Shown here one piece after another: positions 1 to 64,000 of a stretch of DNA of 64,000 bases. Every line of letters begins with the position of its first letter. Within the stretch, counting starts at the first letter, position 1. The translations under genes were made by a program, and so were the position numbers. The notes under the pieces are model-generated. The model saw only the letters and a list, made by a program, of their open reading frames with translations, had not been told where the DNA came from and did not search any database. The stretch lies in assembly GCA_913057775.1 (NCBI GenBank), contig CAJXOG010000004.1, positions 1 to 64,000 of the forward strand, read 5' to 3'. Source of the DNA: an uncultured Fodinibius sp. Lineage in GTDB: Bacteria; Bacteroidota; Rhodothermia; Balneolales; Balneolaceae.

Positions 1-1878
1 GGCAAAAACGGTGGTGTAAAACGAATTGAACAATTAGCGCTGCATACGTGGAATACCAATTATATAACAGGTCATTCGCAGTGGCATGGTAACGATTATG
101 GAAACTATTATACACGAACTCCCGGTACGCCGGACGCCGGTGACGGGGGTGGTTTTTCACCCGGCTATGAGAAGTACGAGGAAATCCGAAAAGCTAAGAA
201 ACTTGAAAAAGCATATGAAGCATCACATGCTGTATCTAAATTTAAAGGGGTTCTTGAACAAACAGGCACCGAAGAGTGTGCAATGAGCTCCCAAAACTGC
301 AGCGATGAAAACACCTTTCCCCTAACCGAATCGCAGCTTCGCAATTCCAATTACGGGGGACAAACAAAATCTTGTGTAAATCAATTAAACCGCATTTTTG
401 ATCTTTTAGGTGAAGCTGAAAGCAACTCTGAATTGAACAGCAAGCTTGATGGTTTTCAAAAAAAGATAAATCAATCACCGAATGGCAGCCAATGTAACTC
501 AATGAACTCGATGCAGGTGCTATCCGGTGAATTGGAAAATAATTCTGAATATAATCTAAAAGGGCATCTTCTGAATAAGGAGACAAATAATTATATGCCT
601 GGTTTTTGGATACGTGCAAAGATATTGCAATCCCAATCAGATGATATTGATTTAGGAAACAAAATTACCGACGAAAAAGGAGCTTTTACATTTGGATACA
701 GTAAACCTTCCAATGCCGGCGATAGTTTGAAAGTTCGATTAACTATCATGACACAAGCGGGGGAAGAGGTTGCTAGTCGTTTAGCTAAAGTGAAGATAAA
801 TCAATCGGAACCCTTGAAGTTGCAAATTCGAAGTCCTAAAACACCAACTCCCGGAGAGGATACGAATCTTGAGAGTTTAAAGGTTGGCCTGCCTCATGAT
901 GCCATTAATTCACTCGACAATAATAGTATTAAGACTTTGGCTGATGTACGATCATTTGGAAAAGTTAGTGCTTTAGAAGATTCCGAGGATGATAATAGCG
1001 ATGGATCATCCAATAATTTAATTGATATCGCTATTGATATCGTAAAAACTGTAGGAACTAATTTTTCTGACGGATATAAGGGGACCTCATCTGCTTGGAG
1101 TACTTATCGGTTTATAGGGAATACCAATAGTTTTGAAGGAGAAACCCATTTCAAAAAACCAACTAAAATGGCACTTCGTGGCTTTCTTACCGTAATAGCA
1201 CAGTCGGAAGTTGAATCCCCTGAGCAATTCAAGCAACTGGCACTTGACGGTGCAGCATACGGAGGGTTGATAGGTGGGATGCAAGAAACCCATCAGCTAA
1301 AAAATGATTCAGAATTATACAAAGAAAAACCCGATGACAATAGCAAAGTGACACTCACCCCCAAAGGTGGTCTCTCGCTCCCGGGTGTTGGCTCACTGGG
1401 TAGTCTTCCTAGTCAAACGAGTGCTACCTTAAGTGGTCAGCAATCAGTACTTACTTACGGAGGTAGTCTAAATTTTGGTTCCCGAAACGGATTAGATTTT
1501 CGCCTAACGGGCTTGTACCGGAAAGGTTCTATTACTACTGTTTTGCAAAATGATCAGATTACTGAAACCGAAATTCCTGAAACTTTCACCGCATTTTCTG
1601 CGGATCTAATGCTTCGGCCATTTCCTCGAATTATCGTTCAGCCATATGTAGTTGGAGGGATTGGTTTGCGAAAGATATCATATGAGGGAACTGGATCAGT
1701 TTCTGTTGATGAGAGTTGGCAATCCACGGTACCACTTGGAATTGGGGCTGATATCCAGCTCGGTGATAATGGATTGATCTTGGGAGCTGAAATGGTAGAC
1801 TATCTTTCAAATCTTGGTGGTCAAAGTGATATGCGACATGATGCCTTCCTGTTCGGTTATATCGGAATTCCTTTGTAA
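1..1878 (+). CDS. Large surface/outer-membrane protein, 5' end cut off
   Basis: The reading frame is open from base 1, so the gene begins before the window; 625 codons are visible. The first ATG in frame (283) is internal and is unlikely to be the start. From about residue 185 there is a stretch like a carboxypeptidase-regulatory/beta-sandwich repeat (a TDEKGAFTFGY-type motif). Near residue 291 comes a short helical motif (LKVGLPHDAINSL...TLADVR) resembling small helix-hairpin-like modules. From about residue 484 to the end, alternating hydrophobic strands with glycines (YGGSLNFG, YVVGGIGLRK, LFGYIGIPL) look like an outer-membrane beta-barrel. Four cysteines lie in the N-terminal third. The combination suggests a multi-domain envelope protein, possibly with an enzymatic N-terminus outside the window. 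I do not recognise the family. No gene follows closely; the next feature is a tRNA 400 bases on. Confidence 0.75.
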   Translation, partial: GKNGGVKRIEQLALHTWNTNYITGHSQWHGNDYGNYYTRTPGTPDAGDGGGFSPGYEKYEEIRKAKKLEKAYEASHAVSKFKGVLEQTGTEECAMSSQNCSDENTFPLTESQLRNSNYGGQTKSCVNQLNRIFDLLGEAESNSELNSKLDGFQKKINQSPNGSQCNSMNSMQVLSGELENNSEYNLKGHLLNKETNNYMPGFWIRAKILQSQSDDIDLGNKITDEKGAFTFGYSKPSNAGDSLKVRLTIMTQAGEEVASRLAKVKINQSEPLKLQIRSPKTPTPGEDTNLESLKVGLPHDAINSLDNNSIKTLADVRSFGKVSALEDSEDDNSDGSSNNLIDIAIDIVKTVGTNFSDGYKGTSSAWSTYRFIGNTNSFEGETHFKKPTKMALRGFLTVIAQSEVESPEQFKQLALDGAAYGGLIGGMQETHQLKNDSELYKEKPDDNSKVTLTPKGGLSLPGVGSLGSLPSQTSATLSGQQSVLTYGGSLNFGSRNGLDFRLTGLYRKGSITTVLQNDQITETEIPETFTAFSADLMLRPFPRIIVQPYVVGGIGLRKISYEGTGSVSVDESWQSTVPLGIGADIQLGDNGLILGAEMVDYLSNLGGQSDMRHDAFLFGYIGIPL

Positions 1879-2279
1879 TAAGTTAAATAAAAAACTAACT
1901 GTAGATACGGCGAAGAGTCAACATGATATTTGTCACCCGAGATACCCATCAGAATACTTAATAGATAGTAAAAAATTTGCAGTCTGGTTGACCATGGCAA
2001 ATGGTTTCTTTTATGTCTGAATCTCCTTTCTTCTCTATTTGTTCTGTTACGAAATTAAAAGAAAATTACTTTGTAGAAGTAATTTGTAATCCCTTATATT
2101 TGGAGTCTCACAAAAGTGAGTGTTCATTTAAATATTGTTGACAGGACTTTGTTACCTATTTGTTACCAAATTGGCTTGAAATAGGGGGTATTTTGCCCCT
2201 GAAAAGTACGATATGGCAGAAAATAGGAAGGCTGTAATTAAAGCCTTAAGTCGTTGTCAGGCAAGCATTTAACATGTTT
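1879..2279. other. Gene-free spacer before tRNA-Leu
   Basis: About 400 bases with no convincing reading frame. A weak hairpin (AAGGCT/AGCCTT around 2228-2247) and a G-run/C-run pair near 2184-2200 are the only structures seen. The segment presumably holds the tRNA promoter, but no clear box could be assigned. Confidence 0.4.
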
Positions 2280-2367
2280 GCCCGAGTGGCGGAATTGGTA
2301 GACGCGTCGGACTTAAAATCCGATTGGCATCCAAATGCCAGTGCCGGTTCGAGTCCGGCCTCGGGTA
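2280..2367 (+). tRNA. tRNA-Leu (UAA)
   Basis: Class II tRNA with a long variable arm. The acceptor strand GCCCGAG pairs with CTCGGGT (first pair G-U), followed by discriminator A. The anticodon loop CTTAAAA gives anticodon UAA; the T-arm contains GGTTCGAGTCC. CCA is not encoded. Confidence 0.95.
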
Positions 2368-2487
2368 CACTAAACGCCAAAGTCATTTTAAAATGACTTA
2401 TTATGCGGAGATATCAATGTGATGAAATAACAGTCTACCACTTTTCATCAACTGATAAATAATTATTTATGCAGGTATCATAGATTA

Positions 2488-2561
2488 GGGCCCGTAGCTC
2501 AGTTGGTCAGAGCAGTCGACTCATAATCGATTGGTCGCAGGTTCAAGTCCTGCCGGGCCCA
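2488..2561 (+). tRNA. tRNA with CAU anticodon (Ile2 or elongator Met)
   Basis: Acceptor GGGCCCG pairs perfectly with CGGGCCC, followed by discriminator A. The anticodon loop CTCATAA gives CAU. The 1-72 pair is G-C, so this is not an initiator tRNA. The variable/T-arm region (TTGGTCGCAGGTTCAAGTCC) resembles known Ile2 tRNAs, whose C34 becomes lysidine to read AUA, more than elongator Met, but I cannot settle this by eye. CCA is not encoded; a T-run follows directly and may end the transcript. Confidence 0.93.
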
Positions 2562-2825
2562 CTTTTTTTCACGTAGTTGCGTGGGAATACGTTTGTTGCA
2601 AAGCGACCAATATGGAATGTAGATACATTATCGATTGGTTGCCTGACCCTTCGGATCCGAGCCCATTTTTCTTTCAGGAGTGCTGAATCAATCTTTTTTC
2701 AGTAATATTTCCAGGTAGAAATATTTAACGTTAATGACATCGGATTCCAATTTAAATGAAATGCAATAATGACATAATCTTGCAATTTGCAATGGTGTCA
2801 AGTTTATCAAGAGAAAGTTCTCAGC

Positions 2826-3071
2826 TCAAGGCAGAGCTAAAATTTCAATTTCAGCTTCATAATAAAGTTTCCCGTCTTCAAAACGGATATCACCACCGAT
2901 TACCTCAAATATTTCTCCTTTTCTTAGCGGACTTAAGGATTTTAAGAACGTAGTTTGGGATGAACTCAATCCACCTTCATTTTCCCACTGTTCTAAACTA
3001 TTAATATCAGCAGGTGAAAGGGATATTGGATTAATTTTTATTTTAAGGTTTCGTGTTAATGTATGTTTCAT
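2826..3071 (-). CDS. Small hypothetical protein downstream of the DUF892 gene
   Basis: Eighty-one codons from ATG at 3071; a TTG two codons upstream (3077) is an alternative start. The product is acidic and soluble, with a basic-hydrophobic first strand (KHTLTRNLKIKINPISL) and a C-terminal strand-rich part (IRFEDGKLYYEAEIEIL). No motif is recognised. It lies about 30 bases downstream of the DUF892 ferritin-like gene on the same strand and is probably co-transcribed, so a stress role is a guess from context only. No Shine-Dalgarno is evident. Confidence 0.55.
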   Translation of the reverse strand: MKHTLTRNLKIKINPISLSPADINSLEQWENEGGLSSSQTTFLKSLSPLRKGEIFEVIGGDIRFEDGKLYYEAEIEILALP

Positions 3072-3103
3072 AATCAATAAAAAGTAATTGATTTCATTAA
3101 AAG

Positions 3104-3661
3104 CTATTTGATTTCGGTCGGGGTCGGTGTACTCACTTTATTTACAATAGCTGACCACTTGGCATCAGGGTTAATCTGATTTTTTGCCAGATCACTTAAT
3201 CCCATATCAGCACGTTTTTCCTCTCGTAAAGTTTCCAGTAATAGTTCGGCAATATCATGTCGTTCAAGCGTTTTAGCATAGGCAATGGAAGTGCCGTAGC
3301 CTGCCATCTCATAATGATTGATGTGTTGAATAGCTGTTATCAGGGCAGCATCACGTACTTCTTCATTAATACATCGGTCTACCAGTTTTTGTGATTCTTT
3401 TATAAGCCCTTTTATACCGTCACAATTCTCTCCTTTAGGATTTTCATTGAGTTTTTCAAAAACTTCTTTTATGCGTTGGGCATGGCGTTTGGTTTCCCTG
3501 AGATGAAAAGTCAGAAGTTCATTAAGTTCAAAAGATTCTGCAATTTCAGATTGGCTTTCTAAAAATTTTATTTGCTGCAATTCACCGTCATAAAGATCTC
3601 GTAACTGCTCAAGCATTAAGTCATAAAGGTCAAAAATATCTTGTTTATTGTATGTGGTCAT
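3104..3661 (-). CDS. DUF892 (YciE/YciF-type) ferritin-like protein
   Basis: 185 residues, the usual length for DUF892 proteins, which form a four-helix ferritin-like bundle and are generally stress-induced. Visible helices carry paired acidic and histidine residues suited to a di-metal site: ...DGELQQIKFLE..., HLRETKRHAQRI, INHYEMAGYGT and LLETLREEKRADMGL. The start is supported by a strong AGGAGGTAAC Shine-Dalgarno just upstream (read on the minus strand), one of the clearest in the window. The exact biochemical role of the family is unsettled. A small hypothetical gene follows in the same direction. Confidence 0.88.
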   Translation of the reverse strand: MTTYNKQDIFDLYDLMLEQLRDLYDGELQQIKFLESQSEIAESFELNELLTFHLRETKRHAQRIKEVFEKLNENPKGENCDGIKGLIKESQKLVDRCINEEVRDAALITAIQHINHYEMAGYGTSIAYAKTLERHDIAELLLETLREEKRADMGLSDLAKNQINPDAKWSAIVNKVSTPTPTEIK

Positions 3662-4228
3662 AGTTGTTACCTCCTGCAGTTCTAGATTGTGTTAAAATCA
3701 GATTACATATGATTTTCATGGTTACAAACATCCTGCTATTAGTTTCTTTTAGTTATCATAACGTAATGAGGCAAATGAAATGGATAGGTGTTTTTTGTGG
3801 GTTGATGTAGGGGAAAATCGATTTATGTAGTAGGGGAATAAATTAGATTTTCTTAGGATATATGAATTTCCTTTTTGCACGTTGGGATGCCTATAGTTAT
3901 CAAATCTGTAGCTTTGATATTATAATTTTATGAATCATGTAAGTGAAAAACCTACAAACAATGATGGTATTTCGACTGACCGAAAGGAGTAGAGGAATGT
4001 AACGTGGCGGCGGATGATTTGGGAGGAAGGATAGATCTATCAACAATATTGGGATGGTGCCCAGAAGTGAATTGGAATAACCGTTGGAAGAGAGGGAAAA
4101 ATCATAAAAAAGTAGATACTATCAGTAAATTGCCATTATTTTTTGCCTTTACTTATTAGTATCATAAAGAAAACAAGGGGTATTTTTAACTTCGTTATTC
4201 GTTTGGCCCAAATTGATACAGATATTGC
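3662..4228. other. Gene-free divergent intergenic region
   Basis: About 570 bases between the divergent DUF892 and GNAT-like genes. I see no coding frame with real-protein character, no tRNA and no clear terminator. A short stretch at 3967-4000 (TTTCGACTGACCGAAAGG...) looks like a worn dispersed palindrome but is not convincing. The region probably holds both promoters. Confidence 0.4.
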
Positions 4229-5347
4229 ATGATTACTATTCGTGAATTGACTTCCCATGATGAGCTATATGATTTCGTTCACTTTCCCTTTTTATTGTAC
4301 GGCGATAATCCATACTGGGCGCCGCCAATTATTAGTGATGAGCTGCAAAACCTGGATCCCCAAAAAAATCCAGTTTTCAATAACGTTGAGGTCAGATACT
4401 TTATGGCCTATCGGGATGAACAGCCGGTGGGGAGGATAGCGGCAATTATTAACCGGCTCGAAGTTCGCGAGCTGGATATCCCCAAGATACGTTTTGGATA
4501 TTTCGATTTTATTGATGACCCGGATGTTTCCAAAGCCCTGCTGAAGCAAGTCCGGCAGATAGGTAAAGAGAACGAGTTGGAATTTATGGAAGGTCCGCTC
4601 GGCCTTTCGAATATGGATAAGGCGGGTATGCTCGTGGAAGGATTTGATGAGCCAAACACGATGATTACGTGGTATGGATTGCCTCATTATTCCTCCCATA
4701 TGGAGAAGTTGGGCTATAAAAAGGAAAAGGAGTGGGTAGAGTATGAGATTCAGATTCCTGAAAAATCCCCGGCGAAAATTGAACGTTTTTCAACGCTTAT
4801 CAGGGAACGGTATAATCTTCGCGTGGTTCGTTTTTCAAACAGCAAAGAGATTCTTAAATATGCCGAGGAGATGTTTGATCTCATCAATAAAACCTATAGT
4901 GATTTAAGTACTTATATCCCTATAAAACCAGACCAGATTGATTATTACAAGGATCAATATCTTAAATTCCTTCACCCGGATTTTATTAATTGTGTAGCAG
5001 ACGAAGATGGTAATCTCATTGCTTTCGCTATTACTATGCCCTCGTTCTCCAAGGCCCTTCAGCGAGCTAACGGCAAACTATTTCCTTTTGGATGGTATCA
5101 CTTGTTAAAGGCGCGATACTTTCCCCGGAAAGCCTCCTTTTACCTGATAGGGATAAAGCCCGAATACCAGAACAAAGGGGTGACCTCGATTATTTTTAAG
5201 GAGATGAATGATGTATTTAGCCAATATGGAATTACCACCGTTGAAAGTAATCCCGAGCTCATAGAGAATGAAGCCATACGATCGCTTTGGAAAAATTATG
5301 AAAACAGGCTTCACAAAAAGCGCCGAACTTATAAGGATAGCTTATGA
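4229..5347 (+). CDS. GNAT-superfamily-like acyltransferase (about 370 aa)
   Basis: 372 residues. The N-terminal half has the pattern of a widespread GNAT-like family: FPFLLYGDNPYWAPPI near residues 20-35, then a strand pair with FMAYRDEQPVGRIAAIIN that matches the GNAT beta-sheet core, followed by GYFDFIDD. A second GNAT-like half near residues 295-345 includes FYLIGIKPEYQNKGVTSIIF, resembling the acetyl-CoA loop (QxxGxG/A) with GxxxxI. The two-lobed architecture recalls FemAB/GNAT duplications. Substrate unknown. It stands alone, with no operon partner and no clear Shine-Dalgarno. Confidence 0.7.
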   Translation: MITIRELTSHDELYDFVHFPFLLYGDNPYWAPPIISDELQNLDPQKNPVFNNVEVRYFMAYRDEQPVGRIAAIINRLEVRELDIPKIRFGYFDFIDDPDVSKALLKQVRQIGKENELEFMEGPLGLSNMDKAGMLVEGFDEPNTMITWYGLPHYSSHMEKLGYKKEKEWVEYEIQIPEKSPAKIERFSTLIRERYNLRVVRFSNSKEILKYAEEMFDLINKTYSDLSTYIPIKPDQIDYYKDQYLKFLHPDFINCVADEDGNLIAFAITMPSFSKALQRANGKLFPFGWYHLLKARYFPRKASFYLIGIKPEYQNKGVTSIIFKEMNDVFSQYGITTVESNPELIENEAIRSLWKNYENRLHKKRRTYKDSL

Positions 5348-5490
5348 GTTGCGTTAGTGCTAAGGTCTCTGGTTTAATTAGCTGTTTAAGCAGAAATTGA
5401 ACTATAGCAATAGAAAACAGGAATTCCCTGACAACAAAGTGTAAAAAATACCAGTATATTTTTGATGAATTACAACTTAATTCATCGATT

Positions 5491-5793
5491 ATGGAAACAT
5501 TATCAGCAACAACAATCTTCTGGTTACTGGTTTTAGGAGCAACAACAGGCTGGATAGTTGGTTATATAATTGGTAAGGAAGGTATTACATTGACAAGTAA
5601 TGTTATATGGGGAATGATTGGTGCTCCCATCGTAGGTGTTTGTGCTTTATACGTTCAGATTAGTGGGGTTCTTGTATTTTCATTGCTTGGAACTTTAGCG
5701 ATGCTATTTTTAGCAAATGTTTTCCATTTACACCATGTAGAAGATATTACCGGTGATATTAAACGAGGAATGCATATTTTGAAAAAGCCCTAA
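5491..5793 (+). CDS. Small membrane protein, GlsB/YeaQ/YmgE-like
   Basis: 100 residues with three hydrophobic segments: FWLLVLGATTGWIVGYIIG, a central NVIWGMIGAPIVGVCALYV and a third ending in LAMLFLANVFHL. The glycine-rich first helix followed by a second G-x-x-GA helix resembles the transglycosylase-associated (GlsB/YeaQ) family of small stress-linked inner-membrane proteins. The short histidine-rich exit (FHLHHVED) is not typical of the family. Assignment rests on helix pattern only. It is monocistronic by position. Confidence 0.6.
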   Translation: METLSATTIFWLLVLGATTGWIVGYIIGKEGITLTSNVIWGMIGAPIVGVCALYVQISGVLVFSLLGTLAMLFLANVFHLHHVEDITGDIKRGMHILKKP

Positions 5794-5875
5794 AATATGC
5801 TGGGACTAATTTTTGTATTTTGGTTGAGTTTGTATAAGAGGAAGTGTATTACCCCGTTAGATAAACAATATCTAT

Positions 5876-6142
5876 CTATTCACTCCCAACCAGCGATGGT
5901 CGTTTAGGTCTTCGATTTACTTCTTTTTCTTTCTTTTTACTATTTCTACTTGACCAGAGTTCTACATCCGTGTTAAAGGCAGCAGCCAGATGATGAGCCC
6001 GGAGGCTGGTTATTGGAAGATTACCCTCCATAATGCCCTGCACTTCAGTTTCAGGCATGCCTGAAACTTGAGAAAATTCTTGGGGACTCATATCCTTCTC
6101 TCGAAGATATTCCTTAAAAAGTTGAGCAGATGATTGATGCAT
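5876..6142 (-). CDS. Orphan HigA/XRE-type helix-turn-helix protein
   Basis: 88 residues. Residues about 7-60 form an XRE-like HTH in the HigA/VapI arrangement: LFKEYLREKDMSPQEFSQVSG, then a recognition-helix region ending in IMEGNLPITSLRAHHLAAAF. HigA antitoxins bind operator DNA and neutralise HigB mRNA interferases. No toxin-sized gene lies on either side, so this is a free-standing regulator or a remnant of a toxin-antitoxin pair. The C-terminus is very basic (KKKEKEVNRRPKRP), which could add non-specific DNA affinity. Confidence 0.65.
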   Translation of the reverse strand: MHQSSAQLFKEYLREKDMSPQEFSQVSGMPETEVQGIMEGNLPITSLRAHHLAAAFNTDVELWSSRNSKKKEKEVNRRPKRPSLVGSE

Positions 6143-6313
6143 AGTGCTGTGTTTATAGGTAATTCAAGTTGCGCACGATCTCTTAATGACTATTATAACG
6201 TACTATAAAAGTGATTTCGGAAAATTTCAAAAATTGTTTAGTACTTCTTACCCTCACTATTTATTGTATGGTCAAAGAAAATAAGAAAGGAATTGTAATG
6301 CGTTTCCTGTAAG

Positions 6314-6347
6314 GCAATAAAAAAAGCCCGCTTTAAAAAGCGGGCTT
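6314..6347 (-). terminator. Intrinsic terminator of the cold-shock gene
   Basis: Perfect inverted repeat AAGCCCGCTTT / AAAGCGGGCTT with a T-tract on the minus-strand side (seen as A-run 6319-6325). It lies about 30 bases after the stop of the minus-strand cold-shock gene. Confidence 0.85.
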
Positions 6348-6375
6348 CAATATACCAAAAAATCTTGGCTAAAGC

Positions 6376-6594
6376 TTACTTATAATCAAGGCTTCGTACT
6401 TCGATAGCACTCAAGCCTTTGTCGGTTTCTTCAACGTCGAATTCTACATTCTCTCCGTCTTCAAGACCTTGATTATAGTCTAAATTTTCTACGTTATTGC
6501 GGTGGACGAAAACATCTTTACTTCCGTCCTCAGGCTCGATAAATCCATATCCTTTCTCAACATCGAACCATTTAACTTTACCTTGTTGTGTCAT
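6376..6594 (-). CDS. cspA: Cold-shock domain protein (CspA family)
   Basis: 72 residues, a single cold-shock domain OB-fold. The RNA-binding motifs RNP1 and RNP2 are visible as KGYGFIEPEDG (residues about 13-23) and DVFVHRNNV (about 27-35), together with the conserved start GKVKWFD. Such proteins bind single-stranded RNA/DNA and melt secondary structure. The residue after KGYGFI is E rather than the commoner T/S, as in several Bacteroidota paralogues. About 250 gene-free bases precede it, room for the long 5' leader typical of cold-shock mRNAs. An intrinsic terminator follows. Confidence 0.92.
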   Translation of the reverse strand: MTQQGKVKWFDVEKGYGFIEPEDGSKDVFVHRNNVENLDYNQGLEDGENVEFDVEETDKGLSAIEVRSLDYK

Positions 6595-6848
6595 GTGTAC
6601 TAAGTATTGTGTTTATACACCTTAGAAGGATCGTCAAAGAAGTGTATCATGTGATATCTCTAGCTTAGATCTCAATTCTAAGGTGGGAATTAAAATTATG
6701 TCTAAAGATACAATTCTGTTTTTGGAATGTCCATAGTCAACATAATTTTCAAAGATTCTGATTTCAGTATTAATAAATTATTCTTTTATTGGTTCCTGTA
6801 ATTCCATATAAGTATCGATCATTTTACCATTAGTAATCAGGGGGGATT

Positions 6849-7376
6849 GTGAACAAATCAAAATCATTACTAACCATTCTTGTAGTTCTTCTTTTGGGAT
6901 TAGGATGGTACCTGTTATCAGAGGAAACTGCCCAAGATAGTCCGCAGCCTGCACCTGTTTACAGCGACAGTGTTCCTGATGCTGAAAGACCGGTATTTAC
7001 GGCCCAAGAAGATACTATTGAAGACGATACAGCCCAAGAGCATACAACGCCTCCCCCCGTGGGTGAGGATCTGGCTCCCGGCACAGCATTGGTAAAAGCT
7101 GTTGTTATTTCTGATGATTTCGGTAGCGAGGCGAATATGAATGTTACTGTCAAAGCAGAAGAAATTTTGGGATATGGTTCTGCGACATCACCGATAGCTG
7201 CCCAACAAGAGTTGATGATTAGCGTTGGAAGGTACCTGAAAAATAATGCAGGAGATAAAGATTTATTACAGAAAGGAAAGACTGTTTTTATGGTTATATC
7301 TTCTGATCAAGGGATGAGTCTCGGAGAGTCCCAAAGTAATAAAAGATGGTCGCTGATTGAGGTAAAATCACAATAA
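6849..7376 (+). CDS. Membrane-anchored hypothetical protein
   Basis: 175 residues from a GTG start placed just after an AGGGGGGA Shine-Dalgarno. An N-terminal hydrophobic helix (LLTILVVLLLGLGWYLL) with no clear cleavage site suggests an inner-membrane anchor or uncleaved signal. It is followed by an acidic, proline- and glutamine-rich linker (about residues 30-75) and a compact C-terminal domain of about 95 residues with strands such as ALVKAVVISDDF and KTVFMVISSDQG. No family is recognised. It ends about 10 bases before the large secreted propeller gene and is probably co-transcribed with it. Confidence 0.65.
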   Translation: MNKSKSLLTILVVLLLGLGWYLLSEETAQDSPQPAPVYSDSVPDAERPVFTAQEDTIEDDTAQEHTTPPPVGEDLAPGTALVKAVVISDDFGSEANMNVTVKAEEILGYGSATSPIAAQQELMISVGRYLKNNAGDKDLLQKGKTVFMVISSDQGMSLGESQSNKRWSLIEVKSQ

Positions 7377-7386
7377 TTAATTGAAA

Positions 7387-10300
7387 ATGATGCGCAGAGT
7401 GAGAAAATTTTATGGTGCCGTAGCTGGGTTATTAACAGTAGTGTTGTTGGGGGCTGGTATTTGGTATTTTGGATTTTTAGGGCAGGATACAAGTAAGATA
7501 GCTACAGAAAATACAACGCTTGATCCCGTTGAAAAAAAGAAGGCGCGAACCGATTACTTTTTCAATTTACTTCGCGATCCTGCCACAAATAGTATTCCTC
7601 CGAATATCCGTTCTCGGGAACTTAATCATGCCAAGCAGTTGCCCGGTCGAAATGGCGGTCTGCTGCGCAAATCGGGTACGGCACAGCAAGTAGGAGATAT
7701 CACATGGCACATGGCCGGACCCAATGATCTCGGCGGACGTACCCGGGCACTAGCTTTTGATCAGGACAATCCCAATATCATATTGGCCGGTGGCGTTTCC
7801 GGGGGGATGTGGAAAAGTACCGACGGAGGAAGTACCTGGCAATTAAAGACTGATCCCAATCAGAATATGAGCGTTACCAGTGTGGCTCAGGATCCAACCA
7901 GTCCTGACACATGGTACTATGCAACGGGAGAGTTCAGAGGTAATACAGCTTCTGACCGTGGCGGCACGGCTTCATATTTTGGTACCGGTATTTATAAATC
8001 AACCGATAACGGTGAAACATGGTCACGTTTGGCCGCTACTGAAGATACTGATACAGGATGGAATAGCCAGTTCGATTTTATTTCCAGGGTCTTCGTCAAT
8101 CCCACTAATGGGAATGTGTATTTTGCGGCCAATGGGTTTGGCGTTTTTAAATCATCCGATGGGGGAAGCTCATTTAATCTTGTATTAGGGTCATCAGGCG
8201 GTTATCGGTATGTGGATATTATAGTAAATAAGAACGGAGATCTTCTGGCAGCCTTATCGGAAAATAGTGCCGGCGGAACACAGTCAGAAGATCCCGGTAT
8301 TTACCGCTCCACCGATGACGGAAATTCGTGGACTGATGTAACGCCTGCAGACTTCCCCTCTACACATGATCGTACCAATTTGGCTTTTGCGCCATCCGCT
8401 CCGGATACGGCTTACAGCTATACCTATGAGGGTACGGGCTCAGGCTCGGATGAAAATATCAGCTTTTTTATGCTCGACTTTGCTAATGATGACAGCGAAG
8501 ATCGTTCTGCGAATCTCCCTGATTTTGGGGATCCGGTAGGTTTTATTAATACCCAGTTCAATTACAATATGGTTTTAGCGGTAAAGCCGGACGATCCCGA
8601 TTTTGTGTTACTTGGAGCCACGAATTTATTCCGCTCGCTGGACGGTTTTGCAACGACTCCTACTGGGGGCTATGATAATTCCGATACCAATCAAAAACAA
8701 GATTTTTGGATTGGTGGTTATGATCCTGTCAATAATGTTAGTCAATATCCCAATCAGCATCCCGACCAGCATGTGCTTGTTTTCCATCCCAATGATCCAA
8801 ATACGTTATGGTCGGGCCATGATGGAGGATTAAGTAAAACCACCAATGTTACCGCATCGCCTGTTGGCTGGGAAGATACCGATAAGGGTTACGTCACGGG
8901 ACAGTTTTATACGGTGGCCATTTCCTCCGAAGCCGATGATGACCGAATAATGGGAGGAACGCAGGATAACGGAACTCCTTTTTACCGATATAGCAACAAT
9001 AATCAACAGACGACTGAGCAGATCGATGTTTCTTCCGGTGATGGATCATATGCTTTCTGGGGCACCGACTATGCTTATGTATCTTCACAAAATGGAAGTG
9101 TATTGCGACTAGGTATAGAGTCTGATGGAGGTATCAGTTCCGCTTTTGACGGATCAACACAGACCAGCTGGTCCAGCGTGTATCCTTCCGATGCACAAAA
9201 CCAGCTTTTTATTCATCCTTACGCGATTGATCCCAATGATGATACGATTATTTATTATCCGGGCGGGACTGAGATGTGGCGAAATACCGAGATTGATCAG
9301 ATTTCCGATGGAAATAACGGCGGTACAACCACAGGTTGGGAAAGTTTTCAAGGGACATCCTCAACGGGATATACTATTTCTACACTGGAGGTGACCTCCT
9401 TGAACCCGTCAGATCGTCTCTATTACGGGGCATCCTCCTCTTCCGGCATACCTGAGATATATAAGTTAGATAATGCTTCCAGTTCCGATACGCCCACGGA
9501 TATTACTATTTCAGAAGCTTCGTCAGGGGCTTATCTACATGATATTGCGGTAAATCCCTATGATGGAGATGAGTTGATAGCAGTCATGTCAAATTATGGT
9601 ATCGTGGGATTATATCACTCGGCCGATGGCGGGGAGAACTGGACAGCGATTGAGGGTAATTTGGAGGGCGATGCGCAAAATCCAGGTCCTTCGATACGGA
9701 ATGCCGAAATTTTACCAACCGAAGAAGGAAGTCTCTATCTGGTGGGTACCAGTACGGGAGTTTATTCTACGATGTTACTTGATGCAGAAAATACCAACTG
9801 GGTCCGTGAATCGGATGACGGATCTGTTGGGAGCATTGGTTATTCGGTTGCCGAATATATTATGGCACGTCCCTCGGATGGGACCATCGCTGTGGGCACC
9901 CACGGACGCGGTATTTTTGTGGGGCGAGCAGATGTGGGCAATGTGGCCCCTGATCTGTTGCCGATGGTTGAGGAAACGCTCAATATTAATAACAGTTGGC
10001 AGCTTGTAGGGTCACCGATGGCTTCTGATTCAGACGTTGAACCCGGAACCAACCTGCAGCTATTTGAGTTTTCAGGGACTTATAAATCGGCTGCGAATAT
10101 AACGTCCCATAATGGATATTGGGCAAAGAGTCGTTCGGGTTCGGAAATTGCCTATAATGGACGAGCCGATACGTCGGCTACCATAGCGCTCGAGGCAGGC
10201 TGGAATATTGTTGGTGGTGTTGCTGATACAGTAGGAGTATCAGCTGTAAACGATCCCAACGGTATTTTAAGTACAAGTGATATTTACGAATTCGTAGACG

Positions 10301-11058
10301 GTAGTTATCAGGCGGCAGCCGATATAAAATCATTGCAGGGTTATTGGATTCAGGCAAATCAGGCTGGTGAAATCGAGATTGCTCCCGAAAGCTCATCCGG
10401 AAAAAGTGAGCTTGCCTCAGCATCGGGTCAATTTGGCACTATAACATTCAGTATTGGAAATGCTAAGCAGCAGTTTTACGTATCAGAACAACCGTTGAGC
10501 AAAGCAGAGCGAGAACAGTTTATGATGCCACCGGTGGCTCCCGAGGCGGTTCTTGATGTGCGAAGTGCTGAAGGATTACGCCTGGCAGAGGGAAGTGAAA
10601 CAGAGTTGCAATTTACGGCAAACAGCTATCCGGTTACGGTTTCGGGAGCTTCATCCAATAGGGATAATTATTTTGTAAAAGGAATTACCGGCAGGGATAC
10701 GGTTTATTATGAAGTAAAGGGTGATGCTCAAACGCAGATTCAACATCCCCATGAAAAGATGATTATGACAAAAGCATCAGCCGGTATGCAGATAACAGAA
10801 CACAACCTGTTGCCGAACTATCCCAATCCATTTAATCCTGAAACACAAATTCGGTACCAGGTAGCTTCACAAGCGCAGGTTACCATTGAGGTTTATGATG
10901 TGTTGGGCAGAAAGGTGCGTACGTTGGTTGACGAACCCCAGGTGGGCGGTTCGTATACGGTTAGTTTTGACGGCAGTAACCTATCCAGCGGGATGTATTT
11001 TATTCATTTGAAGGCCGGGCAAACTGTTAAATTGCAGAAGATGACACTAATAAAATAG
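7387..11058 (+). CDS. Type IX-secreted beta-propeller (BNR/VPS10-like) protein
   Basis: About 1,220 residues. The start is taken as ATG 7387; TTG 7381 and ATG 7390 are alternatives. A basic start and hydrophobic helix (LLTVVLLGAGIWYFGF) form the signal peptide or anchor. The N-terminal 750 residues contain BNR/sialidase-type propeller blades with S-T-D-x-G-x-S/T-W signatures (KSTDGGSTWQL, KSTDNGETWSRL, KSSDGGSSFNL, RSTDDGNSWTDV, HSADGGENWTAI). After a beta-rich middle, the last 80 residues are a type IX sorting domain (NYPNPFNPETQIRY, VYDVLGRKVRTL, SGMYFIHLKAG), which routes proteins across the outer membrane and is usually cleaved off. The function is extracellular, perhaps glycan binding or hydrolysis; no catalytic residues can be assigned. 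Confidence 0.85.
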   Translation: MMRRVRKFYGAVAGLLTVVLLGAGIWYFGFLGQDTSKIATENTTLDPVEKKKARTDYFFNLLRDPATNSIPPNIRSRELNHAKQLPGRNGGLLRKSGTAQQVGDITWHMAGPNDLGGRTRALAFDQDNPNIILAGGVSGGMWKSTDGGSTWQLKTDPNQNMSVTSVAQDPTSPDTWYYATGEFRGNTASDRGGTASYFGTGIYKSTDNGETWSRLAATEDTDTGWNSQFDFISRVFVNPTNGNVYFAANGFGVFKSSDGGSSFNLVLGSSGGYRYVDIIVNKNGDLLAALSENSAGGTQSEDPGIYRSTDDGNSWTDVTPADFPSTHDRTNLAFAPSAPDTAYSYTYEGTGSGSDENISFFMLDFANDDSEDRSANLPDFGDPVGFINTQFNYNMVLAVKPDDPDFVLLGATNLFRSLDGFATTPTGGYDNSDTNQKQDFWIGGYDPVNNVSQYPNQHPDQHVLVFHPNDPNTLWSGHDGGLSKTTNVTASPVGWEDTDKGYVTGQFYTVAISSEADDDRIMGGTQDNGTPFYRYSNNNQQTTEQIDVSSGDGSYAFWGTDYAYVSSQNGSVLRLGIESDGGISSAFDGSTQTSWSSVYPSDAQNQLFIHPYAIDPNDDTIIYYPGGTEMWRNTEIDQISDGNNGGTTTGWESFQGTSSTGYTISTLEVTSLNPSDRLYYGASSSSGIPEIYKLDNASSSDTPTDITISEASSGAYLHDIAVNPYDGDELIAVMSNYGIVGLYHSADGGENWTAIEGNLEGDAQNPGPSIRNAEILPTEEGSLYLVGTSTGVYSTMLLDAENTNWVRESDDGSVGSIGYSVAEYIMARPSDGTIAVGTHGRGIFVGRADVGNVAPDLLPMVEETLNINNSWQLVGSPMASDSDVEPGTNLQLFEFSGTYKSAANITSHNGYWAKSRSGSEIAYNGRADTSATIALEAGWNIVGGVADTVGVSAVNDPNGILSTSDIYEFVDGSYQAAADIKSLQGYWIQANQAGEIEIAPESSSGKSELASASGQFGTITFSIGNAKQQFYVSEQPLSKAEREQFMMPPVAPEAVLDVRSAEGLRLAEGSETELQFTANSYPVTVSGASSNRDNYFVKGITGRDTVYYEVKGDAQTQIQHPHEKMIMTKASAGMQITEHNLLPNYPNPFNPETQIRYQVASQAQVTIEVYDVLGRKVRTLVDEPQVGGSYTVSFDGSNLSSGMYFIHLKAGQTVKLQKMTLIK

Positions 11059-11232
11059 ATTTTTAGCCGTTTAGGTACTTTATTGAGAGATCTGGAACTA
11101 TTAATCGTAAATATGATAAAACTACTTCTGTCCCACGTAATTATGTAGTAACTTAATTTGCATAACTTTTGTTACACCCTTACCCTATAAAAAATATTTA
11201 AAACAAAATTCCATATTTAAGAGGAGATTATT

Positions 11233-11808
11233 ATGAAATTTTCTAAAAGCATTTTAGCAATAGTTGTACTTACCCTAACGCTGGGAATTATGCCTCAGAT
11301 GAGCATAGCCCAAACCAGTATCGGGGCTTCTTATGAAATTAGAAATGAGGAACCGCAAAATGGTTTTGGCCTTCGATTAGAGCGCGAAATTCTTCAAAAA
11401 CTTCCTATAGTAAACCTTTCTCTAAGAGGTCACTTCAGTTATTTTAATGAAGATATTTCATATGAGAACAGAACATATTCTACTGATATAACCAATTATG
11501 ACTATGGCTTAGCGGCTGTTGGTGGGGTTTCCCTCGGTTTATTAAGTCCATATGTTGGGGTGGGGTTAGGAGCTTCCACGCTTGATGTAAATCGGGACAA
11601 CCTTCCATCAGGATCCCCACTGGATGGAGAAAGTGATGATAGTGCTATTTACTGGAACGGTTTTGTGGGAGCAGAGGTGAGTCCAATACCGATGCTTAAA
11701 CCATTTGTAGAATATCGTTTTGAGGATATCTCTAATTACAGTGATGAACTTTCTGATATTCAAAATAGTACCGGCCGACTTATTTTCGGGGTTTCACTGT
11801 CATTCTAA
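11233..11808 (+). CDS. Outer-membrane beta-barrel protein
   Basis: 191 residues with a clear Sec signal peptide (cleavage about after residue 26, ...MSIAQ) and a good Shine-Dalgarno (AAGAGGAG). The mature part is a run of amphipathic strands (SIGASYEIRNE, LSLRGHFSYF, LSPYVGVGLGAS, MLKPFVEYRFED) ending in aromatic LIFGVSLSF, the terminal phenylalanine typical of proteins folded by BamA. It resembles OmpA/OmpX-like small barrels of about eight strands. The specific function cannot be told. A strong terminator follows, so the gene is probably monocistronic. Confidence 0.8.
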   Translation: MKFSKSILAIVVLTLTLGIMPQMSIAQTSIGASYEIRNEEPQNGFGLRLEREILQKLPIVNLSLRGHFSYFNEDISYENRTYSTDITNYDYGLAAVGGVSLGLLSPYVGVGLGASTLDVNRDNLPSGSPLDGESDDSAIYWNGFVGAEVSPIPMLKPFVEYRFEDISNYSDELSDIQNSTGRLIFGVSLSF

Positions 11809-11825
11809 AAATATACATTAATACA

Positions 11826-11858
11826 AAAAGCGGACGTTATTAAGGCGTCCGCTTTTTT
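11826..11858 (+). terminator. Intrinsic terminator after the barrel gene
   Basis: Stem AAAAGCGGACG / CGTCCGCTTTT with a nine-base loop and a T6 tract, beginning about 17 bases after the stop codon. Confidence 0.9.
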
Positions 11859-11976
11859 ATTTTAATTTATTTTAGTGATTGCTAAATAAGTGTACAGTCC
11901 CTTTTTTGAATGTAAAGGTCGTTGGTATTGTTCTTACTATCAATGAAAGCGCTTAATACTTTTTCATCTAACCTAT

Positions 11977-14226
11977 ATGGCAGATACAAAAACGACATAT
12001 GATATTGATCTGAACAGCTACGTTCTGGATCCGCCTCAGCAAGAGGATCTTGATGAGCTGTTAAGGGTATGCCGTGAAAACTTGGAAGAGGTTGACGAGA
12101 ACCTTGTTTCACGGGCATTTAAGCTCTGCTATGTGTCTCATGAGGGTATCGAGCGTGCCTCTGGTGAGCCCTACTACTATCATCCGGTGGCGGTAGCTAA
12201 AATTGTAGCATCAGAAATTAATATTGATGACGTTTCAGTCGTTGCCTCGCTGCTGCATGACACGGTCGAAGATACTGAAGTTACGCTCGATGACATCAAA
12301 GAAAAATTTGGCGATACGGTTTCGCATCTTATTGACGGCGTGACGAAGATTTCGGGTGTGTTTAAGAGCCGCAACACCAAGCAGGCCGAAACATTTATGA
12401 AAATGCTTCTGTCGATGGCAGAAGATATCCGCGTGGTGTTGATTAAGTTCGCCGATCGGCTGCACAATATGCGCACCATCCAGCATCTGCCGCGCGAAAA
12501 GCAGATGCAAAAGGCGACAGAGACCATGGAGCTGTATGCTCCGCTAGCCCATCGGTTTGGACTTTTCAACATCAAAAGTGAGTTCGAAGATCTCTGTTTT
12601 AAAGTAATCGATCCCAATTCCTATAAATTTATTGCTCGTAAGCTACGGGAAAAGAAAGAAGCACGGGAAGCATTTATCGAGGAGTTTATGGAGCCTATCG
12701 ATGAGGAATTGGATGACCAAGGCTTTACGTTTGAGATGAAGGGGCGACCCAAGCATATTTATTCGATCTTTCGGAAGATGCAGCGCCAACAAAAGCCCTT
12801 CGAGGAGATTTACGATCTTTTTGCTATTCGCATTATCCTCGAAGACCCCCACACCAAAGAAGATTGCTGGCGCGTGTATTCTATTATTACCGATTGGTAT
12901 ACGCCTATACCCAAGCGTTTTCGCGATTTTATTTCAGTACCTAAAGCCAATGGCTATCAATCACTGCATACGACGGTAATCACAAAAAAGGGACGCAAGG
13001 TGGAGGTGCAGATTCGCACCCGTCACATGGATGATATTGCTGAAAAAGGGGTGGCTGCACACTGGAAATATAAAGAAGGAAAAGAAGGCGGTTCTGAAAC
13101 GCTGGAAAAATTTGTTCACTGGGTCCGTGATGTATTGGATAATCCTCGTCCCGACGCGGCCACCGAATTTGTTAAAGATTTTCAGCTGAATTTATATCAG
13201 GATGAAATTTACGTATTTACGCCCGATGGTGAGTTGCGAACCTTACCACAGGGGGCTACGCCTATTGATTTTGCTTTTGATATCCACAGCGAGATTGGTG
13301 AGCGGGCTATTGCGGCAAAGGTGAATGGTAAAATGGCTCCGCTTCGCCAGAAATTGGATATCGGTGATCAAGTAGAGATTATTACAGGAAATAAGATCAA
13401 TCTAAATCCTGATTGGATTGATGACGTTGTTACCCACAAGGCTAAATCGCGTATTCGGCAATACATCAAACAGAAAGAACGCCAGAAAGCCGATGAGGGG
13501 CGAGAGATTTGGGAGAAGAAAGCCAAGCGCGCTAGTATTGAAATATCGGAACAGGATCTTACGCGCATTGCCCAAAAACTGAAATTTGATTCCACCCAGG
13601 ATCTGTTTTACGATATTGGTAAGGGTAGTTTTGATGTTAATGAGCTCTACAATGTTGTTAAGCAGTTTACCAGTAAGGGACGTATTGAGGAGAAGGAGGA
13701 TGAAGATAAACCTGCTCCCGTAACGGAAGAGGAAATTCAGGAAACGTATATCAATGCAGCGCGGTCGATAAGTGATGACAAAGCACTGGTAATAAATGGT
13801 GAGCTTACTAACGTAAAATACAGTTATGCCAATTGCTGTAATCCCATTCCGGGTGATGATGTGATGGGGTTCATCAGTCGAACCGGTGATGTAAAGGTGC
13901 ATCGATCAAATTGCAAGAACATCCATCACCTGATACAAACCGACGGCGAACGTATTGTGGATGTCTCTTGGGCGAAAAATATTGATTCCAAATTCCTAGG
14001 TGCTGTTAAGGTCATCGGTGAAGATCGCGTAGGTATGATCAACGATATTACGGATGTGCTTTCGAAGTCGCTGGAGACCAATATGAAGAGTATCAACGTA
14101 AATAGCGACAGTGGGATGTTTGAAGGTATTCTGACGGTCTATGTTGATGACATTGACCACCTTGGACGTATTGTTAATAAGTTGCAGAAAGTGGGAGGTG
14201 TAAAAAGCGTATTCAGGTACGAATAA
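11977..14226 (+). CDS. rel: Bifunctional (p)ppGpp synthetase/hydrolase (Rel/SpoT)
   Basis: 749 residues, full family length. Order of domains: HD hydrolase with YYYHPVAVA and the LLHDTVED metal motif near residue 94 and RLHNMRT near 165; synthetase with GRPKHIYSIFRKM and IYDLFAIRII near 250-290, then FISVPKANGYQSLHT; TGS domain from about residue 409 (EIYVFTPDGEL); a cysteine-containing zinc-finger-like segment (YANCCNPIPGDD ... HRSNCKNI) near 615-645; and a C-terminal ACT domain. Intact metal-binding residues in the HD part and an RFRD loop in the synthetase argue that both activities are kept. It makes and degrades the stringent alarmone. Monocistronic by spacing. Confidence 0.96.
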   Translation: MADTKTTYDIDLNSYVLDPPQQEDLDELLRVCRENLEEVDENLVSRAFKLCYVSHEGIERASGEPYYYHPVAVAKIVASEINIDDVSVVASLLHDTVEDTEVTLDDIKEKFGDTVSHLIDGVTKISGVFKSRNTKQAETFMKMLLSMAEDIRVVLIKFADRLHNMRTIQHLPREKQMQKATETMELYAPLAHRFGLFNIKSEFEDLCFKVIDPNSYKFIARKLREKKEAREAFIEEFMEPIDEELDDQGFTFEMKGRPKHIYSIFRKMQRQQKPFEEIYDLFAIRIILEDPHTKEDCWRVYSIITDWYTPIPKRFRDFISVPKANGYQSLHTTVITKKGRKVEVQIRTRHMDDIAEKGVAAHWKYKEGKEGGSETLEKFVHWVRDVLDNPRPDAATEFVKDFQLNLYQDEIYVFTPDGELRTLPQGATPIDFAFDIHSEIGERAIAAKVNGKMAPLRQKLDIGDQVEIITGNKINLNPDWIDDVVTHKAKSRIRQYIKQKERQKADEGREIWEKKAKRASIEISEQDLTRIAQKLKFDSTQDLFYDIGKGSFDVNELYNVVKQFTSKGRIEEKEDEDKPAPVTEEEIQETYINAARSISDDKALVINGELTNVKYSYANCCNPIPGDDVMGFISRTGDVKVHRSNCKNIHHLIQTDGERIVDVSWAKNIDSKFLGAVKVIGEDRVGMINDITDVLSKSLETNMKSINVNSDSGMFEGILTVYVDDIDHLGRIVNKLQKVGGVKSVFRYE

Positions 14227-14391
14227 GTTATTGTTTTCGTTACTACTTATCGAAGAGGATCATTTTTATCTCTGAGATAAAAGTAATATCATCAACCAGA
14301 TAAAAAAGTTAGTGCTTTTCCACTATTATAAACCAGGGACATTACAAGAAAATAGTGGTGCATTATAGAGTTAAAAGATTATTTACAGACT

Positions 14392-14724
14392 ATGATAACC
14401 TATACAAAAAGAGATATTGTAAGACGCGTAGCTGAAGAGATGGACGAACCAATGGTTCAATCTGATCCATGGGTAAATGCAGTGTTGGACGCTCTGCGTG
14501 AAACTATGATGGACGCAGATCCTACCTGTCGGATTGAATTACGCGATTTTGGTGTTTTTGAAGTGAAAAAGACGAAAGCGAAGCCGAAAGCCCGAAATCC
14601 GCGCACAAACGAAGAAATTTATGTGCCGCCTCATCGCAAAACACATTTTAAACCCAGTAAACTTTTAAAAGAATTTTTAAAGCAACCTCTTGATGAAGAG
14701 GAAGTAGAAGAAATGGAAGATTAG
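14392..14724 (+). CDS. HU/IHF-family DNA-binding protein
   Basis: 110 residues. The first 90 are a bacterial DNA-bending fold: TKRDIVRRVAEEM at the N-terminal helices, RIELRDFGVFEVKK, then the arm region with KARNPRTNEEIYVPPH and KPSKLLKEFL. Such dimers bend DNA and compact the nucleoid. The tail is acidic (EEEVEEMED), unusual but seen in some family members. The stop is followed after two bases by the GTG start of ruvX, so translation of the two is probably coupled. Confidence 0.9.
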   Translation: MITYTKRDIVRRVAEEMDEPMVQSDPWVNAVLDALRETMMDADPTCRIELRDFGVFEVKKTKAKPKARNPRTNEEIYVPPHRKTHFKPSKLLKEFLKQPLDEEEVEEMED

Positions 14725-14726
14725 CC

Positions 14727-15182
14727 GTGGCAGAATATGGAAGAATAGTCGGTATCGATGTAGGAACAAAATGGATTGGATTAGCACGTACCGACTTATT
14801 AAAAACAGTAGCCAATCCGATAGGAACCTATCATGTTGATGACGTTTTTGAAGCACTTGAAGAACAGGTTGAAAATGAAAACGTAGAGAAAATCGTGGTA
14901 GGTTGGCCTCTTACTCCCGAAGGGGGTGAAGGGAGGGCCATCAAGATGGTTGAGGAATTTCTGACAAAGCTTGAGGCACAGTTCCCAGATATCGAAATAG
15001 CTAAAATTGATGAGCGTTATACTACAAAAGAGGCCGTTCGAGCAATGGTCGAGGCGGGTGTTCCCAAAATGAAACGGCGTGAATCAGACCGCGTAAATCA
15101 GGCCGCTGCCGCGATTATTCTTCAGAAATATATTGAACTTGTAAAAGCAGATAATGTCCGTATTACCGATCGTTACGTATGA
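14727..15182 (+). CDS. ruvX: Putative Holliday junction resolvase RuvX/YqgF
   Basis: 151 residues from a GTG start. RNase H-like fold: GIDVGTKWIGLARTD (first catalytic Asp near residue 10), VVGWPLTPEGG in the middle, then DERYTTKEA and a C-terminal helix with SDRVNQAAAAIILQKYI. The family is linked to 16S rRNA 5'-end maturation and possibly junction resolution. Its last 29 bases overlap the start of def, making an HU-like - ruvX - def - fmt operon. Confidence 0.92.
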   Translation: MAEYGRIVGIDVGTKWIGLARTDLLKTVANPIGTYHVDDVFEALEEQVENENVEKIVVGWPLTPEGGEGRAIKMVEEFLTKLEAQFPDIEIAKIDERYTTKEAVRAMVEAGVPKMKRRESDRVNQAAAAIILQKYIELVKADNVRITDRYV

Positions 15183-15723
15183 TGATGAGGTGCTTCGAAA
15201 AGAAGCAAAACCCGTCGAAGAAAACACTCCTGAAATTCAGCAACTTATCGATAATATGTTCGACACCATGTATAATTCTGATGGCGTCGGACTTGCTGCG
15301 CCCCAAATAGGCGAACTGCATCGAATTTTTGTAGCTGATGCCGGTCCCTTGACAGAAGAAGAGGGAGGAAGAAAATATGGTCCTTTGGCACTTATCAATC
15401 CCAAAATTACTTTCGAAAGTGAGGAGAAAGTTGATATGGAGGAAGGGTGCCTGAGCATACCGGGTGTTAACGCATCCGTGACCCGTCCAGAAAAAATTGT
15501 GGTAAACTATCTGGATCGTGACTTTAATAAGCAGGAGTTGGAAGTCGACGGCTGGCTGGCAAGAGTGATACAGCACGAAGCCGATCACCTCGACGGTATT
15601 TTGTTTTTGGATCATCTCTCCATGTTTAAGCGAAAATTGTTGAGCTCCAAGCTTAAGAAAATTGACGAGGGAAGTGTTGAGATAGATTATCCTATCGTTC
15701 CTAAAAAGCAGAAAGCCAAATAG
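15154..15723 (+). CDS. def: Peptide deformylase
   Basis: 189 residues. All three deformylase motifs are present: GVGLAAPQIG (about 45-54), EGCLSIPG with the metal-binding Cys (about 99-106) and QHEADHLDG with the two metal-binding His. It removes the formyl group from nascent N-terminal methionine. It overlaps ruvX by 29 bases and is followed after seven bases by fmt, the enzyme that adds the same formyl group, a classic pairing. A long open frame on the opposite strand here is a shadow. Confidence 0.96.
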   Translation: MSVLPIVTYDDEVLRKEAKPVEENTPEIQQLIDNMFDTMYNSDGVGLAAPQIGELHRIFVADAGPLTEEEGGRKYGPLALINPKITFESEEKVDMEEGCLSIPGVNASVTRPEKIVVNYLDRDFNKQELEVDGWLARVIQHEADHLDGILFLDHLSMFKRKLLSSKLKKIDEGSVEIDYPIVPKKQKAK

Positions 15724-15730
15724 AGGTTTT

Positions 15731-16645
15731 ATGCGTATTGTATTTATGGGCTCTCCGGATTTTGCGATTCCCAGCCTGGAGAAATTGCACCAATCAGACC
15801 ACGAACTTGTATCGGTAGTTAGCAATGTAGATAAGCGGCGCGGCCGACGTGCAAAACCATCCCCAACGGCAGTTAAAAGAAGGGCACTTGAATTGGACTT
15901 GCCGGTCATTGAGGTGGAAGAACTTGATGATTCTGGCTTTTATGACGAGCTCAAGGTATTAAACGCTGACCTCTTTGTGGTTGTCGCATTTCGGATTTTG
16001 CCACCAAAAGTATTGGATTTGCCTAAGAATGGATCCATTAATCTCCATGCTTCATTACTTCCCAAATATCGAGGGGCGGCCCCGATTCACTGGGCTATTA
16101 TAAATGGAGAAGAGAAGACAGGTTGTACGGTGTTCTTTCTGGATGAAAAGGTTGATACCGGGAATATCATTATGCAGCAGGAAACTGATATTGGTGCCAA
16201 TGAGACGACGGGCGATGTATACAAACGCCTGAAAAATATGGGCAGTAAATTACTAATTGATGCTGTTGATCAAATAGATCAGGATTCGTATCAGCTTCAG
16301 GAACAGGATCACGATAAAGCAACCCCGGCTCCCAAATTATTTACAGAGGATTGTAAGATCGATTTCAGTAAAACAGCAAAACAGGTTCACAATAAAATCC
16401 GTGGACTTAGTCCATTTCCTACGGCTTGGGCTATGCTGGATGATCTAAAGTTTAACATGTACCGCTCAGAAGTAGGCCCTTCCATAGATTTAGCTCCGGG
16501 ACGCTTGCAGATGCATAACGATGATCTAATTGTGGGATGTAAGGATGGAAGCGTAGTCTTAAAAAAAGTACAACTGGAAGGAAAAAAGCGAATGAGTGGG
16601 AAGGATTTTATGAATGGTTATAACGGCCATGGAATGCTTCATTAA
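15731..16645 (+). CDS. fmt: Methionyl-tRNA formyltransferase
   Basis: 304 residues, usual length. The N-terminal formyl-transferase domain starts with RIVFMGSPDFAIPSLEKL and carries the catalytic signature INLHASLLPKYRGAAPIHW (Asn, His about residues 105-107) and the VDTGNII segment with its Asp. The C-terminal OB-fold domain begins near residue 205 (DFSKTAKQVHNKIRGLSPFP). It transfers formyl from 10-formyl-THF to initiator Met-tRNA. Last gene of the ruvX-def-fmt run. Confidence 0.96.
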   Translation: MRIVFMGSPDFAIPSLEKLHQSDHELVSVVSNVDKRRGRRAKPSPTAVKRRALELDLPVIEVEELDDSGFYDELKVLNADLFVVVAFRILPPKVLDLPKNGSINLHASLLPKYRGAAPIHWAIINGEEKTGCTVFFLDEKVDTGNIIMQQETDIGANETTGDVYKRLKNMGSKLLIDAVDQIDQDSYQLQEQDHDKATPAPKLFTEDCKIDFSKTAKQVHNKIRGLSPFPTAWAMLDDLKFNMYRSEVGPSIDLAPGRLQMHNDDLIVGCKDGSVVLKKVQLEGKKRMSGKDFMNGYNGHGMLH

Positions 16646-16669
16646 AATATCCTAAAAAGGGAATTTATT

Positions 16670-16700
16670 TTGACAAATAATCAGATAATTGTCATATAAT
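16670..16700 (+). promoter_or_regulatory. Possible promoter with inverted repeat upstream of the ankyrin gene
   Basis: TTGACA at 16670-16675 and TATAAT at 16695-16700, separated by 19 bases, match the general bacterial hexamers. The spacer ends in TTGTCA, an inverted copy of TGACAA, so a regulator could bind across the spacer. The spacing is longer than ideal and the host probably uses a different consensus, so confidence is modest. Confidence 0.35.
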
Positions 16701-16737
16701 CACTTTCAATTATATCCTACAATAAACAACTATTGAT

Positions 16738-17433
16738 ATGGATTTATCACCATTGCTGGATGCCGCTAAAAAGGGAGACTTGTCTCAATTAAAGAAGCTC
16801 AGTGAAGATGAGTATGATGTAAATGAGACTGCTAAAAGTGGTGTCACTGCCCTTATTCTGGCAGCCGAAAATAACCAGGCAGAGGTTGTCGAATTTTTAC
16901 TAAGTGAAGGGGCTGATGTTAATGCCTCAACAACCATGGGAGGCACAGCTGTTAGCCGGGCAGCCGAAAATGGACATGTTGATATCATGCAGAAGCTGCT
17001 TGACCGCGGAGCGAAACCCGGTAATTTATCTCTTATTGCCGCTGCCCGTGAAGGAAAGTTAGAAGCAGTTAAGCTACTGATTGAAAATGGTGCCGATGTC
17101 AATGCTGAGCAGAGATGGGGACAGACTCCTTTAATGCTTGCTGCCCGGGAAGGGCATTCCGATATTGTTAGTTACTTGCTGGCGAACAAGGCAAAGATAA
17201 GAGTGAAGGATAAAGATGGTCATTCAGCCTTGTCACTGGCTTTGGATAATGATCATGTTGAGATCGCAAGCAAATTACGGCGGGCGGGTGCAAAGGGAGA
17301 TGCTGCCCGGGAAACGGATGCTGTAATGGATGAGGAAGATGGTGATAATGAGCTGGATACAGATGAGTTCGATGACCTCATTGATGAAGAAGAAATCCCC
17401 GAGGATATTGATCTGGAAGAAGATGAAGATTAG
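16738..17433 (+). CDS. Ankyrin-repeat protein with acidic tail
   Basis: 231 residues. Five or six ankyrin repeats of 33 residues run from about residue 4 to 188 (GVTALILAAENNQAEVVEFL, GGTAVSRAAENGHVDIMQKL, GQTPLMLAAREGHSDIVSYL, GHSALSLALDNDHVEIASKL). The last 40 residues are almost wholly Asp/Glu (DEEDGDNELDTDEFDD...). There is no signal peptide, so it is cytoplasmic. It probably mediates protein-protein contact; the partner is unknown. Monocistronic between fmt and gap. Confidence 0.85.
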   Translation: MDLSPLLDAAKKGDLSQLKKLSEDEYDVNETAKSGVTALILAAENNQAEVVEFLLSEGADVNASTTMGGTAVSRAAENGHVDIMQKLLDRGAKPGNLSLIAAAREGKLEAVKLLIENGADVNAEQRWGQTPLMLAAREGHSDIVSYLLANKAKIRVKDKDGHSALSLALDNDHVEIASKLRRAGAKGDAARETDAVMDEEDGDNELDTDEFDDLIDEEEIPEDIDLEEDED

Positions 17434-17558
17434 CAACAAATTAATTCAGGAATTGTTTACAAAAGAGCTTTTGAACTCTTATTTTTAGTTGAAAATAAAT
17501 AACACGCGATTTGATATCGTGAGAACTTTAACGAAGTAACTAAAAAAGGTTACAATTT

Positions 17559-18563
17559 ATGGGTAAAATAAATATTGGTATTAATGGTTTCGGGCGCATC
17601 GGAAGATTGGTAACCCGATCTATTATGGCGTATCACAAAGACGACATTAATATTGTTGGCGTTAATGATTTAATGGATGCAGAGACACTTGCCTATCTCT
17701 TTAAACGTGATTCTGTACACGGCACCTATCCGGGTGAGGTAAGCTATACTGATAACAGTATTACGATAGATGGAATGGAAATTGGGATTTCATCAGAAAA
17801 AGATCCTGGAAATTTAAAGTGGGACGAACGCGGTGCTGATATTATTGTTGAATCAACCGGATTATTCCGAACGAAAGAGGACGCTTCCAAACACCTTGAA
17901 GCCGGCGCTGAAAAAGTGGTTATTTCTGCTCCTGCCAAAGGAGATGGTGATGTTAAAACCGTAGTGCTGGGTGTTAATGAGGAGATCATTGATGACAGCG
18001 CAAAGATCTATTCCAACGCAAGTTGTACGACCAACTGTCTGGCACCGATGGTGAAAGTATTGAATGATTCTTTTGGTCTTGAAAAAGGATTTATGACGAC
18101 CACACACGCTTATACGGGCAGTCAAAATATCCTGGACGGGCCACACAAGGATCCTCGTCGCGGACGTACGGCAGCACAAAATCTTGTTCCGACTACCACG
18201 GGAGCTGCACAAGCCGTTGAATTGGTGTTGCCTGAATTGGAAGGAAAACTGGACGGCAGCGCTATTCGCGTTCCGGTACCGGATGGATCATTAACTGATC
18301 TGACTGCTATCCTGAGTAAGGATGTTACGGTTGAACAGGTTGACCAAGCGTTCAAGGATGCTGCCAATGGTGCTATGAAAGGAGTATTGGCCTATACAGA
18401 GGAAGAGTTGGTCTCAACCGATATTTTAGGGGATCCTCATTCTTGCATTTATGACAGCGGCTTTACTAAAGCAAACGGCAATCTTGTAAAAATTCTTGCT
18501 TGGTACGATAACGAAGCAGGATATTCGGCTCGAACCGTCGATCTGATTAAGAAGATAGCATAA
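17559..18563 (+). CDS. gap: Glyceraldehyde-3-phosphate dehydrogenase, type I
   Basis: 334 residues. NAD-binding start INGFGRIGRLVTRS, catalytic Cys in SNASCTTNCLAP (about residue 155), TTHAYTGSQNILDGPHKDPRRGR and the C-terminal WYDNEAGYSARTVDL. It catalyses the phosphorylating oxidation of glyceraldehyde-3-phosphate in glycolysis. An Asp-like residue after the second strand (VGVNDLMDAETLAYL) fits NAD rather than NADP use. It is followed by tRNA-Pro, so a shared transcript is possible. Confidence 0.97.
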   Translation: MGKINIGINGFGRIGRLVTRSIMAYHKDDINIVGVNDLMDAETLAYLFKRDSVHGTYPGEVSYTDNSITIDGMEIGISSEKDPGNLKWDERGADIIVESTGLFRTKEDASKHLEAGAEKVVISAPAKGDGDVKTVVLGVNEEIIDDSAKIYSNASCTTNCLAPMVKVLNDSFGLEKGFMTTTHAYTGSQNILDGPHKDPRRGRTAAQNLVPTTTGAAQAVELVLPELEGKLDGSAIRVPVPDGSLTDLTAILSKDVTVEQVDQAFKDAANGAMKGVLAYTEEELVSTDILGDPHSCIYDSGFTKANGNLVKILAWYDNEAGYSARTVDLIKKIA

Positions 18564-18618
18564 CATTTTTACTGCTGATGGAATCATATCTAATGATTCC
18601 ATCAGTATATTTTTAATT

Positions 18619-18692
<74 letters not shown>

Positions 18693-18697
18693 CAAAC

Positions 18698-18729
18698 AAG
18701 GTCAGATTTAATCTGACCTTTTCCTTTTT
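18698..18729 (+). terminator. Intrinsic terminator after tRNA-Pro
   Basis: Stem AAGGTCAGATT / AATCTGACCTT followed by TTCCTTTTT, six bases after the tRNA; it separates tRNA-Pro from msrB. Confidence 0.85.
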
Positions 18730-18752
18730 AATAGATAGAAGAAAATAACCTC

Positions 18753-19199
18753 ATGATTGATTGGAAACAGGTGAATGAATATGCAGGAAAAGGTAATCCT
18801 GATCCACCCAAACGAATTGAAAAGTCCGAGGAGGAGTGGAAGAAAGAACTTACCGATGAACAGTTTTATGTGGCTCGTAAGCATGGAACTGAGCGCCCGG
18901 GCACAGGCGAATATTGTGAAAGTCACCAGCCCGGTTTGTATGCCTGTGTTTGTTGCGGAACAGAGCTCTTTGATTCTACAGAGAAGTTTGAATCAGGATC
19001 AGGATGGCCCAGTTTTGGGGAGCCGGTAAAAAGTAATGTAGTGAAATATGAGGCGGATTATAGCCACGGCATGCAGCGTATCGAGGCTTTATGTAATGTG
19101 TGCGATGCTCATTTGGGACATGTTTTTCCCGACGGCCCGGAGCCCACAGGACTAAGATTCTGCGTTAATTCCGCTTCTCTGCAACTGGTGGAGGAGTAA
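18753..19199 (+). CDS. msrB: Peptide-methionine (R)-S-oxide reductase MsrB
   Basis: 148 residues. Zinc-binding pairs CVCC and CNVC at about residues 65-68 and 112-115, the fold motif GSGWPSF (about 83-89) and the catalytic Cys in RFCVNSASL (about residue 137). It reduces the R-epimer of methionine sulfoxide in damaged proteins using thioredoxin. No signal peptide, so cytoplasmic. It stands alone and converges on the minus-strand cysteine operon. Confidence 0.96.
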   Translation: MIDWKQVNEYAGKGNPDPPKRIEKSEEEWKKELTDEQFYVARKHGTERPGTGEYCESHQPGLYACVCCGTELFDSTEKFESGSGWPSFGEPVKSNVVKYEADYSHGMQRIEALCNVCDAHLGHVFPDGPEPTGLRFCVNSASLQLVEE

Positions 19200-19279
19200 G
19201 CTAATAGCACGTGGAACAGCATATATTTAAGGCAGACCTGGACGGAGTATAATTTTTTCGGTTCATTTTTTGTAACTGG

Positions 19280-20464
19280 TTAATACTGTGGAATCGACTC
19301 GTCAACCTTCTCTGACCATGCAAGAATTCCGCCCTTGAGGTTATAGAGATTATCAAAGTCGTATTCTTCTTGAAGCTTATTGATGGCTTTTGCACTACGA
19401 ACTCCGCTTCTGCAATGGACAACCACTTTTTTATCACGGCTGATTTTATCGGTCTTATTAAGTACGGTATCCAGTGGAATAAGCTCACCGCCCATTTCAG
19501 CAATCTCCACTTCGTATGGTTCTCGTACGTCGATGAGTTGTACCTCTTCCCCGGAATCCAGCCATGACTGGTACTGCTCAACAGTAACTTCGGGTACCTC
19601 TGATTTGCTTTCCTTTTGCTCTCCGTTAGTGGAGGGAATCCCACAGAATGCTTCGTAATCGATTAGTTCTGTAATTTCTGGGTTTTCGCCCCGCAGCGGG
19701 TTGTCCTCATTCTTAGTGACATTTACTTTTCGGGTGCTGAAATCCTGGGCATCAAACAGAAACAACTCCCCTGAAAGTGGCTGACCAATACCGGTAATAA
19801 TTTTAATAACTTCGCTGGCTTGCAGGCAACCAATAATACCGGGTAATACCCCCAGCACACCGGCTTCTGCACAGTCTGGAACTAACCCGGGAGGGGGCGG
19901 CTCGGGAAACAGGTCGCGGTAATTGGGGCCGCGATTTTCTTCTTCGTCCACATAATTGAATACCGAAAGCTGTCCCTCGAATTGAAAGATAGAGCCGTGG
20001 ACATTCGGTTTATCCAGCATCACGCAGGCATCATTAATAAGATAGCGTGTGGGAAAGTTATCTGTACCGTCGGCTACCACATCATACTGGTCAAGGATCT
20101 CCAGTGCATTTTCGCTGGTTAGCCTAGTTTCGTGTATTTGAATATTGATGTGAGGATTAATTTCCTGCAGACGTTCTTTAGCTACCTCCACTTTGGAACG
20201 GCCAACATCTGAAGAACCAAACAGGATTTGCCGGTGTAGATTGCTAGCCTCAATCTTATCAAAATCAACAATGCCTATGGTGCCAACCCCTGCCGCAGCC
20301 AGATACTGCAGCATCGGGGCTCCGAGTCCGCCGGTTCCCACGGCTACAACTTTGGCAGCTTTGAGCTTCTTTTGTCCCTCCATTCCAAATTCTGGAATGG
20401 AAAGGTGGCGGCTGTAATGACCAAGTTCATCATTTGAAAAGTCGATGTCTTTCCATGTATTCAT
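19280..20464 (-). CDS. moeZ: MoeZ-type E1 adenylyltransferase/sulfurtransferase
   Basis: 394 residues: ThiF/MoeB E1 domain (about 1-270) plus C-terminal rhodanese (about 295-390). The E1 part has the ATP loop AVGTGGLGAPML, IVDFDKIEASNLHRQ and the DCAEAGVLG loop Cys. The MoeB zinc cysteines are replaced (RDLFPEP; no CPxCG), as in actinobacterial MoeZ, and the linker ITELIDYEAFCG also fits that type. The rhodanese active-site Cys is in VVHCRSGVRSA. It should adenylate the C-terminal glycine of the carrier encoded just upstream and transfer sulfur to make a thiocarboxylate. It is the last gene of the cysM-mec-carrier-moeZ set, 47 bases after the carrier. Confidence 0.9.
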   Translation of the reverse strand: MNTWKDIDFSNDELGHYSRHLSIPEFGMEGQKKLKAAKVVAVGTGGLGAPMLQYLAAAGVGTIGIVDFDKIEASNLHRQILFGSSDVGRSKVEVAKERLQEINPHINIQIHETRLTSENALEILDQYDVVADGTDNFPTRYLINDACVMLDKPNVHGSIFQFEGQLSVFNYVDEEENRGPNYRDLFPEPPPPGLVPDCAEAGVLGVLPGIIGCLQASEVIKIITGIGQPLSGELFLFDAQDFSTRKVNVTKNEDNPLRGENPEITELIDYEAFCGIPSTNGEQKESKSEVPEVTVEQYQSWLDSGEEVQLIDVREPYEVEIAEMGGELIPLDTVLNKTDKISRDKKVVVHCRSGVRSAKAINKLQEEYDFDNLYNLKGGILAWSEKVDESIPQY

Positions 20465-20511
20465 AATAGTCTGCTAATCTGATTAGGTGATAGTTTGGAG
20501 CACTTTTTTGC

Positions 20512-20802
20512 CTACAAAGGTAGATGATAACATCCTCCTGCAATGGCCGGTACGATACTAATTTCGGTATCAGCTTTGAGCTCAGTAGTATCATCATCGG
20601 CGGGATTTACTTCTTCGTCACCGATATAAATTTTAATATACGACCGGACATTACCGTTATCATCGAGCATATTTTCTTTTACTCCGGGATATTCATTTAC
20701 AAACTGATCGATTGCATCAGACAACGTCTGTTTATCGGTAGTGAAATCCCGGTTTTGGTCGGTAAATTTTCGTAATGGGGTTGGGATAATAATCTTAGCC
20801 AT
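20512..20802 (-). CDS. cysO: CysO/MoaD/ThiS-like sulfur carrier with a C-terminal tail after Gly-Gly
   Basis: 96 residues, beta-grasp fold. The start AKIIIPTPLRKF, the middle IKIYIGDEEVN and the end SIVPAIAGG match CysO-type carriers. Mature carriers end exactly in Gly-Gly, whose carboxylate becomes a thiocarboxylate. Here Gly89-Gly90 is followed by six more residues (CYHLPL) before the stop, so the protein as encoded could not be activated until the tail is removed. The gene just upstream encodes a JAMM protease; its TAA overlaps this ATG by one base (TAATG), implying coupled translation. The MoeZ-type activator follows. Role: sulfur donor for cysteine synthesis by the neighbouring CysM-like enzyme. 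Confidence 0.88.
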   Translation of the reverse strand: MAKIIIPTPLRKFTDQNRDFTTDKQTLSDAIDQFVNEYPGVKENMLDDNGNVRSYIKIYIGDEEVNPADDDTTELKADTEISIVPAIAGGCYHLPL

Positions 20803-21257
20803 TATACTCGTGTTTTAGATTTTTGAGTTGAATATTCTGTTATTTCGATCTTCTCCTCGTCAAATTGCCGTTCTTTGTTGAGTCGCCATGAAGTTGTGTC
20901 AACGACCTCTCCATCTTGTACAGAAATAATGATGTAGGAAAACCACGGCATGGCTACTTCCCGATCGTGTTCGGATGGTGTGGCCGGGTGATCTGGATGC
21001 GAGTGATACACTCCAAGTAGAGTTAACCCATGGTCGTCGGCATATTTTTCTGCTTTCTGATAGTCTTTCGGATCAACTTGAAAGCGCCGTCGCTGATCGC
21101 CTTCTTTGCTATTTTCCACTTCCCAAACTAGTTGAATTTGACGGTTTTCATTTTCTATTCCGAAGAAAAAGCCGCAGCATTCATTCGGATAGTCCGCCTC
21201 GGCATGGCGATGTATTTTACTCAGCGTATCCCGGTCGATTTCTAATTTAGTACTCAT
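20802..21257 (-). CDS. mec: JAMM/MPN (M67) metalloprotease, Mec-like
   Basis: 151 residues. The JAMM zinc signature is intact: an upstream Glu in PNECCGFFFG (about residue 25), then the HSHPDHPATPSEHD block (about residues 86-99) giving His-x-His-Pro...Ser-x-x-Asp. In Mycobacterium the homologous Mec+ releases cysteine from CysO-Cys; in other systems such as QbsD it trims residues after the Gly-Gly of a carrier. Here both jobs are plausible because the carrier has a tail. It lies between cysM (six-base gap) and the carrier gene (one-base overlap). Confidence 0.9.
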   Translation of the reverse strand: MSTKLEIDRDTLSKIHRHAEADYPNECCGFFFGIENENRQIQLVWEVENSKEGDQRRRFQVDPKDYQKAEKYADDHGLTLLGVYHSHPDHPATPSEHDREVAMPWFSYIIISVQDGEVVDTTSWRLNKERQFDEEKIEITEYSTQKSKTRV

Positions 21258-21263
21258 ATTTAT

Positions 21264-22208
21264 CTAGATTATTTGTGTTAGAGTTTCCCCGTATTTGCTT
21301 CCGTCATCGGGAAATATGGTTACAATTGTTCCCTCATCAATTTCTTTAGCCAACTGAAGAGCACCAATCAGGTTTGCTGCTGCAGAAGGACTTAGTAGCA
21401 GTCCTTCATTTCGGGCTGTTTTAGGAATCAACTCGTAGGCTGACTCAGTGCTAACCTCCCTAATTTCATTAGGAAGGGTATCGTCATAAATATCGGGGAC
21501 AATAGCTGTTTCTAGATGCTTCCATCCCTCCAGACCATGCATGGCGATATCCGGCTGTAGAGCAGTAAGTTGTATTTCAGGATTAAATTCTTTGAGTTGT
21601 TTTCCCGTGCCACAGAAAGTACCCGTAGTTCCGAGTCCGGCAATAAAGTGCGTAATACAACCCTCTGTTTGTTCAATAATTTCGGGACCGGTAGTGTGGT
21701 AATGGGCTTTCCAGTTGCTGGAGTTACTATACTGGTCGGCGTAATAATATTTGTCGGGATTATTTTCGTACAGAGTTTTTGCCACTTCTTGAGCTTCGTC
21801 GGTGCCGCCGCCCCGGGAGGTCAGATGCAGATTTACACCAAGCGATTTCAGAATATCTTTACGTTCATCCGATGCATTTTCCGGAAGACATAATGTCATA
21901 GAGATTCCCAAATGTGCAGCTATATGAGCATAGGCAATACCCGTATTTCCACTGCTGGCGTCGAGCAAATGCTTGCCTCTCGATAATTCTTTACGTTGGA
22001 TGGCGTCATAAATAATTTGATATGCTGGGCGTGACTTCACACTGCTACCCAATTGCTGCCATTCCAATTTTGCATAGATAGTTACATTCTTATTTGGATT
22101 GAGATTTGAAATTGGGAATAAAGGAGTGTTACCAATAAAGTTGCCGAGCCGATCGACTTTGTCAGCCAAGGTGTATTTAGTTTGTTCTTTCAGTTTAGGA
22201 GTCTTCAT
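21264..22208 (-). CDS. cysM: CysM-like PLP-dependent cysteine synthase
   Basis: 314 residues, fold type II PLP enzyme. The PLP lysine lies in GSSVKSRPAYQI (about residue 58), the substrate loop in ASSGNTGIAYAH, and the phosphate-binding glycine loop in GLGTTGTFCGTG (about 193-204). In this operon it should add the carrier thiocarboxylate to an activated serine (O-phosphoserine in the mycobacterial case), giving carrier-Cys, which the adjacent JAMM protease hydrolyses. First gene of the operon; no Shine-Dalgarno is visible. A Cys-rich leader ORF and a hairpin lie upstream, suggesting attenuation by cysteine supply. Confidence 0.9.
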   Translation of the reverse strand: MKTPKLKEQTKYTLADKVDRLGNFIGNTPLFPISNLNPNKNVTIYAKLEWQQLGSSVKSRPAYQIIYDAIQRKELSRGKHLLDASSGNTGIAYAHIAAHLGISMTLCLPENASDERKDILKSLGVNLHLTSRGGGTDEAQEVAKTLYENNPDKYYYADQYSNSSNWKAHYHTTGPEIIEQTEGCITHFIAGLGTTGTFCGTGKQLKEFNPEIQLTALQPDIAMHGLEGWKHLETAIVPDIYDDTLPNEIREVSTESAYELIPKTARNEGLLLSPSAAANLIGALQLAKEIDEGTIVTIFPDDGSKYGETLTQII

Positions 22209-22240
22209 AACGAAAAAGAGATTATCGGGACGAAATATTT

Positions 22241-22264
22241 AGGTCAAACGAAGTCGTTTAACCT
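22241..22264 (-). promoter_or_regulatory. Hairpin between Cys leader and cysM
   Basis: Read on the minus strand, AGGTTAAACGA...TCGTTTGACCT is an eleven-base inverted repeat with one G-U pair, centred about 45 bases before the cysM start and about 75 bases after the Cys-leader stop. It is not followed by a clean T-run, so it may block ribosome access or be part of an alternative fold rather than a standard terminator. A smaller CCGTT/AACGG hairpin sits at 22304-22320, just after the leader. Confidence 0.45.
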
Positions 22265-22329
22265 TTAGAATTCGCTAAATTGCCGCTTAAGTTTGAGAAG
22301 AGAGCCGTTCTTATTAAACGGTAGGAAAC

Positions 22330-22410
22330 TTAGCTACAACAACAGCAACACACACCACAACAATAGTGAGCAAAGAGAGGTGAAAAGAATGTGTTGGTTG
22401 CTATTGTCAA
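22330..22410 (-). CDS. Predicted Cys-rich leader peptide of the cysM operon
   Basis: A short frame ends in ...HYCCGVCCCCCS-stop: seven cysteine codons in the last ten, on the same strand as cysM and 121 bases before its start. The frame extends upstream as far as 22521 with no ATG; I take the nearest in-frame start-like codon, TTG at 22410, giving 26 residues, but the true start is uncertain. Ribosomes would stall at the Cys run when charged Cys-tRNA is scarce. Cys-rich uORFs are known to act this way before cysteine genes in mycobacteria. The upstream end is insulated by a terminator at 22519-22550. Inference from position and composition; no homologue was checked. Confidence 0.6.
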   Translation of the reverse strand: MTIATNTFFSPLFAHYCCGVCCCCCS

Positions 22411-22518
22411 AATGGTAGTGACTTGGAAAATTTCTTTGAATGCTAAATTTAAGGATTTTTTATCTTCATACCAGAAAACGCAAACGGAGAATGATAGCTT
22501 GGCGTTCCAATTTGCTTT

Positions 22519-22550
22519 CAAAAAAAGTTGTCAGGTTAATTCGCCTGACA
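22519..22550 (-). terminator. Intrinsic terminator of the OsmC-like gene
   Basis: Minus-strand stem TGTCAGG / CCTGACA with a GCGAATTAA-type loop and a T7 tract (A-run 22520-22526). It lies directly after the OsmC-like stop and separates that gene from the cysteine leader. Confidence 0.85.
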
Positions 22551-22557
22551 GAATCAC

Positions 22558-22974
22558 TTATGCAGATTTTATTTCGTAACTGTAAGAAATTTCAGATCCC
22601 TTTTCCAAGGCTTTGGAGACTGAGCAATATTTTTCTAGGGATAGGTTAATAGCTCGTTCGACTTTTTTATCTTCCAGATCGCCGGTAAAAATAAATTTCA
22701 GCCGGATCGTTTTAAATTCTGAATAAGTTCCGGCAGATTGTTTGTCACCATCCACAATTACTTGTAGATCTTCCAGCGGTTGTTTCTGCTTTTCCAGAAT
22801 TCCGATAATATCAATGGCACTGCATCCGCCAATACCTGCAAGCAATAATTGCATTGGACTGAATCCTCCTTCAATTCCTCCTATTTCGGTTTTCCCGTCC
22901 ATGCGAATTTTACCGCCCTCCTCATTTTGGGCTTCCATGTGGAGATCTTGAAGATGATCGATCGTGATTTTCAT
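22558..22974 (-). CDS. OsmC-family protein (YhfA-like)
   Basis: 138 residues. OsmC fold with GGFSPMQLLLAGIGGCSAIDII (the first redox Cys lies in GGCSA, about residue 54) and a second Cys in LEKYCSVSKALEKG (about residue 118). The Cys pair fits thiol peroxide/hydroperoxide reductases of the OsmC/Ohr group; the short N-terminus fits the YhfA subgroup. A candidate promoter (TTTG, 19 bases, TACTTTAT) lies about 40 bases upstream. Its placement next to the cysteine operon may reflect shared thiol metabolism, but a terminator separates them. Confidence 0.88.
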   Translation of the reverse strand: MKITIDHLQDLHMEAQNEEGGKIRMDGKTEIGGIEGGFSPMQLLLAGIGGCSAIDIIGILEKQKQPLEDLQVIVDGDKQSAGTYSEFKTIRLKFIFTGDLEDKKVERAINLSLEKYCSVSKALEKGSEISYSYEIKSA

Positions 22975-23133
22975 AAAAAAGAATTTTTTCCTGGAAATTA
23001 TGCTGAATAAAGTACAAAAACACCGTTAGTTAGCAAAGTGAGGAATATAATTTTTAGCAGATAATCTGCCGCTTGCTTTCTTGTTTAGTTCTTTTAATTT
23101 GAAACGAACAAATATAAAATAACGGGGAATGAT

Positions 23134-25182
23134 TTGAGTGACGAAACTAAGCAATTTGTACCGTACGTTCGAGCGGAGGATGATTATCCGCAAATAACAT
23201 TCAAAGCTGTAATTCTGGGAATTTTGCTTTCGGCTATATTGGCTGGTGCCAATGCCTATCTGGGATTAAAAGTAGGGATGACGGTTTCGGCCTCCATTCC
23301 GGCAGCCGTCATTTCCATGGCAGTATTGCGGTTGTTTAAAGAGTCAAATATCCTGGAAAACAATATTGTACAGACGGCGGCTTCGGCCGGTGAATCATTG
23401 GCTGCGGGAGTTATTTTTACGTTACCTGCCCTTATTTTACTTCGCTACTGGTCAGATTTCCCTTTCCTTGATACGATGGCTATTGCCATGTTTGGGGGGG
23501 TACTGGGAGTACTTTTTACTATCCCACTCCGAAGAGCTCTTATCATCGAGAAGAAACTTAAATTTCCGGAAGGCGTTGCTACAGGTGAGGTATTGAAAGC
23601 TGGAACCGAAGGTGGTAAGGGCATTATACAAATTGCTTGGGCGGGCCTTGCTGCTGCACTGTATAAGTTGGGCCAAACGGGGTTTAAGTTGTTTTCGGGA
23701 TCAGTAAGCGGATCGGTAACAGCTGAGAAATCGATTTTTGGGATGGGAACAGAACTGTCGGTGGCACTCTTGGGGGTTGGATATATTGTAGGATTAAATA
23801 TTGCGGTACTCGTTTTTGCAGGGGGTCTCATTTCATGGTTATTCGGAATTCCACTGTATATGGCATTTGCAAATCCTGCTGATGTCGTCGAAGTGGTTGG
23901 AAACATGAGTGGCTACGATGCGGCTCTTGAAATCTGGAGTCAGAAGATTCGCTATATGGGTGTTGGAGCTATGGTGGTCGGAGGTATCTGGGCGTTGATT
24001 TCACTTGCTAAACCACTGAAGGATGGTATTGTATCATCATGGGAAGCGGTAAAAAAAGCTCGTTCCGGGAAAAGTGCTGATATACCACGCACTGAGCGTG
24101 ATATGCCAATTAATTATGTATTGTGGGGTATTATTGGATTGGCTGTCCCGATATTTATCATCTTCACCCAGGTTATTGATACAACGCATCTGCCGGTATC
24201 GAGCGGACTGTATTGGACGACAATGGGGATAGGGGCCATGTTTTCGCTGGTTGCCGGCTTTTTATTCGCCTCCGTCGCCGGATATATGGCCGGTCTTGTA
24301 GGATCATCGAATAACCCTATTTCTGGCGTAACCATTGCTACCATTTTAGCGACTTCACTGATACTGTTGGCTCTTTTGGGTACACAGCTTGACTTCTCGG
24401 TTGATACGGGAAGAGCCCAAGCAGCTGCAGCTGCGGCAATTCTGGTTGGTGCAATGGTGGCCTGTGCTGCGGCTATTGCGGGAGATAATATGCAGGACTT
24501 AAAAGCGGGTCAGCTGGTAGGGGCAACCCCATATAAGCAGCAAATTATGCAGATTGTGGGGGTCGTTTCGGCAGCATTGGTAATTGCTCCCATATTGAGC
24601 TTGTTGTTTAATGCCTATGGGCTAGGCGGAGTGTTGCCACGTGAGGGTATGAGCTCGGCCGAGATGTTAAGTGCTCCACAGGCTACCCTGATGCAATCAG
24701 TAGCAGAAGGAGTGTTTGCCCGGAATCTCGAATGGAATATGATATGGATTGGGGCTGTTATTGCTGTGGCTATAATTATTTTGGATAAAATCCTAGAAGC
24801 CAAGGAGTTTGAGTTCCGTACGCCTGTACTTGCGGTTGCAGTTGGTATCTATCTGCCGCTTGAACTTACAGTACCAATTTTTATCGGGGGAATGATTGCA
24901 TGGTGGGCCGGACGTATGGTGGCCAACCGGGCCAAACGTGAAGGAGCAGATGTGGAAGAGGCTAAAACCAAAGCCGAACGAAGGGGACTATTATTTTCAT
25001 CGGGATTGATTACCGGGGAAGCGCTAATAGGTATTGTGTTGGCCATTCCGTTTGCCATCCAGGAGAGTACCGATGCACTTCGATTGGTTCCGGAATCATT
25101 TGCACCTTTTGCTGACTGGCTGGGCGCATTGGCAGCAGTGTTTTTTATAATTTGGCTATACAAAGTAGCCGTTAAGAAATAA
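23134..25182 (+). CDS. OPT-family oligopeptide transporter
   Basis: 682 residues from a TTG start preceded by CGGGGAA. About 14-16 hydrophobic helices cover the whole length. Family hallmarks: AILAGANAYLGLKVGMTVSA near residues 40-60, TAASAGESLAAG, FPEGVATGEVLKAG near residues 145-160, and GSSNNPISGVTIAT. The OPT family moves short peptides or metal chelates, probably proton-coupled, across the inner membrane. It is followed after 28 bases by a lipoprotein formamidase homologue, suggesting joint use of an amide- or peptide-type substrate. Confidence 0.93.
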   Translation: MSDETKQFVPYVRAEDDYPQITFKAVILGILLSAILAGANAYLGLKVGMTVSASIPAAVISMAVLRLFKESNILENNIVQTAASAGESLAAGVIFTLPALILLRYWSDFPFLDTMAIAMFGGVLGVLFTIPLRRALIIEKKLKFPEGVATGEVLKAGTEGGKGIIQIAWAGLAAALYKLGQTGFKLFSGSVSGSVTAEKSIFGMGTELSVALLGVGYIVGLNIAVLVFAGGLISWLFGIPLYMAFANPADVVEVVGNMSGYDAALEIWSQKIRYMGVGAMVVGGIWALISLAKPLKDGIVSSWEAVKKARSGKSADIPRTERDMPINYVLWGIIGLAVPIFIIFTQVIDTTHLPVSSGLYWTTMGIGAMFSLVAGFLFASVAGYMAGLVGSSNNPISGVTIATILATSLILLALLGTQLDFSVDTGRAQAAAAAAILVGAMVACAAAIAGDNMQDLKAGQLVGATPYKQQIMQIVGVVSAALVIAPILSLLFNAYGLGGVLPREGMSSAEMLSAPQATLMQSVAEGVFARNLEWNMIWIGAVIAVAIIILDKILEAKEFEFRTPVLAVAVGIYLPLELTVPIFIGGMIAWWAGRMVANRAKREGADVEEAKTKAERRGLLFSSGLITGEALIGIVLAIPFAIQESTDALRLVPESFAPFADWLGALAAVFFIIWLYKVAVKK

Positions 25183-25210
25183 TCAAATATTAATATAAAC
25201 AGGGTGTAGG

Positions 25211-26236
25211 ATGAAACAGCATACTATAATATTCGGGTTGATATTGCTATTGACAATTGGATGTGAGCAAAAGATGTCGGATACCGGGGACTCAAAGGTT
25301 GTTCCGGAGCCACAGTATACGCTCTCAGCCGATCAAACACATAGCAGTTGGAGCAGTACCATTGAGCCGTTAATTCGGGTAGAGTCGGGATCGGTGATTG
25401 AAGTGAATACGGAAGAAGCTTCTGACAAACAGCTGAATCCTGAATCGACAGTTGAGGATATTAAGAATTTGAGCTTCGATCCCATCCATCCGCTGACGGG
25501 TCCGGTATTTGTTGAGGGTGCAGAGCCGGGCGATATCCTGAAAGTAAAACTGCACAAAATAGAATTAGGCAGCTGGGGATGGACAGGTATAATTCCGGGG
25601 TTTGGATTTTTATCAGATGAATTTGACGAGCCCTGGATTAAGACGTTTGAGTTTGATGAGAACTCAAATACAGCTGCTTTCTCAGATGAGATAAATATTC
25701 CTTTAGAACCTTTTCCCGGTGTGATGGGCGTGGCTCCGGCAACCGATTCTATGCTGTCAACAGTTCCGCCGCGTGCTAATGGTGGTAATATGGATGATCC
25801 TCACATGACGGAAGGAACTACGGTATACTTTCCTGTACAGGTAGAAGGGGCCTTGTTTTCTATTGGTGATGCCCATGCTGCCCAGGGCCTTGGAGAAGTT
25901 TGTGGTACGGCAATTGAAGCGCCTACGCGCATTATTTATGAAGTGGAAGTAATCAAGGATGACCGCAAAATTCAGGAGCCGCAATATGAGACAGACGACT
26001 ATTATGCGGTAACCGGCTTTGGCAAAACTATTGATGAGGCGGCGAAGAAGGCAACACGTTATATGATCGATTATCTTGAAGAAGAACACGGCATGGATCG
26101 CAATGATGCTTATGCGTTATGTTCATTGGCGGGAGATTTGAAAATTGCTGAAGTGGTGGATGTACCACATATGTTGGTAACTATGCATATTTCGAAAGAG
26201 GTGTTGGGAACCCAAAAACAATACAATTTCGAATAA
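25211..26236 (+). CDS. Acetamidase/formamidase-family lipoprotein
   Basis: 341 residues. A lipoprotein signal is present: hydrophobic IIFGLILLLTIG followed by Cys at about residue 18. The remainder is the FmdA/AmdA fold: FVEGAEPGDILKVKLHKIE, PFPGVMGVAPA, PPRANGGNMD, GDAHAAQGLGEVCGTAIEAP. These enzymes hydrolyse formamide or short amides to ammonia; periplasmic, lipid-anchored forms are common in this phylum. It lies between the OPT transporter and an SDR gene, whose ATG follows the stop without a gap. Confidence 0.88.
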   Translation: MKQHTIIFGLILLLTIGCEQKMSDTGDSKVVPEPQYTLSADQTHSSWSSTIEPLIRVESGSVIEVNTEEASDKQLNPESTVEDIKNLSFDPIHPLTGPVFVEGAEPGDILKVKLHKIELGSWGWTGIIPGFGFLSDEFDEPWIKTFEFDENSNTAAFSDEINIPLEPFPGVMGVAPATDSMLSTVPPRANGGNMDDPHMTEGTTVYFPVQVEGALFSIGDAHAAQGLGEVCGTAIEAPTRIIYEVEVIKDDRKIQEPQYETDDYYAVTGFGKTIDEAAKKATRYMIDYLEEEHGMDRNDAYALCSLAGDLKIAEVVDVPHMLVTMHISKEVLGTQKQYNFE

Positions 26237-27013
26237 ATGAAGAATACAGCTTTAATTACCGGAGCTTCGAGTGGAATTGGCAAAGATCTGGCTCGTATTC
26301 ATGCTGAAAAAGGGGGCGATGTCATTATTATCGCTCGAAGAGAAGAAAAGCTGAATGCGCTGAAACAAGAGCTTGAAACCGCATATGATATAGAAGTGCA
26401 AGTTATTGTAAAAGATCTTACCGATTCCAATGCTTGTGAAGAGATTTATTCAAAGGTTGCCGAGTCTGGAACCGAAGTCGAATACTTGATCAACAATGCC
26501 GGGTTTGGAGGTCATGGCAAGTTTCATGAGCAAGATCCAGGTTACCAACAGCAAATGATAGATCTGAATATCAAAGCCTTAACTAAGCTTACAAGATTAT
26601 TTTTGCCGGGAATGGTCGAACGCAATAGCGGACGCATTTTGCAGGTGGCAAGTACGGCAGGATTGGTACCCGGGCCGTTGCAAGCCGTCTACTTTGCAAC
26701 GAAATCATATGTGCTTTCACTAAGTCAGGCAATTGCAGAGGAAGTATCTGACACGAATGTTACATGTACAGCACTTTGCCCTGGCGCTACTGATACTGAA
26801 TTTGTTGAACAAGCAAACCTCGAGGGTACGAATCTAATTGAATCGGGCATGGAAACTTCGCGATCCGTGGCCGAAAAGGGTTATAATGCGATGATGAAGG
26901 GTAAGCTAATAGAAATTACCGACTTCAAGCTAAAGATAACACTTGATTGGATTGTGCCGCTTATGCCGCGAAAGTTGGTTTTGAAAACGTCACAGAAAAC
27001 GCAAGAAAAATAA
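26237..27013 (+). CDS. Short-chain dehydrogenase/reductase
   Basis: 258 residues, classical SDR. Cofactor loop TGASSGIGKDLA (about residues 7-18), NNAGFGG (about 85-91), a Ser in QVASTAG and the catalytic Tyr-Lys in YFATK (about 154-158). An arginine pair after the second strand (IIARREEK) favours NADP(H). Resembles the SDR group formerly called DltE/YqjQ-like. The start follows the formamidase stop directly, so they share a transcript. Substrate unknown. It converges on hisIE. Confidence 0.92.
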   Translation: MKNTALITGASSGIGKDLARIHAEKGGDVIIIARREEKLNALKQELETAYDIEVQVIVKDLTDSNACEEIYSKVAESGTEVEYLINNAGFGGHGKFHEQDPGYQQQMIDLNIKALTKLTRLFLPGMVERNSGRILQVASTAGLVPGPLQAVYFATKSYVLSLSQAIAEEVSDTNVTCTALCPGATDTEFVEQANLEGTNLIESGMETSRSVAEKGYNAMMKGKLIEITDFKLKITLDWIVPLMPRKLVLKTSQKTQEK

Positions 27014-27032
27014 CTGCTATTTCAGTTGATCA

Positions 27033-27650
27033 TCACTTTTTCCCATGGCGCTCTTCAAGGTTTTGGACGATCCTTTGTAAGGGCACTCCTTTTTGTACCA
27101 ATAAAACCAGCAGGTGATAGGTTAAATCTGATACTTCATCAACCAGATTGTGGTCCTTATTTTTTGCTTCAATAATTGTTTCTACTGCTTCTTCTCCAAC
27201 CTTTTGGGCAATTTTATCGATCCCATCGTTAAATAGAGAAGTGGTATACGAACCTTTCGGCATTTCTTTTTTTCGGCTGATAATCAACTCTTCCAGATCG
27301 CTGAGAAAATTTAAATCCGTTAAAGGTTTAAAATCCTTTTGATGAAAACAGGATTGTTCACCGGTGTGGCAAGTAGGTCCTTTCGGATGAGCTAATACAA
27401 GTAGCGTATCGTCATCACAATCTTGTTGGATATCAACGACATCGAGGTGATTGCCGGAGGTTTCCCCTTTTGTCCAGAGCCGTTGCTTGGAGCGGCTGAA
27501 AAATGTGACCCGCTCTTCTTCAAGCGTTTTTTTAAGGGCTTCTTTGTTCATGTATCCAAGCATCAACACTTGAAAATCATCGGCGTCTTGAATGATAGCG
27601 GGAATAAGTCCGCCACCTTTTTCAAAATCTAGAGAATCAATATCTATCAT
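27033..27650 (-). CDS. hisIE: HisIE: phosphoribosyl-AMP cyclohydrolase/-ATP pyrophosphatase
   Basis: 205 residues, fused enzyme. The N-terminal cyclohydrolase (about 1-105) has QDCDDDTLL with the metal-binding Asp/Cys cluster and GPTCHTGEQSCF with the other two Cys. The C-terminal pyrophosphatase has KVGEEAVETIIEAK and DEVSDLTYHLLVLL. Catalyses steps 2 and 3 of histidine synthesis. Thirteen bases downstream of hisF; the two form a short operon cut off from the other his genes. Confidence 0.96.
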   Translation of the reverse strand: MIDIDSLDFEKGGGLIPAIIQDADDFQVLMLGYMNKEALKKTLEEERVTFFSRSKQRLWTKGETSGNHLDVVDIQQDCDDDTLLVLAHPKGPTCHTGEQSCFHQKDFKPLTDLNFLSDLEELIISRKKEMPKGSYTTSLFNDGIDKIAQKVGEEAVETIIEAKNKDHNLVDEVSDLTYHLLVLLVQKGVPLQRIVQNLEERHGKK

Positions 27651-27662
27651 AAATGCAGTTAA

Positions 27663-28424
27663 TTAAATGGTATTACGAACAGAAATATTTGCTCGCTGAA
27701 GTTCTTTTTTTAGGTCGCTTATACCTATTTCTTGAAAGTGAAAAATACTGGCGGCCAGCACCGCATCGGCATGTCCTTTTTTAATAGCATCGATACAGTG
27801 TTGTTTTGTGCCGGCACCGCCGCTGGCAATAACGGGGATAGTAGTAAATTTGTTGACTTGTTGTAACAGTTCAATATCAAAGCCCTCTTTGGTACCGTCT
27901 TGGTCCATACTTGTAAGGAGAATTTCTCCGGCACCGCGTTCTTCCACTTCCTTAATCCACTTAAGAGCATTTTTACCGGTGTTCTTCGAGCCGCCCGAAA
28001 TAAAGACGATCCATTCATCCTTAATACGTTTGGCATCGACAGCAGCTACAATACATTGAGATCCAAACTGTTTGGCTGCCTCGTTAATTAAATCGGGGTT
28101 GCGAACAATAGCACTATTCAAGGACACTTTATCGGCGCCTGCATGCAGAAGTTCAGCGATTTGTTCAGTATTGCCGATACCTCCACCAACGGTAAATGGG
28201 ATATCGATCTCAAGAGCAATTTTTTTTACGAGATCAATCAGGGTTTTTCGCTTTTCTTTAGTAGCCGTAATATCCAAAAATACGAGCTCATCGGCACCTT
28301 CATCGGAATAACGTTTAGCTAGCTCGACAGGATCGCCGGCATCGCGCAGTCCCTCAAAATTTATGCCTTTGACCGTTCTTCCATCCTTAATATCCAGACA
28401 AGGGATGATGCGTTTGGCAATCAT
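27663..28424 (-). CDS. hisF: HisF, cyclase subunit of IGP synthase
   Basis: 253 residues from ATG 28424; a longer frame to 28499 exists, but its extra 25 residues (containing FYICLFTSK) overlap the promoter and are not HisF-like. (beta-alpha)8 barrel with [15 protein letters not shown] (catalytic Asp about residue 11), [10 protein letters not shown] and the second catalytic Asp in AAVDAKR (about 130). Partner of HisH, which is encoded 10 kb away, an unusual split since the pair is normally adjacent. Confidence 0.96.
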
Positions 28425-28464
28425 GTAACAAATGTTGTTCTCGTTGATCTTACTAGTAAACAGA

Positions 28465-28472
28465 CAAATATA
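28465..28472 (-). promoter_or_regulatory. Candidate -7 box for hisF-hisIE
   Basis: Minus-strand TATATTTG matches the Bacteroidota -7 element TAnnTTTG and lies about 40 bases before the hisF ATG. No clear -33 TTG was found at the usual distance. It supports separate transcription of hisF-hisIE. Confidence 0.35.
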
Positions 28473-28533
28473 GAAAATCTTACCGTAATGGGTTAGCACT
28501 CATTTGTTTCTTTCGTTAACAAGAATAAAGTTT

Positions 28534-29124
28534 ATGAAGTGGGAAAAGGTCGGAAAAATAGGTTATCAAACACTCTTTTGGATGATAGAGTGGGGATTTA
28601 AGCTGTGCGCCGTAGTGGCTGGATCTATCACGCTGGCAACTAAAGGAACGTTTGGAATGAAGTTAGGAACGGGGTTTGGAGCTTTGTCTGATGGACTTCG
28701 AAAACTGTTCAGTTTCTTCGAGCGTTTCAATGAAATTAGCTGGGTTATTCAGGAATACCATCAAATTGGCAGTGCTGAATTTCAGGAGCTACATGGTCTG
28801 GCTCCGGTTGATCGGCTAATAGCTTTACTGAATGGCTTTTTTGTCTTTCTACACCAAACTTTAACCAATCTGCTGCAACAGCCAATAAGCAGTATAGCTG
28901 CCACGGTTTTCGTTTTTGGATCATTTTATTTGCTTGCTCGTATTATCAGATTTTCTCGACAGAAGGGGCGCAAATCCTGGCTATGTCGGTTTGAATTACG
29001 ATTGGGTAAGAAGGTTTTCAGCAAAGATCTCGCACGTTCGAGACCCAAAGAATCTAACATAGCAAAGAATAGTCAAAATTCGCTGGGTCAATCAATCAAA
29101 GAATTTTTCCCGAAGCTAACTTAA
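28534..29124 (+). CDS. Unknown protein with two hydrophobic segments
   Basis: 196 residues from ATG 28534; a TTG at 28504 would add ten. Hydrophobic stretches near residues 8-40 (TLFWMIEWGFKLCAVVAG) and 120-140 (SIAATVFVFGSFYLLARII) suggest two membrane passes, with a strongly basic C-terminal third (RFSRQKGRKSW, KVFSKDLARSRPK). No family recognised. It diverges from hisF and lies inside the broken histidine locus, as if brought in there. Confidence 0.55.
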   Translation: MKWEKVGKIGYQTLFWMIEWGFKLCAVVAGSITLATKGTFGMKLGTGFGALSDGLRKLFSFFERFNEISWVIQEYHQIGSAEFQELHGLAPVDRLIALLNGFFVFLHQTLTNLLQQPISSIAATVFVFGSFYLLARIIRFSRQKGRKSWLCRFELRLGKKVFSKDLARSRPKESNIAKNSQNSLGQSIKEFFPKLT

Positions 29125-29211
29125 ACTGATTAAAAATTTTTATGAGTAGGAATCCTGCTAGCACTGTTTCTTGTATTATGTAGCGAAGGCTAATACTAAA
29201 ACCTATATATT

Positions 29212-29304
29212 ATGGCCCAACCAGAAGAATGTCCCAAGTGTGGAGCAACAGCAGTCGATCCCTGTCAGAAAGAACAGCAGATTGATTGCGTTCGAGAAGA
29301 TTGA
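29212..29304 (+). CDS. 30-aa cysteine-rich microprotein
   Basis: A short frame with ATG start and TGA stop: residues include CPKCG (7-11), a third Cys at 18 and a fourth at 26, giving C-x2-C-x7-C-x7-C. This spacing could hold one zinc, as in a minimal zinc ribbon. Composition is soluble and acidic, unlike random AT-rich sequence. A rho-independent terminator follows about 25 bases later, which supports a real transcript. No homologue recognised. Confidence 0.5.
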   Translation: MAQPEECPKCGATAVDPCQKEQQIDCVRED

Positions 29305-29328
29305 TTGTTTGCTTTTAAAAAATTAATG

Positions 29329-29358
29329 AAAAGGCTGCGGTTTAACCGTGGCCTTTTT
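29329..29358 (+). terminator. Terminator after the Cys-rich microprotein
   Basis: Stem AAAAGGCTGCGG / CCGTGGCCTTTT (two G-U pairs) with loop TTTAA and a following T-run. Confidence 0.8.
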
Positions 29359-29413
29359 ATTTTAGAGGCCATTTAGGAGAAAAGTAAGTTATAACTGATA
29401 AGAAACTGGTTTA

Positions 29414-29917
29414 ATGAATACTGAAAAGACGGAAGAACAGCTTTTTGCCAAAATAGAAAATGAAATTAAAGATGAGGGGTTTACAATCATTGACAAAGAT
29501 TGGGATCGTCCGTGGGGCGGTTTTTTTGTGATAGATGAGGAACAGGCACCGGAGTTTACTAAAGTGTATTTTGGCAATGAAGATATTGAGAATCTGAAGA
29601 TATCAGAAAAGTTGAGTCCCAAGATTTTAGTTGTACAACCGGAAAAGCGATTATCTTGGCAGTATCATCACCGACGGGCTGAAATATGGCGGGTGCTCGA
29701 AGGTCCGGTAGGAGTTATGACCAGTGATACCGACAAACAGCAACCAGTAGAGAAATTGGAATCCGGTGAGTATGTAAAGTTAAAACAGGGCGAACGCCAT
29801 CGTTTAGTTGGGCTTGATGACTGGGGAATATTAGCTGAAATTTGGCAACACACTGATCCCGACAATCCTTCTGATGAGGATGATATTGTGCGTGTGCAGG
29901 ATGACTTTGGGCGCTGA
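29414..29917 (+). CDS. Cupin-domain protein, mannose-6-P isomerase type II-like
   Basis: 167 residues. The core is a cupin close to the C-terminal domain of GDP-mannose pyrophosphorylase/isomerases: WDRPWGGFFVID, then a metal-binding QYHHRRAEIWRVLEG (His about residues 80-81, Glu about 85) and second cupin motif GERHRLVG. Such stand-alone cupins are often annotated as sugar-phosphate isomerases. The N-terminal 30 residues are acidic and helical. It sits opposite the DUF262 gene, inside the interval between hisA and hisF. Confidence 0.78.
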   Translation: MNTEKTEEQLFAKIENEIKDEGFTIIDKDWDRPWGGFFVIDEEQAPEFTKVYFGNEDIENLKISEKLSPKILVVQPEKRLSWQYHHRRAEIWRVLEGPVGVMTSDTDKQQPVEKLESGEYVKLKQGERHRLVGLDDWGILAEIWQHTDPDNPSDEDDIVRVQDDFGR

Positions 29918-29984
29918 ATGAACAGGAAAGTAATTATAATATAATTTTTTCTGATCTGGTATAATTCTTTTCGTTCAAATGATT

Positions 29985-31760
29985 CTATGAAGGATATTTC
30001 CAGATTTCTAGCGCTTTTTTAAATAAAAATTTATTCCTATTAGTAATACTCTTGGGCTTCCAGTCTGAACTTTCAGCAATTAATTTGTTCATTTCAATTT
30101 CAGATTCTGAGTAAACATCTTTTTTAATTTTAAAATCTTTGTTGCCTATCTTCCTATTTTTTCTAGCATGAAGCAATGTTAGATTCCCGATTTTCCATTT
30201 ATGGTCTGTATGCTGGATTTTTGTAAATTTGTTACTCCAATCACTACTATCACTTGGGTTTAGGGGTAAGATATGCTCAATGTTAACACGAAAACCTGAA
30301 TCTGATAATTCGTAAACGGAATCACCCTTGAGATGCTTTTCCATATTTCTAAGAATATATTTAGCTAAAGTTTTATTAGTAAAATCTTTAGTAAAAAAGT
30401 TTGTCTTAGCTAACTCTTGGCTAGGAAAATATTGGTTTAATGTATCCAAATACTCTTCGATATTCTGCCTCTCATTTCTAGTTCTCAAACTTCTAGCTAT
30501 TGAATGATATTCCTTTTCAAGTTTTTTTGCATCATTCTCGCAAATAGAGCTGTACCAGAATGTTAAAAAGGTGATTGTATTCAAAAATTTTTTAAAGAGC
30601 TCTTGTTCAATTTGATCATTAACAAGTAGGTTTTCTAGACTTAATAGTAATGGATAACATCTACTTGCTCGTAGTGATTTAAGAGTATCATAATGGTATT
30701 TTCTAAACTTGCCTAAATCTGTACTATCGTCGACATTTTCAGCATTTTCAAAATTAGAATATATTGAAGCTTCATCTGGAAGAGTTATTCTAATAAATTC
30801 TTTGGTTTCTGTAACAGAAGCATCGTTTAGATAACTTTTGATTTGTTTATATACCTTTTTCTTCTTGGTATTACCTTCTCTTGAAACCCAAAGGTGGTAA
30901 ATAAAATTAGTAAAGTTTGAAATTTGGGATTCCATTTCATCCCACTGACTTTCTAGTTCATCAAGTAAATGTTCATCGTCTGGATCCTGAATATCGTATA
31001 TTTTTTGGAAGGAAAGATTCTTAACCAGTTCAGATGTTGTTAACTCTTTGCCTTTGGCATTAATAGATTCAAATATTGAGAATGCATCTTCTGTATCTTC
31101 GACATAAATCGACAGGAAATAATGCTTGTTTTTTAAGGTATTAAATAGTAATCCTAAACGTTCTTTGAGTTCTTCTCCTTCATACTCAGATACAAACTCC
31201 TCCATTATATAATTGTATATTTTGAGATATGAAGACTTGATTTTTTTGAAAGTTTCATGCTGTCCTGCAGGGCTATATCCTAAGTTTTTAATTTTTTCAT
31301 CATCATTATTGAGTATCAATTTTTCTCTAAAATCTTTGTTAACTGTCTTAGAAAGCTTGAGTTTTACTTGCTGCTTAGGTTCTTCTCCAATTACAAGTAG
31401 ATCATTGAACTTGAATTTCAACTTGTATCCTGCCTCTGGTTTTATTTTTTGATTTGATATTAACTCTCCCAGAATATGTTCAATACAGGATATTAACATA
31501 TTAAAAGAGGTGATTCTTTGTTGTCCATCGACGATATCTACATATTTGCTATGATCTTTTTTGAAACGAAGAATTATTGGTCCCCAAAAGTATGAGTCAT
31601 CAATATTGTCGAAAAAATCATCCAGTAAACGCAGTACTTCTTCTTCTTTATCCCATACAAATTTTCTTTGAAATTGAGGTATCCTAATGAATTCTTCCCC
31701 AGTGTTAACTGGATTTGATTGTAGGTCAGCAATCGTAAGTCTCTTGAAGTTAATGTCCAT
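29985..31760 (-). CDS. DUF262-DUF1524 fused protein, GmrSD-type restriction/defence
   Basis: 591 residues. N-terminal DUF262 (GmrS-like) with IPQFQRKFVW at residues 27-36 and the nucleotide-binding DGQQR at 78-82; C-terminal DUF1524 HNH-like nuclease with EHILP (His496), then GNLTLL (Asn526) and a following Asn. Relatives are modification-dependent (type IV) restriction enzymes and stand-alone phage-defence proteins. The gene is visibly richer in AAT/TTA/AAA codons than its neighbours, a sign of recent transfer. It lies 85 bases downstream of hisA on the same strand, splitting the histidine locus. No partner methylase or mobile element is seen. Phage defence is inferred from family. Confidence 0.88.
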   Translation of the reverse strand: MDINFKRLTIADLQSNPVNTGEEFIRIPQFQRKFVWDKEEEVLRLLDDFFDNIDDSYFWGPIILRFKKDHSKYVDIVDGQQRITSFNMLISCIEHILGELISNQKIKPEAGYKLKFKFNDLLVIGEEPKQQVKLKLSKTVNKDFREKLILNNDDEKIKNLGYSPAGQHETFKKIKSSYLKIYNYIMEEFVSEYEGEELKERLGLLFNTLKNKHYFLSIYVEDTEDAFSIFESINAKGKELTTSELVKNLSFQKIYDIQDPDDEHLLDELESQWDEMESQISNFTNFIYHLWVSREGNTKKKKVYKQIKSYLNDASVTETKEFIRITLPDEASIYSNFENAENVDDSTDLGKFRKYHYDTLKSLRASRCYPLLLSLENLLVNDQIEQELFKKFLNTITFLTFWYSSICENDAKKLEKEYHSIARSLRTRNERQNIEEYLDTLNQYFPSQELAKTNFFTKDFTNKTLAKYILRNMEKHLKGDSVYELSDSGFRVNIEHILPLNPSDSSDWSNKFTKIQHTDHKWKIGNLTLLHARKNRKIGNKDFKIKKDVYSESEIEMNKLIAESSDWKPKSITNRNKFLFKKALEIWKYPS

Positions 31761-31845
31761 TGGGATAAATAATCTTAATTAAAACAATTTTGCTAGTTGT
31801 GTAGTTAAAAAAGAAGGTAATAAGCTAAGTTTTGATAAAAAAGTC

Positions 31846-32568
31846 TTAGGTTTGAGTGTGGTACTGTAGCATCTCATCAAGAGTGATATTGCCTTCATAG
31901 TAAGCACGTCCGACAACGACACCGTATTGTCGCTGATTCGATAAAGCTTGTAGATCTTTAGCACCCGAAACGCCGCCCGAAGCAATGAAATTTAGTGCTG
32001 GAAATTGCTCTGATAATTGTTGATATAACTGCATATTTGGTCCTTCAAGCGTACCGTCTTTAGAAATATCAGTACATAATACGGTAGAAAGGCCGAGGTC
32101 TATCATTGGTTGTAAAAAGTCATTCAACGACTTATCGAGCGTTTCCAGCCATCCTCCATAAGCTACTTTGCCGTCTTTCAGATCCATTCCTAATATTGCT
32201 CTGTCACCGTAGTCCTCAAGCACTTTCAGCCATTTCTCGGGACTTTTAACAGCCATCGAGCTGCAGATAATGTTTGATACTTGCTGCTCAATAAGCATCT
32301 TGGCATCCCCATAGCTGCGAATGCCGCCTCCCGTTTGTACGGACAGATCGAGTTCGCTGATGATTTCTTTGATGTACTTTAGATTAACGAATCTTCCTTC
32401 TTTTGCCCCGTTTAGATCTACAATGTGAATATGATTAAATCCGGCTTCTTTAAATTTTTTTGCTTCGGAAAGGGGATCATCATTATAAATGGTAGCCTTT
32501 TCATAATCGCCCTTGTGCAGGCGGACTACCTTTCCATCGAGCAGATCAATAGCGGGAATAACTTTCAT
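31846..32568 (-). CDS. hisA: HisA, ProFAR isomerase
   Basis: 240 residues, (beta-alpha)8 barrel. Catalytic Asp in IPAIDLLDGKVVRL (about residue 8) and second Asp in LCTDISKDGTLEGPN (about 130); phosphate loops GGGIRSYGDA and ASGGVSGAKDL. Catalyses step 4 of histidine synthesis, opening the sugar of ProFAR. Separated from hisH by a five-gene export operon and from hisF by the DUF262 island, so its expression depends on a local promoter or read-through. Confidence 0.96.
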   Translation of the reverse strand: MKVIPAIDLLDGKVVRLHKGDYEKATIYNDDPLSEAKKFKEAGFNHIHIVDLNGAKEGRFVNLKYIKEIISELDLSVQTGGGIRSYGDAKMLIEQQVSNIICSSMAVKSPEKWLKVLEDYGDRAILGMDLKDGKVAYGGWLETLDKSLNDFLQPMIDLGLSTVLCTDISKDGTLEGPNMQLYQQLSEQFPALNFIASGGVSGAKDLQALSNQRQYGVVVGRAYYEGNITLDEMLQYHTQT

Positions 32569-32631
32569 TGAGGAAGTTTTTTTAGAATTAGATGGTGAAA
32601 GTAAAGAAACAGGCAGAGAGTTAACAGATTA

Positions 32632-32653
32632 GATAACAGAATTGTTTGTTATC
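32632..32653. repeat. Inverted repeat upstream of hisA
   Basis: GATAACA / TGTTATC arms of seven bases with an eight-base spacer, 64 bases before hisA. No T-run follows on either strand, so an operator or RNA hairpin is more likely than a terminator. Confidence 0.35.
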
Positions 32654-32675
32654 AAAATGAGCATTTCTCAAAATC

Positions 32676-33932
32676 TTAATACGACCACTTGAGTCTAAAG
32701 AAGAACAGGTTTGGTGTAGGCACTGTCTGACGAAATACAGCTCCTTTTAACAATTGTGATAATATTAGAAAGTCGATGTTTTCAGTCACAGATATTGAAA
32801 CTTGTGGTATAGCAATAAATATGGACCGGTCAAAGCTACCCATAAAGCTGAGGTTCCCATTTATAAGGGGATGAATCTGGTAAGAACCGTTAATTAGAAA
32901 TCCCGATTTGGCAATAAAAAGATTATCAGCGCTGGGTGGTTCTACAAGCGAATTAAGTGGATTTCCTCCTTGGTTATATCCTCCGTTATAAAGCAGTTCT
33001 CCCTGGAGATACAAACCATTCGACAGCATATAATCCAATCCGGTTGTGGCAGTAAAATGGCCGGTTTGTTTAAAAAATTGATCTTCGGGATGAAAATATG
33101 AGATTTCTCCTTTAAAACCGGCATCATCAAGGTAACCCGCCCATCCCGTACCAAGTGTTAGATTATCCAGGTAGTGTCCGCCAATAACCTGGATATCATA
33201 ACTTCCCCAGCTTGTTCGTACTATACCTGCGATAACAGATTCAGACCAGTTTTCGGCTAATCGGATGCCAGCCTCAAAACTGGAAGCGTAACTCCAATTG
33301 TACTGAACAGTTAGGGCATCTACGCCGGGCCGCTCTTCATAATCAAAATCCAAGAAAGCATAATTGTTAAACAAGTCGTTGGGATTCCAAACATAAGTTT
33401 GCCCCCAGTTGACACGCTGTCGTCCGCCATGAATTTCCCACGGACCATTGATATAGCTTAGGTGCATCCGATCAATGTTGGAATGCATCAGGGAGTGATC
33501 AGTCCTGAACCATACCCACGAGAGATCAAAATAATTGGGATCTTGTTCGTAAAATTGCTCAATTCCGGGTGTGTTGTTAACGGTATAACCATTGAGGAGT
33601 CGTGTTCGAAGATCGGCTCGAAATTCGAAATGATCAGATAAAGTCCAGTCGCTTTCAATCCGGTGGTGGAGAATATTGTCGTAGCGGATAGTATTGAAAT
33701 CATTGTTTATGCTGATTTGACCAAGTTCTTTTACATATCCCCCGATATCTACCTCTTGTGCAAAAGTGGTTTGAAAGCCAAGTAAAAGGAGAACAACTGT
33801 CAAATATGCTTGTCCGATATTATTCCGCAAAAACCCACGGATAATGTGCAAGGTATCACAAAGAAACCCTCTGTAAACTTTTGTGTCATCGTCGTGTAAT
33901 TTCGTGTTATGCTTCGCAAACATGGGCATCAT
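32676..33932 (-). CDS. Porin-like outer-membrane beta-barrel, last gene of export operon
   Basis: 418 residues as called from ATG 33932, which overlaps the ATPase stop by four bases. The hydrophobic signal segment (AYLTVVLLLLGFQTTFAQ) lies unusually far in, at about residues 40-60, so a later start is possible. The mature part is rich in aromatic amphipathic strands (GGRQRVNWGQTYVWNPNDLF, EERPGVDALTVQYNW, TGLDYMLSNGLYLQGELLY) and ends in FFFRLKWSY, typical of outer-membrane barrels; the GRQRVNWG region recalls DUF1302-type proteins. It is probably the outer-membrane partner of the ABC/LolA-like system encoded upstream. Confidence 0.72.
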   Translation of the reverse strand: MMPMFAKHNTKLHDDDTKVYRGFLCDTLHIIRGFLRNNIGQAYLTVVLLLLGFQTTFAQEVDIGGYVKELGQISINNDFNTIRYDNILHHRIESDWTLSDHFEFRADLRTRLLNGYTVNNTPGIEQFYEQDPNYFDLSWVWFRTDHSLMHSNIDRMHLSYINGPWEIHGGRQRVNWGQTYVWNPNDLFNNYAFLDFDYEERPGVDALTVQYNWSYASSFEAGIRLAENWSESVIAGIVRTSWGSYDIQVIGGHYLDNLTLGTGWAGYLDDAGFKGEISYFHPEDQFFKQTGHFTATTGLDYMLSNGLYLQGELLYNGGYNQGGNPLNSLVEPPSADNLFIAKSGFLINGSYQIHPLINGNLSFMGSFDRSIFIAIPQVSISVTENIDFLILSQLLKGAVFRQTVPTPNLFFFRLKWSY

Positions 33933-34612
33933 CTTACTTCATCCTTGTCGATTTTTCCATCTACGAGCGTAACTACCCGGCGCGCTCGGTCGATCACTCG
34001 CTGATCGTGTGTTGAAAAAACAAAGGTCATTTCCTCCTTTTCGTTTAGCTTGAGCATTAGATCCAGCAAGTCAGCGCTTGATACGGAATCGAGGTTGGCA
34101 GTTGGTTCATCAGCCAGCACAAAGTCCGGTTTGGAAGCAAGGGCCCGCGCAACAGCTACACGTTGCTGTTGTCCGCCGGAAAGTTCAGTTGGGCGCTTGT
34201 CGATTTTATCGGCTAATCCTACTTCTTTGAGCAAGGATATGCTTTTTTTGCGACATTCCTTGCTGGGACGTCCTTGCATTTGCATAACAAAAGAAACGTT
34301 TTCCACAGCGGTAAGCACAGGGATCAAATTGTAGGCCTGAAACACAAAGCCGATATGATGGAGCCTAAAGTTGACAAGCTCCCGATCAGACAAGGAGGAA
34401 AGCTCTGTTTGTTGAATGATTGTTTTGCCTTCAGTAGGTGTATCCAGGCCTCCGATGATATTTAACAGCGTTGTTTTTCCTGATCCGGAGGGACCAACGA
34501 TGGCCGTAAACTCTCCTTTTTCGATCGTCAGATCTACACCATTAAGGGCGTGTACCGGTACTTTATCCGGGTTGTAAACTTTGGTAAGTCCATGTGTTTC
34601 AATAACGGGCAT
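33929..34612 (-). CDS. LolD/MacB-type ABC transporter ATPase
   Basis: 227 residues. Walker A GPSGSGKTTLLNIIGG (about residues 40-55), Q-loop FQAYNLIP, signature LSGGQQQRVAVARAL (about 143-157), Walker B DFVLADEPTANLD and switch His in FSTHDQRV. Of the MacB/LolD class, which powers extraction of lipids, lipoproteins or other substrates from the membrane rather than transmembrane import. It lies six bases after the second permease gene and overlaps the barrel gene. Confidence 0.93.
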   Translation of the reverse strand: MPVIETHGLTKVYNPDKVPVHALNGVDLTIEKGEFTAIVGPSGSGKTTLLNIIGGLDTPTEGKTIIQQTELSSLSDRELVNFRLHHIGFVFQAYNLIPVLTAVENVSFVMQMQGRPSKECRKKSISLLKEVGLADKIDKRPTELSGGQQQRVAVARALASKPDFVLADEPTANLDSVSSADLLDLMLKLNEKEEMTFVFSTHDQRVIDRARRVVTLVDGKIDKDEVR

Positions 34613-34618
34613 AGTGAT

Positions 34619-35836
34619 CTAATTCATTTTTCGAATTGCTTCAACAGGATTCAACTGCAGTGTTTTCCAGGCCGGATACATGGCTGAAAGTAATGCTGCC
34701 ACGGCAATTAAGAGTGTTATATTCAGATAGTAAATAGGAGGCAGGCTGGGATAAATAACCGTGCGTAATCCGTAAGCATTCATCCCTTCAGCAAAGGCGC
34801 CCAAGTCAATTCCGGTGCTATTATAGTATGAGATCGTAAGCCAGCTGAGGAAAAGCCCTGCCGGCGTTCCGACCATCGTTAAGAATATCGTTTCATACAA
34901 AACCATGGAAAACACGCGCGATTTATTCATGCCTACGGCTCGAAGCATTCCCAGCTCACGCGTTCGCTCCAACACTGCCATCAGCATCGTATTAATTATG
35001 CTGAATACCAAGGCAATGATTATGATGATCATGACGATGTACATCATAAGATCAGTCATTTCGTAGGTGTACTTGAGTTCCGGTGCTGCTTCGCCCCAGG
35101 TTGTAATATTTAGATCTGGGAATTCTTTCTGAAGCTGACTTGCACGCTTATCCGCTTTGCTGAAATCGGACAATGTTAGATGAATACTGTGGACTTGTTG
35201 GTCAAGGCCCATTAGGTTGTTTACATCTTTTCGGTTAACAAACACATTGCCTTCGTCGAACACGGAGCTGAAGCTATCGAAGATACCGACAACTTGGAAT
35301 GCACCGCCTGTTATATTTCCATTGGTATCTTGAAAATTAAGCACCATCCTGGATTTTAACGCCAATCCCAGTCGTTCAGCCAGATCGGAACCGATGATAA
35401 CAGGATTTCTATACTGCTCGCCGGGCATGCTACCATTAATCAAATAATTTTCTACGCTGTGAGTACTATCGGGAACAATTCCGCGGATGGTTACGCCATA
35501 GCTGTTGCGCGCACTTTGAGCCAATCCACTTGCCAAGCTCTGCGTTGAAAGGTCTGTAGTATATGGTTTTTCCTTCAGATTGGTGAGCACATTTTCAGCC
35601 TGAGGGATATAATACTCGGGATTATAGAGGTCTTCGAATTCTGGATGACTTATTTCGATATGAGGAACGGTCAGATGAAACTGGTCTTCGAGATATCCTT
35701 GAACCATGCCTGTAAAAAAAGCGGAAAGAAAAACTCCGGCCCATGTGCCAAGCAGTACCGCTATAATGACAACCCCACTGCGAGTGGGATTGCGCCAGAC
35801 ATTTTTCCAGCCGAGTTTTATGATGTTCTTAATCAT
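34619..35836 (-). CDS. FtsX/LolE-like ABC permease (second)
   Basis: 405 residues with MacB/LolC topology: N-terminal helix (SGVVIIAVLLGTWAGVFLSA), a periplasmic domain of about 230 residues, then three helices at the C-terminus, with the hallmark RTRELGMLRAVGMNKSRVF cytoplasmic coupling segment near residue 290 and the end NPVEAIRKM. It lies two bases after its paralogue; together they probably form a heterodimeric channel with the ATPase. Confidence 0.9.
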   Translation of the reverse strand: MIKNIIKLGWKNVWRNPTRSGVVIIAVLLGTWAGVFLSAFFTGMVQGYLEDQFHLTVPHIEISHPEFEDLYNPEYYIPQAENVLTNLKEKPYTTDLSTQSLASGLAQSARNSYGVTIRGIVPDSTHSVENYLINGSMPGEQYRNPVIIGSDLAERLGLALKSRMVLNFQDTNGNITGGAFQVVGIFDSFSSVFDEGNVFVNRKDVNNLMGLDQQVHSIHLTLSDFSKADKRASQLQKEFPDLNITTWGEAAPELKYTYEMTDLMMYIVMIIIIIALVFSIINTMLMAVLERTRELGMLRAVGMNKSRVFSMVLYETIFLTMVGTPAGLFLSWLTISYYNSTGIDLGAFAEGMNAYGLRTVIYPSLPPIYYLNITLLIAVAALLSAMYPAWKTLQLNPVEAIRKMN

Positions 35837-35838
35837 CG

Positions 35839-37062
35839 TTACCCTCTCATAGCTTTTATAGGATTAAGTCGACTAGCTCTGAGAACCGGAATTAAACTAA
35901 AAAGAAGGGTTATGATAAGAATAATGATGGCTTGCCAAACAAAAATTGAAGGCTCTGTTGAAAATTGGAGCATAGGTTGCAAGCCGTAGTTTTCCATGGT
36001 GGTAGCCATATCGCCGGTAAGTTGAATAGGATTTATATTGAAATACCAAGAAATCGGTAAACTCAATAAAATACCTACAGCACTGCCCAGGATAGCGATT
36101 GTTAGGATTTCAACAGCCAGGATTGTAGCGAGCCTGTGGCGTGGAGTACCAATGGAGAGCATAATACCAAATTCGTAGGTCCGCTCGGTAATCATCATCA
36201 ATAGGGTGCCAAGTATGCCAAATCCTACTACCATGTACAGTACTGCCAAAATAATATAGCCGCTCACTCGGTCTACCTCGATTCCCTGAACTAACTCGGG
36301 CATTAGCTCTTGCCAGGCCATGACTTCGTATCTTTCGGTTGATAACTTGTTTATGATATGTTGAACGATACGATCAACATGTTCGGGGTCATCGATAATT
36401 AAAGCGGCACTTGTAAGTCGATTATCAGCTGCCAAGAATTGCTGAGCCTTATGCAGCGGTAGCATAACGAGACTTCTGTTTAGTTCAGGATTGGGCAAGG
36501 TTATCGTTCCTTTTACTGGATACAGACCGGTAGCTGACATACCCCGAAAGCCCTGTCCAAGCAATACCAGGCTGTCACCCAGCTGTATATTGAGACGCTC
36601 CAGCACATCCCTCCCTACAATAGCTGCTTTCTCATCATTTTGTTGAAAATAGCTGCCCGATTGCAGTCTGATTTGGGGATTCATTAAATGCTGTTCAGAC
36701 TTAACATCAATACCAATGACCATAAGCGGACGACTTTGTTGCTTTCCGGCTCCCAGGGCAAATGATTCAATTCGGGGAACTACAGCGGTAACTCCTTTTG
36801 ATTCTTTGAGAATATTTAGCAATGAATCAGTAGCAACAAAACTGTTTTCCAGTGTTTTGTCATCCCAATAGCCGTTTGCATGCACTTGAGCATACCCGCT
36901 GAAGCTGCCTACAGTGGTATCAATCATATCTTTATACTGCCCTTCCTGCATGGATCGCATCACCGCTGATAATAATACAGCAACAGCGATGGAAGTCACC
37001 GTGATGAGCGTCCGGCTTTTATTGCGCCAGATATTTCGCCATGCCAGTTTTATCGATAACAT
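35839..37062 (-). CDS. FtsX/LolC-like ABC permease (first)
   Basis: 407 residues, a paralogue of the next gene: first helix TLITVTSIAVAVLLSAVM, a large extracytoplasmic part and C-terminal helices around YIILAVLYMVVGFGILGTLL, the coupling segment RTYEFGIMLSIGTPRHRL and the tail SRLNPIKAMRG. Starts four bases after the LolA-like gene, fitting a single transcript of LolA-like, two permeases, ATPase and barrel. Confidence 0.9.
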   Translation of the reverse strand: MLSIKLAWRNIWRNKSRTLITVTSIAVAVLLSAVMRSMQEGQYKDMIDTTVGSFSGYAQVHANGYWDDKTLENSFVATDSLLNILKESKGVTAVVPRIESFALGAGKQQSRPLMVIGIDVKSEQHLMNPQIRLQSGSYFQQNDEKAAIVGRDVLERLNIQLGDSLVLLGQGFRGMSATGLYPVKGTITLPNPELNRSLVMLPLHKAQQFLAADNRLTSAALIIDDPEHVDRIVQHIINKLSTERYEVMAWQELMPELVQGIEVDRVSGYIILAVLYMVVGFGILGTLLMMITERTYEFGIMLSIGTPRHRLATILAVEILTIAILGSAVGILLSLPISWYFNINPIQLTGDMATTMENYGLQPMLQFSTEPSIFVWQAIIILIITLLFSLIPVLRASRLNPIKAMRG

Positions 37063-37066
37063 TTCC

Positions 37067-37891
37067 CTAGTTTATCCTTTTCATGTTTTGTATGCTGAAG
37101 AAACGTTCTGAAATGTCGATATTGAATTCGATATCCTCATAGATCATAATTGTTTTTTTGCCGTCCTCTTGTAGCGGAATCATTTCCAGTCGGGTTGGGA
37201 TTGTGCGTCCACTCATTTCCTTAATTTCAGAGCTTTGCATCAGCCTAATGATTTCCTGGTTTTCATCATAAAATTCGGTTCTCAGTTGTAGAAATTCATT
37301 CTTCGAAATAAATGTGATAACCTTTGACCATACCACGGGTGCGTCGGGTTTGGGAATCAACTCGATTTTATAGCAATCGTAATTGCTGATTGTGGAATCT
37401 CCCACTAAAGTATGTCTGTAATCTGTTACGATAGATGATTCCCGAACCAGGTCGTTGTTGGAAAAGTCAGATCCCATCCAAGATTGACTCATCATCGAGG
37501 GCGGAAGTTTTATTGTTCTATTGATATCTGGCAGCCAGTTCCAGATTTCATTTTCGCGTTTCAAGTAGGCTGAACCTTCATCCCGAGCAGGCGCCGTAAT
37601 TAAAATTAGGCTGTAGTCTTCGTCCATGCTCCACGCTTTCATTGAAACACTGCGCTCCCATGTCGGGCGGACGATTTTCATTGTCATTTCGGCCCGTGAG
37701 CTTTTGCCTCGCATCTTTTCATCAGCTTTCTTAATAATTTCGGAAGCATCTTGTGCAGTTGCTAATAGAGGTAAAGCTGCGAAAAATGTTAGAATGGCTA
37801 AAAGTATGGGAGCGATAGAAATATACTTCTTAGTGAAAATCGTAATATTCGAACAATGAATATTTGGAGGTATTTTCCTTGGAGTGGTCAT
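37067..37891 (-). CDS. LolA-like outer-membrane lipoprotein-sorting family protein
   Basis: 274 residues. Signal peptide with hydrophobic core near residues 25-45 (APILLAILTFFAALPLLATA). The mature part matches the COG2834-type fold: DASEIIKKADEKMRG, SRAEMTMKIVRP, NEIWNWLPDINRTIKLPPSM, WMGSDFSNNDLV, then VITFISKNEFLQLRTEFYD. Such periplasmic half-barrels carry lipid-like cargo. As the first gene of the operon it could shuttle cargo from the ABC permeases to the outer-membrane barrel. The operon is inserted between hisH and hisA. Confidence 0.82.
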   Translation of the reverse strand: MTTPRKIPPNIHCSNITIFTKKYISIAPILLAILTFFAALPLLATAQDASEIIKKADEKMRGKSSRAEMTMKIVRPTWERSVSMKAWSMDEDYSLILITAPARDEGSAYLKRENEIWNWLPDINRTIKLPPSMMSQSWMGSDFSNNDLVRESSIVTDYRHTLVGDSTISNYDCYKIELIPKPDAPVVWSKVITFISKNEFLQLRTEFYDENQEIIRLMQSSEIKEMSGRTIPTRLEMIPLQEDGKKTIMIYEDIEFNIDISERFFSIQNMKRIN

Positions 37892-38012
37892 TTACATCAA
37901 TTGAATGGATATTTGATTAAAATGTAAACGGTACAAACTCTGAATGCAATAAAAGAATAGCTTATTTTAGAGAAGAAACAGAAGGGAGATAAGAAAAGAC
38001 TGAATAATTCTT

Positions 38013-38624
38013 CTACTTTTGCATATTCATTTCGTCATGAACATGCTGTAGAAAATTTTGTAGTAGTAGCGATCCTATTTTTCCTGACTTTTCGGGATGA
38101 AATTGTACTCCCCAAAAATTTTCTTTGCAGACAACAGAAGTAAAAGGTTGAATGTACTGGCAGGTTGCTACGGTGTATGTATTGAGAGGAGCAAAAAAAC
38201 TATGTACGTAATAAAAAAAATGATCGTCGGTTAGTGAATCCATAAGTGGATGAGCAGAAATATCTTGAAAAGTATTCCATCCCATATGGGGTACTTTTGC
38301 TTTGGAAGAATCGAATTTTTTAAGTCGCCCCGGAATAATACCCAAACCATCAGATTCACCCTCTTCGGATGATTCATAAAACAACTGCATTCCAAGGCAA
38401 ATCCCCAATACTGGTTTCTTGGTGTTTTTAAGCCACTCGTCCAGACCATTCTTTTGAAGGGATTTCATGGCCGGTTGCGCGTGGCCAACACCGGGAAAAA
38501 TGATGCCGTCAGCCTCATCAAGCTCTTCCTTTTTATCGGTAATGATATGTGGCTCATCAAGTCGTTTAAAGGCATTTGATACAGAGGCAAGGTTACCAGC
38601 CTCATAATTAATAATTGCGATCAT
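38013..38624 (-). CDS. hisH: HisH, glutaminase subunit of IGP synthase
   Basis: 203 residues, class I glutamine amidotransferase. Nucleophile Cys in LGICLGMQLF (about residue 76), oxyanion region FPGVGHAQPAM, PHMGWNTF, and the His-Glu pair in VQFHPEKSG (about 177-179). Supplies ammonia to HisF. It starts one base after hisB ends. The downstream his gene is not hisA but a foreign five-gene operon 120 bases on. Confidence 0.95.
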   Translation of the reverse strand: MIAIINYEAGNLASVSNAFKRLDEPHIITDKKEELDEADGIIFPGVGHAQPAMKSLQKNGLDEWLKNTKKPVLGICLGMQLFYESSEEGESDGLGIIPGRLKKFDSSKAKVPHMGWNTFQDISAHPLMDSLTDDHFFYYVHSFFAPLNTYTVATCQYIQPFTSVVCKENFWGVQFHPEKSGKIGSLLLQNFLQHVHDEMNMQK

Positions 38625-38625
38625 C

Positions 38626-39516
38626 TTACAATAAGTTCTTTGTCGTGGGTAATACGTTTAGGTTTCGTTCATTTCGACTGATAGCAGCACGTAAGCATCG
38701 CGCAAATCCTTTAAAGCACCCTTCAATTTGATGGTGATCATTCTTGCCGTCAATAGAAATATGCAGGGTCGCTTGTAGATTAATAGCCAGTGAATAAAAG
38801 AAATGCTCGACCATTTCTGTCGGAAAATCACCAACTACATCTCTTTTAAAAGAACCATCGAACTTTAAATAGGGGCGACCCGAGAAGTCCAGTGCTACAG
38901 TCGCAAGGGTTTCATCCATAGGCAACGCGAATCCGTATCGCTGAATTCCAATTTTGTTGTCAAGGGCATCATTAATTGTTTTTCCCAAAGTGATGGCGAC
39001 ATCTTCGATAGTGTGATGTTCATCTACTTCAAGGTCACCGGTACAGGAAATATCCAGATCTATCAACCCGTGCTTGGCAATCTGTTCCAGCATATGATCA
39101 AAAAAATTAAGTCCGGTAGAAATATTGCTTCGCCCGGTGCCGTCGAGATTAACAGCTATACTGATATCAGTTTCTGCTGTTTTTCGTTCTTGGGTAGCTT
39201 TTCGGGTAGGAAAGCAGATTTTATTGCTGAGCGCGATCCAATCCGGAGCTGTTTCAATTTCAGATCCATCATTATCCAGTGCTTTAAGATCATTTTTTTC
39301 AGCAATAATCTGCAGATCAATGGCATCAGGCAGGGTTTTTACGGATGTTATTTTTTCATTCTCCAGCAGCTGTTGCTGTTGTTTGGACAAATCTTCGGTG
39401 AGGAAGAAGAGTTGATGATCAAATTCTTGCAGTCGTTTCAGACCGTAGAGAGCGCCGCTCCAGAGTAAATTGTTATCGGAACCGGACAAGGCCTCTGTAG
39501 AAATTCTGATATTCAT
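38626..39516 (-). CDS. hisB: HisB, imidazoleglycerol-phosphate dehydratase with vestigial N-domain
   Basis: 296 residues. The dehydratase begins near residue 104 (RKATQERKTAETDISI) and is complete: NFFDHMLEQIAKHG (138-151), DEHHTIEDV (165-173), and a second metal motif NDHHQIE near the end. In bifunctional HisB a HAD phosphatase of about 165 residues precedes it; here only about 103 residues remain. They keep a helix-strand resembling HAD motif II (GLKRLQEF...LFFLTED), but the DxDGT nucleophile motif is absent. Histidinol-phosphatase activity is therefore unlikely from this protein. Its ATG overlaps the hisC stop by four bases. Confidence 0.9.
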   Translation of the reverse strand: MNIRISTEALSGSDNNLLWSGALYGLKRLQEFDHQLFFLTEDLSKQQQQLLENEKITSVKTLPDAIDLQIIAEKNDLKALDNDGSEIETAPDWIALSNKICFPTRKATQERKTAETDISIAVNLDGTGRSNISTGLNFFDHMLEQIAKHGLIDLDISCTGDLEVDEHHTIEDVAITLGKTINDALDNKIGIQRYGFALPMDETLATVALDFSGRPYLKFDGSFKRDVVGDFPTEMVEHFFYSLAINLQATLHISIDGKNDHHQIEGCFKGFARCLRAAISRNERNLNVLPTTKNLL

Positions 39517-40574
39517 CGTCCTAAACTTTTTAAAGCTGAAATTAATCGTTTATTCTCATCCGGTGTTCCCACCGTGATGCGTAAACAGTTTTCGCAGAGT
39601 GGTTGCTCACCACGATATCTTATGATGATATTCTGCTTGGTAAGTTGTTCATAGACATTCTTGGCATCGGTAAATTTTGCAAGTAAAAAGTTGGCTTCGC
39701 TTTTGTAAACCTTCTGCACCATTTTCAGTTGTCCCAACTTGTCTTTAAGCTCCTTTCGTTCCTTTTTTATGGCATCCATGCGAAATTGTACGGTTTCCCA
39801 GTTTTGCAATCCTTTTATTGCTTGCTGAGCCGTTAATTTATTGATGTTGTACGGTGCCTTCACCTTCATCATATAATCAACAATTTCTTCTTGAGCATAA
39901 GTAATTCCGAGCCGGATACCGGCTAATCCAAATGACTTAGATAGCGTTTGAAGTACAACAAGATTGGGATATTCAACTACTTTGTCGGCCCAGCTTTCTT
40001 GGTTGCTAAAATCGATATAGGCCTCGTCGATGATGACAATACCTCTAAAGTCCTGAATTAATTTCTGAATCGCTGAGGTTGCAAAAGTGTTTCCGGTTGG
40101 ATTGTTTGGTGAACATAGAAAAAGCATTTTGGTATTCGGTTTTACGGCATCCAAAATTTTATCCACACGGAGTTGAAAATCTTTCTCATCTAATAGTACT
40201 TCATCAACGGAGATGTCGTGAATATTAGCAGACACCTTATACATGCCATAGGTGGGTGGAGTTGTGAGTACGCGATCTTTTCCCGGACGGCAAAAAATCC
40301 GATATAGCAGGTCGATTCCTTCGTCACTGCCAACGCCGGTAAATACATTTTGAGGACGAACGCCCCGCCATTCGGCGATAAGTTCTCGCAAGTTTTTTTG
40401 TTTGGGGTCGGGATAGCGATGCAATTGTTGATTGTCAGAAAATGGAGCACCCAGACTATTTTCATTAGCATCAAGCAGCAGTCCTTCACCAAAATCTTCC
40501 CGGGCACTGTGATAGGGAACCAACTTTTTAATGTTGGGACGAACGAGTTTTTCAAGATCAAAAGATCGATTCAT
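39513..40574 (-). CDS. hisC: HisC, histidinol-phosphate aminotransferase
   Basis: 353 residues, PLP fold type I. LLDANENSLGAPF near residue 33, SPNNPTGNTF near 155, IIDEAYIDFS, the PLP lysine in LQTLSKSFGLAGIRLG (about residue 213), and the C-terminal Arg in LRITVGTPDEN. Converts imidazole-acetol phosphate to histidinol phosphate. Twenty bases from hisD and overlapping hisB, so within the main his operon. Confidence 0.95.
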   Translation of the reverse strand: MNRSFDLEKLVRPNIKKLVPYHSAREDFGEGLLLDANENSLGAPFSDNQQLHRYPDPKQKNLRELIAEWRGVRPQNVFTGVGSDEGIDLLYRIFCRPGKDRVLTTPPTYGMYKVSANIHDISVDEVLLDEKDFQLRVDKILDAVKPNTKMLFLCSPNNPTGNTFATSAIQKLIQDFRGIVIIDEAYIDFSNQESWADKVVEYPNLVVLQTLSKSFGLAGIRLGITYAQEEIVDYMMKVKAPYNINKLTAQQAIKGLQNWETVQFRMDAIKKERKELKDKLGQLKMVQKVYKSEANFLLAKFTDAKNVYEQLTKQNIIIRYRGEQPLCENCLRITVGTPDENKRLISALKSLGR

Positions 40575-40593
40575 AATGTGGTAAAAAAAATCT

Positions 40594-41889
40594 TTAAGTA
40601 TTTTTGTTGATATCTTTTAGACGTATAGATACAGCATTTTTATGGGCTTCCAACTTTTCTAGTCCCGCCAGCTTTTCAATAGTAGGACCCACATTTTGTA
40701 AGCCATTAGCTGTAATTTTTTGCATGGTAATCTGCTTTAAAAAAGAATCTACAGAAACGCCGCTAAACATCCGTGCATAACCGTAAGTGGGGAGCGTGTG
40801 ATTTGTTCCCGATGCGTAATCGCCGGCACTTTCGGGAGTCCATGGACCCAGAAATACCGATCCAGCGTTCATAATCTGATCTTCGTATTGTTCCGGATTT
40901 TTGCACTGTACAATCAGATGTTCCGGAGCATACTGATTGGAAAATGAAAAACCTTCATCAAGGGTATCTACCGTTAGAATAAAACTTTTATCTATGGCCT
41001 TTTGGGCAACTTTTTGTCGAGGAAGTTTTGTTAGTTGTTGATCAATTTCGCGCTGGCATTGATCTAGATCAAAATCAGGAGTTGCAACTAATACCACTTG
41101 GCTGTCTTCGCCGTGTTCGGCCTGTGAAAGCAGATCAGCTGCTACATAAGCAGGGTTGGCTGTCTCATCAGCAATGACGAGCACTTCAGAGGGGCCGGCC
41201 GGCATATCAATAGCAATTTGGGCCTCACTGTTTTGTAACATCATTTTTGCCGCCGTTACATATTGATTACCTGGACCTAAAATTTTATCCACTTTTGGGA
41301 CGGTTTCTGTCCCGAGAGCCATTCCGGCTACCGCTTGTGCTCCACCGGCTTTTAAGAGATGTGTTGCTCCAATCTTTTTTGCGATATACAGAATCTCATC
41401 CGCAATAGAGCCATCATTTTTAGGGGGCGTTGCGACCACTATCGTTGAGCATCCTGCCAGCATAGCAGGGATGCCAAGCATCATCAGGGTAGAGGGGAGG
41501 ATGGCCGTTCCGCCGGGTACATATAATCCCACTCGCTCAATTGGACGAGTAACTTGTTTGCATTGTACGCCAGGCATTGTTTCTACTTCGAGCGGTTGAG
41601 GTAACTGTGCTTTATGAAACTGATAAATATTATCAAAAGCCGTATCAATTGCTTCTCTTATATCGTCTGCAATAGCTACCTCTTGTTTCGCGGGATTGAG
41701 TACGAGCGGATCAGGGGTTACGCCATCGAACTGCTGCGTAAAGTGATTGATGCCAGCGTTGCCTTCTTCATTTACCTGTTGGATAATGGGCTCAACCTGT
41801 CCGAATATGGACTGGAAATCCATTTTAGGTCGCTGGATAAGTTCTTTGAGCTGACTATCCGATAGGTTTTTATAGCTATATATATTCAT
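40594..41889 (-). CDS. hisD: HisD, histidinol dehydrogenase
   Basis: 431 residues. RVGLYVPGGTAILPSTLMML, DMPAGPSEVLVIADETANP, DLLSQAEHGEDSQ (zinc and catalytic residues), the catalytic Glu-His in NQYAPEHLIVQ and SAGDYASGTNHTLPTYGYA. Oxidises histidinol to histidine with two NAD. Seven bases downstream of hisG. Confidence 0.96.
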   Translation of the reverse strand: MNIYSYKNLSDSQLKELIQRPKMDFQSIFGQVEPIIQQVNEEGNAGINHFTQQFDGVTPDPLVLNPAKQEVAIADDIREAIDTAFDNIYQFHKAQLPQPLEVETMPGVQCKQVTRPIERVGLYVPGGTAILPSTLMMLGIPAMLAGCSTIVVATPPKNDGSIADEILYIAKKIGATHLLKAGGAQAVAGMALGTETVPKVDKILGPGNQYVTAAKMMLQNSEAQIAIDMPAGPSEVLVIADETANPAYVAADLLSQAEHGEDSQVVLVATPDFDLDQCQREIDQQLTKLPRQKVAQKAIDKSFILTVDTLDEGFSFSNQYAPEHLIVQCKNPEQYEDQIMNAGSVFLGPWTPESAGDYASGTNHTLPTYGYARMFSGVSVDSFLKQITMQKITANGLQNVGPTIEKLAGLEKLEAHKNAVSIRLKDINKNT

Positions 41890-41896
41890 ATCTGTT

Positions 41897-42778
41897 TTAC
41901 AATATCATGCTTTCAATGGGAAGTATCACAATACCACTGGCGCCTTCAGCTTTTAGTTTTTCCATCACTACCCAGAACTCATCAATGGGAATGACCGTGT
42001 GAATAGCAACCATGCCATTATCGGCAAGCGGCATTACGGTGGGACTTTTTAGCGATGGAATAATTTCTTTGATCTTGGGAACAGCTTCTTCCGGAGCATT
42101 CATCATAATATAACGACTGCGCTCGGCCTGTTGGTGGCCATCCATTCGCTGTAGGAATTTTTCAATAAGCTGCTGCTTCCCGGGAGATAGTTTTTTGTTG
42201 GTACGAATCAGTTGGGTTTCTGATTCTAATATCGTCTCCAGCTCTTCGAGTCCGTTGGCTTTGAGCGTATTTCCGGTAGAAACAAGATCACAAATGGCAT
42301 CGGCTACCTCAAGACGGGGAGCAATTTCTACGGCCCCCGAAATGGTTACGATTTCAGCATTGATATCACGTTCTTCGAAAAAATTTCGTGTTAAATTTGG
42401 ATAGCTTGTAGCTATCGATTTACCTTCGAAGTCTGCAACCGATTCAATATCGCCATTTTTGCGAGCAGCCAGTGAAAGACGGCAAATCCCGTAATCAAGT
42501 CCACGGAGAACAGTAACATCGGCTCCTTTTTCCTGTGTTTCATTAGCACCTACAAAGCCGAGATCACAGACGCCGTCCTGTACATATTCGGGGATGTCAT
42601 CATCCCGGATCAACAGGAGCTCAACGTCGAAATTGCGACATTTTACAAGCAGGTTTCGTTTGTAATCATCAAAACGGAGGCCGATACCTTTGAGCAGATC
42701 AATGGTTTTATCGGTCAGTCGACCTGATTTTTGAATGGCTATACGTAAAGAAGTAGTAGAATCAGCAGTGCGTTGCAT
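41897..42778 (-). CDS. hisG: HisG, ATP phosphoribosyltransferase (long form)
   Basis: 293 residues, the long form. RIAIQKSGRLTDKTIDLL at the start, GVCDLGFVGANE, the PRPP/ATP region VEIAPRLEVADAICDLVSTG, and a C-terminal regulatory ACT-like domain (from about residue 220) with the end VILPIESMIL. First and committed step of histidine synthesis, with histidine feedback through the C-terminal domain. A predicted His leader peptide and hairpin lie in the 150 bases upstream. Confidence 0.96.
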   Translation of the reverse strand: MQRTADSTTSLRIAIQKSGRLTDKTIDLLKGIGLRFDDYKRNLLVKCRNFDVELLLIRDDDIPEYVQDGVCDLGFVGANETQEKGADVTVLRGLDYGICRLSLAARKNGDIESVADFEGKSIATSYPNLTRNFFEERDINAEIVTISGAVEIAPRLEVADAICDLVSTGNTLKANGLEELETILESETQLIRTNKKLSPGKQQLIEKFLQRMDGHQQAERSRYIMMNAPEEAVPKIKEIIPSLKSPTVMPLADNGMVAIHTVIPIDEFWVVMEKLKAEGASGIVILPIESMIL

Positions 42779-42815
42779 AACAAATAGTTATTGAAATTTA
42801 ATTGGGAAAACTGTT

Positions 42816-42852
42816 AAAAAAGTAGGGAGAAACGATGTAGCCTCGGCTACAT
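42816..42852 (-). terminator. Attenuator hairpin and T-run before hisG
   Basis: Minus-strand ATGTAGCC / GGCTACAT stem (42835-42852), followed after 13 bases by T6 (42816-42821). The gap between stem and T-run is longer than in a standard terminator, so an alternative pairing reaching nearer the T-run is possible. It lies between the His-leader stop and the hisG start, where an attenuator is expected. Confidence 0.5.
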
Positions 42853-42861
42853 AAAGTGATG

Positions 42862-42930
42862 CTATTGACGGGGCCAACCGCCGTGATGGAGGTGAGAATA
42901 AATGGATATATGTAGGCTTTGTTTTTGCAT
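42862..42930 (-). CDS. Predicted histidine leader peptide
   Basis: ATG-initiated 22-codon frame ending in TAG: residues include a His at 7, then HLHH at 13-16, so four His codons, three of them within four codons. It is on the hisG strand with the stop 83 bases before the hisG ATG and a hairpin plus T-run between. This arrangement matches classic his attenuation, in which stalling at His codons in shortage prevents terminator folding. No Shine-Dalgarno is visible; the TATCTTTG box just upstream would put the start of transcription close to the ATG. Inferred from sequence, not from homology. Confidence 0.72.
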   Translation of the reverse strand: MQKQSLHISIYSHLHHGGWPRQ

Positions 42931-42935
42931 CAGGC

Positions 42936-42943
42936 CAAAGATA
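42936..42943 (-). promoter_or_regulatory. Candidate -7 box for the his operon
   Basis: Minus-strand TATCTTTG matches TAnnTTTG. Expected transcription would begin within a few bases of the leader ATG. A TTG lies 25 bases further upstream, somewhat too far for the usual -33 element. Confidence 0.4.
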
Positions 42944-43050
42944 AGGTTTTTACAGAATTCTTCCACACCAATTTGATTTAATTTTTCCGAGATTTATTAT
43001 ATATGAGTGTATTTAACCTGATGATTTAGAAAATCATTCCTCAAAAGTAA

Positions 43051-43079
43051 AAAGGCTCCCTGTAAAATAGGGAGCCTTT
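43051..43079 (-). terminator. Terminator between propeller remnant and his leader
   Basis: Perfect stem AAAGGCTCCCT / AGGGAGCCTTT with a seven-base loop; T-rich sequence follows on the minus strand. It insulates the his leader from upstream transcription. Confidence 0.85.
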
Positions 43080-43104
43080 GCTGCAAGTTTGAAGTATGTT
43101 CAGC

Positions 43105-43296
43105 TTATCGTTCCAGGATCATACCACCAGCACCTACTGCAATATCAGGTATAGTATCAGATTCCTGCACGACGGCATTTATGTTCTCGCTTGTGGGGAG
43201 TTTCTTGGGATGACCAGTCGGATCCATTATAGCTGATAATAGTTGCATTACCGCCAACGGCATAACCACTCTGGTCTTCAGTATCGACTTCAATTT
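43105..43296 (-). pseudogene. Frameshifted fragment of a beta-propeller (AVGG...I) repeat protein
   Basis: Read on the minus strand, one frame gives EDQSGYAVGGNATIISYNGS followed by DWSSQE; another gives NINAVVQESDTIPDIAVGAG followed by GMILER and a stop. Both are recognisable blades of the AVGxGGTI(L/I) propeller repeat, but they sit in different frames, so at least one frameshift has occurred. No start codon or upstream remainder of the gene is present. It is a decayed 3' end, perhaps of a secreted sensor-like protein, and still has a terminator. Confidence 0.6.
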
Positions 43297-43404
43297 AGGT
43301 TAATAAAATTGTTTTGAGGCCGGGAATGTTTTAGGGTAAATTCGCTTTCATAGGGATTTTAGATTAAGTTCTTTTACGACCTGTCTAAACATGTTCGAAT
43401 TAAA

Positions 43405-43436
43405 AAAAGGCCCTTGCCGTTTAGCAAGAGCCTTTG
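43405..43436 (-). terminator. Terminator-like hairpin
   Basis: AAAGGC-CTTGC / GCAAG-GCCTTT stem with a single C-A mismatch and a T-run on the minus strand. It lies about 150 bases downstream of the 29-aa membrane microprotein and could end its transcript. Confidence 0.75.
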
Positions 43437-43588
43437 ACTGTTCATGTTACCTTGAGGGGTAAATGAATGATATTAGTTTGAATTTTCTATCAGCTGCATA
43501 TTATCTGATTCTGTGCTATTAGCTTAGGTGACCGTATTTTGGAGGAACGGGATATTGAAAGCCCGATTGTTAATTTCTGCAGCTAAAA

Positions 43589-43678
43589 CTATGCTGATAT
43601 GGCAACTACAAATACAATTAGCATCAATGTAAATAGCGTAAGTTGAATGATGGGATTATGAACAATTCGTTTATGCAT
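43589..43678 (-). CDS. 29-aa single-pass membrane microprotein
   Basis: ATG to TAG frame of 29 codons. A basic start (HKRIVHNP) is followed by an uninterrupted hydrophobic helix of about 20 residues (IIQLTLFTLMLIVFVVAISA) that reaches the C-terminus. This is the pattern of a bacterial small membrane protein and is unlikely in random sequence. A terminator-like hairpin lies downstream on the same strand. No known family recognised; the neighbourhood is otherwise gene-free from 43297 to 43868. Confidence 0.45.
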   Translation of the reverse strand: MHKRIVHNPIIQLTLFTLMLIVFVVAISA

Positions 43679-43868
43679 ACGATCGCTGTTTCTGATGATA
43701 TCTAATTAGCCTAATTTAAAGAGTAAAAAGGTTTCATTGTTCCGGGATTTCTGATATTTCTTAAAGGAGTAAAAAAGGATGAATTTTTATCGTTAATCGA
43801 TTGAAGTATTATTTGTAAAAGGCTATTCTTACATCCCACTAATTAAAACAGCTAACAGACATTCTATT

Positions 43869-44144
43869 ATGATTACAACTGCCCAATTTACCTACATTCC
43901 ACTCAAAGCTTCTGATCCTCGGGAAAGCATTGACTACTTGCTTGAGCTGGTAGCCCAGCATGAGGTTGAGGTAGATGTCAATTATATGTCGACAAGTGTG
44001 CGCGGTGAGACGGAAGTTGTTTTTGAACTTATTCGGGAGATGTATGACACGATGACGATAGAAAAGGAAGAGTTTCGGTTTCATGTTGAGTTGTTAAGCC
44101 CGGAGCCGAAAGAAGAGGATCCACTCGATATTCCGGAAGCATAA
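43869..44144 (+). CDS. YkoF/MTH1187-like (thiamine-binding fold) protein
   Basis: 91 residues. Two beta-alpha-beta units with TAQFTYIPLKASDPRESIDY and the central MSTSVRGETEVVFELI resemble the YkoF/DUF77 fold, whose members bind thiamine precursors (the S-T-x-x-x-G motif lines the pocket). Acidic tail. No thiamine genes or TPP riboswitch nearby, so substrate remains open. A strong terminator follows, so it is monocistronic. Confidence 0.55.
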   Translation: MITTAQFTYIPLKASDPRESIDYLLELVAQHEVEVDVNYMSTSVRGETEVVFELIREMYDTMTIEKEEFRFHVELLSPEPKEEDPLDIPEA

Positions 44145-44175
44145 AATTATGAGGATTATTTTTAAAATTTATGAT

Positions 44176-44207
44176 ACCCAATGCCATATAGGTATTGGGT
44201 TTTTTTT
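44176..44207 (+). terminator. Intrinsic terminator after the YkoF-like gene
   Basis: Stem ACCCAATGCC / GGTATTGGGT with five-base loop and T8 run, about 30 bases after the stop. Confidence 0.9.
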
Positions 44208-44318
44208 ATGAAATATTTTTTAAAACACTGAGATGAATATTTTATGCAATGCCATCGTCATTTTTGTATCTTTAGCGTTCTTTTGAGCAAGCAAAAATAG
44301 TGCTGTAGGCACATCTCT

Positions 44319-46133
44319 ATGACCCAGATTCGTAACTTTAGTATTATTGCCCACATTGATCACGGCAAATCCACGCTCGCAGATCGACTCTTAGAGCGTA
44401 CCGGTGCTATCACCGAGCGCGAAATGCAGGAGCAAATTCTCGACGATATGGATTTGGAGCGTGAACGCGGCATTACGATTAAGAGTCACGCCATCAGGAT
44501 GGACTATGAACGCCCGAACGGTGAGAATGTGATTTTTAATCTGATTGATACACCGGGTCACGTTGATTTTGCCTATGAGGTTTCTCGGGCGCTAAAAGCT
44601 TGTGAAGGTGTGCTGCTGGTTGTGGATGCGGCTCAGGGTATAGAGGCACAAACGATATCTACGTTATATCAAGCTATCGATCAGGACCTTGAGATTATTC
44701 CGGTGCTTAATAAGATTGATCTGCCGAGCGCTGATGTTGAAGGCGTAGGCCAGCAGATTGTAGATCTTATTGGATGTAATCATGATGAGATTTTGAAAGT
44801 TTCGGCTAAAACCGGTGATGGTGTTGATGAACTGCTTGAGGCGATTGTCGAACGTATTCCTGCACCGGAGCAAGAGACCGAAAAACCACTTCGGGCCCTT
44901 ATTTTTGACTCTGTGTTCAATAGCTATCGCGGTTCTATTGTATATGTGCGAGTGATGCAGGGAACCCTTAAGAAAGGGGATGGCATCCGTTTTATGGCAA
45001 CGGATAAGGAATACGAAGCCGAAGAGATAGGGTTTTTAAAGCTTGAAAAAGAAAAGACAGAGAAGCTTGAAGCCGGCGATGTGGGGTATATTGTCGGAAG
45101 TGTAAAGTCGCTGCAGGATGCTCGTGTGGGTGATACGGTAACACGAACAGATAACCCAGCAGAAAAACCTATTCCCGGTTACCAAGAGCCGAAGCCGATG
45201 GTGTTTAGTGGCTTGTTTCCTACGCAGTCTGATGACTTTGAGGACTTGCGATCGGCTCTGGAAAAGCTGCAGCTTAACGATGCTTCGCTGACGTATCAGC
45301 CGGAAACATCGGAAGCACTGGGCTTTGGATTTAGAGCCGGATTTCTGGGGATGCTCCATATGGAAATTGTGCAGGAGCGCCTCGATCGTGAGTTTGATAT
45401 TGATATTATCACCACCGTTCCCAATGTGGAATATGAGGTACATATTACGGAACGCGGTGAACAGAAAAAAGTAGTGGTTGATAACCCAAGTGATATGCCC
45501 GATCCCGCCAAAGTAGAGGCGGTTTATGAGCCCTATATCAAGGCTAGCATTCTAACGCCTTCGGATTATATTGGTCCGGTGATGACCTTGTGCCAGGAGA
45601 AGCGCGGAAAATATGTGAATCAGCTCCATATGCAGAGCCAGCGCGTCGAAATTAAGTACGAACTGCCTATGGCTGAAGTGGTCTTTGACTTTTATGATCG
45701 TTTGAAAAGTGGGACACGGGGATATGCTTCTCTTGATTATGAGTTCTTGGAATATCGAGAGGGCGATCTGGTGCGACTAGATATTTTATTAAATAAAGAA
45801 CCGGTTGATGCGTTATCCAGCATAGTTCACAGAGATAAAGCATATGATCTGGGACGTAAGTTATGTAAGAAGCTAAAAGAGCTTATTGACCGACACCAGT
45901 TTGAGGTACCCATTCAGGCGGCTATCGGTAATAATGTTATTGCCCGTGAGACCATCCCGGCCATCCGCAAAGATGTAACGGCAAAATGTTACGGCGGTGA
46001 CGTTTCGCGAAAGCGTAAACTTCTTGAGAAACAGAAAGAAGGAAAAAAACGTATGAAGCAGGTGGGAACGGTTGAAATACCTCAGGAGGCATTTTTAGCA
46101 GTCCTCTCTATGGATGATGACAATAATAATTAA
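44319..46133 (+). CDS. lepA: Elongation factor 4 (LepA)
   Basis: 604 residues, full length. G1 [14 protein letters not shown] (about residues 10-23), G2/G3 with [10 protein letters not shown] and DTPGHVDF, G4 NKIDLPSAD. Domains II-III follow and the LepA-specific C-terminal domain ends with [20 protein letters not shown]. Ribosomal back-translocase/assembly GTPase. TATCTTTA at 44267 weakly resembles the host -7 box. Fifteen bases from the next gene; operon with a secreted protein and lepB. Confidence 0.97.
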
Positions 46134-46147
46134 TGCAATATTAGATA

Positions 46148-46780
46148 ATGGACAGAATATTTTTTGATTCAGTTAAAGAAGTTTCAAGCTTTTCTTTATC
46201 GAAGACGGTTGTTACTGGAATCGTAATTATTTTATTAAGTCTGACATCACTACCGGCTTTTGCTCAATTTGAGGCTGCAGAATTTGAAAAGATAACCAAA
46301 GAAAACAGGGCTCAGTTTGAGCGTGAGACTCAAGATATAAGCTTAACCGGACAAGGATTATATGAAGACACCAAACTTGATGACCGGCAAACCAACGAAA
46401 TAAGAGCTCGTTTGCAAGCCATATTTGGTGATCCTACGCAAACACTAGAAGATCTGATTAATAAAGAGAATTTTCGACCCGGTAAAGCCATTCAATTTGA
46501 ATATTGGTTTATGGTTAATGATAGTATTCCTTTAATGGTTTTAGACTGGAACGGGCCGTTTGGGAGTGGTCTAACGTATGGTGGTGCAAGCAAATACGTA
46601 GATTTGATGCCTCAGATTAAAAGGGAATTTGTACGTAAGCTGATGTCTATTGAGGAGTTCGGTGAGTATAAAGATTACTTTTATTCACCGGAAAAAGAGC
46701 AGTGGTATATTGTTAAATATGAGGATGGAAAGTTTCGAAACGAAGAAATTGACTCACCTGCTGGAATGAGTATAGATTAA
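46148..46780 (+). CDS. Secreted hypothetical protein between lepA and lepB
   Basis: 210 residues. Signal peptide with hydrophobic core TGIVIILLSLTSLPAFA and cleavage near residue 39 (AFA-Q). The mature part is acidic with a helix (EFEKITKENRAQFERE), a central strand region (QFEYWFMVNDSIPLMVLDW) and an aromatic C-terminal third. No family recognised. Its place between lepA and lepB, and the closeness of the flanking genes, suggest co-transcription rather than a shared function. Confidence 0.72.
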   Translation: MDRIFFDSVKEVSSFSLSKTVVTGIVIILLSLTSLPAFAQFEAAEFEKITKENRAQFERETQDISLTGQGLYEDTKLDDRQTNEIRARLQAIFGDPTQTLEDLINKENFRPGKAIQFEYWFMVNDSIPLMVLDWNGPFGSGLTYGGASKYVDLMPQIKREFVRKLMSIEEFGEYKDYFYSPEKEQWYIVKYEDGKFRNEEIDSPAGMSID

Positions 46781-46803
46781 TTTATTAATAATTAGGAGTA
46801 ACT

Positions 46804-47901
46804 TTGGCAGATCAATTATCACAAGAGGAGCGCAAGGAACGGCGCTCTCGAAGAAAACGGCGAAAAGGGAAAGAGAACGAAGAAGCAAAAAGTTGGCTTA
46901 GGGAATGGATGGATGCACTGCTTTTTGCAGCAGTGGCAGCTATAATAATCCGGGCCCTTTTATTTGAGGCCTATCGTATTCCCACGCCTTCAATGGAGAA
47001 AACCCTGTTAACGGGAGATTTTCTAATTGTTTCTAAAATAAGCTACGGAGCCCGAACACCTATGGTATTGGGTGTGCCGTTTACAAATATTTATATGCCC
47101 GGCGCAGTAATTCCATGGACGCGTTTGCCCGGTTTCAGTGAAGTTGAACGCAATGATATTGTTGTATTCAACTATCCTATTGACATAGATCCCATTGCGG
47201 CAAAAACAAGCTATATTAAACGTGCTGTGGGTGTGCCCGGCGATACGGTTACTGTAGGTGATGCGGAACTTTTTATTAATGGAGACCAGGCAAAATCGTT
47301 TGAGGGAATCCAACAAACTTATGTTGTTTCGGTACGCGATCGGGTTCGATTGAGTCCGGCAAAGGTTGAAGCAGCCGGAGGCAGGCTTATAGGATCGCAA
47401 AATCAGGGGTCATACAGAGTTACGATGACCCAAGATGTGGCTGAAAAACTAAGCGGTTGGCCTGAAGTTAATAATGTGGAGCTATTCGTTCTACCGGAGG
47501 ATTTTAATGAGTTTAACAGACGTGATTTTAGTTTTTCATCCGGATTTAACAATCATCATCACATTCCGCCGGTCGTTATTCCTTTTGAAGGGCAAACAGT
47601 TACGTTAACCCCTGATAACTATCATATCTACGAAAATGTTATTACTCGTTACGAAGGGAATAATGTAGAGCGAAATGGTGATCAGTTTGTGATTAATGGT
47701 GAGGCTACGGATGAATATACCATTCAGCAGGATTATTATTTTGTGATGGGGGATAACCGTGATGACAGTGAGGATAGTCGTTTTTGGGGATTTGTTCCTC
47801 AGACTCACATTGTAGGTAAAGCGGGTATCATTTACTTCTCATGGGATGGGGAACGCATGTTACCGCGCTTTGGCCGATTGTTGAACTTTATCCACGACTA
47901 A
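46804..47901 (+). CDS. lepB: Signal peptidase I
   Basis: 365 residues from a TTG start. A very basic N-terminus (RKERRSRRKRRKGK) precedes a single membrane helix (MDALLFAAVAAIIIRALLF). Catalytic Ser in IPTPSMEKTLL (about residue 62), catalytic Lys in YIKRAVGVPGDTV (about 139), box E MGDNRDDSEDSRFWG. A long insertion between these boxes (about residues 165-290) is typical of Bacteroidota-type enzymes. Cleaves Sec signal peptides on the periplasmic side. Its last four bases overlap the rlmN stop on the other strand. Confidence 0.95.
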   Translation: MADQLSQEERKERRSRRKRRKGKENEEAKSWLREWMDALLFAAVAAIIIRALLFEAYRIPTPSMEKTLLTGDFLIVSKISYGARTPMVLGVPFTNIYMPGAVIPWTRLPGFSEVERNDIVVFNYPIDIDPIAAKTSYIKRAVGVPGDTVTVGDAELFINGDQAKSFEGIQQTYVVSVRDRVRLSPAKVEAAGGRLIGSQNQGSYRVTMTQDVAEKLSGWPEVNNVELFVLPEDFNEFNRRDFSFSSGFNNHHHIPPVVIPFEGQTVTLTPDNYHIYENVITRYEGNNVERNGDQFVINGEATDEYTIQQDYYFVMGDNRDDSEDSRFWGFVPQTHIVGKAGIIYFSWDGERMLPRFGRLLNFIHD

Positions 47902-49010
47902 TTTTTGCGGATGGTTTTGCCCATCGGCTGACCTTCTTTAATGGCAAGCTGTCCGCATCCCGCATCAATATCATCACCCCGACTTCGTCGAACCGTAGCC
48001 GTTACATCGCGTGACACGAGTTCCTGCATAAAGGCATCCAGGCGTTTTTCACGAGCTCTTTTTAATGCAACTCCGGCCACATCATTATACATGATGATAT
48101 TCACCTTGCTGGGTGCCCACTGCACAATATCAGCAAGTTGCTGTGCGTCTTCAGGACTATCATTAAACTCATCGAAAAGCAGGTATTCGTAAGTAATAGG
48201 GCGGTGTAGTTTGTCATAATAATGCTGAACGGCTTCCTTCAACTTGTCCAGTCCCATCGAGTTATTGATAGGCATAATCTCGTCGCGCTTCTCATCATTG
48301 GCCGCATGCAGCGATATTGCCAGGTTAAACGGCTGACGTTCGTCGGCAAGTTTTTTAATTTGTTTGGTAAGTCCCACCGTAGAAACCGTAATACGTTTGG
48401 GCGAAAGACCAATACTAAGCTCATCAATAATTATGTTTGCCGAATTAACGACCGCTTCATAATTATGAAGCGGTTCGCCCATTCCCATATACACAATATT
48501 GGTGATGCCTTTGCCAAATCGTTCTTGGCATAACTCGTTAATATATTGTACCTGATCGACGATTTCGCCGTGCGTAAGGCTGCGAAAAAATCCCATTTTC
48601 CCAGTCGCGCAAAATGAACAGCCGAATACGCAACCCACCTGTGATGATACACAAACTGTGAGTCTGTTGGCAGCTCCATCTTCATAAAAGTCGGGAATAA
48701 GTACAGCCTCAACTTTATGCTCTTCTTCGCCCTGCAATTTGAAGAGGAACTTCATAGTTCCGTCTTCAGACTCCTGATGGGTCTCATATTCAATGGTCGG
48801 AACCTTAGCTATTTCTTGGAGACGTGAACGAAGATCCTTGGAAAGATTGGTCATTTCATCAAAACTGTGCACGCCTTTTTGATATAACCACTGAAAAAGC
48901 TGATCACTGCGAAAGGATTGAAGTCCCAGCTCTGCGGTAAACTCCTGTAGTTCTTCTTTGGTTAGACTTTTCAGGTTGGTTTTTTCGTCGATATCGGTTT
49001 TTGTAGTCAT
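47898..49010 (-). CDS. rlmN: Dual-specificity RNA methyltransferase RlmN
   Basis: 370 residues. Radical-SAM cluster Cys in GCVFGCSFCATGK (C-x3-C-x2-C, about residues 130-137). GMGEPLHNYEAVV, the ISLHAANDEKRD region and a C-terminal Cys in DIDAGCGQL (mono-methylated catalytic Cys). Methylates A2503 of 23S rRNA and A37 of some tRNAs. Converges with lepB. Confidence 0.95.
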   Translation of the reverse strand: MTTKTDIDEKTNLKSLTKEELQEFTAELGLQSFRSDQLFQWLYQKGVHSFDEMTNLSKDLRSRLQEIAKVPTIEYETHQESEDGTMKFLFKLQGEEEHKVEAVLIPDFYEDGAANRLTVCVSSQVGCVFGCSFCATGKMGFFRSLTHGEIVDQVQYINELCQERFGKGITNIVYMGMGEPLHNYEAVVNSANIIIDELSIGLSPKRITVSTVGLTKQIKKLADERQPFNLAISLHAANDEKRDEIMPINNSMGLDKLKEAVQHYYDKLHRPITYEYLLFDEFNDSPEDAQQLADIVQWAPSKVNIIMYNDVAGVALKRAREKRLDAFMQELVSRDVTATVRRSRGDDIDAGCGQLAIKEGQPMGKTIRKN

Positions 49011-49090
49011 AACTTCTAAGATACAAATCCTAAAGCACGTTTGTTAAACAAAGAACAATGATTTTTTATCGTAACAACGTTGCAAATTAA

Positions 49091-49118
49091 AAGGGGGATG
49101 CCTCAAAAGACATCCCCG
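49091..49118 (-). terminator. Terminator of the OsmC gene
   Basis: GGGGATG / CATCCCC stem with short T-run on the minus strand, about 30 bases after the OsmC stop. Confidence 0.7.
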
Positions 49119-49145
49119 GAAATAAATTATAAGAAGAAAGGAATT

Positions 49146-49574
49146 TTAATTGTCGAGGGTTGCATTAACTTTAATATTAACGCCTGCCAGTGCTTTTGAA
49201 ACCGGACAGTTTTTCTTGGCCCCTTCAGCAAATTCCAGAAATTCATCCTTTCCAATGTCTGGAATGTTAGCCGTTACATTTAAAGTGATGGTAGTTATTG
49301 CAGGGTCACCGTCAACCATTTCGAGAGCGACATCAGCGTTGGTTGTGACGGCTTCGGGAGCATATCCGGCTTCGGCTAAATCAGCAGAAAGAGCCATGGA
49401 ATAACAACCGGCATGAGCGGCCCCGATGAGTTCTTCGGGATTAGTGCCAGTGCCATCCTCAAAACGGGATTTGAATGAATAGGAACCTTTATAGGCTCCG
49501 CTTCCAAACGACATGTTTCCTTTCCCATTCTTGAGATCTCCATTCCAGCTTGCTTTTGCTTTACGTGTAGGCAT
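49146..49574 (-). CDS. OsmC-family peroxiredoxin
   Basis: 142 residues, OsmC subgroup: KAKASWNGDLKNGKGNMSF start, then TNPEELIGAAHAGCYSMAL with the first redox Cys (about residue 59), and KKNCPVSKALAGVNI with the second (about 125). Reduces organic hydroperoxides. The second OsmC-type gene in this window, distinct in subgroup from that at 22.6 kb. Monocistronic, with its own terminator. Confidence 0.93.
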   Translation of the reverse strand: MPTRKAKASWNGDLKNGKGNMSFGSGAYKGSYSFKSRFEDGTGTNPEELIGAAHAGCYSMALSADLAEAGYAPEAVTTNADVALEMVDGDPAITTITLNVTANIPDIGKDEFLEFAEGAKKNCPVSKALAGVNIKVNATLDN

Positions 49575-49822
49575 AGATAAATAATGTTTAGTTAAACTTA
49601 TGTTATGAGGTATAAAAACAGCGTATTGGCTTATGTCATTCCTATGGAATATTAGAATTGTTTTGCCTTTTTTTTAATCAATAAATGATCAGGGAAATAA
49701 TGCAGGAATTGCATTCTTGTATAGAAAAATCCTTATTTAAATGAATGTTCTTTTTTTGTATTTAATTTTATGCATTTAACTCGAAGCGCGTACAGGTAAA
49801 TTGCAATAAAAATTTATTACTG

Positions 49823-50734
49823 ATGAATCAAGAAATGGAAGCGGAATTTGTGGATGTGTATAGCACACTCACAGAAAAATTATTGAATTGGCTGGAAACG
49901 ACTATTGCGATGCTGCCTAACCTCGTGGTAGCACTGCTTGTTTTAATCGTTTTTATGGTATTGGGTCGCCTTGTCCGCGGAGGTGTAAAACACATGCTGG
50001 AAAAGACAACCAGCAACAAAACAATTATCAATTTGCTGGAAACGATTGTCGGAGTTTTGATAATTGGTATTGGGGTCTTTATTGCGTTAAGCATTCTCAA
50101 ACTTGATGGGGCGGTGACCTCACTCCTTGCCGGTGCCGGTATCATTGGTTTGGCATTAGGTTTTGCATTTCAGGATATCGCCTCGAATTTTATTTCAGGA
50201 ATTATTTTATCCATCCGACACCCGTTTGGTATTGGGGATATTATCGAAACCAATGGGTTTTATGGCGAGGTAGAGAAGATGAATCTCAGAAATACCATAA
50301 TCCGTACCCCAAAAGGACAGATCGTATATATCCCTAATAAGAGCGTATTTGAAAACCCGCTGGAAAATTTTACAAGCAGTGGTTTGCGGCGCATTGATCT
50401 GTCATGTGGCGTTTCCTACGGCGATGATCTGGAAAAAGCCAAAGAGGTGGCTATTGAGGCTGTTAAAGGATTGGATAACTATAACGCTGATAAGGGGATT
50501 GAGTTTTATTATGAGGAATTTGGTGGTAGCTCCATTAACTTTAATATCCATTTCTGGGTGAACTTTCGTAAGAACCCTGATTTCTTGTCGGCACGCAGCG
50601 ATGCGATCATCGCTATTACCCAAGCTTTTGATGAGAACGATATTATGATTCCGTTCCCCATTCGTACGCTCGATTTTGGTATCCGCGGCGGCGAAAAGTT
50701 GAATACCATGTTGGGAGACGGCAAGCAATCATAG
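49823..50734 (+). CDS. Small-conductance mechanosensitive channel (MscS family)
   Basis: 303 residues. Three helices in the first 130 residues, the pore-lining one as VTSLLAGAGIIGLALGFAFQ, then the beta domain with HPFGIGDIIETNGFYGEVEKM and RTPKGQIVYIPNKSVFE. A C-terminal cytoplasmic alpha-beta domain ends in IPFPIRTLDFGI. Opens on osmotic downshift to release solutes. A bidirectional terminator separates it from the convergent peptidase gene. Confidence 0.93.
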   Translation: MNQEMEAEFVDVYSTLTEKLLNWLETTIAMLPNLVVALLVLIVFMVLGRLVRGGVKHMLEKTTSNKTIINLLETIVGVLIIGIGVFIALSILKLDGAVTSLLAGAGIIGLALGFAFQDIASNFISGIILSIRHPFGIGDIIETNGFYGEVEKMNLRNTIIRTPKGQIVYIPNKSVFENPLENFTSSGLRRIDLSCGVSYGDDLEKAKEVAIEAVKGLDNYNADKGIEFYYEEFGGSSINFNIHFWVNFRKNPDFLSARSDAIIAITQAFDENDIMIPFPIRTLDFGIRGGEKLNTMLGDGKQS

Positions 50735-50756
50735 TAATCCGAAAAGCATCCAATTT

Positions 50757-50787
50757 AAAAAGGCCGAGTACTAAGCTCGGCCTTTTA
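50757..50787. terminator. Bidirectional terminator between mscS-like and S9 peptidase genes
   Basis: Stem AAAAGGCCGAG / CTCGGCCTTTT with a seven-base loop and A/T runs on both sides. Confidence 0.88.
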
Positions 50788-50812
50788 CTTTTTTGTAAGA
50801 AATTGTTGATTG

Positions 50813-53047
50813 CTATTTGAAGTGGCGGTTTAGATAATCCACATACGAAGTGTAGAGCAGGTAGTAGCTTGCGGTATTAAAGGCAACTCCGTGAGCACCG
50901 GGAGGATAAATCTGCAAATCTACCTCTTGGCCATTTCCTGTGAGCTCGGTTAAAAGCTGCATCGTATTTTGGACGTGCACATTCTCATCCATGGTCGAAT
51001 GCGATAGCAGGAGGTTGCCTTCTAAGTTTTGGGCGTGTGTTATGGATGAGCTTTGCTCATAACCATCCTTGTTATTTTCGATTAGCCCCATATAACGCTC
51101 GGTATAAATACTGTCGTAAAATCGCCAGTCGGTAACGGGCGCCGTAGCAATACCGACATCAAAAACATCGGGATAATTAAACAGGGTATAGGTTGTCATA
51201 TAGCCACCATAGCTGTGTCCGCGCATGGCCATTCTGCTACTGTCTACCCAACTTTTATTACCCATAAATTGTACTGTTTCTACAAAATCGTTGGCTTCCC
51301 ATTTTCCCAGCTGCTTGTAAACAATTTTTTCAAATTCAGAACCATAACCGCCGCTTCCACGATTGTTCACATTTACTACAATATAGCCTTCCTGTGCCAG
51401 GTATTGATTCCACCCTCCGGATTCCCAGCTGTTATATACGCCCTGCGCGCTGGGACCTCCATAAATATTGAGTACCAACGGATATTCTTTGTCAGGATCA
51501 AAATCAATGGGCTTAATCATGTAGCCATCCAATTTCTGACCATCGGAAGTGGTAAAGGAAAACAGTTCACGCGGAGCATAAATATGTTTTTTGGTAAAAG
51601 TTTCGACTGATGCATTATCCTCAAGCACTTCCATTTTCCCATTCATCGTACTCCAGAGTTCGACCTGTGTTGGAGTTGAAGTGTTTGAATAACGATCGAT
51701 ATAATACTTGCTGTTCGAGCCCATGCTGATGTCATGTGTTCCCTCTGCCTGGGTGTGCTTGGTTTTATTTCGACCGCTAAAGTTAACAGAGTACAGATGT
51801 CGCTCCAGCGGTGATTCTTCGGTTGAGGTGTAATAGATTCTATTATTGCGATAATCTACTGTGTGAACATAGGTAACCTCCCATTTTCCTTTGGTGACCT
51901 GATTTTTGACGGAGCCATCATAGCCGTAGCGATAAATATGACTCCAGCCGTTGCGGTCCGAAATCCAGAAAAATTCTTCGCTGTCTTTGGGAAAGAAAAA
52001 CAGGTGGTCGATACCGGCAAAAAAGTCAAATACATCAATCCAGGCATCAGACTGTTCTTCCATCACCAGTTGTCGTTCACCACTCTTGATATCATTAAAG
52101 AACAGCTTCAGGTGATTTTGGGCTCTATTAAGATGTACGGTTGCCAGTTTATTTTCATTGGCTGACCAGTAAATTCGGGGAATATACCCGTCGGTGGGAG
52201 TATCCATCCACTGTTGCTGACCGGATTCTACATTTATAACCCCGATTTTAACCTTGGGATTTTCGTCGCCCACTTTGGGGTATGGAATCTTTTCATATTC
52301 GGGATGTTGTCCGGAATAATCAGTCATTTGAAAAATATTAACATGGCGCTCATCGGTTTGCCAGTACGCAATTTTTTCGCTGTCGGGAGACCATACCCAT
52401 GCCTGGGCCAGCCCGAACTCTTCTTCATATACCCAGCCAAAGCGTCCATTATAAAAATATTCTTTGGCACTGTTGGTAAGCTGTGTTTCTTCCTGGGCTG
52501 CCAGGTCATACACAAATAGATCTCCATCACGTTCATAACCGATTTTACCACCATCGGGAGAAAGTTCTGCCGTTCGTGCATCTTCTACGAGCAGACTAAG
52601 TGATTCATTCTCAACAGAATAAAGGTAGTAGTCAGAAATGCCCGAACGACGATATACCGGACGGAAGTTTGATTGAAATATCAAGTATTTTGAATCGTCA
52701 GACCATTGAAACGAAGAGTATTCAAAAGTAGAATCGGATTCCGGAAAAGTATGGTTGGCACTGTTGAAGATAAGTTCATCCTCTTTTGAAGCCGGATCAT
52801 ACGCCCGTATCTCCATATTTTCCGTTTCTTCGTTGTATTTCATGTACGAGTAACGGTTGCCGTCGTCAATCCAGTTAACGTTTCGGGGTCCATTAGAGCC
52901 ACTAAGCTGACTGCTTTTTGAGAGGGCTTCTTTGACGCTGGAGTAGCGTTGTTTCTCCTGAGCTAAAGTTGGTTGTTGAAATAGAAATGCTCCCACAAAA
53001 ATGCTGAGAGCCAACGTTTTGAAAAACAAAGAGAATGGATATTTCAT
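50813..53047 (-). CDS. S9 family peptidase (dipeptidyl peptidase IV-like)
   Basis: 744 residues with a Sec signal peptide (ALSIFVGAFLFQQPTLAQ). N-terminal eight-bladed propeller (about 60-480, e.g. FPESDSTFEYSSFQWSDDSK) and C-terminal alpha/beta-hydrolase. Active-site Ser in MRGHSYGGYMTTY (about residue 620), Asp in LSHSTMDENVH and His in PPGAHGVAF. The double-Glu signature of DPP IV near residue 206 (YEEEFG) is present. Releases X-Pro dipeptides from peptides in the periplasm. Confidence 0.94.
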   Translation of the reverse strand: MKYPFSLFFKTLALSIFVGAFLFQQPTLAQEKQRYSSVKEALSKSSQLSGSNGPRNVNWIDDGNRYSYMKYNEETENMEIRAYDPASKEDELIFNSANHTFPESDSTFEYSSFQWSDDSKYLIFQSNFRPVYRRSGISDYYLYSVENESLSLLVEDARTAELSPDGGKIGYERDGDLFVYDLAAQEETQLTNSAKEYFYNGRFGWVYEEEFGLAQAWVWSPDSEKIAYWQTDERHVNIFQMTDYSGQHPEYEKIPYPKVGDENPKVKIGVINVESGQQQWMDTPTDGYIPRIYWSANENKLATVHLNRAQNHLKLFFNDIKSGERQLVMEEQSDAWIDVFDFFAGIDHLFFFPKDSEEFFWISDRNGWSHIYRYGYDGSVKNQVTKGKWEVTYVHTVDYRNNRIYYTSTEESPLERHLYSVNFSGRNKTKHTQAEGTHDISMGSNSKYYIDRYSNTSTPTQVELWSTMNGKMEVLEDNASVETFTKKHIYAPRELFSFTTSDGQKLDGYMIKPIDFDPDKEYPLVLNIYGGPSAQGVYNSWESGGWNQYLAQEGYIVVNVNNRGSGGYGSEFEKIVYKQLGKWEANDFVETVQFMGNKSWVDSSRMAMRGHSYGGYMTTYTLFNYPDVFDVGIATAPVTDWRFYDSIYTERYMGLIENNKDGYEQSSSITHAQNLEGNLLLSHSTMDENVHVQNTMQLLTELTGNGQEVDLQIYPPGAHGVAFNTASYYLLYTSYVDYLNRHFK

Positions 53048-53138
53048 TTTTTTAATATCTATTTTTAGAGAAAAGGTCTGTATAAAAGTTGAAGAAATTA
53101 ATAATTAAAAGCCGGTACAAATTAAAATTTATAATCTG

Positions 53139-53891
53139 TTATTCAATCAGAACTTGGAATATAATCATTAGTGCAATGGAAATGGTTATAGTTGTTGCGA
53201 CGGTGGAAGTGTTGCTTTCTTCGATGGCGTCGGGGATGAGTTCGGCAAAGACCATCCATATCATAGCCCCGGCGGCAAAGCCAAGACCCATGGGTAGGTA
53301 AGTTTCAAATATTTCTACAAATAAAAATGCCGGTACGGCCATCAACGGCTGGGGGAGGCTTGAAAAGATGCTCCACCATGCTGCTTTCAATGGGGATGTT
53401 CCTCGTGGAATCAGCACCAGACTGATGGCCAGTCCTTCAGGAATATTGTGTACGGCAATAGCGGTGGTAATAAACAATCCCAAATCTATTCCACCACTAA
53501 AAGAAACACCAACGCTGACACCTTCAGTAAACGAGTGGACCGTCATAATTCCGACGATAAGCAGCATTTTGGTGGCATCAGCCTGATTGATGTTCTTGAT
53601 AGAGAATTTGTCGTCATATCTATTGAGCAACTTTTCGCTGCCGATAATAAATATCAGCCCAATAATTATCCCATAAAAAGTAAACCATACGTCATGGTCA
53701 ATTCCTTCGTAGATAAGCCCAAAACTTGCTGCTATCATCAACCCCGATGCAACGGCATTAGAAATACCCAGCCAATTGCGTGTTAAATCCTTGAAAAAGA
53801 AAAAGGGAAGGGCTCCCAAACCTGTAGCCACTGCAGTAATCAGGGCATAAAAGAAGACATCAAATACGGGTTGTTGTATTAAATCACTCAT
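53139..53891 (-). CDS. ZIP-family metal transporter
   Basis: 250 residues with eight hydrophobic segments. The metal-binding helices 4 and 5 carry HSFTEGVSVGVSF and HNIPEGLAISLVL, the classic His-x-x-x-Glu pairs. A later helix ends in GAMIWMVFAELIPDAIE. Imports Zn(II) or similar ions across the inner membrane. Monocistronic by spacing. Confidence 0.92.
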   Translation of the reverse strand: MSDLIQQPVFDVFFYALITAVATGLGALPFFFFKDLTRNWLGISNAVASGLMIAASFGLIYEGIDHDVWFTFYGIIIGLIFIIGSEKLLNRYDDKFSIKNINQADATKMLLIVGIMTVHSFTEGVSVGVSFSGGIDLGLFITTAIAVHNIPEGLAISLVLIPRGTSPLKAAWWSIFSSLPQPLMAVPAFLFVEIFETYLPMGLGFAAGAMIWMVFAELIPDAIEESNTSTVATTITISIALMIIFQVLIE

Positions 53892-54044
53892 TGTCTTTTG
53901 TAATCAATGCTCAGGAATATACAGAGTGATTACTGTTAATCCACTACCCGTAAAAAATTTAGAATTGAATTAAATAGGAGATAAAAATAAAGAGTTAGGA
54001 GTAATACTTAGGATAATATTCCCAACTCGCTAAATGTAATAAAA

Positions 54045-55787
54045 TCAATTTTCTTCGGTTAGTTCTTGAATAATGGTATCCATTTTCTTTTCCAGCTCGC
54101 TGGTTTTTTTATCAAAACCCGTGCGATTTGCAAGTTCGGTATTCACGCTGCAGTAGAATTTGATCTTGGGCTCTGTACCTGATGGACGTACGGTTACCAT
54201 TGTTTCATCTTCCGTGACGAATTGGAGGACGTTTGATACCGGCAGATCGGTATCCTGGGTTTCACCTGTTTTAACATTACGCGAAACTTGGGCTTTATAA
54301 TCTTTGATAACAGTCACATCAGATCCCGCCAGTTTCTTAGGCGGATTCTCTCTGTAATTCTTCAGCATTTTTTGGATCTCCTCAGCGCCTTCACGTCCGC
54401 GTTTGTATACGGATACTAACTTTTCGCGATAATAGCCGTGTTGAAGGTAGATATTCAGCAGGGCATCAAAAAGACTGGTACCCTGATCTTTATAATAGGC
54501 AGCCATTTCTGCAATAATAACCGAAGAGACAATAGCATCTTTATCACGCACGTGATCACCGATGAGATATCCATAGCTTTCCTCACCGCCAGCCACAAAC
54601 TGTTTTTCGTCTTCCAGTTTAGTCATAAGCTCACCGATATATTTGAATCCAGTCAACGTATTGTAGCACTCCACGCCGTAATGCTCGGCAATGGCGTCAA
54701 TCAGATAAGAAGTAACAATCGTTTTGACGATATATTCATCGCCGTTCAGTTTATTGGCTTCCTTCCAAGCGTTTAGGACGTAATTGATAATTAGTGCCCC
54801 GGTTTGATTGCCGTTGAGCAGAACCCATTCATCGTGATGGTCCTTAATAGCAATTCCTACCCGATCGGCATCGGGATCAGTAGCCATCACCAGCTCAGCA
54901 TCAATTTCTTTAGCCTTATTCAACGCCATGGTGAGAGCTTCTTTTTCCTCAGGATTTGGATATTCAACCGTTGGAAAGTCACCATCGTAGGTCATTTGTT
55001 CTTCAACAAGCGTAACGTTTTTGAAACCATATCGTTTTAAAGCGGGCGGAACCAGTACTCCTGAAGTTCCGTGAATCGGAGAAAAAACAATGCTCAGATC
55101 ATTCTGCCGACTGATGGCCTCGTTTGATAATGAGATATCCATCAGGGCATCCAGATACTTCTCATCAATTTCTTTGCCAATAGATTCTATATTTTTTGAT
55201 ATGCCCTGGAATGAAACATGATTAATGTTTTCAATCTTTTGGACCTCCTCCATTACTGCTTTATCCTGTGGAGCCACAAGTTGACACCCATGTCTGTCAT
55301 AGGCTTTGTAACCATTGTATTCTTTGGGGTTATGCGATGCCGTAAGCATTACGCCGCCGTGGCAATTCAGTTCACGAATGGCAAATGAAAGCTCTGGAGT
55401 GGGGCGTAATCCTTCAAATAGGTACACATAAATACCATTGGCAGAAAATACATCCGCCACAACTTGAGCCAGTTCCTCAGAATTATTCCGGCAGTCGTGA
55501 GCGATTACGACCTTGATTTGCTCATTGGGATAATGCTGCTTTAAAAAGTTGCTGAATCCCTGGGTGGCCATTCCAAAAGTATATTTGTTTACGCGATTAG
55601 AACCCACGCCCATAATGCCGCGCAGTCCACCGGTACCAAATTCCAGATCCTTATAAAAAGCGTCAGTCAGCTCTTGGTATTCTTCATTATCCAGCTTTTT
55701 GCGGATGGTAGCTTTGGTTTCTTCATCATAATTACCATTCAGCCAGCTGTCAATATTGTCTTTTATCTGTGGATCTAAAGATTTCAT
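54045..55787 (-). CDS. Phospho-sugar mutase (phosphoglucomutase/phosphomannomutase)
   Basis: 580 residues, alpha-D-phosphohexomutase. Phosphoserine in MLTASHNPKEYNGYKAYD (about residue 145), Mg-binding DPDADRVGIA (about 300), sugar loop GGEESYGYL (about 395) and phosphate loop RPSGTEPKIKF near the C-terminus. The length and long N-terminus fit the PgcA-type that uses glucose 1,6-bisphosphate. Starts 20 bases after lgt, so probably one transcript. Confidence 0.94.
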   Translation of the reverse strand: MKSLDPQIKDNIDSWLNGNYDEETKATIRKKLDNEEYQELTDAFYKDLEFGTGGLRGIMGVGSNRVNKYTFGMATQGFSNFLKQHYPNEQIKVVIAHDCRNNSEELAQVVADVFSANGIYVYLFEGLRPTPELSFAIRELNCHGGVMLTASHNPKEYNGYKAYDRHGCQLVAPQDKAVMEEVQKIENINHVSFQGISKNIESIGKEIDEKYLDALMDISLSNEAISRQNDLSIVFSPIHGTSGVLVPPALKRYGFKNVTLVEEQMTYDGDFPTVEYPNPEEKEALTMALNKAKEIDAELVMATDPDADRVGIAIKDHHDEWVLLNGNQTGALIINYVLNAWKEANKLNGDEYIVKTIVTSYLIDAIAEHYGVECYNTLTGFKYIGELMTKLEDEKQFVAGGEESYGYLIGDHVRDKDAIVSSVIIAEMAAYYKDQGTSLFDALLNIYLQHGYYREKLVSVYKRGREGAEEIQKMLKNYRENPPKKLAGSDVTVIKDYKAQVSRNVKTGETQDTDLPVSNVLQFVTEDETMVTVRPSGTEPKIKFYCSVNTELANRTGFDKKTSELEKKMDTIIQELTEEN

Positions 55788-55807
55788 AGTTCGTAAAATT
55801 AGAAGAA

Positions 55808-56638
55808 TTAACTTTCTTGTGATTCAGCGGCCTTAGGTTGGTTCCACTCTACTTTTTTGACCATCAGCCAGATGCCGATGACAATAAGCGGGATGCTGAG
55901 CCACTGGCCCATATTAAATACCCAGTCGGCGGCAAAAGCGGCCTGTTCCATCTTAGTGAATTCGAGGAGAAAACGCCCGGTAAATAACGTAGCTAAAAAT
56001 AGAGCGAATAGTGATCCCTCCGGTGGACTTTTACGGTATGAGTGATACACTTTCCATAAAATACCGAATACTAAAATACAGAGCAGGGCTTCATAAAGCT
56101 GGGTTGGATGACGTGGTATCATGTCGACTCTGGTAAAAATGACGCCCCAAGCCAGTTCAGTGGGCTGACCGACAATCTCGGAATTCATAAAATTACCGGT
56201 TCGGATAAATGCTCCTGCAATGGCAACGACGACCACCACGCGATCGGCCAGCCAGAGAAAGCTCATATCCCTAAATTTTTTGGTAAACAGGTACATGGCA
56301 ATGATAATACCGATGGCCGCACCGTGACTGGCCAGTCCGCCGTGCCATATTTTTAAAATCTCGGCAGGGTACCGCAGGTAAAAACCGGGGTCATAGAACA
56401 ATACATGTCCCAAGCGAGCACCAACAACAGTAGCAATTAAAACATAGGTTAGGAGTTGATCAACTTCTTCCGGATCACGTTTGGCATGAATAAACATTTT
56501 TCGCGTCAGCCAAAAACCAACCAAGAATGAACAGGCGAAAAGAATGCCATACCAGCGCGGTTCGAGTGGGCCCAGGCTAAAGGCTACGGGATCGACTGAC
56601 CATGTAAAATAATCGTTAGCTAAAAGTAATAAGTTCAT
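55808..56638 (-). CDS. lgt: Prolipoprotein diacylglyceryl transferase
   Basis: 276 residues, seven-helix integral membrane protein. HGGLASHGAAIG (about residues 99-110), the Lgt signature RTGNFMNSEIVG (about 146-157) and RHPTQLYEA. Transfers diacylglycerol from phosphatidylglycerol to the lipobox Cys, essential for the lipoproteins of this Gram-negative envelope. Coupled to the phosphosugar mutase gene. Confidence 0.96.
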   Translation of the reverse strand: MNLLLLANDYFTWSVDPVAFSLGPLEPRWYGILFACSFLVGFWLTRKMFIHAKRDPEEVDQLLTYVLIATVVGARLGHVLFYDPGFYLRYPAEILKIWHGGLASHGAAIGIIIAMYLFTKKFRDMSFLWLADRVVVVVAIAGAFIRTGNFMNSEIVGQPTELAWGVIFTRVDMIPRHPTQLYEALLCILVFGILWKVYHSYRKSPPEGSLFALFLATLFTGRFLLEFTKMEQAAFAADWVFNMGQWLSIPLIVIGIWLMVKKVEWNQPKAAESQES

Positions 56639-56753
56639 GTAGTAATTTATCTATTCGGATGGTTTGGCTACAAGCATCTGTTTCGTTTCCGCTTGAAGTG
56701 GCGAGGACTGGAAGATGCCAATGTCCAAAAACCATATATTATTTTATTAGCTG

Positions 56754-58208
56754 TTAATTCACGATTTTATAATCCGTGCCTTCGGGGCTGTCCATCAGCT
56801 TGATATCCAACTCTTCGAGGCGGTCACGGATAGTATCCGAGAGTTCAAAATTCTTTTCATGACGCGCGTTATTACGGATATTAATAAGCAACTCAATAAG
56901 CTGTTTGGTTTTATCATCACCGGCAGAAGAATCGCCTTTTTGCGGCCAAAGTCCCAGCACGCCATCTACAAAGTTTTTCAGAAATTCTTTAATATCGCCA
57001 ATATTTCCCGGGATATCCCCACTGTTAATTTGTTTACGGATGCTTTTCAGTTCCTCAAAAAGAACGGCAATTGCCTGCGCCGTATTGAAGTCGTCATTGA
57101 GTTTACTTTCCAGTGAATTTTTCAGTGTTTCCAGATCATAAGCATCAGCAGAACCATCCTCTGCATTGGTAATAGTGTTAATCATTTCTTGCAGGCTGCG
57201 CAGCCCGTTTTCGGCACCGGATAGGGCATCCTCAGAAAAATCAGTGGTACTACGATAGTGACTCTGGAGTAAAAAGAATCGGATGATTTGTGGATCCCAT
57301 GCGCGATTCAGTAGATCATGATCGCCGGAGAAAAACTCATGAAGCGAGATAGCGTTGCCCAACGATTTACCCATCTTTTGTCCCTCAAGGGTAACCATAT
57401 TGTTGTGCATCCAGTAGTTAGTAAACGGTTTGTTGAAAGCGCCCTCACTCTGAGCGATCTCACATTCGTGATGCGGAAACTGATTGTCCATGCCGCCGCC
57501 GTGAATATCAAAATGTTCGCCCAGGTACTTAGTTGACATTGCCGAGCACTCCACGTGCCAGCCCGGATAGCCTTTGCCCCAGGGCGATGGCCACTTCATT
57601 ATATGTCCGTCATCAGCTTTCTTCCAGAGTGCAAAATCTTCGGGCGAACGTTTATCGCTGGCCGTCTCGATGCGGGCCCCACTTTCCTGATCTTCTACAT
57701 CCCGGCCGCTAAGCTTACCGTAGTCTTCATCCGAAGAGACATCAAAATAGACGTTACCGTCGGTTTCGTAGGCATGGCCATTTTCAAGCAGTTTCTTAAC
57801 CATCTCGATCTGCTCGATGATGTGTCCCGTAGCGCGGGGAGAAATATCCGGTCGCTGAACACCCAATGCATCCATATCGCGGAAATAGTTATAGGTATAT
57901 TTTTCAGCAATCTCCATGGGCTCCAGCTTTTCGATGGCGGCCTGTTTTTCCAGCTTATCCTCACCCTGATCGGCATCGTCGGTCAAGTGTCCCACATCCG
58001 TGATATTTTGGACGTAGCGAACGTTATATCCCAAATAACGGAGGTATCGGATCACCACATCAAATGAGACATAACTTTTGGCATGTCCCAGGTGGGGATC
58101 TCCATACACCGTAGGTCCACAAACGTAGATGCCTACAAAGCCCTCTTTGATGGGTTTGAATTCCTCTTTTTCGCGGGATAGCGTATTATAAATATGTAAT
58201 TTATCCAT
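56754..58208 (-). CDS. cysS: Cysteinyl-tRNA synthetase
   Basis: 484 residues. Zinc/Cys in YVCGPTVYGDPHLGHAKS (first Cys about residue 30; HIGH-like HLGH), WHVECSAMS with the second Cys, GGGMDNQFPHHECE with the remaining zinc ligands, and KMGKSLGN as KMSKS. The C-terminal helical domain ends at DRLEELDIKLMDS. The product charges the tRNA that the Cys leader of the cysM operon would monitor. Promoter match 50 bases upstream. Confidence 0.97.
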   Translation of the reverse strand: MDKLHIYNTLSREKEEFKPIKEGFVGIYVCGPTVYGDPHLGHAKSYVSFDVVIRYLRYLGYNVRYVQNITDVGHLTDDADQGEDKLEKQAAIEKLEPMEIAEKYTYNYFRDMDALGVQRPDISPRATGHIIEQIEMVKKLLENGHAYETDGNVYFDVSSDEDYGKLSGRDVEDQESGARIETASDKRSPEDFALWKKADDGHIMKWPSPWGKGYPGWHVECSAMSTKYLGEHFDIHGGGMDNQFPHHECEIAQSEGAFNKPFTNYWMHNNMVTLEGQKMGKSLGNAISLHEFFSGDHDLLNRAWDPQIIRFFLLQSHYRSTTDFSEDALSGAENGLRSLQEMINTITNAEDGSADAYDLETLKNSLESKLNDDFNTAQAIAVLFEELKSIRKQINSGDIPGNIGDIKEFLKNFVDGVLGLWPQKGDSSAGDDKTKQLIELLINIRNNARHEKNFELSDTIRDRLEELDIKLMDSPEGTDYKIVN

Positions 58209-58255
58209 GAATCAGGATGCTTCCTTATTTATCATAAAATTACATTTACAGTTCG

Positions 58256-58287
58256 CAAAGATAACGTTTCATTGCAACAGTTGACAA
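58256..58287 (-). promoter_or_regulatory. Bacteroidota-type promoter of cysS
   Basis: Minus-strand TATCTTTG (58256-58263) and TTG (58285-58287) with a 21-base spacer match the -7/-33 pattern TTG-N(19-21)-TAnnTTTG. It lies about 48 bases before cysS, the best promoter match in the window. Confidence 0.55.
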
Positions 58288-58313
58288 CCTGTATTGGCGC
58301 AAAATCGTTGTGA

Positions 58314-61300
58314 TTAGTTGTCAAATAATCCCTTGAGAAGATTTTTGCCCTTATCTTTAAGGTAGTCTTTTACAATAGGAGCAATTGCTTCTTTGTCAGG
58401 ACGGATAGTCGGATTTTCTTGTGTTCCAGTCATCCGAAGTGGGACCATAATAGTTCCATTATCTTGAGTTAAAGCTTCAACGGCCTGGGAGCTTATGACA
58501 GATGCAATTCCTTTTTTGAAACGACCGGGCAAGAAAAGTTTGGTCTGATAGTCAATATCCCCGTTTACCATGTGCTGAGTACCACTGAGCTCCATGCCGA
58601 TATCGTCACTTGTCATACGCAAATCATTAATGGTAAAGATGCTATTTTTGAGTGAATAGGTGCTGTTGAATTTATCAAGACCAATATTGTTAAGCTCTTT
58701 TGCATTTAGCAGTGCAGCCAGCTTTATCTGGATGGGATGTCCCTGAATTCGGGAGTTGGTCATCCCGAAATTTCCGTCCATCGTTGACGTTTTGATAACG
58801 GGCTCTAAAAATTTGTTGAGTTCGGAATAGTACTCCACGTCGGCGCTGAAGGCTCCGGATACATATTCGTGGAAATTGCTGTCTTCACCCAGTACCTGAA
58901 ACTCATCGAAGAAGGCAGCAGCTTGCAATCCGTCTAAGTTTCCATTGAATGAGATCATGGTACGCTCGGGTTCGGGCACATCCCAGGTAAAAGAGCCTGT
59001 TGCTTCCCCATCAAAAAGATTTATAGAAGCTTGATCCAAGGTAATTTTGTCTGGCGATGTGGAAGCTTCGCCCGTTAAGTTTGTCATTGTAACACCGGTG
59101 ACAATCATTTTGCCAATTTCGGCATTTACCGAACTTGTTAAATCGGGCAGATGGATCGGGATCGGTTCTGTGGTTTCAGTCGTATCGCTCCAGTCGATCA
59201 GTTCATCTAAATTAAGCAGATTGCTTTTATAGGTTCCCTGCAGCTGCGGCGTTGTACTTCGATTTTCTTCCGCTTTAAGATACTGCATATAATCGCGAAG
59301 GGATCCGGATAGGGAGATATCAGAAGAGCCAATATTAAAGGACAGCTGATCTAAATCCACCGATGCGGGCGATAAATTGAGCTCTCCACTGAGTTTGGTA
59401 ACCGGCTGAACCATCGCATCACCATCCATGTTGATGTCCTGCGCTGTTAGTTGACCGTTTAACTTAATGTTTGCGGGATTATTGGGAGCTCCTTGTACAC
59501 TTAGATTTAGGTCGGCCAAACCGTTAAGTTCTGTGATTGTAGGTTCCAGCTCGTAGTAATCCTTAATTTGATTGAGCGCCGCCTTTCCGGTCAGTTTTAT
59601 ATCTACTGTTCTATTATCACTCAGGTAATTTCTCACACTTCCTGAAATGCCCAGGTTGTTATCGCCGGTGGTAAAGCTGACTTTTGAGATTGTAAGAGTG
59701 GGACCATCCAATGAAGAATTCAAAGTGATATCTTCAATGGGTTTACCCAGCGATTTATGGCTAAAAAATCCATCAGAAAGCGAAATATTTCCCGACTGAA
59801 CGGCATTTTCTATCTGATCAGCTTTTCCTTTTAAGACAGCCTGGGCCTTGAATTGTCCACGCATGCTTAGCGTATCTTCGTCGATGGGATAAAAATTCTT
59901 GATGGTAGCGAGATCAAAACTTAAATCAGTTGTCAGATCAATACTACGCTGATCTTCACTCATCGGCTCGTTTATCGATCCTTTCATCGAGAAGGTATTG
60001 GTTGCAGCCTGTAGCTCCATGTTGTTTATAGTGATGACCGATTGATTTGCTTCAGCATCGATGGAAATATTGTCGATAGGTTCAGCCACTTCGGCATATT
60101 TGAGCAAGCCATTACTCAGCGAGATGGTGGCATCAAAAGTCGCTTCTTCGGGAGCTGTCCTATTTCCGGATGCCCGTCCGTTGGCAGTAAGCTGTCCGCC
60201 AAGGTTTTCGATATCAAACTGACTGATATCATAAAAACTACTGATAGTAGCCAAGTTCACATCCGAATTGAAATCAACAGAAAATGTACTGTTGTCTTCC
60301 AGTGGATTTTCGAGCTGACCGCTTGCCGACAGGTTATTTTCTCCGGCTTCAGCCGTTAGGTTTTCAACGGCAATCAGCTTATTGGAGGCATTGGCTGACA
60401 ACTGGATATTTTCAATAGACTGAGGTAGATCCGGATTTTTAACGTAGCCGTCACTGACTGTAATTCCGATATCAAAGTTTGGTAATTTTTCGCCCATCAA
60501 TGCTCCTTTGAGAGTGCCATCAATGGCCAGCGTCCCGCGGGTTTCAAGTCCTTTCGTGTATTCTTCGTATTCGGCCGGAACAAGACGCAATAGCTCCCCA
60601 AAATTATCGGATGACGAATTGAAGGTAAGGTCACCGTTTAGATCATTACTCCAGTCAGAGAGTGACCCTGTTAGATTAAGTGCCAGCCCGCGGATAGAAA
60701 AAGTACCTTCATCGAGCGTGACCGTTTCGTTTTCCAGGTCGATGGTGGACTGCTGACTCATGCTCAGTGGCAGGTTATTGAGATAGGTGCTTTCTCCCAT
60801 AGAAGCCGAAAGCCCTCCTAATTGCAGATCGATCGTACTTTTGATAAGGTCTGCATAATTGAGAGAAATATCAGCATTGAGGTCGTCTATTTGCACTTTG
60901 GTTTTGGAAGTAGCATCACGATAGCCAAAATCTCCTCCGCTAATATTAAAATAGGGGATATTTATAGCCAAGGCCTCGGATGTTGTATCGGCTTCAGCTT
61001 CTTCTGCCATCAAAAAATCGATATTCGTAGTACTGTCGGCATTGATGATATACGTGAACCGAGGATTTTTAAGGCTGATTTCCGAAATGTTTATTTGGTC
61101 ACCCAGCAGTGAAAATAGCTCTACAGAAACAACAATTTCGTCCAGAGAAAGGAGAGTATCGCTTTCGGTTTCTCCGGGGATACTCATGTTTTGTATACTT
61201 ACGCCCGGCTGGGGAAAAGTGCTGAAGAGCGTCAGCGACATTTTTTCTACATTTACAGAACGTCCCACGGCATCATCGACATAGGGCATGACAGTGTTTT

Positions 61301-61394
61301 TTAGACGCTCATCCGTAAAGTAAATATTCAGGCCAATAACGATCACAATAAATAATCCGACGAGAGCACCGGCTATCTTTAAAAACGTTTTCAT
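58314..61394 (-). CDS. AsmA-family envelope protein
   Basis: 1,026 residues. N-terminal membrane helix (IAGALVGLFIVIVIGLNIYF) and the AsmA start-domain motif LKNTVMPYVDDAVGRSVNVE. The rest is a long run of repeated beta strands (L-S-G-S-L..., DLTTDLSFDLATIKNFY) ending in the AsmA C-terminal domain with DIDYQTKLFLPGRF. AsmA-like proteins form periplasmic bridges for phospholipid transfer between membranes. Single gene, divergent from pcm. Confidence 0.88.
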   Translation of the reverse strand: MKTFLKIAGALVGLFIVIVIGLNIYFTDERLKNTVMPYVDDAVGRSVNVEKMSLTLFSTFPQPGVSIQNMSIPGETESDTLLSLDEIVVSVELFSLLGDQINISEISLKNPRFTYIINADSTTNIDFLMAEEAEADTTSEALAINIPYFNISGGDFGYRDATSKTKVQIDDLNADISLNYADLIKSTIDLQLGGLSASMGESTYLNNLPLSMSQQSTIDLENETVTLDEGTFSIRGLALNLTGSLSDWSNDLNGDLTFNSSSDNFGELLRLVPAEYEEYTKGLETRGTLAIDGTLKGALMGEKLPNFDIGITVSDGYVKNPDLPQSIENIQLSANASNKLIAVENLTAEAGENNLSASGQLENPLEDNSTFSVDFNSDVNLATISSFYDISQFDIENLGGQLTANGRASGNRTAPEEATFDATISLSNGLLKYAEVAEPIDNISIDAEANQSVITINNMELQAATNTFSMKGSINEPMSEDQRSIDLTTDLSFDLATIKNFYPIDEDTLSMRGQFKAQAVLKGKADQIENAVQSGNISLSDGFFSHKSLGKPIEDITLNSSLDGPTLTISKVSFTTGDNNLGISGSVRNYLSDNRTVDIKLTGKAALNQIKDYYELEPTITELNGLADLNLSVQGAPNNPANIKLNGQLTAQDINMDGDAMVQPVTKLSGELNLSPASVDLDQLSFNIGSSDISLSGSLRDYMQYLKAEENRSTTPQLQGTYKSNLLNLDELIDWSDTTETTEPIPIHLPDLTSSVNAEIGKMIVTGVTMTNLTGEASTSPDKITLDQASINLFDGEATGSFTWDVPEPERTMISFNGNLDGLQAAAFFDEFQVLGEDSNFHEYVSGAFSADVEYYSELNKFLEPVIKTSTMDGNFGMTNSRIQGHPIQIKLAALLNAKELNNIGLDKFNSTYSLKNSIFTINDLRMTSDDIGMELSGTQHMVNGDIDYQTKLFLPGRFKKGIASVISSQAVEALTQDNGTIMVPLRMTGTQENPTIRPDKEAIAPIVKDYLKDKGKNLLKGLFDN

Positions 61395-61543
61395 AATATC
61401 AAGGTGTTGGTCTCAATTGAATTTTATATCCCGCAATTTTTGATAGTAAGAAAGTTTTCATTGATTAAAAATCGAATAAATTGCCACAAGTTCCTTATGT
61501 TATATTCAATTCATAATCGGTCGGTAAAATATAAAAGTTTATC

Positions 61544-62212
61544 ATGTTAAATTGGGGTTCAGGAGCAGATAATCCAAAGTTTAAACAGCGAAGGCGTCGA
61601 TTGGTTCAAGGGCTGGCTGATAAAGGTATCAAAAACCAGCGTGTGCTGGAGGCCTTTAATATTATTCCGCGTCATGTTTTTGTGGATACGGCGCTGCAGG
61701 ATCGTGCCTATAAAGATACCGCATTGCCCATTGGCAGAGAACAAACCATATCACAGCCATACACCGTAGCTCGACAGACGGAATTGCTCGAAGTACAGCC
61801 CGGCGAAAAGGTGTTGGAAATTGGAACCGGATCAGGATATCAGGCGGCAATTTTATGTGAATTGGGTGCCAATGTGTATACGGTTGAACGCCATGAAAAG
61901 CTTTATAAAAAGGCTAAATCAACGTTGAAAGAGTTGGGATACTCCATTCGCGCCAAGCTGGGTGACGGAACACTGGGATGGTCGGCTTATGCGCCTTATG
62001 ATGCCATTGTGGTAACCGCCGGAGCTCCGGTTGTTCCCGAGGATTTGGTTGAGCAGCTCAATATAAATGGACGCTTGGTTGTTCCGGTGGGAGATGAAAA
62101 CAGGCAGGAAATGGTACGGCTCATCAAAATTCGGGAGGACGAGTTTGAAGAGGAGCATTTCAGTGATTTTAAGTTTGTACCGCTGATCGGTGAAAAAGGC
62201 TGGCAGAAATAA
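61544..62212 (+). CDS. pcm: Protein-L-isoaspartate O-methyltransferase
   Basis: 222 residues. SISQPYTVA-type motif (TISQPYTVARQTELL, about 75-90), SAM loop VLEIGTGSGYQAAIL (about 98-112), DAIVVTAGAPVVPE and GRLVVPVG. Methylates isoaspartyl residues in aged proteins so they can be repaired. The N-terminal extension of about 20 residues is basic. Starts divergently from the AsmA gene. Confidence 0.95.
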   Translation: MLNWGSGADNPKFKQRRRRLVQGLADKGIKNQRVLEAFNIIPRHVFVDTALQDRAYKDTALPIGREQTISQPYTVARQTELLEVQPGEKVLEIGTGSGYQAAILCELGANVYTVERHEKLYKKAKSTLKELGYSIRAKLGDGTLGWSAYAPYDAIVVTAGAPVVPEDLVEQLNINGRLVVPVGDENRQEMVRLIKIREDEFEEEHFSDFKFVPLIGEKGWQK

Positions 62213-62315
62213 TCAGGAATTAAAAATGAAAAATCGATTAATGAAAAATTACGTTTTATATTCGACGTGAATTGAGAGCTGATTTTTTAATTTTACATTT
62301 TTAATTATTACTGAT

Positions 62316-63446
62316 TTGTCACAGAACGACCAGCCTGAAAACCACTCCGTCAAAGATTCAACATCGTGGAGCGAATCTCCCTTTCTGCTCATCAAAGGTT
62401 TCTTAATGGGGTCGGCGGATATTGTGCCGGGGGTAAGCGGTGGTACACTGGCGCTGATTGTCGGAATTTATACGCGCCTTATCAATGCAATCAAGAGTTT
62501 TGATACCCGCTTTTTTAAGCAGCTCGTCACATTAAAGTTCCGGGATGCTCTTCGTGAGGTACACTGGAAATTTATGGTGGTACTGCTTTCGGGAATGTTC
62601 TGTGCTATCCTGTTTTTTACGAAAGTAGTACCCCTTCAGGTGTATATGTTTACCAATCCCGAGTTGGTATATGGACTCTTTTTTGGATTAATAGTGGGAT
62701 CAATTTTTGTGCTTATCAAAGCCGTTGATGGTTTTAACTGGGTACATGGGTTGATGGTTTTGATTGGGGCAGGAATTGGATTCTGGGTCGTCACCTTAGT
62801 ACCCACCGATACGTCCGAAGCTCCGTGGTTTGTTTTTATCAGCGGATCTATTGCCATTTGTGCGATGATTTTACCCGGAATTTCAGGCTCATATTTTCTG
62901 CTTATCCTGCGAAAATACGATTATATACTAGAACAGTTTGGTAAGCTGGGGACATCGGAAACAATAGCTGGATTATTATCACTACTCCCTTTTGCTGCAG
63001 GCGCCGTTGTTGGGCTCGCGCTTTTTTCAAGGTTATTATCATGGCTGTTAAGTCGTTACGAAGCAAAAACGTTAGCGGTGCTCATTGGCTTTTTGATTGG
63101 ATCGCTTTATGTGATTTGGCCGTATCAGGATCGAACGTTTGAGCAAATTGTTAGCAAAACAGAAGTGGTGGCTTACAATAGTTCAAAAGCGTCGGAGCTA
63201 CGCAATAATCCGCCGGATCAAAATCGTCCTGAATTTAAGCGGCTGGGTGAAACAGTGAATCGTGATGGCGCACAAAAAGAAGTAGAGATTTTGACTGTTA
63301 AGAACAAGCTTATCAAAAGCGATCCATTTATTCCGTATTTAACCGTTCAGGAGGCTGGCACCGACCATTTTTGGAGTGGAATTTGGGGAATGCTTGTCGG
63401 ATTAATTATGGTGATGGGACTTGACTATTTACGGAGGGAAACCTAA
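62316..63446 (+). CDS. DUF368 polyprenyl-phosphate flippase-like membrane protein
   Basis: 376 residues from a TTG start. Nine to ten hydrophobic helices. The family motif GSADIVPGVSGGTLALIVGIY lies near residues 31-51, with a second GISGSYFLLILRKYDYIL-type segment near 190. Members of DUF368/PopT act as flippases for undecaprenyl phosphate in several bacteria; a role in recycling the lipid carrier is inferred. The loop near residues 280-330 is hydrophilic and long. A usp gene starts 30 bases downstream. Confidence 0.88.
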   Translation: MSQNDQPENHSVKDSTSWSESPFLLIKGFLMGSADIVPGVSGGTLALIVGIYTRLINAIKSFDTRFFKQLVTLKFRDALREVHWKFMVVLLSGMFCAILFFTKVVPLQVYMFTNPELVYGLFFGLIVGSIFVLIKAVDGFNWVHGLMVLIGAGIGFWVVTLVPTDTSEAPWFVFISGSIAICAMILPGISGSYFLLILRKYDYILEQFGKLGTSETIAGLLSLLPFAAGAVVGLALFSRLLSWLLSRYEAKTLAVLIGFLIGSLYVIWPYQDRTFEQIVSKTEVVAYNSSKASELRNNPPDQNRPEFKRLGETVNRDGAQKEVEILTVKNKLIKSDPFIPYLTVQEAGTDHFWSGIWGMLVGLIMVMGLDYLRRET

Positions 63447-63476
63447 TGTTTATTAAAGAGAATTAAATCTTAAATA

Positions 63477-64000
63477 ATGGCTGTTATTATGAAGGATATT
63501 AAAAAAATATTAGTACCTACAGACTTTTCGGAAAATGCTCAGTTGGCTTATCGTCATGCCCAAGAAATTGCTCATCGTTTGGGAGCAAAAGTAGATTTTA
63601 TTCATGTTATTCCCATGCTTACTTATTTCCACAAAAGCTTATCAAATATGCAGGTTCCGCTGGATGTGGATAAGGAGCTGTATCCCACTGTTCAAAAGGA
63701 GGCCCTGCATCAAATGGAACAGGCGATGGATGATTATATAGCGGAAGAGTCAAAAGGAGAAGCTATTTGTAAAATTGATCGAAAACCTTCTACAGCCGTT
63801 GCCGAATATGCACAAGAGAATAACTATGATTTAATTGTGATGCCTACAAAAGGGCACCATAAGTCGAATTTAATGCGCGGATCGACAACCAACAAGATTG
63901 TTCGACATTCTTCGGTTCCGGTGTTCACGGTAGATGAAGGATTGAATGCCGAAGGACTAAAAGAAATCATGATTCCTACGGATGGATCTCCGTTGTCATT
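63477..64000 (+). CDS. Universal stress protein, tandem USP domains, 3' end cut off
   Basis: Frame open from ATG 63477 (an ATG four codons later, MKDIKKILVP, is an alternative start) to the window edge; 174 codons are visible. First UspA domain: KKILVPTDFSENAQLAYRHA, VDFIHVIPML, then the ATP-type loop DLIVMPTKGHHKSNLMRGST and TNKIVRHSSVPVFTV. A second domain begins at KEIMIPTDGSPLS and runs off the window, so the product is a tandem USP of about 280 residues. Such proteins are induced by stress and bind ATP. Confidence 0.9.
   Translation, partial: MAVIMKDIKKILVPTDFSENAQLAYRHAQEIAHRLGAKVDFIHVIPMLTYFHKSLSNMQVPLDVDKELYPTVQKEALHQMEQAMDDYIAEESKGEAICKIDRKPSTAVAEYAQENNYDLIVMPTKGHHKSNLMRGSTTNKIVRHSSVPVFTVDEGLNAEGLKEIMIPTDGSPLS

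Follow-up and report, generated by a model that had tools for sequence, protein, structure and literature searches.

A sulfur carrier with a masked Gly-Gly

The locus raises the question how a sulfur carrier is brought into use when its Gly-Gly is not the end of the encoded protein. The window, i.e. the whole stretch of 64,000 nucleotides from an uncultured Fodinibius sp. that was analyzed, contains four adjacent genes on the minus strand, encoding a cysM-like enzyme, a JAMM protease, the carrier and a ThiF-rhodanese E1:

21264-22208, minus strand: cysM-like PLP enzyme of the cysteine synthase family (Pfam PALP)
20802-21257, minus strand: JAMM metalloprotease, Mec/HvJAMM1-like (Pfam Prok-JAB, 5e-29, and JAB)
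20512-20802, minus strand: CysO/ThiS-type sulfur carrier in precursor form, 96 amino acids, Gly-Gly at residues 89-90 (Pfam ThiS)
20515-20532, minus strand: codons for the tail CYHLPL past Gly90, predicted to be removed (from the translation and the extensions of relatives at the same point)
19280-20464, minus strand: E1-like adenylyltransferase with a C-terminal rhodanese, MoeZ type (Pfam ThiF and Rhodanese)

The match of the carrier to the ThiS family (PF02597, 4e-8) extends as far as the second Gly (residue 90), and the same residue coincides with the chain end of its best PDB match, CysO of M. tuberculosis in complex with CysM (3dwg_C). The encoded C-terminus is not this Gly. Translation of 20512-20802 on the minus strand bears out the earlier note in that six more residues follow, the protein ending in ISIVPAIAGGCYHLPL, i.e. 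VPAIAGG-CYHLPL, and for this reason the carrier was filed as a precursor variant and not as standard CysO. An AF2 model of the carrier has a confident core, with the last block at around 55 pLDDT.

In the window genome (G000), a single Prok-JAB/JAMM protein and a single ThiS-family protein were detected, and all three partners (JAMM, CysM-type PLP enzyme and E1-rhodanese) are linked to the carrier. The catalytic residues of the JAMM protein (E26, H85-S-H87, S95 and D98) are retained in 71-72 of 72 homologues, and its PDB matches are 2kcq and JAMM1 (5lda). The best named NCBIfam match of the JAMM protein is the Haloferax desampylase HvJAMM1 (72.7 of 130 bits), that of the carrier is SAMP1 (52 of 60 bits), and the PLP enzyme matches cysM at 1.7e-87; all three lie under the cut-off of the respective model. 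The order cysM-JAMM-cysO-E1 recurs in nearly all loci of relatives with enough flanking sequence, and the JAMM gene is present in the locus of 72 of the 75 carriers compared below. Translational coupling of JAMM and carrier had been proposed as well; the overlap of one base between the stop of the former and the start of the latter (TAATG) is real in the window, but it is not a conserved feature, as two of 74 junctions overlap, 33 have a gap of 0-30 nt and 39 a longer gap.

Extensions beyond the Gly-Gly in related carriers

Carriers from relatives and from a genome collection were read to their stop codons, which yielded, after removal of duplicates, a set of 75, mostly from Bacteroidota and Rhodothermia. 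Ten of these stop directly after the Gly-Gly (among them that of a close relative, L007), 58 continue with 1-16 unrelated residues, six run into an E1 and one into a peroxiredoxin. Ala-Gly-Gly itself is invariant in the 64 carriers that were aligned (A88-G89-G90 in the window). The ThiS/MoaD carriers that the relatives encode outside the operon served as a control, and all 29 of them end exactly at Gly-Gly (Fisher p = 1.4e-17 for extension in operon versus non-operon carriers, a value that is optimistic given that the species are related); several genomes of the window's genus hold both kinds. With 65 of 75 homologous carriers extended and none of the 29, a sequencing artefact is excluded, and chance loss of a stop codon in one genome was rejected on the same grounds. 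Considering that the non-operon carriers all end at Gly-Gly and that the JAMM-linked ones are mostly extended, masking of the Gly-Gly is a property of the JAMM-linked carrier, which makes the latter a widespread precursor form of the CysO type.

In the six E1 fusions (L009, L013, L014, L015, L020 and L049) the E1-rhodanese is joined to the Gly-Gly of the carrier via a short linker, and in L063:5001-5912 a 1-Cys peroxiredoxin follows AIAGG; a Pfam check was done on four of the seven fusions. The Gly-Gly and linker of an E1 fusion (residues 87-117) are predicted to be disordered by an AF2 model of low confidence (68.5, six sequences), which was taken for linker disorder only. A tree built from the other proteins of the operon requires at least six changes in tail presence and at least five origins of fusion, and such repeated changes would be easy only if the Gly-Gly becomes exposed post-translationally.

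What the orthologous carriers share is the Ala-Gly-Gly, and neither the sequence nor the length of what follows; varying from 0 to 16 residues over the 75 carriers, the tail was rejected as a conserved functional peptide. Orthologues without a tail, one half of what the earlier note would have taken as a refutation, do occur among the 75. The same fate befell the Cys-led peptide that the earlier note expected cleavage to free, at least as a conserved product: the first residue after the Gly-Gly (P1') is Ile in 20, Ser in 12 and Cys in 11 of the 65 extended carriers, with no case of Asp, Glu, Pro or Gly, although Cys is found there at 18 times its background of 0.9 percent. The Cys (TGT/TGC) and Ser (TCA) codons at P1' are one change away from stop codons, and therefore part of the excess may reflect a history of stop-loss rather than selection. 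Four carriers (L002, L035, L054 and L056) are encoded exactly as Gly-Gly-Cys followed by the stop. This corresponds to the CysO-Cys intermediate, which would then be made by the ribosome itself.

Such variability also fits another reading, in which the tail is inert read-through that drifts neutrally, the JAMM protein only hydrolyses CysO-Cys, and ordinary proteases trim the tail or it is tolerated. Both the unconserved length and sequence and the ten tailless carriers agree with it, Cys, Ser, Arg and Leu as first residues can all be reached from stop codons by one change, and short tails could be trimmed by a housekeeping protease, though whole E1 domains could not be trimmed precisely. The six E1 fusions and the peroxiredoxin fusion, however, demand a precise cut after the Gly-Gly, and the absence of tails from all 29 ThiS/MoaD carriers of relatives implies that drift is permitted only where a JAMM is linked. 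Neutral tails would still require a matching protease; this reading, which we regard as unlikely, differs mainly in that the tail has no use.

One tailed carrier (L033) comes from a draft genome in which no JAMM was found and lies on a contig that ends just upstream of the carrier gene. L066 was considered as a JAMM-less counter-example and rejected, as another contig of the same genome carries the complete operon with its JAMM; its isolated tailed carrier (L066:5001-5285, ending in AIAGGVKTH) is located 3' of ferredoxin-/NuoB-like and 5' of 2-oxoacid:ferredoxin oxidoreductase-like genes. In two further loci (L164:2632-2904 and L165:4794-5078) a second ThiS-like carrier, ending in LSGG or VSGG and without a JAMM of its own, adjoins a BNR/sialidase-like repeat protein.

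Probable carrier maturation and a proposed route to cysteine

Given the masked Gly-Gly, the intact adjoining JAMM and the restriction of tails to JAMM-linked carriers, maturation by the JAMM protein is the best reading, and it is most likely this enzyme that removes the tail. The cysM and E1 neighbours make the release of cysteine from CysO-Cys its expected second role, and probably the same protein carries out both. By analogy, a dual role is not unprecedented: HcyD of Wolinella is said to take Ala off HcyS and also to free homocysteine, and in the Pseudomonas pair QbsD/QbsE a short carrier tail is reportedly processed by a JAMM protein. HcyS-Ala and QbsE resemble the carrier of the window in having residues past the Gly-Gly and a JAMM partner; their tails are short and fixed, whereas here they are unconstrained and range up to whole enzymes, and the pathways served lead to homocysteine or a thioacid siderophore, unlike the one proposed here.

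Ubiquitin-fold carriers fused via Gly-Gly to an enzyme, as in the E1 and peroxiredoxin fusions, are represented by SAMP1-MoaE, MoaD-MoaE and MoaX, in which carrier and enzyme are both released by cleavage behind the final Gly (PMC4443979, PMC8832034, PMC4326299). With SAMP1-MoaE fusions, HvJAMM1 places its cut precisely behind this Gly, in vivo as well as in vitro, and thereby activates the carrier (PMC4443979), the Deinococcus enzyme DRJAMM likewise cuts MoaD-MoaE (PMC8832034), and MoaX of M. tuberculosis requires a cut between GG and S by a protease as yet unidentified (PMC4326299). The partners in these cases belong to molybdopterin synthase, whereas in the present set carriers are joined to their own E1 or to a peroxiredoxin.

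The same four kinds of protein make up the CysO-CysM-Mec-MoeZR system of M. tuberculosis, in which the JAMM protein hydrolyses CysO-cysteine (PMC3227635). CysO ends at the Gly-Gly there and the carrier of the window is a precursor; in addition, the E1 is within the operon here and the gene order is different. An identical gene set in a related lineage, Salinibacter ruber, is the class 4c operon of Iyer, Burroughs and Aravind (2006), composed of ThiS/MoaD, JAB, E1-rhodanese and cysteine synthase genes, and these authors predicted that JAB proteins cleave ubiquitin-like fusions and so free the C-terminus (PMC1779556); the passages of that text consulted here make no mention, for class 4c, of carrier tails, E1-rhodanese fusions or a poly-Cys leader. 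What is new here is probably the occurrence of tails and fusions on JAMM-linked carriers as a variant of the known CysO pathway, together with a leader for which the literature searched gave no earlier report.

We consider it likely that the locus is an operon of the M. tuberculosis CysO-CysM-Mec kind, with a carrier that is inactive as first synthesized, and that one JAMM protein both matures it and releases cysteine; that the carrier is cleaved, when this happens and how cysteine is formed are the parts of this scheme that we infer. The JAMM protein would first cleave after the Gly-Gly, discarding six residues in the window and, in relatives, 0-16 residues, the E1 or a peroxiredoxin. The E1-rhodanese would adenylate and then thiocarboxylate the exposed Gly, the CysM-like enzyme would join an amino-acid acceptor to the thiocarboxylate, and an S-to-N shift would give CysO-Gly-Gly-Cys. 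Finally, the JAMM protein would cut the bond between the Gly-Gly and the next residue once more, which would yield free cysteine and a recycled carrier. After the S-to-N shift the adduct contains an ordinary Gly-Gly-Cys peptide bond. Both cuts would consequently be hydrolysis of the bond after the Gly-Gly, and tolerance of tails would follow from an enzyme that is needed already, while the ten tailless carriers indicate that the pathway can do without maturation.

No credible CysE was found in the window genome (best E-value 7e-5, versus 1e-46 to 1e-50 in seven relatives), which makes it plausible that the operon provides a route from sulfide to cysteine without the need for O-acetylserine. 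On O-phosphoserine as a possible acceptor for the CysM-like enzyme, this lack of CysE bears indirectly. A second cysK-family enzyme is encoded in the same genome (G000:C1:312558-313478), and the CysE gene of one relative (G001) adjoins cysK.

The carrier and the JAMM protein, with SAMP1 and the Haloferax desampylase as their respective top NCBIfam matches, would also suit a ubiquitin-like protein-modification system of the SAMP1/HvJAMM1 style, in which the JAMM protein matures the modifier and strips it from target lysines, with cysteine synthesis being secondary or absent. The carrier-peroxiredoxin fusion could be read in this way too, as it recalls the urmylation of the peroxiredoxin Ahp1 by Urm1, a related carrier, in yeast (PMC7016264). 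Both matches nevertheless fall under the model cut-offs, cysM is in the operon throughout, an E2-like gene is lacking from it, and the poly-Cys leader described below would couple expression to cysteine supply, so that we deem protein modification quite improbable. Still less probable, in our estimate, is that the carrier chiefly feeds another thiolation (e.g. tRNA 2-thiolation or molybdopterin) and that the JAMM protein only matures it. The carrier is the sole ThiS-family match in the window genome, as such a role would have it, but relatives with separate ThiS/MoaD proteins retain the same operon, and operon and leader indicate cysteine.

The reading that we prefer, of one JAMM protein serving both maturation and cysteine release, comes with a testable rule: JAMM-linked carriers may bear any C-terminal cargo, and carriers without a JAMM may not. 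The same reading connects sulfur carriers, which are related to ubiquitin, with the processing of ubiquitin-like precursors. Eukaryotic ubiquitin is likewise made as fusions and with tails. The extended carriers would also provide natural single-bond substrates for probing JAMM specificity, among which the fusions to E1 and to a peroxiredoxin stand out.

The poly-cysteine leader upstream of cysM

Upstream of cysM two further features were recognized in the window:

22330-22410, minus strand: poly-cysteine leader ORF, ending in HYCCGVCCCCCS before the stop, with the Cys run at 22336-22350
22241-22334, minus strand: structured spacer from the leader stop to cysM, two predicted hairpins (RNA fold z = -2.58)

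The start codon of the leader is uncertain, being either TTG at 22410 or an in-frame GTG at 22353. The second hairpin of the spacer (GGTTAAACGA-cttc-GTTTGACC at 22264-22241) is not followed by a T-run. When the 450 nt upstream of cysM were searched in 62 different loci, three or more consecutive Cys codons were found in 54 (shuffles 1.2; opposite strand 5) and four or more in 46 (shuffles 0.06; opposite strand 0), with TGT and TGC mixed. An in-frame ATG lies within 35 codons in 43 of the 46 leaders (shuffles 8) and is absent in the window; leader ORFs were found upstream of the operon across L031-L100. Between leader and cysM a strong intrinsic terminator is present in 34 of 54 cases (shuffles 1.8), and in 14 leaders the first arm of the terminator has an exact upstream partner of at least 6 nt (shuffles 0), which in L047, L051 and L053 is an antiterminator partner, GGAAAGGC, within the leader ORF. 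Other (TGY)5 runs in the genomes were rejected as further leaders, as the examples retrieved look like out-of-frame matches in other contexts, save those of cysM.

On the basis of these sequence features, the poly-Cys leader is probably a cysteine attenuator of the operon. Stalling of the ribosome at the Cys codons would favour the antiterminator, as in a trp-like attenuator, and the leader would thereby raise expression of the operon when Cys-tRNA is scarce. The window's genus retains the leader together with a structured spacer, but a T-run terminator between leader and cysM was not found there, so that Rho or translational control is possible there.

An Rfam search of nine loci for known attenuators matched only a tRNA, and the literature searched, excluding most subscription papers, yielded no Cys leader described for this operon or phylum, in which a cysteine-sensing leader is now indicated. 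Comparable short ORFs with Cys codons 5' of cysteine-related genes have been reported from another phylum and for other operons, namely the Cys leader peptides without terminators of Mycobacterium cys operons (PMC1262725) and uORFC-8-2 upstream of cysS in Rhodobacterales (PMC8632094). Many Bacteroidota leaders differ from the mycobacterial ones in having a clear intrinsic terminator.

Taken together with the fusions, the leader allows a wider reading, which we offer with somewhat less than even confidence: the carrier of Bacteroidota and Rhodothermia could be a general cleavable C-terminal slot, accepting tails, E1 or peroxiredoxin, for one JAMM protein that also closes the cysteine cycle, with the carriers ending in Gly-Gly-Cys as ribosome-made CysO-Cys and the operon under a previously undescribed poly-Cys attenuator that reads the end product.

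Some 5-60 nt past the leader stop, a hairpin occurs in the window's genus and relatives (L031, L080-L092), with arms such as GTTACCGG..CCGGTAAC and ATTACCGA..TCGGTAAT; the arms seem to covary by eye, the MAFFT alignment being poor for counting. In L042, L051, L052, L061, L063, L064, L070, L075 and L076 two tandem poly-Cys ORFs are located within 450 nt upstream of cysM, and these are perhaps leaders in series, or one of them is that of a lost or other gene.

Follow-up and report, generated by a model that had tools for sequence, protein, structure and literature searches.

What does a short reading frame that ends in a run of cysteine codons do directly ahead of an operon headed by a cysteine synthase gene? 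The question is raised by a 64,000-nucleotide stretch of DNA from an uncultured Fodinibius sp. of the order Balneolales (GenBank assembly GCA_913057775.1, contig CAJXOG010000004.1, positions 1 to 64,000; hereafter the window). A first-pass annotation had described a frame on the cysM strand with seven Cys codons among its last ten, two hairpins behind it, a terminator just upstream and an operon of the content cysM-mec-cysO-moeZ, and had proposed that ribosome stalling during a shortage of Cys-tRNA raises expression of the operon. We re-examined the locus and its counterparts in related genomes.

The leader and its surroundings in the window

The elements that had been described are all present, and the Cys-codon leader before cysM is a confirmed observation (Table 1). 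By nucleotide sequence and translation alike, the frame ends in ...HYCCGVCCCCCS-stop, with the stop codon ending at 22330, and the two hairpins stand between it and cysM, the first gene of an operon with the content claimed. The upstream terminator belongs to an OsmC-family gene and separates that gene from the leader.

Table 1. Features of the cysM leader region and operon in the window
Feature	Coordinates	Strand	Remarks
moeZ-like gene	19280..20464	-	ThiF and rhodanese domains
cysO-like gene	20512..20802	-	ThiS/MoaD sulfur carrier; product ends ...AGGCYHLPL
mec-like gene	20802..21257	-	JAB/MPN metalloprotease
cysM	21264..22208	-	cysteine synthase (PLP enzyme); first operon gene
Spacer, leader stop to cysM	22209..22329	-	121 nt; C 22%, G 15%; candidate Rho loading region
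Hairpin H2, AGGTTAAACG-ACTT-CGTTTGACCT	22241..22264	-	no T-run behind; sequence
Hairpin H1, CCGTTTAA (22321-22314) pairing with TTAAGCGG (22290-22283)	22283..22321	-	alternative to small hairpin; weak here, shuffle P=0.10
Small hairpin, CCGTT-TAATAAG-AACGG	22305..22321	-	sequence
Leader ORF, MTIATNTFFSPLFAHYCCGVCCCCCS-stop	22330..22410	-	26 codons, TTG start; lines up with TTG or ATG starts of 15 orthologs
Cys-codon block	22333..22362	-	7 Cys codons in last 10; five consecutive at 22350-22336
Candidate -7 element, TAAATTTA	22444..22451	-	Bacteroidota-type promoter; consensus match only; 41 nt upstream of leader start
Intrinsic terminator of OsmC-family gene, TGTCAGG...CCTGACA and T-run	22519..22550 (approx.)	-	read directly
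OsmC-family gene with own terminator	22558-22974		upstream of leader

A mechanical ORF call would begin the frame at a TTG at 22521; comparison with orthologs favours the TTG at 22410, a position occupied by ATG in six of the 15 orthologs, and this TTG has no Shine-Dalgarno sequence. The Cys block is not a product of chance, since none of 3000 dinucleotide shuffles of the window's upstream region gave five Cys in six codons within a short start-to-stop ORF. The genome to which the window belongs has 31 sites with at least four Cys codons; among the 30 that were inspected, the leader is the sole short intergenic frame ahead of a same-strand gene, no second intergenic Cys leader was seen, and nearly all other sites lie within or opposite larger ORFs.

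The candidate -7 element predicts a transcript start near 22438 and a short 5' UTR, and similar elements (TAAATTTA, TAACTTTA, TATCTTTG) stand 41-59 nt 5' of the leader start in several orthologs of the order. Neither the small hairpin nor H2 appears to be an ordinary intrinsic terminator, as no T-run follows either of them in the window sequence. H1 is the positional counterpart of a covarying stem that follows the Cys run in orthologs. As a separate observation on the operon, the tail of the CysO-like carrier past its di-glycine starts with Cys (20512-20541, minus strand); it would need trimming, perhaps by the adjoining JAB protease.

Conservation within and beyond Balneolales

A protein search of 129 genomes of the order yielded 15 clear cysM orthologs (at least 60% identity), the window's included. 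If the leader were idle, related genomes might keep cysM and lose the in-frame Cys run; all 15 keep both, and the hairpin directly after the run is likewise kept. Each ortholog has a short ORF that ends with 5-9 Cys codons and stops 86-180 nt before cysM, and the leader start is an aligned TTG or ATG in every case. The remainder of the peptide shows little conservation. Two cultured strains, F. roseus DSM 21986 and F. sediminis DSM 21194, have the leader. The H1 stem begins 1-17 nt after the block, exceeds shuffles at P<=0.02 in 11 of 15 orthologs and, in the alignment fold of the order, has covarying arms (TTACCGG/CCGGTAA, TTACCGA/TCGGTAA, AGGTTACCAG/TTGGTAACCT, AGCGTTTG/CAAACGCT) around a pyrimidine-rich loop of mostly 16-29 nt. 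In the order, the 110 nt before cysM carry a C>G skew of 0.35+-0.09, compared with 0.03+-0.14 at paralogs; the window's spacer, at about 0.19, is among the weakest in this respect. A pattern search of the order for Cys runs elsewhere than at cysM returned mostly the reverse strands of Gln-rich genes.

We then considered 106 further cysM upstream regions from the Bacteroidota group, taken from GTDB contigs and from phylum and class samples, and scored a leader where at least four Cys fell in six codons inside a short start-to-stop ORF. Such a leader is present in 63 of these 106 non-Balneolales orthologs (36/49, 6/19 and 21/38 in the three samples), counts that do not represent independent events, as the wider samples overlap in lineages, their loci have common ancestry, and likeness to the query guided part of the choice. 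Among controls, dinucleotide shuffles gave 0.1-0.3%, the reverse strand none, and the upstream regions of cysteine synthase paralogs 0/16; for cysM of other phyla the figure was 2/27. Where a locus extends far enough to reveal it, the gene order cysM-mec-cysO-moeZ is nearly always retained with the leader. In the Rhodothermia leaders, other codons often stand between the Cys codons (e.g., MFFPLHMHCCCCMVACCC, MRACFCTCSCCC), which argues for selection of in-frame codons and not for a TGY microsatellite.

Two side observations concern the wider survey. Three Acidobacteriota cysM loci (L125, L144 and L145) have Cys-rich short ORFs closely upstream (e.g., MNYKASTNCYATIDTRCCCCC). A contig labelled as a Rhodopirellula sp. 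MAG (L097) carries a flavobacterial-type operon and leader and is probably mis-binned.

Termination and antitermination outside Balneolales

The relatives outside the order offer a well-known way of coupling such a leader to expression. Of the 63 non-Balneolales leaders, 60 have an intrinsic terminator after the Cys block and ahead of cysM, versus 13% of controls in which the downstream part was shuffled. A segment able to pair with the 5' arm of the terminator stands out from shuffles (mean z -2.2, 58 cases); it begins within the leader ORF in 57 of the 58, with its midpoint at a median of 18 nt past the last Cys codon. This position after the Cys codons predicts antitermination, and read-through, on stalling. 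A ribosome that has moved past the Cys codons would cover the segment and let the terminator form, while one stalled at the early Cys codons would leave the segment free to build the antiterminator. The arrangement, as read from sequence, is that of textbook Cys-codon attenuation, and L086 is typical of it (TGTTGTTGTTGCTGT-ACCATTCCCTTGCGGAAAGGC...GCCTTTCCG-TTT-CGGGAAGGCTTTTTT). Eight loci (L069, L076, L082, L085, L096, L108, L114 and L232) have two Cys-rich ORFs in series before cysM, and five of them have a terminator of its own after each ORF, forming tandem attenuators.

Leaders of a similar kind may not be confined to cysM. In a pattern search, a Chitinophagaceae-type genome proved to carry the leader MFFLSHTCCCCCCC 63 nt upstream of cysS, and nine more of 30 Chitinophagaceae cysS upstream regions contain a short ORF in which three or more Cys fall in eight codons and which ends 59-82 nt before cysS (e.g., MKPIYITCCCCC, MILSSKYCCCCCC). 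This suggests that, in Chitinophagaceae, cysteinyl-tRNA synthetase too is under the control of Cys-codon leaders. No Cys leader precedes cysS in any of 12 Fodinibius genomes, nor is there one upstream of the window's own cysS (56823-58199). For reference, the loci with a cysS leader are L238/L266, L267-L269, L272-L274, L277, L278 and L283, whose ORFs have 3-7 Cys codons at their end or close to it.

How the leader might act in Fodinibius

In Balneolales, a terminator-like hairpin with a T-run occurs in one of the 15 orthologs, which is about the chance level, and is absent in the window; H1, though its arms covary in the order, faces no terminator with which it could compete. Given this lack of an intrinsic terminator, our best guess, held tentatively and at slightly less than even odds, is that Rho terminates transcription within the C-rich, G-poor spacer and that H1, which begins right after the Cys codons, gates this step. 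The genome encodes a protein with a Rho RNA-binding domain, and placing a ribosome at the leader stop moves the predicted accessibility of the spacer from 0.55 to 0.58 (13/15), a small effect. The C>G bias taken alone would be poor evidence for Rho.

The same sensor might instead work by translational attenuation, with the Cys run or the spacer pairing with the cysM start region and blocking initiation unless a ribosome stalls, as has been reported for mycobacteria. Balneolales resemble mycobacteria in having no terminator (PMC1262725), and isolated cases of pairing between the Cys run and the neighbourhood of the cysM start can be found (CAGCAACA in L014, AACAATAATA in L010). We consider this route unlikely. 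Across the orthologs the pairing does not rise above shuffles (mean z -0.5; 1/15 below -2), and the predicted accessibility of the cysM start is unchanged when a ribosome stalls (0.54 to 0.55). On these folding predictions, a general mechanism in which the Cys run pairs with the start of cysM is not supported. The absence of both signals argues against an output of the mycobacterial type and favours Rho together with H1.

Less probable still is that H1 or H2 acts as an unrecognised intrinsic terminator that has no U-tract, so that classical attenuation would hold in Balneolales too. The two hairpins after the window's leader would fit such a residue, as would the CysM tree, in which the Balneolales form two groups nested among mostly terminator-bearing Bacteroidia. 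No hairpin with a T-run is found in 14 of the 15 orthologs, whereas the adjoining OsmC terminator has one. The nesting in the tree points to a sensor that was kept and a terminator that was lost, the loss perhaps following a move of the operon from one lineage to another. In that tree Balneolales CysM sits with Bacteroidia, away from the other Rhodothermia of its own class, a placement that suggests that the operon was transferred across lineages.

A probable cysteine sensor and its alternatives

Whatever the output, we accept cysteine sensing with high confidence. We put the probability at roughly 0.87 that the 26-codon ORF encodes a leader peptide and that its seven Cys codons gauge charged Cys-tRNA and control cysM-mec-cysO-moeZ in cis. 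As long as cysteine suffices, translation would proceed past the Cys block as far as the stop codon and the operon's expression would be curtailed; when cysteine is short, the ribosome would stall on the Cys codons, the RNA downstream would refold and the operon would be expressed. The proposal of a stalling sensor is supported at the level of sequence, by conservation in 15/15 orthologs of the order and by the terminator and antiterminator geometry of most relatives outside it. Conservation across genomes supports the sensor, the frame in which it is read, the place where it lies and its link to the operon. In Fodinibius, both the transcription and translation of the leader and the direction of its response are points that we infer.

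Cys-rich peptides can bind metals, and the product of the leader might be a functional microprotein with a metal- or redox-binding role in place of a sensor. We regard this as very improbable, as the peptides are unrelated outside the Cys block, the number and spacing of their Cys vary, and the block adjoins terminators and antiterminators. A chance or functionless TGY repeat, of the sort that occurs elsewhere as the reverse strand of Gln-rich genes, is hardly credible, being already contradicted by comparative data: position-specific conservation in the whole order and in 63 of the 106 other orthologs, its rarity in shuffles, and the interspersed Cys codons of Rhodothermia.

On a broader scale, we lean somewhat towards viewing the Cys-codon leader as a widespread regulator of CysO-type cysteine operons across the Bacteroidota group whose outputs are interchangeable: some leaders would act through intrinsic termination, some through attenuators in tandem, and those of Balneolales through a terminator-free and probably Rho-based output that took the terminator's place without loss of the Cys sensor. 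With cysS included in some Chitinophagaceae, this would amount to a small cysteine regulon read by the ribosome. The sensing of cysteine supply in Bacteroidota is little described in the papers searched, and ribosomal sensing through Cys codons, known mainly from Actinobacteria, would be widespread in another large group. The case can be aligned and tested in many genomes, including those of cultured Fodinibius and Reichenbachiella. As the sensor has been kept while the terminator was gained or lost and the leader sometimes doubled, transcriptional and terminator-free outputs can be compared directly, in bacteria that rarely use Shine-Dalgarno sequences.

Comparison with known systems

Like the classical attenuators of the trp, his and ilv leaders, the window's leader has regulatory codons for the product of its own operon, and the non-Balneolales relatives also share the competing downstream segments; the differences are that the amino acid is cysteine and that the window's lineage has no terminator. 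Leader-peptide attenuators that depend on Rho are known from the tnaC and mgtL type. These resemble the Fodinibius arrangement in having a leader ORF and then a C-rich stretch before the gene, with a different sensed signal and with an action of Rho that we infer here.

The closest counterparts are the polycysteine leaders of Actinobacteria, which are also short ORFs with a run of Cys codons near the stop, ahead of genes for cysteine metabolism. Seliverstov et al. 2005 (PMC1262725) predicted such leaders, with no terminator, for mycobacteria, Propionibacterium and Bifidobacterium, and those of Mycobacterium smegmatis have been shown to be cysteine-responsive attenuators (Canestrari et al. 2020, as cited in PMC9031893 and PMC13236596). 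The mycobacterial precedent invoked in the first-pass annotation can thus be traced in the literature (PMC1262725, PMC9031893). Its author knew of no description in this phylum, and the open-licence papers that we searched contain none for a Cys leader in Bacteroidota or Balneolota; they mention leader peptides of Flavobacterium and Bacteroides only in general terms, including attenuation of amino-acid operons in Flavobacterium (PMC9723704). Rfam returned nothing other than tRNAs for the window, 17 relatives and, at a loose threshold, the leader. Mycobacteria and Fodinibius share a leader that has no intrinsic terminator. The Fodinibius leader differs from the actinobacterial ones in its phylum, in its operon (cysM-mec-cysO-moeZ) and in the conserved hairpin directly after the Cys block, and most of its Bacteroidota relatives use intrinsic terminators. 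In contrast to the leaderless transcripts of mycobacteria, that of the window is apparently not leaderless, judging by the consensus match of its -7-like element 41 nt upstream of the start; by sequence, two distant orthologs (L018 and L019) could be.

A further parallel is the uORFC-8-2 motif, a leader with two Cys codons predicted before cysS in Rhodobacterales (PMC8632094). It has Cys codons in a leader ORF, a terminator stem and a predicted ribosome-mediated attenuation in common with the leaders described here. The motif belongs to Alphaproteobacteria, has two Cys codons and precedes cysS, whereas the present leaders have 4-9 Cys codons and precede cysM, extending to cysS only in some Chitinophagaceae.
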